A stretch of DNA of 20,768 nt from a virus: positions 1-20,768 of the IMG/VR virus record IMGVR_UViG_3300017967_006367. The stretch is one strand, 5' to 3'. A program made the translations under genes and the position numbers. The notes beneath the pieces were generated by a model. It made no database searches. It was given only the letters and a program-made list of their open reading frames with translations, and had not been told where the DNA came from. Numbering within the stretch: the stretch's first letter is position 1; the number at the start of each line of letters is the position of its first letter. Shown in pieces: positions 1 through 20,768 of this stretch.

Positions 1-473
1 GTGCCACGAAGGAAAGAAGTGCTCCAGAACTTGATAGTCTCTTGTGATTTGAGATTACCATAGAGCATCTCAAAGTCAGCATCAGAAGGCATTTGGAACA
101 TATACTTCACCATATTCTTATATGGAATTTGGTAAATGTCTGCCTTATCTTCATGGGATCCTGGTAAGAAACCAATCTCTCTGGTTGCTACAAGAGAGCG
201 TACAAGGTAGATGCGCTCATATGGGGTATATTCATTTAAAACATCTCTAAGGGCATTATAGAGCGTTATAAAGGTCTTTCCTGTTCCTGCACATCCATAG
301 GCAACTAAATGTTTTCCTTCTTTATATGAATCAAAAAGTTTTTTTTGATTATCAGTAAGTGGATCAATTTCGACCAAATAGTCAGAACTCAGCGGTTTTT
401 TCCGCTTCATCTGCTTTGCCGTGAGTCCAACCCCAATTGGTTGCTCTGCAGACGCTCTTTTTCTTCTTGCCAT
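1..473 (-). CDS. phoH: PhoH-like P-loop ATPase, C-terminus cut by window edge
   Basis: The visible 157 residues start with a basic tail (MARRKR) and a lead-in ending ...DPLTDNQKKLF. The Walker A motif GCAGTGKT is at about residues 60-67, followed by the PhoH-type stretch YLVRS...REIGFLPGS..DK at about 88-109. PhoH proteins are cytoplasmic ATPases or RNA-helicase-related enzymes. In T4-like cyanophages phoH is a near-universal auxiliary gene, tied by name and host context to phosphate stress, though its biochemical role in phage is unresolved. The ATG lies one base after the TAG of the preceding gene (475-723), so translational coupling is likely; the nearest purine-rich stretch (GGAG) is about 20 nt upstream. 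The frame stays open to base 1, so the remaining C-terminal part including Walker B lies outside. Family identity is clear from sequence; function in infection is inferred. Confidence 0.93.
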   Translation of the reverse strand, partial: MARRKRASAEQPIGVGLTAKQMKRKKPLSSDYLVEIDPLTDNQKKLFDSYKEGKHLVAYGCAGTGKTFITLYNALRDVLNEYTPYERIYLVRSLVATREIGFLPGSHEDKADIYQIPYKNMVKYMFQMPSDADFEMLYGNLKSQETIKFWSTSFLRG

Positions 474-474
474 A

Positions 475-723
475 CTAGATTTTTAGATTTTTTGCTCCTG
501 GTGCTTTTGATGCTTTTGCAAGCACTTCATTCCATCCTGGATTCTTTGCAATTAGTTTATCTCTCCATTCACCAACATCGGTAGCCATCGGTGCAGTGGA
601 TGGATCGGACCAATCGCGTGTCCAGTCTGGGTTATCTTCTAACCACTGATTCCAGTCGTGAATACTCATCACAACTTCTTTTTGCTCACCAGTGGTTTTA
701 TTCACTACGGGATATGTTGCCAT
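475..723 (-). CDS. FmdB-like small conserved phage protein (82 aa), zinc cysteines absent
   Basis: The 82-residue protein starts MATYPVVNKTTGEQKE and continues to MSIHDW..WLEDNPDW. This pattern (short beta strand, TGE, then a helix ending in DNPD) recalls the FmdB/zinc-ribbon-like proteins common in T4-like cyanophages. There is not one cysteine, so the zinc ribbon of cellular FmdB proteins cannot form. The C-terminal part (GEWRDKLIAKNPGWNEVLAKASKA) is a predicted amphipathic helix similar in layout to the phage family. The frame is open further upstream, but the ATG at 723 lies just after the thyX stop (25 bp gap) and gives the family-like N-terminus, so I chose it. It sits in an operon-like run between thyX and phoH. 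Function is unknown. The family call is by pattern memory and moderately sure; that the gene is real is well supported by compactness and context. Confidence 0.75.
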   Translation of the reverse strand: MATYPVVNKTTGEQKEVVMSIHDWNQWLEDNPDWTRDWSDPSTAPMATDVGEWRDKLIAKNPGWNEVLAKASKAPGAKNLKI

Positions 724-748
724 TGTTAGAAATTCAAGATAAAGATAT

Positions 749-1384
749 TTAGACCCATTCCAGTGCTTCTGCAACTGTGGGGAATTGTTCGGTAAACACC
801 TTCTTACACTCATTGGCAATATCCATGTGTTCTTTTTGAGTACCATTAGCAGATCTCAAAGAGATATAATGTGCCCATGAACGCACTGAACCGGACATGT
901 AGATACGGGTAGGAGTTGCCAGAGGAAGAACAAAACGAGCACACTCTTTTGCCACGCCGTGAGAAAGAAGTTCCTTATAGAGACGCATACCCTCTGCAAA
1001 GTGCTCTTGAATCTTACCTTGAAGACCCAGTTTTTCATATTCACTAATATCATCAATAGAGTTCTGACGATTCTTGGTATCCTGACGACGAAGGTCTGGA
1101 ACAGGAATATAATCAGAAATCAAGGAAGAATCAGCATAGCGTTGCGAAAATTCTTGATATGTAAATGAGCGGTGCCGGAGAATTTGAGCTGCGATACCAC
1201 GATTTGTTTCAATCTCCAAAGTCATAAATGCCTGCTCAAACACACTCCAATGTTGGTGCTTGATACAATAACGCAAAAGTCCAGCATAGTTCTCATTCTC
1301 TTGATTTGCTGGATTAGAAACTCGTGCCACATATGCCATCGTCTTTTCGGCATCGGGCGTCACACTGATCAGTTTTACACTCAT
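749..1384 (-). CDS. thyX: Flavin-dependent thymidylate synthase ThyX
   Basis: This 211-aa enzyme converts dUMP to dTMP using methylene-tetrahydrofolate, NADPH and FAD, supplying thymidine nucleotides for phage DNA synthesis in the host cytoplasm. The ThyX signature is at residues 70-82 (RHRSFTYQEFSQR), a variant of RHRxxSxNxxSxR with Thr and Gln at the usual Ser and Asn positions; the second Ser (80) and Arg 82 are kept. KECARFVLP (146-154) and the SWAHYISLR stretch (169-177) match the C-terminal substrate and tetramer region. Length is typical of phage ThyX (about 210-230 aa). The frame continues 14 codons upstream, but ATG 1384 gives the conserved start MSVKLI and has GAGG about 8 nt ahead. 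A 55-aa gene ends 13 bp upstream and likely shares the transcript. Confidence 0.96.
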   Translation of the reverse strand: MSVKLISVTPDAEKTMAYVARVSNPANQENENYAGLLRYCIKHQHWSVFEQAFMTLEIETNRGIAAQILRHRSFTYQEFSQRYADSSLISDYIPVPDLRRQDTKNRQNSIDDISEYEKLGLQGKIQEHFAEGMRLYKELLSHGVAKECARFVLPLATPTRIYMSGSVRSWAHYISLRSANGTQKEHMDIANECKKVFTEQFPTVAEALEWV

Positions 1385-1397
1385 TTTTTGTTCCTCG

Positions 1398-1565
1398 TTA
1401 GTCTGGGTATCCATCATCATCTTCAAAGATCTCGTCGTAATCGTGTAATGTCGGATCTTTCTGATACGTCAAATAACTCTGTGTGTCAGAGTAAACTTCT
1501 GCTTTCAGAGAATCAACCAACAGTTCAAGATTACGGACAATCAGTTTTAGTTTTTCTTTGTCCAT
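1398..1565 (-). CDS. Small conserved-looking acidic protein (55 aa), function unknown
   Basis: The ATG at 1565 opens a 55-codon frame: MDKEKLKLIVRNLELLVDSL, then AEVYSDTQSYL and an acidic end (DEIFEDDDGYPD). The first half is an amphipathic, leucine-zipper-like helix (L6, I9, L13, L16, L20), suggesting an oligomerising or adaptor helix. An AGAGAG stretch lies 10-15 nt upstream and a promoter candidate (-10 at 1587-1592) immediately before it. The gene ends 13 bp before thyX and is probably the first gene of the thyX-FmdB-phoH transcript. I recognise no functional family; similar short proteins next to thyX occur in cyanophages (from memory, unverified). Confidence 0.72.
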   Translation of the reverse strand: MDKEKLKLIVRNLELLVDSLKAEVYSDTQSYLTYQKDPTLHDYDEIFEDDDGYPD

Positions 1566-1586
1566 AGAATAGATTTCTCTCTACCC

Positions 1587-1615
1587 ATTTTACACAAAAA
1601 AAGAGGGTTCGTCAA
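1587..1615 (-). promoter_or_regulatory. Sigma70-type promoter for the 55-aa/thyX/phoH operon, overlapping a terminator
   Basis: On the minus strand, TTGACG (1610-1615) and TAAAAT (1587-1592) are separated by exactly 17 bp. The expected start is near 1580, about 15 nt before the ATG at 1565. TTGAC is the loop of the upstream terminator hairpin, so the -35 box is embedded in that terminator. Confidence 0.6.
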
Positions 1616-1624
1616 GAACCCTCT
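1596..1624 (-). terminator. Rho-independent terminator of the small-peptide operon
   Basis: On the minus strand a perfect 9-bp stem (AGAGGGTTC / GAACCCTCT, 1602-1610 with 1616-1624) and a 5-nt loop (TTGAC) are followed directly by six Ts (1596-1601). It lies 6 bp after the stop of the 29-aa membrane peptide. The stem is symmetric, but the plus strand has no T-run after it, so it works for minus-strand transcripts. Confidence 0.9.
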
Positions 1625-1629
1625 GAATC

Positions 1630-1719
1630 TTATTTACTTAGCAACTTGACCTCTGCATAGATTAGAAGAAAAAATGCGGCGGAAAAGGCAGTGAATGATC
1701 CTACCAGTGTTCCAATCAT
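1630..1719 (-). CDS. 29-aa single-span membrane peptide
   Basis: The sequence is M-IGTLVGSFTAFSAAFFLLIYAEVKLLSK: one hydrophobic span at about residues 2-22 and a short basic tail. The ATG overlaps the TGA of the DUF4278-like gene in the classic ATGA arrangement (4 nt), which argues for translational coupling and that this tiny frame is real. A purine-rich GAGAAG lies about 6 nt ahead, inside the upstream gene's end. The stop is followed directly by the operon terminator. Size and topology are like small thylakoid or inner-membrane subunits, but I recognise no family and assign no function. Confidence 0.62.
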   Translation of the reverse strand: MIGTLVGSFTAFSAAFFLLIYAEVKLLSK

Positions 1720-1862
1720 TTTGACTTCTCTCTGAAAAGGTTTTTCTCGAACTTGATTCCGCGATAGATCTCGCTGAACCACTGCTCTTGTTGCAGTTGC
1801 TTCAGTGTCTCACGACGCTCTTCAGTATCGTAAGATTGTCCACGGTAAACGACTTTAGACAT
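1716..1862 (-). CDS. DUF4278-like small protein (48 aa)
   Basis: The protein starts MSKVVYRGQSYDTEE. The YRGxxY motif at residues 6-11 is the hallmark of DUF4278, a short family frequent in cyanobacteria and their phages, with no known function. A second, degenerate copy (IYRGIKFEK, about residues 32-40) gives it a two-fold internal repeat separated by a charged helix (ERRETLKQLQQEQW). The frame is open further upstream, but ATG 1862 gives the family-typical start and has a clear GGAG 8-9 nt before it. It is the second gene of the small operon and follows the degenerate aptamer-like element at 1895-1921 by about 32 nt. The C-terminus is basic. The DUF4278 call rests on the motif only. Confidence 0.78.
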   Translation of the reverse strand: MSKVVYRGQSYDTEERRETLKQLQQEQWFSEIYRGIKFEKNLFREKSK

Positions 1863-1894
1863 TGTTCTACTCCAAAGAAATGAGATGGTTAATC

Positions 1895-1921
1895 CCGTTC
1901 CTTCAGTCGGCTTTTGCGTCC
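1895..1921 (-). repeat. Second copy of the aptamer 3' half (split glutamine-riboswitch-like element)
   Basis: Read on the minus strand, this 27-nt segment (GGACGCAAAAGCCGAC, then TGAAGGAACGG) aligns with the 3' half of the aptamer at 2113-2139. By eye, 24 positions match over 29 columns with two short gaps. Its GAACG (1896-1900) can pair perfectly with the extra CGTTC at 2106-2110, and its GGGA with TCCT at 2101-2104, as P1 and basal P2 would. It overlaps the last codons of the peptide gene and precedes the DUF4278-like gene. Whether it folds or binds ligand is unknown. Confidence 0.55.
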
Positions 1922-2100
1922 CTGTTATCAAAACATGCTGGATCAGTGTGCTCCATCCACTTAAGGATGATTTCAAACTTCTCAGAAGGAGTGAAGAGAG
2001 TAGAAGACTCCATTCCTTCCTTCAACCATTCATAGTCCTCACACCTAAGATGCATCTCAGGTGGAACATGCATGAATAGGACAGATAGCAATGATAACAT
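1903..2100 (-). CDS. Small 'downstream peptide' behind the riboswitch-like leader (56-65 aa)
   Basis: The first ATG after the aptamer (2100) gives 65 aa starting MLSLLSVLF. An internal ATG at 2073 gives 56 aa starting MHVPPEMHLRCEDYEW. Neither has a clear Shine-Dalgarno; the shorter form looks more like a cytoplasmic protein, so the start is unsettled. The body contains WLKEGMESS, a helix FEIILKWMEHTD, two cysteines and a charged end (NRDAKAD). The last residues are encoded by DNA resembling the aptamer 3' half, and the ATG follows an extra CGTTCATCC, so the gene sits between the two strands of a second aptamer copy. Genes after Downstream-peptide RNAs in Synechococcus and its phages are known to encode 17-100 aa peptides, matching this size. 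No functional family recognised. Codon use and density support a real gene, but a non-coding spacer cannot be excluded. Confidence 0.6.
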   Translation of the reverse strand: MLSLLSVLFMHVPPEMHLRCEDYEWLKEGMESSTLFTPSEKFEIILKWMEHTDPACFDNRDAKAD

Positions 2101-2105
2101 AGGAT

Positions 2106-2118
2106 GAACGATCCGTTC
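2106..2118 (-). promoter_or_regulatory. Competing hairpin between aptamer P1 and the start codon
   Basis: GAACG (2114-2118), the 3' strand of aptamer P1, can instead pair with CGTTC (2106-2110) across a 3-nt loop. This 5-bp hairpin ends 5 nt before the ATG at 2100. It and P1 are mutually exclusive, which suits a switching mechanism at translation initiation. Inference from base pairing only. Confidence 0.45.
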
Positions 2119-2158
2119 CGAGTCGGCTTACTTGCGTCCTCCTTTCGGGGGATGAACG
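2114..2158 (-). ncRNA. Glutamine riboswitch-like aptamer (glnA / Downstream-peptide class)
   Basis: The 45-nt minus-strand element starts CGTTCATCC (2158-2150) and ends GGAACG (2119-2114). CGTTC/GAACG forms P1. TCCCCC with GGAGGA around a GAAA loop (2137-2152) forms P2 with one mismatch. The conserved-looking GACGCAAGTA (2137-2128) and a small CCG/CGG helix follow; that helix would share G2118 with P1, so the exact register is uncertain. This layout (CGUUCA, hairpin, GACG-AAGUA, GGAACG) matches my memory of glnA and Downstream-peptide RNAs, known glutamine aptamers of cyanobacteria, with the second type also reported in a cyanophage. The predicted transcription start falls on or next to its first base. 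Confidence 0.78.
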
Positions 2159-2165
2159 TAAGGGT

Positions 2166-2194
2166 ATTATACCCTTGATACTGTATATAGTCAA
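2166..2194 (-). promoter_or_regulatory. Near-consensus sigma70 promoter of the small-peptide operon
   Basis: On the minus strand, TTGACT (2189-2194) and TATAAT (2166-2171) are separated by exactly 17 bp. The expected start (about 2158-2160) coincides with the aptamer's first base. A host-type promoter suggests early expression by the host sigma factor rather than phage late transcription. Confidence 0.85.
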
Positions 2195-2233
2195 GAAGTT
2201 CTGTAACTTATGATACAAAACCCTACAAACCAA

Positions 2234-2256
2234 AAATTTTACCGGAGTTTTTTCCG
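2234..2256 (-). terminator. Weak possible terminator after the 86-aa gene
   Basis: On the minus strand a short CGGA...TCCG stem (2243-2256, 6-nt loop) is followed by GTAAAATTTTTGG. The stem is only 4 bp, so efficiency would be low. Its place, 14 bp after a stop and before a strong promoter, is the main support. Confidence 0.3.
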
Positions 2257-2269
2257 ACGATCTGGGAAA

Positions 2270-2530
2270 TTACTTCTTCTTTTTGGAATCTGAAGGTTTA
2301 TAACCCCACATCTTAGGATTAATTGTCCCCTCTGTCCATTTTAATCCTCTTACATCACGATACTTATCCCAATAATGATCAAAGATATCAGATTGAAGTC
2401 CTTGGACAACATCATATTTTTGCTGCTCATTATCACCATAAGTCACCAAATAAGAATCTCTTGGAAGACTCCTGTCATCAGCAGCAATTGGGTCACAATT
2501 TGTATGGATAATATTGATACCCTTTCCCAT
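2270..2530 (-). CDS. Small conserved cyanophage-type protein (86 aa), function unknown
   Basis: The chosen start gives MGKGINIIHTNCDPIAADDR, followed by SYLVTYGDNEQQKYDVV, a helix (QSDIFDHYWDKYRDV) and KWTEGTINPKMWGY with a lysine-only tail (KKKK). The beta strands and single helix suggest a compact cytoplasmic fold. Its ATG shares one base with the TGA of the DUF6433-like gene (TGATG), a strong coupling signal; an in-frame ATG six codons earlier (2548) is possible but lies inside the upstream gene. The basic tail could contact nucleic acid, but that is speculation. I recall similar short proteins in T4-like cyanophages without assigned function. Confidence 0.78.
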   Translation of the reverse strand: MGKGINIIHTNCDPIAADDRSLPRDSYLVTYGDNEQQKYDVVQGLQSDIFDHYWDKYRDVRGLKWTEGTINPKMWGYKPSDSKKKK

Positions 2531-3141
2531 CAGGAACGACCACCCCACTTAATATCAGGATATGCTTCTGAAACAATTTCCTGCGTAATGTTATACATAT
2601 CAGAAAGTTTTTTATCTTTCACAAGACACATAATCTCGGCTTCAAGAGGATGAAGACCCTCAAGAAGATTAATAAACATAGATTCCCTACGAAGACTCTT
2701 CAGAGCAGGATTACCACCTTTGACGAAGTGATAAAACTTTTTAAATTCCCTACGAATCGTCGTTCGTCCTTGTTGGTCACTAACACCAAGAGAAAAAGAT
2801 CCAGTCTCGTGCATACGACGAATCTCTTCCGTCAACTTTGTGCTTAAAGTTCCACTTTGTGTCGTCTGTTCATCATATTGAGAATAAGGTACATCCCCAG
2901 GTGGGAGAGCAGACACCACACTTTCATCAAAATTCCAAATCAAGATAGTCTTGAGAGGAACTTCCTCATATTTTTTGAGTGCGGCAATTTTCTTTGCCTT
3001 AGTTTTTTGTTTGGAAACAACATCCAAAATTTCAAAAACAAAAGGATTTTTTGGAAGATTGGGAAGAGTCTGTGATGGACCTTTAACAACTTCCGCCTTT
3101 GGTTTACTCGTCGTCTTCGTCGTCGTTGATTTCGTAGTCAT
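2530..3141 (-). CDS. DUF6433-like conserved cyanophage protein (203 aa)
   Basis: The N-terminus is a low-complexity Thr/Lys tail (MTTKSTTTKTTSKPK, then linker to about residue 35). The conserved body follows: FEILDVVSKQKTKAKKI (helix), LKTILIWNFDESVVSALPPGDVPY, and in the second half FKKFYHFVKGGNPALKSLRR, FINLLEGLHPLEAEIMCLVKDKKL and EIVSEAYPDIKW. This order matches my memory of DUF6433, a T4-like cyanophage family of about 200 aa with no known function; the late KDKKL and PDI motifs are typical. ATG 3141 is preceded by GAGAA about 9 nt upstream; a longer frame would start at 3165. The first 38 nt overlap the end of the preceding acidic membrane protein. Cytoplasmic; role unknown. Confidence 0.8.
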   Translation of the reverse strand: MTTKSTTTKTTSKPKAEVVKGPSQTLPNLPKNPFVFEILDVVSKQKTKAKKIAALKKYEEVPLKTILIWNFDESVVSALPPGDVPYSQYDEQTTQSGTLSTKLTEEIRRMHETGSFSLGVSDQQGRTTIRREFKKFYHFVKGGNPALKSLRRESMFINLLEGLHPLEAEIMCLVKDKKLSDMYNITQEIVSEAYPDIKWGGRS

Positions 3142-3334
3142 GATAGTTCTCAAAGTTAAATGCAATCACCTCATCTGGTATCAAGTTTCCTTGATTGTCA
3201 AACATTTCGGGGTGAGGTCTTGGTACTTCCCGATAGTTCATCATGTATTCTCTAGCAGTCCACCCAATCACAAGTCCCACTACAAGAAATAGAATAGTCA
3301 AAAATGAACCAAAGACTAGACTAACTGCTAACAT
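3104..3334 (-). CDS. Membrane-anchored small acidic protein (76 aa)
   Basis: A single N-terminal membrane span (about residues 2-25, SLVFGSFLTILFLVVGLVIG) is followed by WTAREYMMNYREVPRPHPEMFD and an acidic C-terminus (DYEINDDEDDE). With the positive-inside rule, the Arg-rich stretch after the span suggests a cytoplasmic C-terminus. A very good ribosome site (CAGGAGA) lies 9-10 nt before ATG 3334. Its last 38 nt overlap the next gene, encoding the acidic tail in one frame and that gene's Thr/Lys start in another. I recall similar span-plus-acidic-tail proteins in cyanophages; no function known. Confidence 0.78.
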   Translation of the reverse strand: MLAVSLVFGSFLTILFLVVGLVIGWTAREYMMNYREVPRPHPEMFDNQGNLIPDEVIAFNFENYHDYEINDDEDDE

Positions 3335-3525
3335 TTTTCTTTCTCCTGGGAATTACTTTTCTCTTCCTTGATTTAAAGGAAAATTCGAAATAGATAGTAA
3401 CTTCCCTGTTCAGAAAGCAAACCATCTTTTCGAAGATGATGTGAAATGGATAAGTCTGCTCTCTTTTACCTCCATTAAGTAGAAACTCAATACCACGATT
3501 TCTGTGGTTATCTGGTTTATTTATG
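3335..3525 (-). other. 191-bp intergenic gap with weak signals
   Basis: No convincing gene. On the minus strand it holds CATAAATA (3518-3525, T4-late-like with one mismatch), an orphan GGAGG near 3468-3472 with no start codon at a useful distance, a 6-bp inverted repeat (CATCTT/AAGATG, 3423-3438) and a poor sigma70-like pair (TTTGCT at 3416-3421, TACTAT at 3394-3399, 16 bp apart). It probably carries the promoter for the downstream trio, but none of these is strong. Confidence 0.35.
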
Positions 3526-3768
3526 TTAGGACTTGATGACTTGTTGCTCTTTGAGGAATTTGATCGTGTCAACAGAACCTCCCAATTTTTTATTGTCACA
3601 TATTACCTGAGGGAATGTAGAACCTTTCCCAAACTCGGCATAGAACTCTTCTTTTGTAAAGTGCTCATCAAGATTATAGACCACATAATTGCTGTTTGTC
3701 AATTCCAATACCTGCTTGACCTTATAGCAATAGGGACAGTTGTCTTTCGAATATACAGTAAAGTTCAT
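3526..3768 (-). CDS. nrdC: Glutaredoxin (80 aa)
   Basis: A short thioredoxin-fold oxidoreductase: beta strand MNFTVYS, active site CPYC at residues 11-14, the cis-proline motif TFPQV at 51-55 and the GG glutathione-binding turn at 63-64 (KLGGSVDTIKFL). It uses glutathione to reduce protein disulfides; in T4-like phages such a protein (NrdC-type) feeds electrons to ribonucleotide reductase, fitting with thyX in nucleotide supply. Length is normal for phage glutaredoxins. ATG 3768 has no clear Shine-Dalgarno; the leader is A/T-rich and contains TATAAATT, which may explain late or leaderless-like expression. The gene is not tightly linked to its neighbours (106 bp upstream, 191 bp downstream). 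All key residues are present. The symbol is by T4 analogy; grx would serve equally. Confidence 0.94.
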   Translation of the reverse strand: MNFTVYSKDNCPYCYKVKQVLELTNSNYVVYNLDEHFTKEEFYAEFGKGSTFPQVICDNKKLGGSVDTIKFLKEQQVIKS

Positions 3769-3791
3769 AAGAGATTAATAAGATTTACAAT

Positions 3792-3799
3792 AATTTATA
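3792..3799 (-). promoter_or_regulatory. T4-late-like box ahead of the glutaredoxin gene
   Basis: TATAAATT on the minus strand differs from the T4 late consensus TATAAATA at one base and would start transcription about 15-20 nt before the ATG at 3768. In AT-rich DNA this can occur by chance. Confidence 0.35.
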
Positions 3800-3827
3800 T
3801 AAAAGGGGGGATGGTATTATCCTCATT

Positions 3828-3836
3828 ATTATAACA
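3828..3836 (-). promoter_or_regulatory. Extended -10 promoter candidate for glutaredoxin
   Basis: TGTTATAAT on the minus strand is a perfect extended -10 element (TGnTATAAT). No recognisable -35 lies 17 bp upstream. The leader to the ATG at 3768 would be about 55 nt. Confidence 0.45.
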
Positions 3837-3874
3837 CCTTTTCCCCGCAAAAAGAGTATTCAGTTCCAAAGATA

Positions 3875-4348
3875 CTAGGGTGATGAAGACTCTGGTGTTG
3901 GATCTGATTGAATTTGTGGAGCAACGATAATGTCCTCAGAATCTTGCTCAGTTATTAACTCTGATGGAGGAGATTCATTTATATACCCAATAACAGTGTT
4001 TGGAAGTTCTGGTGTGAGATAAGTAGGATTTTTAATATTTTCTATGTATTTTTCATGATATATTTCATATTCATACTTTGTTTCATCGGAATCATCATTG
4101 ACAATTTGATATTTTACCAATTTATCAAAAACCCATTGAAGAACTTGTGATTTTGTCAACTCATCAAATGGAATAAAATTATCTATATGATGTATATCTA
4201 AATCTACAAATGATAAAGTTTTTATTTGTAAAATTTTAGGATCTTCTTCATCATATGAATATAATTCAAAAAATACTCGATAAACAGTCCCTTCATTATC
4301 AAGAAACTTAAGGACAGAATTAATTGACCAGTCGTGTGTAATAGACAT
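3875..4348 (-). CDS. 157-aa protein downstream of the tail fibres, possibly DUF7936-like
   Basis: The N-terminal part (MSITHDWSINSVLKF, FFELYSYDEEDPKILQIKTLSFVDLD, then FIPFDELTKSQVLQWVFDKL, to about residue 77) has the layout of small phage proteins starting with a W-x-I-N strand and ending with a 'T...V..WV...L' helix. I associate these with DUF7936 in cyanophages, from memory and not firmly. The second half is a long, acidic, Pro/Ser-rich and probably flexible tail (PPSELITEQDSEDI...DPTPESSSP), unusual for that short family. The ATG at 4348 follows the giant gene's stop by 25 bp, which holds a late-promoter-like box. Being last in the fibre cluster, it could be a fibre-attached capping or assembly protein; that is inference. 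No signal peptide or membrane span. Confidence 0.8.
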   Translation of the reverse strand: MSITHDWSINSVLKFLDNEGTVYRVFFELYSYDEEDPKILQIKTLSFVDLDIHHIDNFIPFDELTKSQVLQWVFDKLVKYQIVNDDSDETKYEYEIYHEKYIENIKNPTYLTPELPNTVIGYINESPPSELITEQDSEDIIVAPQIQSDPTPESSSP

Positions 4349-4364
4349 ATTTAATCTTTTTTAG

Positions 4365-4372
4365 TATTTATT
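4365..4372 (-). promoter_or_regulatory. T4-late-like promoter box
   Basis: AATAAATA on the minus strand matches T4 late TATAAATA at 7 of 8 bases. It sits in the 25-bp gap between the giant gene's stop (4374) and the ATG at 4348, the position expected for a late promoter of the 157-aa structural-type gene. Confidence 0.5.
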
Positions 4373-4373
4373 T

Positions 4374-7300
4374 TTAATCCAATCCAGAAATGTAAATATT
4401 TCCAGTAGTACTTATAGCTGCTACAGACGCATTTGTAGAAATGCCAATAGTACTTATTCCTATACCAGTAACTCCAACTAAATCAGAATCTCCCATTTTA
4501 CCAGAATACCACTTATTAATATTATCTTGACGTGCATATGCATAGTATCCATTACTAGCAATACCAACAACATAAGATCCGATTCCAACTATCTTATTAA
4601 TCTGGTTTCCTGCAAATGGATCTGGACTATAAACTCTTGTTAGTCCTGCCCCATAAGTTGGATATCCAGTTGTTCCATCAACACCAGTGAATGTTGAATA
4701 ATGAACTACATATTCTACATAAGGATCAGTGGTTGGATCGTATGCAGAACTTGGTGGTGTGAAGGCTGCACCACCAGTAACATTATACCTAGAATGTCCT
4801 GAGGTTACTACCAAATCAGAAATATATCCAGATGCATATTGACCTGATGTATGAGCAGAAGACCCAATATGTAAAGATGCATCACTAGGTCCACTTGCAG
4901 TAAAGGAACAATCTAAAACTCCATCTCTATAATAGTAAGTTGTTGCTCCAGACCTAATAATTGCATAATGAACCCATTGATTTGCAGTAAAGGGAGCTCC
5001 TCCACATCCACCGTAGAAATTATCACTCCTAAGCATAAATCCATTATTATAGACATTATACTCGAAGAAAGTACTACCTCCAGTATAATATCCCCAGAAT
5101 TCAAAACAGAAATCACCACTACCATTAGCATACTTAAATCCATCAAGTGTTACTTTCATATTAACAGAACCAGTTAAATCTAAACTAGTTGGTTGGAACT
5201 TAGTTTGTGTAGATGATAATGTAGGAGCATTTCCGTAAGAAGAAAGATATGGAGTATTTTCAGTATATGAATCGGTATATGGAAATAGAGCTGAGGAGAT
5301 TCCGAGCGTATCATCAGTTGTATGGATAATTCCATTTGATAATCCTATCATATTCACAGTTCCAATTCCACCAACTGCAGTTACAGTAGAACTAGAAGGA
5401 ATACTAGTTAAGTTAGAAACCCTTCCAAATTTATCATATACTGGAGTTGAACCAGCTGTACCAGAGAATGATGCTGCTACGGCAACATTTGAAGAATCAG
5501 GATCTGATAGTACATCAACAAAAGATGTTGGTGGAGTAAATGTGTTTCCTACTCCTGATCCTGAGGAATTGTATTTTGCTTTACTGTAGATCCTAAAATC
5601 TTGAATATATCCATAATATACATTAGCAGTTTCTTGATAACTACTGATCAAAAGTGGTCTATCTCCAGAATATGTTGGACTTGATGTAAATGTAGTTACA
5701 CCAACACCATCTTTATAAAGTCTAAAGGTACTGCCAATCTTTTCTACTGCCAGGTGGACCCAAGTATTAGTTGAGACGGCGCCCCACGAGTTTCCGTTGG
5801 AAACATTCCAAGAACCTGAGGCAGTTGTAGAATAATAGTACCAGGTCCCAGAACTCCAATAAAAAAGTTGGTCTGAATATCCATTGTAATAACTACCGAC
5901 CGTTACAACATATCGACCGCTAGCGGAATCTGAAGAATTAAACCAACCTTCAATGGTAAAATCACCAGACCCAATATTAGCAAGAGGATTATTAGTAATT
6001 TTTAATGTACCTGCATTATTGAAGAATACGCTAGATCCACCATATGCCGAAGAAGCAGCAGAAACGGCAATACCACCAGAAACAACATCAAAATCTACAT
6101 CAGTCAGAGACGTTGAAGCATATCCAACCGTATAGGTGGAAAAATCTGTAGTTATTCCAACTAAACTATCACTTCCAGTTAAAATAATTTTTCCAGATGA
6201 AGAAATTCCTACAGATGTAATATTACCTGCCGTTACTTCACTTAGACTAGAAGACTCCCAATCCACACCATTTGTGGAGATTCCTGACGTTCCAGTCGAA
6301 TCAAACAAAACATATTTACCACCAGTATAAATTCCAGAAGTAATATTGTTTGTACCAAAAATATTATAAATTACTGTTCCTATTCCACTTGATGTTAGAT
6401 TGTTGACTGATTTATATGATTCTCTCTTGAAATTACGAATATTTTCTAAGTTCGTTCCAAATCCAACAAATCCTCTATCACCGTATAAAACATATCCATC
6501 TGGTCCTTTTAGTGTTCCATTTAAAGGTTTATGGGTGTAAATTACATCGGTCGATGAATATTGATTAGTAATAGAATCTCCATATTCATAATATGGAACT
6601 TCATTCAATAATGCTCCTGTTGTTCCAACTCCAGCTTGAGCAAAAACAAGTCCAGTAACATCATATGTAAAATCAGTATTTGGAGATGCATATTGAAGTC
6701 CACCAGTACTCCACAAGTATCTTGAATCAATAGAGAATCTATAATATGTCGATGTGTCCAGTGATTCTGTGGTATATGTATCTTCAACTCCAGCAAGTGT
6801 TGCTGCCATATCATCAAAGGAAAATTCCATGCTATTGGTCCAAAGATTATTACCGACTAATTTAAATGTATGAATACCAACAACAGCAGGTTTAAAATAT
6901 CCTTCTATTCTAGCACTTTTTATCCATGGACCTCTTCCAGTTTGTTGTTGAGAAATTTGATCATACAATAGATATGGACTAGTGCTAATTGGAAATTGCA
7001 AACTATGGACATAGGATTTTCCAGAGAAAGCCCTATCAGTAACTCCAAATCCAGGAACACTACGGTATCTATCATCCATAAACTGTCTTTGAGTTTGTGT
7101 ATCATTATATACTGTATTAAATCCAATATCTTGAATAAGAATATCCTTTCCTAAAGAATTTCTATTTTGTGGTTGTTGACTTGTAATTATAAAAGCATCT
7201 TTATCAGGATCGTATTGAATATCCTTAAACTTCTTAGATGAGAATGATGTCAATTTCATATTATCATCAATATTAAGCAAATCTGTTGTAATTCCTATTC

Positions 7301-10300
7301 TATAATAACTTGATCCTGTTGCAACAGATCCAATAAGAATCCACTTATTATCTTCATATTTAATTTTGTTTATAGTTTTTCCAGTTTCACCAAGCAAACC
7401 AAAGAATCTTTGACCAATACTAGTCCAATTATATGGAGTCGTTGTTCCTAATCCAACATTTGGCATTCCTTTTGCATAATATGTGCTGTATAAGTTACTC
7501 CATCCAGCATAAGTATAACCATACCTATCATTACGCAACCATTCTTGTGTATTAGGATTATATGCGATAGTGTATCCACCATTTAATGGGGACGTATAAA
7601 CATTACCGCTGTTGGGACGAATCAAACTATTTCCAGCCCAAGATTTTCTAAACTCATCTGCACCAGAGTCTTCAGAAAATAGAGTGACACTACCTGGAGC
7701 AGTGGTAACAATTGTAGACCCAATCGAAACAATATCATAAAATTGAGTATTGTTTGGTGTAAAGAAACTAGTTATTCCTGAGGGAGTTCTTGAACTAAGG
7801 TTGGCTCTTCCTCTTCTAGAAGCTACATCCCAATAATTTCCATCAGAAGAAACTCCGACAAAACCATAATCCCCAAGAGCTACAAATTTATTATCAAATT
7901 TGTGAAGTTGTACTATATTTCCAGTAACAACAGAACTTAAATTTAAAGGATAAAAATAATCTTCTGCTCCATATGAATGATATGTGAGATCTCCATTAAA
8001 GTTTGACAATAAAGCCAAATTTTTATAATTAGAATCCCCATAGGCAACTTGAGAGGATGTAGGAACACTTGTATATCTTTTTGTTCTATAGTAATTATGT
8101 GTATTAGATCCTTCTGAACCAGTAAATGTTGCTGCTATACTTACAAAGTTTTTTAAAGAATCAGTTTCAATGTCATATTGAGAACTTGGGGGAGAAAAAG
8201 TAGAACCTTCAAAGGCAGATGGATATTTACATGTACCAGCATAAGATACAAAGTCTGAAACATAAGCTTGTGTGCCTGCACTAAAGCTATATATTGGAAG
8301 TCCGCCACCACCTATGTAGACTCTTTTTGGATAAACTTGTATAATTCTTTGACCTAGGTTAAACGTGCTAATTCCAACACCATCAATAGACCAAACGGCA
8401 TCATTTCCATCATATTGGAGACAATAATGATTCCAAGAACCAGTTGCAAAAGCAGGAATCGTCTTCGTGGAGTATGGGGTTTGACCTGCGTTTAAATATG
8501 AATAATTAGATCCAAATAAAATAAGTCCATTTCTAATTTGAATACCATCTATAAATCCACCAGTATTGCCCTGATATCTCCCACCATATGTAATGATAGC
8601 ACCTACAGTGTCAAAATAAGCCCAAAATTCTATCGTATATTTTCCATTGAGAGAACATGGCTCTGATGTAGATGGAAAATTGACATTTGTGTTGCTTTTG
8701 ACGCTAAGACTTCCATTTCCCCATTTATCTATACTTGGAGAAGCTGTAATTGTAGATACACCAGGATTGGTTAGTAATCCCGTGTTTATTCCAACCGTAA
8801 ATCCATATCCAACAGCACCATTATATATTTTAAAATCTTCGATTGATCCTGTTAGGTAATTTACTTTGTTATAATCACAACCAAGATAAGCGGGATTAGA
8901 TGGAGTAGCAGAAGTCCAATATGAAATACTATCAGCTGCCAATTGTCCTTCTTGAACACCATTTAAGTACAATGCTGTTGCATTTTCATCTCTTTGAATG
9001 CATACATGATTCCAAGTTCCGCCAGTAATTGTAGTAACACCAACTATGATAGCTCCATCTTGTACATCATATCCACTACTATTACTATAAACACTATAAT
9101 TCAAAAATCCATTTGTATCTATAAAAATTCTAGAATAAAATCCATTAGTAGCTGGTCTACTATCCCAAATAGTTTGTTTTGTATTTGCATCTGTTTCCAA
9201 GTAGAACCAAAATTCCATAGAAAAATCATCTTCAGGTCCTCTAGAAATTTTATTTCCTCTGTTGTCGGTAAAGGTTAAGTAATTATTTCCATTAAATGCA
9301 ACGGATGATTGATTAAACTTTGATGTAGTTCCAAATCCAACTTGAGGGTAGTATGCAGTATAAGTAGATACGGGTTGATTCCAAAAACCACTACTATAAG
9401 TAGTTAATCCGGAATTAACTCCTGTTCTTTTTCCATAATGTTGATATGAAAGTAAATCATTATATCCATCTCCAACATTAAAGTTGGCAAGTATTTTTAA
9501 TTTTTCATCAGTAGAATCACCAGAAATTGTCAATGTAGACGTTGGAGGTGTAAAATTGGTAGAATATCCTGCATTATATCCATTATAAACTCTCAGTCCA
9601 TTCATAAATCCATTTAGTTTGGATGCATAGTTATATTGAGCACCTACAATTGCACCAAATCCTCCAGATGACCGTGCTGTTGGGTGATATGTAAAATAAT
9701 CATTATCATCAACATAACTACTACCATCTTGTGTTCCATCCAAGAACATTTTAGTAACGCCATTCGTCCTTGCAACGGCAATATGATACCATTGACCAGT
9801 ACTTAAAGTTGATCCAGTGATTCTTGCTGCGGAGTTGACATAATAGGTCAAGACACCAGAATTTGTATAAATCACTGGATAAAATCCATTTGCATTTGGA
9901 CGTTGATCCCACAACACAACAGTTCCAACAGTATTAAAGTATACCCAAAATTCTATTGAAAAATCACGAGTTGAAAAATCTAAATCATCTGGTTGTGGGT
10001 AAATTGATAAGTAAGAATTCCCATCAAATTTTATCGATGAAGATCCTATTTTAGACGTTGTACCAATACCAACGACTCTATTGCTATAAAAGACATTGGT
10101 ATTGAGTGTATTTCCATATCCAATTGGATTTGATATAACTCTAGTGCTTATTCCAACATGTTTACTGCAAGCATATGCAAAAGTATCAACTCCATTCACA
10201 TCTTTTACATCCATTCCTCTAACTGAATGTACATATGAGGTGACTAAAAGTGCAGATGGTGGTGTGGTATTAAGCAATTCGACCCAATTATCCTTATCAT

Positions 10301-13300
10301 TTTGTGAGTTTTGTTGAGGATAATACTTCGCATAACCTTTATAAACCTGGAAATCTTGAATGTATCCATTAAGAGCATTTGATCCATTCCAATAGTTTCC
10401 AATTCGCATTCCAGGTCCATCATAACTACCAGAATCACTATAAACACCCTGAATTTTTCCATTCTGGTAGAGACGTGTAATACCATCCTTTCTACAGAGT
10501 GCTACATGATTCCACTTGTTTAGATTACTTCTACCTTGTAAATCGTATCTTGGGTCTGTTGTGATTCCAAGAGAATCATTAGATCCAAAAGAAGCACCTC
10601 CAATATTCTGTCCGTAGATTCTATATCCACCATTTAAATAGAAACCAAGCGTAGCTCCAGATGCGGCAATACTATGAATATTAGGTCTTATTCTTGTATT
10701 ATTGTCAACTCTTCCATCAAATAAATATTCAGTCCCAGAAGTGTCTGTAGTATTCTTATAATAGAAACATTCAATTGTATAATCTTCTTTTCCAAAATAA
10801 AACGCAGTCGTTGCTGTTCCAGTGATAGCAGAAGTTGTACCATTAAAGAGTGCTATACCCCTTTGAGCATTTGCTTCATAAGCAATATTTGTAGTACCTA
10901 CTGGGGTGTCTTCAAATGTTGATGAAATAACAACGTATGAATTATTTGGGTCTGTATTGATATCATATTGAGATGTTGGAACCTGAATTGTGTTGCCAGC
11001 ACCAATAGCATAATTAGCAACACCTTTCCATACAACCAAATCATCAAGATTTGCATTCATATTATAAGAGTTTGAAAATACAAAATCTCCCATGACAATG
11101 GTGGATGAGACATAATTATTAGAATCACTATAACTCGATCCCTCTTGAGTTCCATCAACAAATAATCTTGTAACTCCTGAATTTCTTTGAATACAAATAT
11201 GATGCCATCCACTCGCAACTGTCATATTTGTGGTGCCAGTAATTCTGTCTCCACTTGACACAAAATATCTCACCGGTCCCTGATTATAAGAATAAATCGT
11301 TGGATAAGCACCATTTGTTCCTGCTGGTCTTTGGTCGTATATTGCGTTATAACTATTTTGACCCGACCCTTGAGCATGGTAGAAGAATGAAATAGTAAAA
11401 TCATCCGTTTCAAATGCATTAGATGGTCCAGTTAATCTACTATTAGAAGCACCAGTAAATCTAACACTTGATGTACCAAACTTATAAGTGCTGATTCCGA
11501 TGGTAGTAGCGGATCCAGCGTTACCATAAAGTGTACTTGTAATTACAGTAGACCCAATACCAGCATTAACATCGTGAAGATAAGTTGCAATACCGGCACT
11601 ATTTGTTGCGTTTCTATCAGTACTTACAGATGTATTTGTTAGTATTGTTGCTGTGGTTCCAATACCAGCAGATAACTCATAAGTATTAACATAGGTTAAT
11701 GAATTTTCTGGATTTACAGTATTCAGTTGTGCTGAGAATGTAAGATACTGGAAGTAATCAGCAAGTTTTGGTGGAGTAAAGTTCTCTGTATACTTTGCGT
11801 ATCCTTTGTAGATACGAAGGTCATTCATGTAACCATTAACATCTCCGCCTGTTCCATTAAAACTTCCAATTCTCAAATCCCCACTTGCATTTCCAAAAGT
11901 AAATGTGCTTGATGCTGTCTGTTTTAGCACACCATCCAAAAATATTCTACAATCGTCTGATGAATCTCTTGTTACAGCAACATGATACCATCTTCCAGTT
12001 GTAACCGAATTATTTCCTGTATTTACAACATTTGAACTACCATTCCATAAACTAAAATAATTATTACTAGCATTTAGATATATTTGTCCCTTATTACCTC
12101 CAGATTGTGAAAAAGTAATCGGTGATGGATGTTGACTATCTAAAACAATTGTGTTTAGATATATCCAAAACTCTACAGTAAATTCACCATCTAATGTAAA
12201 ATCTGTACTTGCTGGTATTGTTAGATTTTGACTTACCCCACTAAAAGAAGCACTAGAACCATAATACTTACTGACTGTGGTTGCGATTCCAACACTATTA
12301 TTATTTGTTACAGTCTTATTAAAAGAACTTCCATTATAAGAAGTCATGATACCAGAAATATCATTGACATCTCTAGCAGTATTCAAAGGGAGACATAATA
12401 CAAGACTATCTGGTTCTAATGAGTTATTTGGATTAACTGGAATCGAAACTCTGTCAATATTAACATATGGATTCTCAGTTGCAAATATACTTCCATTAGT
12501 ATATCCAGAAAAATATTTACCAGATGTAGAAATTCCAGACACCATATATGAGGCACCGGAACAGTTAATGGGTGACGATGGATTCCCAAAACCAGAAGAA
12601 TACCAGTCTTCACCATCATAGGATACTTCTACATATGAACGATTAGTTGTATTATACTTACCCAAAACATAATAATCGGTGCTTCCTACTCCAGAATAAA
12701 CATAAGAAGTATAATTATTAAAGATTGAGTTTTCAGTTTCATGATCTGCTGCTTTCCATGATGTGCCACCATCAGTTGAAATTGCTACGGAATTATGTGT
12801 ATATGCAGATTGACCACCCCAATCATAAGCAATTACCCATTTATCTTTTCCAGCATTATAAGATGATGCTACTGGTGAATAGTACGCATAATAATTTGTA
12901 TTTCCACCTTTTAAGTATCCATTATATAAAACTGACATATCTGGCTTCTGGAATGTGGCAGTATTGTCTTCTTGAGAACCAGAAACCATCGCAGAAGTAT
13001 AACCAAAAGATGAAACTCTTTGAACACCACCATGACCCAAATTTGTATATGTTACAAAATCTGTTGTAATTGCAACTCTAGATATTCCAGTTCCCGAATT
13101 GTAGTGTGCCGTGATAATATTCTTATTACCTGGACCAGCAGAAATATGATTTGGAGAATATACTGTAAAATAATCTTTAATTTTTATTGGCTTACCGTCG
13201 GGTTCTTTAAACTCAGTCCACTTCATTCCAATATTACTATCCAAAGAAAATGAAGTGCTGGTACTAAAAGCTACTGGTTGATAAAAATAGTTCGTTCTAC

Positions 13301-14114
13301 CACCATATCCCTTCATTGCTACAACTTTATCAGTTAGAGCAATTCCCGCAACTGGTGCATATGAATAAGAAAGTCCTGTTAAATTACTAGGATAAGGATC
13401 TACCTGTTCGCCAAAAATTCTATAATAATCGGAATCTGATACTTGTTGCCAACCTTCCGCATTAGTAATATTATCAGTAAATAAAATATTTCCAAGGTTT
13501 GGAAGATACCATTTAGAGTCTTCTTGATTAAAAATTATTTTGTAATTATTATCATCAGGTTGCCATGTAGCAAGACTTGAATTTTTATCAAAAGTTGAAA
13601 CTGCTGGCTTAGAAGAAACTCTACTTCTACCAAATCTTGCATTAGTCCAGTTAACCAAGTCACTAGAGTATGCAAGACGACTTGCTCCAGCCACAACATA
13701 GAGTCCTTGACCATACTCTATAGACCAGATTCTAGCGGACCCCCAATTAATACTAGATACATTTAATCCAGCAGTTACTTCAGTAAATTGGTCTCCATTA
13801 CTACTATAATATAATTTTCCATCATTTGTTCCTGCTAACAAAATTCCATTTTTATTTTCTACACAAGTAAAATTACCATCAATTACAGATGGTGATTCAA
13901 TCATCAAATTATCAGTAGAATTAAAGGTTTTATAAAGACCTATTCCAGATGCTATGTAAAGTCTTGCATTAAAAATAGTTGCATCATTAATTACAACCGA
14001 ACTAATAGTTGAAATGCCAGATAAGGCGTCACTATAACTACTATTGGCCCCCAGTTTTCTGAAATTACGTAGTCTATTATCTACATTGTTAAAAGAACTA
14101 CCTTTAATGCTCAT
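4374..14114 (-). CDS. Giant tail-fibre/adhesin with eight LamG-like domains (3246 aa)
   Basis: The N-terminal part (about 1-560) is built of BNR/propeller-like strands with an exact Asp-box, STDGGTSW, near residue 445 and looser relatives such as YSSDLVNW and SYDGEDW. Eight LamG/concanavalin-like domains follow at about 630-785, 890-1045, 1095-1265, 1370-1520, 1615-1765, 1815-1975, 2705-2865 and 2990-3130. Each has F-T-I-E-F-W, W-x-H-x-A-x-x-R, 'LDG' and a closing D-x-R-I-Y-x-G with TPP. Between domains 6 and 7 lie further propeller-like segments (about 2020-2380 and 2500-2700) and a PA14-like stretch (GYFKPAVVGIHTFKL, about 2390-2495). LamG and PA14 folds bind carbohydrates, so recognition of the host surface is likely, extracellularly on the virion. 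The gene follows the other fibre gene by 12 bp with AGAGAG before the ATG. No enzymatic signature is clear. The tail-fibre role is inferred from architecture and context. Confidence 0.9.
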   Translation of the reverse strand: MSIKGSSFNNVDNRLRNFRKLGANSSYSDALSGISTISSVVINDATIFNARLYIASGIGLYKTFNSTDNLMIESPSVIDGNFTCVENKNGILLAGTNDGKLYYSSNGDQFTEVTAGLNVSSINWGSARIWSIEYGQGLYVVAGASRLAYSSDLVNWTNARFGRSRVSSKPAVSTFDKNSSLATWQPDDNNYKIIFNQEDSKWYLPNLGNILFTDNITNAEGWQQVSDSDYYRIFGEQVDPYPSNLTGLSYSYAPVAGIALTDKVVAMKGYGGRTNYFYQPVAFSTSTSFSLDSNIGMKWTEFKEPDGKPIKIKDYFTVYSPNHISAGPGNKNIITAHYNSGTGISRVAITTDFVTYTNLGHGGVQRVSSFGYTSAMVSGSQEDNTATFQKPDMSVLYNGYLKGGNTNYYAYYSPVASSYNAGKDKWVIAYDWGGQSAYTHNSVAISTDGGTSWKAADHETENSIFNNYTSYVYSGVGSTDYYVLGKYNTTNRSYVEVSYDGEDWYSSGFGNPSSPINCSGASYMVSGISTSGKYFSGYTNGSIFATENPYVNIDRVSIPVNPNNSLEPDSLVLCLPLNTARDVNDISGIMTSYNGSSFNKTVTNNNSVGIATTVSKYYGSSASFSGVSQNLTIPASTDFTLDGEFTVEFWIYLNTIVLDSQHPSPITFSQSGGNKGQIYLNASNNYFSLWNGSSNVVNTGNNSVTTGRWYHVAVTRDSSDDCRIFLDGVLKQTASSTFTFGNASGDLRIGSFNGTGGDVNGYMNDLRIYKGYAKYTENFTPPKLADYFQYLTFSAQLNTVNPENSLTYVNTYELSAGIGTTATILTNTSVSTDRNATNSAGIATYLHDVNAGIGSTVITSTLYGNAGSATTIGISTYKFGTSSVRFTGASNSRLTGPSNAFETDDFTISFFYHAQGSGQNSYNAIYDQRPAGTNGAYPTIYSYNQGPVRYFVSSGDRITGTTNMTVASGWHHICIQRNSGVTRLFVDGTQEGSSYSDSNNYVSSTIVMGDFVFSNSYNMNANLDDLVVWKGVANYAIGAGNTIQVPTSQYDINTDPNNSYVVISSTFEDTPVGTTNIAYEANAQRGIALFNGTTSAITGTATTAFYFGKEDYTIECFYYKNTTDTSGTEYLFDGRVDNNTRIRPNIHSIAASGATLGFYLNGGYRIYGQNIGGASFGSNDSLGITTDPRYDLQGRSNLNKWNHVALCRKDGITRLYQNGKIQGVYSDSGSYDGPGMRIGNYWNGSNALNGYIQDFQVYKGYAKYYPQQNSQNDKDNWVELLNTTPPSALLVTSYVHSVRGMDVKDVNGVDTFAYACSKHVGISTRVISNPIGYGNTLNTNVFYSNRVVGIGTTSKIGSSSIKFDGNSYLSIYPQPDDLDFSTRDFSIEFWVYFNTVGTVVLWDQRPNANGFYPVIYTNSGVLTYYVNSAARITGSTLSTGQWYHIAVARTNGVTKMFLDGTQDGSSYVDDNDYFTYHPTARSSGGFGAIVGAQYNYASKLNGFMNGLRVYNGYNAGYSTNFTPPTSTLTISGDSTDEKLKILANFNVGDGYNDLLSYQHYGKRTGVNSGLTTYSSGFWNQPVSTYTAYYPQVGFGTTSKFNQSSVAFNGNNYLTFTDNRGNKISRGPEDDFSMEFWFYLETDANTKQTIWDSRPATNGFYSRIFIDTNGFLNYSVYSNSSGYDVQDGAIIVGVTTITGGTWNHVCIQRDENATALYLNGVQEGQLAADSISYWTSATPSNPAYLGCDYNKVNYLTGSIEDFKIYNGAVGYGFTVGINTGLLTNPGVSTITASPSIDKWGNGSLSVKSNTNVNFPSTSEPCSLNGKYTIEFWAYFDTVGAIITYGGRYQGNTGGFIDGIQIRNGLILFGSNYSYLNAGQTPYSTKTIPAFATGSWNHYCLQYDGNDAVWSIDGVGISTFNLGQRIIQVYPKRVYIGGGGLPIYSFSAGTQAYVSDFVSYAGTCKYPSAFEGSTFSPPSSQYDIETDSLKNFVSIAATFTGSEGSNTHNYYRTKRYTSVPTSSQVAYGDSNYKNLALLSNFNGDLTYHSYGAEDYFYPLNLSSVVTGNIVQLHKFDNKFVALGDYGFVGVSSDGNYWDVASRRGRANLSSRTPSGITSFFTPNNTQFYDIVSIGSTIVTTAPGSVTLFSEDSGADEFRKSWAGNSLIRPNSGNVYTSPLNGGYTIAYNPNTQEWLRNDRYGYTYAGWSNLYSTYYAKGMPNVGLGTTTPYNWTSIGQRFFGLLGETGKTINKIKYEDNKWILIGSVATGSSYYRIGITTDLLNIDDNMKLTSFSSKKFKDIQYDPDKDAFIITSQQPQNRNSLGKDILIQDIGFNTVYNDTQTQRQFMDDRYRSVPGFGVTDRAFSGKSYVHSLQFPISTSPYLLYDQISQQQTGRGPWIKSARIEGYFKPAVVGIHTFKLVGNNLWTNSMEFSFDDMAATLAGVEDTYTTESLDTSTYYRFSIDSRYLWSTGGLQYASPNTDFTYDVTGLVFAQAGVGTTGALLNEVPYYEYGDSITNQYSSTDVIYTHKPLNGTLKGPDGYVLYGDRGFVGFGTNLENIRNFKRESYKSVNNLTSSGIGTVIYNIFGTNNITSGIYTGGKYVLFDSTGTSGISTNGVDWESSSLSEVTAGNITSVGISSSGKIILTGSDSLVGITTDFSTYTVGYASTSLTDVDFDVVSGGIAVSAASSAYGGSSVFFNNAGTLKITNNPLANIGSGDFTIEGWFNSSDSASGRYVVTVGSYYNGYSDQLFYWSSGTWYYYSTTASGSWNVSNGNSWGAVSTNTWVHLAVEKIGSTFRLYKDGVGVTTFTSSPTYSGDRPLLISSYQETANVYYGYIQDFRIYSKAKYNSSGSGVGNTFTPPTSFVDVLSDPDSSNVAVAASFSGTAGSTPVYDKFGRVSNLTSIPSSSTVTAVGGIGTVNMIGLSNGIIHTTDDTLGISSALFPYTDSYTENTPYLSSYGNAPTLSSTQTKFQPTSLDLTGSVNMKVTLDGFKYANGSGDFCFEFWGYYTGGSTFFEYNVYNNGFMLRSDNFYGGCGGAPFTANQWVHYAIIRSGATTYYYRDGVLDCSFTASGPSDASLHIGSSAHTSGQYASGYISDLVVTSGHSRYNVTGGAAFTPPSSAYDPTTDPYVEYVVHYSTFTGVDGTTGYPTYGAGLTRVYSPDPFAGNQINKIVGIGSYVVGIASNGYYAYARQDNINKWYSGKMGDSDLVGVTGIGISTIGISTNASVAAISTTGNIYISGLD
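4725..6000 (-). repeat. LamG-like domains 7 and 8 of the giant adhesin
   Basis: Two LamG-like units (about 5520-5998 and 4725-5145) separated by a propeller-like linker. Both close with FTPPxS followed by a D-x-x-(S/T)DP-type linker and 'A(S/T)FxGxxG', as after domains 2 and 6. They differ from units 2, 4 and 5 by lacking the 'D-x-RP..NG' strand. Confidence 0.75.
8185..12230 (-). repeat. Tandem LamG-like domains 1-6 of the giant adhesin
   Basis: Six consecutive LamG-like units about 150-170 aa long, one every 230-270 aa (first strands near 12180, 11400, 10785, 9960, 9220 and 8630). Units 2, 4 and 5 form a closer group: all have a 'DQRP/DSRP...NG' strand, and 2 and 4 share V-T-(R/K)-(L/M)-F-(V/L)-D-G-T-Q-(E/D)-G-S-S-Y. 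This points to later duplication within the gene. Confidence 0.8.
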
Positions 14115-14126
14115 ATTTTAATCTCT

Positions 14127-17100
14127 CTATTGACTATCTGCGATTGAAAGGATACCCCTTATATTTAGTCCACCGTCAGAAGAAACAAATTGAATAACAT
14201 CAGTTCCAGAAGAAGTTAGAGTAGGAGCAACACCACCAGGCCACTTAATTGCAGAGTCCCAAGTCACAGTATATGCACCACCATTAGTTAATTCTAAAGT
14301 ACCGAACCATGCCTTGTCTGTCTGCAATCCACTGAATGATATTGTATAATTTCCAGTAGCAGTATATCTAAAGTAATTATATCCTCCGTTGAGTACAGTA
14401 GCCCCATTAGCAGAACCGCTATCAACACTAGAAATTTGTGATTGTACTGTAAGTCCTCCACTAATATTCAGAGTTCCAAAATCAGCAACAGGAACATCAA
14501 GAGCAGATGCTGACAGTTTTCCAGCAACTTTGGTATCACTTTCAATATCGAAAGAAGCACTCTTGAGAGCAAACTGTAAGATTCCATAATATCGTGCATT
14601 ACTAATATTAATATAAAGTTTATCATTAGCAGGACTTATGAACAAACTTGGGGCATTTTGAGTAAAATAAGTTCCTTCTAGATAATTATCACCATATCCA
14701 TATCGTTTATCAGTGGATCTATATGTACTAACACGTCCACCAGATTTTGCAGAATATAACATATATGGAACTGAGAGGTCCCATTCATATATTCCAAAAT
14801 AAGGTGGACTATTGTACATAGAAGTTTTATACATCTTTGTACCATCAGAATTAAATACAAAGTCCCACGTATTATTACCCCAGTATAAATTTTCATCATA
14901 AGAATAATCTAACCATACTGCATCATTATACATAGTATCAATTTCCCAAGGTGTTGAGAGTTGATATGTATGCAGTCTATCATTACTATTGTCTACAAAT
15001 GTAAGTTCGGTTCCACTAGGATTAAATACCATTCCAGTTGGAGAATTTACATTACGATTACTATTAGACGCTCGGTATCCTTTTGTTTTGGTCGGTTTCG
15101 CAGAACTTATATCCCAGTTACGAGATAAGTCAAATTGGAACAGAGTGTAAGTAGCTTGATAATTAGCAATATACATTCTTGTACCATCTCTTCCAAACTC
15201 AAGTGTATAATCATTTGCGTTACCATTCGTAATGGCGTTTAGGTAAACCTCAGAGTGTCTTGCAGCAGTTGAAATTTCCCATGGTGTAGACAACTTATAC
15301 TGAATAACAGTATCATTAGGGTTATCTAATACGTACATCCACTCACCATCAGGATTAAACCTAACCTCAGATGGAAGAGTACTAGTTGTTTGGAAATATG
15401 TGCTGACACCAGAGTGTGTCTCAATATCCCAAGCAGTAGAAAGATCATACTGCGCTACTCTATCATTTGTGGACCCAACAACATACATTTTAGTACCATC
15501 AGGTTTAAATGTAAGTCCAGTAATGGCAGTATCAGTAACAGTAGTTGATATTCCTGCATTAGTTGCATATCTAATATCGTATGCACGCGAGTATGGAATT
15601 TCTAATTGATATACTTTATCGTTTTGGTTTCCACCAAAGTATACCTTAGTACCATTATTATTCCATGATACACCTCTTGGATCATTATCTATTGCATTAA
15701 TGTACCAATCTCTGGATACCTCTCTTGCAGTAGAAAGATCCCAAGGTGTTTCCATTTCATATGGATAGAGGGCGTAATCAGTATCATTCAAAACATAGAA
15801 TCTCTTTCCATCAGCAGCAATTCTGATACTCCTAGGATCGTTTACGTCATTACCAGTATCAAAGGTTCCTACTATGAATTCATGTGTTAAAGTTTTAGTT
15901 CCAATATTCCATGGTGAAGATAATGTATATTCATGAATACTAGAAGTTGTATATGATCCATCATAATTAGTCAGATACATCTTTGTACCATCAGGTTTGA
16001 ATTCAATTCCAGTGTAATTGTCACCAAGATCATAAGCCTGATCATAAGTAGCGGTGCTTATTTCCCAAGGTGTTGTTAAAGTATACTCATGAATGTCTTG
16101 ATCTGTATCATTATCTTCAACAACATATAGTTTTAATCCATCTGGTCTAATGTAGAATTTGTTGTCGTTAGTATTATCATCACTTCCAGTTTCATAAGTA
16201 TCTAACCATCCCTGTACATTTTGTGCGGAGGAAAGATTATATGCAGTTGACAATCCAATTGCACCAAATCCATTAAGATTTGAATTCCAGGTAAACAGAA
16301 GTTTATTTCCATCAGAACTCATAAAGATGTCATCTGGAGTGTTACTAAACTGAGAAGGTGTGGAAATACTAGTTGTCAGAGAAGCAGTTCCGACATCTGC
16401 AGGTGTTGATAATGTATACTGATAAATCTTATCATTCTGTTGTCCGAGAACATACATCTCACTATTATCATTATTAAATGTAAGTCCAACAGGTGTATTA
16501 TCCTCACTAGTGACACTAAATGATGTAGTTAGAGATGCGGTACTTACGTTCCATGGAGTAGATAGAGTGTACTGTTGCACAGCATCTGCAGAGTATCCAA
16601 CCAGATACATGGTTGTACCAGCACCAGTAATATGAACGGCAGAAAGATTAGTGTCTTCAGAAGATGCATCAAAACTGGTTGTAAATCCTATACTCAGGAT
16701 ATTCCAAGGATCTGTAGCATCATACTGATAAACGTAGTTTGTAGATTCATCGGTAATGTAGAACTTAGTACCTTCATCATTTACAAACAATCCAGATGGA
16801 GTAGTCAGTTCAGTTAAATCATCAGTTTGTCTCCATGTATATTTTGCAGTTCTGATATCAAATGGTGTTGATAATTTAAACTCATACAGAGCATCAGATG
16901 TATTACCCAACATGATAACCTTATCACCAGTTGGACTATAAACAGAACTCTGTGCTACGGTATCAATAGGTGTTACACTATAAACTTCATTATCTCTAGA
17001 AATTGTTTCAGGACTTAATTTATTCTTATTAGATATTTTTCTAATATCAGCAGTTCCGTGTACAACTAAAGATTCTTGCTCAGGATATTCACTTCTTCCA

Positions 17101-20100
17101 ATAGAAACTTTTCTAAGGTTAGAAGTATCTGCTTCCAATAAGTTAGAACGTAGTCTTCCATTAACAGAAACTTCACCATTTAAATCTATTTCACCAGTAA
17201 TAGTTGTCTTTTCATGAGGTATCTTGTAATTAAATATGTAAGCATCAATTGAGAAAGCAAGTTCTGTATCACCTTTGATAAGTCGCATTCCATTGAATAT
17301 ATTTGACTGAGCAAATTCATTTGGATAATTAACAAATTGATTTGTAGTTACTCTAGCACCATGAAGTTTGTATGGAGATGCTAATTTAAACTCATGAACT
17401 CCTTGCTGATAAGTGCTACCTGTTATTTGTGCGTACAAGTATCTACCATCAGCACTAAGAGACATTGCGTATACCGCAGTACCAATAGAGGTGGTATAAT
17501 CATTAAGAATGTCAATATAACCTCTGTTCATTACACGAGCAGAAGAAATATCATTCACTCTTGACATCTCAAGTTTCCATAATCTATCAAGAGTTGATAT
17601 GGTTGTGATGAAGACTGTGGAATCATCTTTATAATAGATTCCAGTTGCATAAGATTCAGCATCAAAATGATCATCAATCCTAAGGAATTTTACTGTACTA
17701 GCATCAAATGCTAATGCTGTAGATACATCCCAAGCAGTTTGAAGTTCGTACTGCAATAGATTAGCATTATATTCACCAGTCAAATACAATATCTTACCAT
17801 CAGTACTGAACTCAAACACTGTTGGGGTATACTCGGCCAGAGGACCCCAATATTGATAGGATGTTGAAGCAGGTGTGTATCTGGTGTTAAGTAATTTTTC
17901 GTGAGTAGCAGTTGATATATCCCAAGCAGAAGATAGTGAATATTGATAGAGATATCCAGTATCTCTACCAGCAATATACATCTTGGTTCCGTCTGACTTA
18001 AACTTAACATCACGGGGATCATAGTCAGTGGAGGTTCCTGGTCTATGAGTATCAAAACTGGTTGAAGAAGTTATTGATGTAACATCCCATGCAGTACCTA
18101 AAACATATTCCTTGACTTGATGGTTGGTTTCATCAGTAACATAAAGTTTTAATCCATCAGATTTAAAGGTTAATCCACATGGTATATAATCAACTTGATA
18201 TTCACCAGCATATTCATAATCAACAGGATCCCATGCCTTTCCAAGCATGTCACGCTGAACAATCTTATATGAAGGATTAGCATTGTTTTGGACTGAATAG
18301 TAATATCTCAATCCATTTGGTCTAAATGTAATTCCAAACGTATCTGGATTGGTGTTATTAAATTCACGATTATTCAGTTGTACGCAATCACCAGCGAATT
18401 TTAAAGTATTGATAGACCATGGTTCTTTAAAGTCAAATTCTAGGATATAAGTAGATCCACCAATATATAATTTACGTCCGTCTTTGCTAATATCCAGAGT
18501 TCTTCCAATATCAGCATTTAAGAAGAAATTGCCATAATCAAAAGATCCAACTTTGCTTAATGATTTAATATCCCATGGAACAGAAGCATCAAATTCATGT
18601 ACTATATCGGTGTTGGTAGTACCACCAGAGAGAACATATAATTTAGTTCCATCATATTTCCATTTTACAGAATCAACATTATAAAGAGCAAAGTTATAGT
18701 TTGTATAAACTCGTGTCAGATTTGAATATGAGTTGAAATCCCATGGAATAGAAAGATCCGCTTGATATAAAACGTTACCACTATTGGAGTAGGTTAATTT
18801 AGTTCCATCAGCACTAAAGTCAAATCCATAGAGATAAGATACATAATCATCTTCAGAATCAGTTATTTTACGATTACTGACATTGGTAAGTTTTGCAGTT
18901 GATATATCCCATGCAGTTGACAAATCAAATCTAGTTACATATTGAGTAATTTGATCGAGTACAAAGAGGTAATCTCCATAAGTAGAGAAATGAATAGTAC
19001 ATCTTTGTCCTAGGTCATAATCACCTACAAACGGTTCAAGATTGAGAACTTTTCCGGTATATTTTACGGTAGTTATATCCCATGGAGTTGCAAATTCCCA
19101 CTCGTAAACTCCCATATTATATGGTGTAATTTCCCCAAAAGTATTAGAGATGCTAATCTCAACCGTCCATAACTTCTTACCATCAGATTTTATTACTACA
19201 TCCCCAGGTACATTAATATCTGCTGCAGCGTTAGTACCAGTTTCTTTTGAAAGAGTTGCAGTACTTACATCCCAATCAGTGGATAAAGAATACTGATAGA
19301 TTTTATCATTCTGGTTGCCAAGAAGATACATCGTATCTCCACCAGTGCTAAATCCAACAGATACTGGTACATTATCTTCGGTCGTTGTTTGGAAACTAGT
19401 TGTAAATCCAGCAGTATTTAATTCCCATGGTGTAGATAAAGTGTATTGATATACACCCTCATATCCAGTACCTTGATCGTTAGTAACATAGAAGTAATCA
19501 CCACCAGTACTAAATCCAATAGATTGTACAGATCCGTCACCAGAAGTACCACTTCCCTCTCTGAATTGCAATCCATCATATGGATGTGCTGTCGTTAAAT
19601 CCCATGGTGTATCAAGTTTCCATTGATAGATAACACCTTCATCCTCGCTACTGCCAAGGGTGGCAACGTACATATATCTTCCATCATCATTAAATTTTAA
19701 CCCACTCCATGTTACATTGGGATCATATCTTCCAAATAGTGCATAATTTAAATGTACACGTTGAGCATCACTATATGCATCACCAATGTTATTACCATTA
19801 GCACTAATATATGGAAGATTTGCATTACCAGCAACAGTTAAATCATCATATAGAGATGAAGTAGTACCAATTCCAAGATTTGCAAATGTAGATCTCCCTT
19901 CAACATCTATTGCATTATTAAATTTAGATCTACCATATACTTCTAAACCATCAGCAATAATATTCTTTTTCCAATCAAATTTAATCTCAGTTAATGAAAC
20001 GTTAGTATCGTCAGAAACAATAATCCCATCTTCATCTTTTGTTAGGATGAATCCCCGTGGACCGTCAACATACTCAGAAATTTTAAAAGTATCAGCAACA

Positions 20101-20768
20101 ACTGCTGTAATTGGACTCCATCGTTCAGCACATTCCCATTTTACTATCCAAGATTGATTATTATTGCCATTATAATAGAAGACATATAATCCATATCCAT
20201 CAGCAGAAAACTCTGATGCATATACATTAGTCAAATATACTGGATCCTTATGATATGACGAAAGATTATCAAGTCCAATCTGTTTCGCATGAGTATAGTA
20301 GGTAGCAGTAGTAACATCCCATGGAGTCGATAACTCGAGTTGCCAAAGAACGTCTTTCTGATATCCAAGAATAAACATTCTTGTTCCTTCTGGATTAAAT
20401 CTTATTCCACTCGGGGTTTGATCAAACCCTCCCACATAAAAATACTTACTATATGTTGCACTTGATACATTATCTTTTATGGAAAGATCATATTGGTAAA
20501 CTACATCATTAGTTTGTCCAACAACATACATCGAATATCCATCATTTCCAATCACAACATCCCAACATTGTGTCTCTTGTGATGCAAATGGATGGTCGGT
20601 ATCTGCACCAACATTAAACGTTGTAGTGAGTCCAGCACTAGCAATGTTAAATGCTGTGGTAAGTCCATACTGATATACAGTATCATTGGTATTACCAATA
20701 ACATACATTGAGGTGCCGTCACTATTAAACGACAATCCATTTACACCTGTTTCTATAGAGACACTGAA
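14127..20768 (-). CDS. Giant propeller-repeat tail protein, N-terminus beyond the window (at least 2213 aa)
   Basis: The frame is open to the last base, so the true start is outside. It consists of about 35 repeats of 45-60 aa with the pattern 'G-hydrophobic-x-F-x-x-DG-(T/x)-(K/x)-MYV...ND-x-V-x-QY-x-LST-(A/P)-WD-(I/V)-STA', typical of beta-propeller blades (YVTN/WD40-like by shape). The repeats fall into an incomplete first block (about 4-5 blades), a block of 15 (about residues 350-1185) and another of 15 (about 1270-2075). Each block is followed by a shaft-like stretch such as LGIGTTSSLYDDLTVAGNA (near 300), and the protein ends in a C-terminal domain near 2100-2213 (TVTWDSAIKWPGG.APTLT..GTDVIQFVS) of a type seen in phage tail fibres. 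It is probably a virion surface fibre or tail appendage. It is co-oriented with the LamG adhesin and 12 bp from it, likely one late transcript. Fold and role are inferred from repeats and context. Confidence 0.9.
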   Translation of the reverse strand, partial: FSVSIETGVNGLSFNSDGTSMYVIGNTNDTVYQYGLTTAFNIASAGLTTTFNVGADTDHPFASQETQCWDVVIGNDGYSMYVVGQTNDVVYQYDLSIKDNVSSATYSKYFYVGGFDQTPSGIRFNPEGTRMFILGYQKDVLWQLELSTPWDVTTATYYTHAKQIGLDNLSSYHKDPVYLTNVYASEFSADGYGLYVFYYNGNNNQSWIVKWECAERWSPITAVVADTFKISEYVDGPRGFILTKDEDGIIVSDDTNVSLTEIKFDWKKNIIADGLEVYGRSKFNNAIDVEGRSTFANLGIGTTSSLYDDLTVAGNANLPYISANGNNIGDAYSDAQRVHLNYALFGRYDPNVTWSGLKFNDDGRYMYVATLGSSEDEGVIYQWKLDTPWDLTTAHPYDGLQFREGSGTSGDGSVQSIGFSTGGDYFYVTNDQGTGYEGVYQYTLSTPWELNTAGFTTSFQTTTEDNVPVSVGFSTGGDTMYLLGNQNDKIYQYSLSTDWDVSTATLSKETGTNAAADINVPGDVVIKSDGKKLWTVEISISNTFGEITPYNMGVYEWEFATPWDITTVKYTGKVLNLEPFVGDYDLGQRCTIHFSTYGDYLFVLDQITQYVTRFDLSTAWDISTAKLTNVSNRKITDSEDDYVSYLYGFDFSADGTKLTYSNSGNVLYQADLSIPWDFNSYSNLTRVYTNYNFALYNVDSVKWKYDGTKLYVLSGGTTNTDIVHEFDASVPWDIKSLSKVGSFDYGNFFLNADIGRTLDISKDGRKLYIGGSTYILEFDFKEPWSINTLKFAGDCVQLNNREFNNTNPDTFGITFRPNGLRYYYSVQNNANPSYKIVQRDMLGKAWDPVDYEYAGEYQVDYIPCGLTFKSDGLKLYVTDETNHQVKEYVLGTAWDVTSITSSTSFDTHRPGTSTDYDPRDVKFKSDGTKMYIAGRDTGYLYQYSLSSAWDISTATHEKLLNTRYTPASTSYQYWGPLAEYTPTVFEFSTDGKILYLTGEYNANLLQYELQTAWDVSTALAFDASTVKFLRIDDHFDAESYATGIYYKDDSTVFITTISTLDRLWKLEMSRVNDISSARVMNRGYIDILNDYTTSIGTAVYAMSLSADGRYLYAQITGSTYQQGVHEFKLASPYKLHGARVTTNQFVNYPNEFAQSNIFNGMRLIKGDTELAFSIDAYIFNYKIPHEKTTITGEIDLNGEVSVNGRLRSNLLEADTSNLRKVSIGRSEYPEQESLVVHGTADIRKISNKNKLSPETISRDNEVYSVTPIDTVAQSSVYSPTGDKVIMLGNTSDALYEFKLSTPFDIRTAKYTWRQTDDLTELTTPSGLFVNDEGTKFYITDESTNYVYQYDATDPWNILSIGFTTSFDASSEDTNLSAVHITGAGTTMYLVGYSADAVQQYTLSTPWNVSTASLTTSFSVTSEDNTPVGLTFNNDNSEMYVLGQQNDKIYQYTLSTPADVGTASLTTSISTPSQFSNTPDDIFMSSDGNKLLFTWNSNLNGFGAIGLSTAYNLSSAQNVQGWLDTYETGSDDNTNDNKFYIRPDGLKLYVVEDNDTDQDIHEYTLTTPWEISTATYDQAYDLGDNYTGIEFKPDGTKMYLTNYDGSYTTSSIHEYTLSSPWNIGTKTLTHEFIVGTFDTGNDVNDPRSIRIAADGKRFYVLNDTDYALYPYEMETPWDLSTAREVSRDWYINAIDNDPRGVSWNNNGTKVYFGGNQNDKVYQLEIPYSRAYDIRYATNAGISTTVTDTAITGLTFKPDGTKMYVVGSTNDRVAQYDLSTAWDIETHSGVSTYFQTTSTLPSEVRFNPDGEWMYVLDNPNDTVIQYKLSTPWEISTAARHSEVYLNAITNGNANDYTLEFGRDGTRMYIANYQATYTLFQFDLSRNWDISSAKPTKTKGYRASNSNRNVNSPTGMVFNPSGTELTFVDNSNDRLHTYQLSTPWEIDTMYNDAVWLDYSYDENLYWGNNTWDFVFNSDGTKMYKTSMYNSPPYFGIYEWDLSVPYMLYSAKSGGRVSTYRSTDKRYGYGDNYLEGTYFTQNAPSLFISPANDKLYINISNARYYGILQFALKSASFDIESDTKVAGKLSASALDVPVADFGTLNISGGLTVQSQISSVDSGSANGATVLNGGYNYFRYTATGNYTISFSGLQTDKAWFGTLELTNGGAYTVTWDSAIKWPGGVAPTLTSSGTDVIQFVSSDGGLNIRGILSIADSQ
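14540..16960 (-). repeat. Propeller-blade block B (15 units)
   Basis: Fifteen successive blades run from SSVYSPTGDKVIMLGN to the divergent SLFISPANDKLYIN unit; fourteen carry a recognisable '(L/A)-x-x-P-W-x-(I/V/L)-x-x-A'-like edge and the last ends in ASFDIES. The unit count is the same as in block A. Boundaries are approximate. Confidence 0.75.
17215..19720 (-). repeat. Propeller-blade block A (15 units)
   Basis: Fifteen successive blades run from SGLKFNDDGRYMYVAT to the divergent GMRLIKGDTELAFSI unit, with the edge motif 'ST-(A/P)-WD-(I/V/L)-x-(T/S)-A' in most. The block is followed by the shaft-like stretch TTITGEIDLNGEVSVNG. Boundaries are approximate. Confidence 0.75.

Follow-up and report, generated by a model that had tools for sequence, protein, structure and literature searches.

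The element read on the minus strand at 2158-1896 of the window, as we term the whole 20,768-nucleotide stretch of DNA analysed here, which is a fragment of a T4-like cyanophage genome, had originally been predicted to comprise two tandem glutamine aptamers. Comparison with its relatives indicated that the two are probably a single composite glnA-type aptamer made from merged duplicate copies, a reading to which we assign a probability of about 0.7 jointly with the nested-gene mechanism set out below. The evidence for this feature (1896-2158) consists of covariation, the outcome of a targeted-scan prediction and matches of the Rfam model RF01739 to compact homologues. The original prediction was upheld in so far as a peptide gene lies within a structured arm of an RNA of the glutamine-riboswitch type and has its start codon in the stem of that arm, while a second aptamer with a P1 of its own is probably wrong.

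Pairing of the duplicated strands

Every string and coordinate previously given for the duplicated strands was correct on the minus strand, to which all window positions below refer. CGTTC occurs at 2158-2154 (a1) and again at 2110-2106 (a2), GAACG at 2118-2114 (b1) and again at 1900-1896 (b2), and AGCCGACT is present both at 2128-2121 (x) and at 1912-1905 (y), the second copy of the GGACGCA..GCCGAC.. half lying at 1921-1896. Read 5' to 3', the order is a1, a GAAA hairpin (2152-2137), GCAAGTA, x, b1, a2, an ORF (2100-1903), GACGCA, y, GAA (1904-1902), b2 and then a DUF4278-like gene. The peptide gene does lie between the strands as reported, with its ATG at 2100 and its TGA at 1905-1903, and the basal TCCT/GGGA pairing (2104-2101 with 1922-1919) is real. 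What had been missed is that this helix extends as the 8-bp UGUUAUCA/UGAUAACA (2099-2092 with 1930-1923) and runs through the start codon.

A search with the window peptide identified homologues (48-100% identical) at 36 IMG/VR loci and in 41 phage records, and the recurrence of the same layout in nearly all of them shows that the arrangement is not due to chance. After pattern scans for the 3' half and the joining segment, at least 190 distinct elements were parsed; as the parser tolerated few mismatches, the conservation counts given below are biased in favour of the common forms. The joining segment of one variant matched 421 of 50,697 phage records, in 414 cases over most of its length. 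Among cultured phages, a nested gene was present in S-M1, S-RIM8, S-RIM32, S-SM2 and P-SSM7 and a compact form in S-PM2. Only six of the bacterial and archaeal contigs searched contained the joining segment, and these are suspected to be phage sequence in the assemblies.

Two folds were compared. In the tandem fold (T), a1 pairs with b1 and a2 with b2; in the composite fold (S), a1/b2 form P1, x/y form P3 and b1/a2 form P4. According to S, copy 1 would supply the P1 5' strand (CGUUC, 2154-2158), P2 (2137-2152, a compact GAAA hairpin in the window), AGUA (2129-2132) and the P3 5' strand (AGCCGACU, 2121-2128), and copy 2 would supply the P3 3' strand (AGCCGACU, 1905-1912, pairing with two A.C mismatches), GAA (1902-1904) and the P1 3' strand (GAACG, 1896-1900). 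The two spare P1 strands would close on each other as P4 (2106-2118; pair probability 0.94-0.98 in the window fold), and the P2 of copy 2 would become a side arm, P5, in which UCCU-A-UGUUAUCA (2092-2104) faces UGAUAACAGGGA (1919-1930; pair probability 0.85-1.0). This proposed assignment of strands from both copies to one core is supported by covariation.

The first sign came from four loci in which b1 and a2 had changed jointly to CAACG/CGTTG with a1 and b2 unchanged. Fold S predicts that a changed b2 goes with a changed a1; a scan for b2 altered at its first base recovered AAACG elements, and every one of these with a1 in view carried CGTTT. One further pattern scan for variants of the P1 3' strand recovered none. 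Over the 190 loci, P1 was CGTTC/GAACG in 178 and CGTTT/AAACG in 8 (a1 was not found in 4), and P4 was GAACG/CGTTC in 179 and CAACG/CGTTG in 11; neither helix contained a mismatch. Positions 2158-2154 and 1900-1896 covary from C-G to U-A (8 loci) and positions 2118-2114 and 2110-2106 from G-C to C-G (11 loci), in both cases without exception. The covariation of 2106-2110 with 1896-1900 in related cyanophages, by which a P1 belonging to the second aptamer was to be recognized, was not seen in any of the 190 loci. Variation in one of the four P1-type strands is confined to 12 loci. Of these, 11 break both tandem P1 helices, and in the twelfth one helix is left with a G-U wobble and the other with a mismatch. 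All 12 are of the short-P3 type, and the P1 variants look like members of one clade, so that they represent few events.

The two folds were also counted on alignments from which the slots had been cut out. In the short-P3 type, S accounted for 99.8% of cells as paired and included five pairs with two-sided change, whereas the two helices special to T showed no two-sided change and eight unpaired cells. In the long-P3 type, to which the window belongs and in which the P1 and P4 strands are invariant, eight pairs of S had two-sided change and none was found in the helices special to T. Within P3, two-sided change affected five of its eight pairs in the long type and one of its five in the short type, and the observed pairing energy of P3 was reached in 1 of 5000 permutations of swapped distinct strand combinations. 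Of the cultured phages with a nested gene, S-RIM8 and S-M1 have the short P3 and P-SSM7 has the long one. Covarying x/y combinations between the repeats included AGTCG/CGACT, AGTCA/TGACT, GGACGG/CCGACC, AGCCGACT/AGCCGACT, AGCCGACA/TGCCGACT, AGCCGACG/CGCCGACT, GGACGACG/CGCCGCCC and AGTTGACT/AGGCAACT, among others. The basal pairs of P2 covary as well (U-A/A-U/C-G and C-G/U-A/A-U). Furthermore, S joins the AGUA of repeat 1 to the GAA of repeat 2 in a complete loop E, whereas T leaves half of it in each repeat.

For the short-P3 type, this covariation refutes tandem pairing as the conserved fold. For the type found in the window, the composite fold would rest on the covariation of P3, the split loop E and homology; the x:y pairing taken by itself would also be compatible with tandem aptamers that touch through a kissing contact. 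The computed energies for the window at 25 C favour neither fold (S, -112.5; T, -114.1; unconstrained minimum, -130.8 kcal/mol), the model including neither loop E nor ligand energy. Two separate tandem glutamine aptamers, the second with a gene in its P2 loop and possibly with a kissing contact between x and y, are nevertheless very unlikely. Their strands are identical in sequence, so that such a fold could form in most loci, the composite has no computed energetic advantage over it in the window, RF01739 matches the second repeat alone in two compact loci of the long type (L110 and L111), and some glnA RNAs have been reported in tandem (PMC2864571). Against this, neither tandem P1 shows a compensatory change and the twelve variant loci disrupt one or both of them, GAA is missing from repeat 1 and AGUA from repeat 2, which leaves neither with an entire loop E, and the covariation of P3 links the two repeats.

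Protein genes in the arms

The arms P2 (slot 1) and P5 (slot 2) contained either a hairpin of about 10-60 nt or an insert of about 140-250 nt, a bimodal distribution with no intermediates. Slot 1 was compact and slot 2 held an ORF in 118 elements, both held ORFs in 34, both were compact in 22, and an ORF in slot 1 was combined with a compact slot 2 in 12. In the window, slot 2 carries an ORF of 65 aa (1903-2100; phrog_13397, E=9.3e-31); the slot-1 ORFs of other phages have about 60-70 codons. Among the long inserts, 198 of 202 had an ORF starting at the expected place, and in the first set of loci the ATG lay 10-11 nt after the start of the CGTTC of the P1 or P4 strand in nearly all cases. The stops fall within the core: TAG at its boundary with GACGC (TAG|GACGC), TAA in GCAAGTAA for slot 1, and TGA or TAA in CGACTGAAGG or CGACTAAAGG for slot 2. 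The UGA of the window ORF overlaps the last base of P3 and the GAA of loop E, and the change from GAAG (152 of 190 loci) to AAAG (38 of 190) also turns this stop into UAA. On comparative grounds, P2 and P5 are shown to be slots for a short hairpin or a small gene that starts in the arm helix and stops in the core.

With end codons excluded, pN/pS was 0.34 (the cluster of the window peptide) and 0.27 in frame and 0.92-1.30 in the other frames, values of about 0.3 against about 1 which indicate that the nested ORFs are truly coding. Since the duplicated stretch is itself coding in the window, it might be argued that an ordinary peptide gene simply lies beside one riboswitch and that its second set of strands is kept by coding alone. 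This coincidence is exceedingly improbable, and conservation through chance or coding alone was rejected with the help of early-stop and compact homologues. In 10 distinct slot-2 ORFs (e.g. those of L012, L025 and L027) translation stops at TAG before GACGC and the GGACGCA..CGACTGAAGGAACGG half is kept, so that a constraint on the RNA and not on the protein must preserve it, and compact homologues retain the same half with no ORF at all.

The bases that follow CGTTCA, AUG included, pair with those preceding GACGC, for example as TCTTATG/CATAAGA, TCTCATG/CATGAGA and TCCCATG/CATGGGA, and as TCCTATGTTATCA/TGATAACAGGGA in the window. Own arms paired better than swapped arms in slot 1 (-9.7 versus -5.0 kcal/mol) and in slot 2 (-10.1 versus -7.3 kcal/mol), and also within peptide subfamilies (-10.2 versus -7.2 and -10.5 versus -9.6 kcal/mol), with none of 2000 permutations reaching the observed mean in any of these comparisons. 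In the ensemble predicted for the window, P4 and P5 are nearly always formed; the A of the AUG is bulged and its U and G are paired. The 5' strand of P3 pairs with the start of the downstream gene in the minimum-energy fold of the window, own combinations being slightly better than swapped ones, which may only follow from the two RNA types having different downstream genes.

The nested ORFs formed two main clusters, each nearly confined to one slot, with exchanges: family B occupies slot 1 of L021 and L162, and family A slot 2 of L142. Correspondingly, phrog_6471 matched slot-1 ORFs, and phrog_504 and phrog_13397 mainly those of slot 2. Each of the aligned peptide families has two invariant cysteines about 35 residues apart, and for two families AlphaFold predicted a two-helix hairpin between the cysteines with moderate confidence (pLDDT 77 and 79). 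Short helical hairpins match anything in structure comparison. No solved structure related by sequence to the window peptide was found, and a Pfam search gave a weak match below the cut-off for this peptide and none for the other nested peptides. A relative at L036:701-883 (48% identical, with a different C-terminus) is without flanking aptamer strands, and the peptide gene therefore also exists free of the RNA. Near the ORF at 6564-6764 of L193, three modules are chained, the first compact (x=AGCCGACTC), the second with an ORF (x=AGTCAC) and the third compact (y=AATGACT), the first x having no partner y.

The loop of P4 is a third gene slot of the same RNA. In L231 (2256-2834), a homing-endonuclease-like ORF of 192 aa (phrog_314, E=9e-9) sits exactly between CAACG and CGTTG, and such an ORF is also found in the P4 loop of L237, L265, L270 and L272. 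L122 has a scar, a short insert that opens with the same CGTAAGCAATTAGAATG in a GAACG/CGTTC background.

Relation to the glutamine riboswitches

The check proposed with the original prediction, a run of the Rfam glnA and Downstream-peptide models, gave no match in the window at the Rfam threshold; at a lax threshold RF01739 scored 27.9 bits against a gathering score of 35 and covered 2160-2110 only. The type-2 glutamine riboswitch (RF01704) was rejected as the better class because it scored lower in the window (21.4 bits), and the compact loci are likewise reported as RF01739. In four of nine sampled loci with a compact slot 2, RF01739 exceeded its gathering score, in two by aligning the whole composite as one aptamer across both repeats with a 38-nt insert in P3 (L051, 43.6 bits; L065, 39.6 bits) and in two on the second repeat alone (L110, 39.4 bits; L111, 37.1 bits). 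For the six cultured phages, Rfam showed no match above threshold for the element.

Structural features of RF01739 are present. P1 (CGUUC/GAACG) adjoins P2, with covariation in P1 (8 loci, short-P3 type) and in P2, and a loop E flanks the covarying P3, its AGUA half being invariant in both alignments (A1 and A2) and matching the AAGUA of the model. Two complete aptamers with a P1 each, the mark of a tandem riboswitch, are absent from the short-P3 type; in the long type of the window the strands are invariant, and each repeat lacks half of loop E. One position of the core differs from the RF01739 consensus, GACGC standing for GACGG. This replacement, the change of GAA to AAA in 38 of the 190 loci and the scores below threshold in the window and the six cultured phages would fit an RNA that binds a ligand other than glutamine, or one that binds no ligand and serves as a scaffold for timing or protecting the translation of the nested gene. 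We consider this quite unlikely, as compact forms agree with RF01739 in AGUA, P1, P2 and P3 at scores of 40-44 bits and a DUF4278-like gene lies downstream, as it does with glutamine riboswitches of the hosts.

The composite aptamer shares with the type-1 glutamine riboswitch (glnA, RF01739) the order of P1, P2, the AAGUA/GAA loop E and P3, as well as a DUF4278-type gene downstream, and differs from it in GACGC, in a hugely extended P3 branched into P4 and P5 from a degenerate second copy, and in that P2 and P5 can carry protein genes. With type 2 (Downstream-peptide RNA, RF01704) it has in common a related core, an occurrence in marine cyanobacteria and their phages and an association with small peptides; however, the peptide gene lies downstream of the RNA there (PMC2864571) and inside it here. 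Tandem riboswitches (glycine; tandem glnA) also have two homologous aptamer-like units in a row, which in the present case are interdependent, their strands being swapped into one composite core. Group I introns likewise hold protein genes in loops of a structured RNA, as the homing-endonuclease ORF in the P4 loop recalls, whereas the common slot genes here encode small two-cysteine peptides and have start codons that are part of a helix.

In the 2010 description of the glnA RNAs (PMC2864571), tandem copies are noted and the sister motif has its peptide genes downstream of the RNA; cyanophage genome papers list glnA RNAs from Rfam matches. The S-SCSM1 report names PhotoRC-II and wcaG as predicted cis-regulatory RNAs; this phage carries a peptide of the window type together with the joining region, and the absence of the element from that report is as expected if nested genes hide it from Rfam. 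No precedent for an ORF located within an aptamer emerged from phrase searches of the literature, the primary glutamine-riboswitch papers of 2011 and 2018 lying outside that search. A merged double aptamer with protein genes inside its arms is new by these searches, although its priority is not certain.

Folding, translation and neighbouring genes

A riboswitch is usually understood as a sensor that precedes a gene. In this element genes lie inside the sensor, repeatedly, in three different loops and in a very common group of ocean viruses, and the clamping of the start codon in a stem suggests that the RNA is either a sensor or translated, not both at once. Entry of a ribosome at the nested AUG would require P2 or P5 to be opened, and a stopped ribosome would cover P3, loop E and P1 and thereby keep the aptamer from closing; conversely, the folded RNA would bury the AUG, the more so once glutamine stabilizes P1, P3 and loop E. 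Folding of the aptamer and translation of the nested gene should therefore be mutually exclusive, and to this extent the competition originally suggested on inference was retained. At low ligand, or with the transcript still being made, ribosomes would enter at the AUG, translate the peptide and stop inside loop E beside P1.

In the tested cyanobacterial glutamine switches expression rises upon glutamine binding (PMC6316151); by analogy, the ligand-bound state would turn the downstream DUF4278-like gene on, and high glutamine would favour this gene and shut the nested one, a single RNA thereby reporting glutamine as a choice between two products. As P5 is predicted to be stable even with no ligand bound, silence may be the default state of the nested gene and not a response to glutamine, and in the window nested translation may occur mainly during RNA synthesis. 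We regard as evenly balanced the full proposal of a distinct class of riboswitch with nested genes in its aptamer, whose start and stop codons are part of the helices and the core, in which ligand binding and nested translation would be mutually exclusive, a nested peptide or a downstream regulator would be chosen and the loops would be exchangeable gene slots in cyanophages.

The fold and the nested genes could also be real with the nesting being mere compact packaging in permissive loops, without any link between ligand and translation. In some loci the loop of P4 contains a homing-endonuclease ORF, from which it is evident that the loops accept genes, and compact versions without nested genes exist. 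Homing endonucleases also sit in loops of group I introns. We nevertheless think packaging unlikely, as the two sides of the start-codon helix match each other beyond family resemblance and the ORFs start at a constant offset of 10-11 nt, which goes beyond what a passive insertion would require. Regarded as a composite with nested genes, the locus is a natural test of the competition between a ribosome and the folding of an aptamer, and three cyanophage peptide families (phrog_504, phrog_6471 and phrog_13397) are now tied to an RNA of the glutamine-sensor type. The element can escape standard RNA searches, and the extent of glutamine sensing may therefore be underestimated in published surveys of cyanophages.

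A sigma-70-like promoter (2166-2194) can be read from the window, with TTGACT (2194-2189), a 17-nt spacer and TATAAT (2171-2166), the -10 box ending 7 nt upstream of the first CGTTC of the aptamer. Among 164 distinct upstream regions, 105 have their best -10-like hexamer ending 7-8 nt ahead of that CGTTC, and the predicted transcription start should lie at the aptamer or adjoining it. Because of this position of the -10 box in most loci, leaders of only about 11 nt with no Shine-Dalgarno (SD) sequence are predicted for the slot-1 genes.

Downstream of the aptamer, the DUF4278-like (YRG) gene (1716-1862; SD GGAG, 1873-1870) is presumed to be the one controlled by the riboswitch. It matches phrog_5049 (E=3.7e-11), and its match to DUF4278 (E=0.00077) is weaker than the curated cut-off of Pfam; genes with DUF4278 are known to accompany the glutamine riboswitches of cyanobacteria (PMC6316151). 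Directly after P1 and ahead of the SD sequence there is a possible small hairpin (GGAU/AUCU, 1895-1883), and similar short hairpins follow P1 in many relatives. Between b2 and the SD sequence of the downstream gene, a recurrent element, ACGGATC-hairpin-AAGGT with a variable stem, was seen in L008, L046, L050, L057, L071, L077, L084, L094, L108, L113, L148, L294 and others; it is possibly part of the expression platform.

A few genes further downstream, the window encodes a ThyX thymidylate synthase (749-1426; Pfam Thy1, E=9.6e-49), and a thymidylate synthase is also found near the element in S-PM2, S-RIM32 and S-SM2. Two very large ORFs of the minus strand, at 4374-14114 (3246 aa) and 14127-20735 (2202 aa), contain many repeated domains and perhaps encode, at a guess, tail-fibre or adhesin-like structural proteins.
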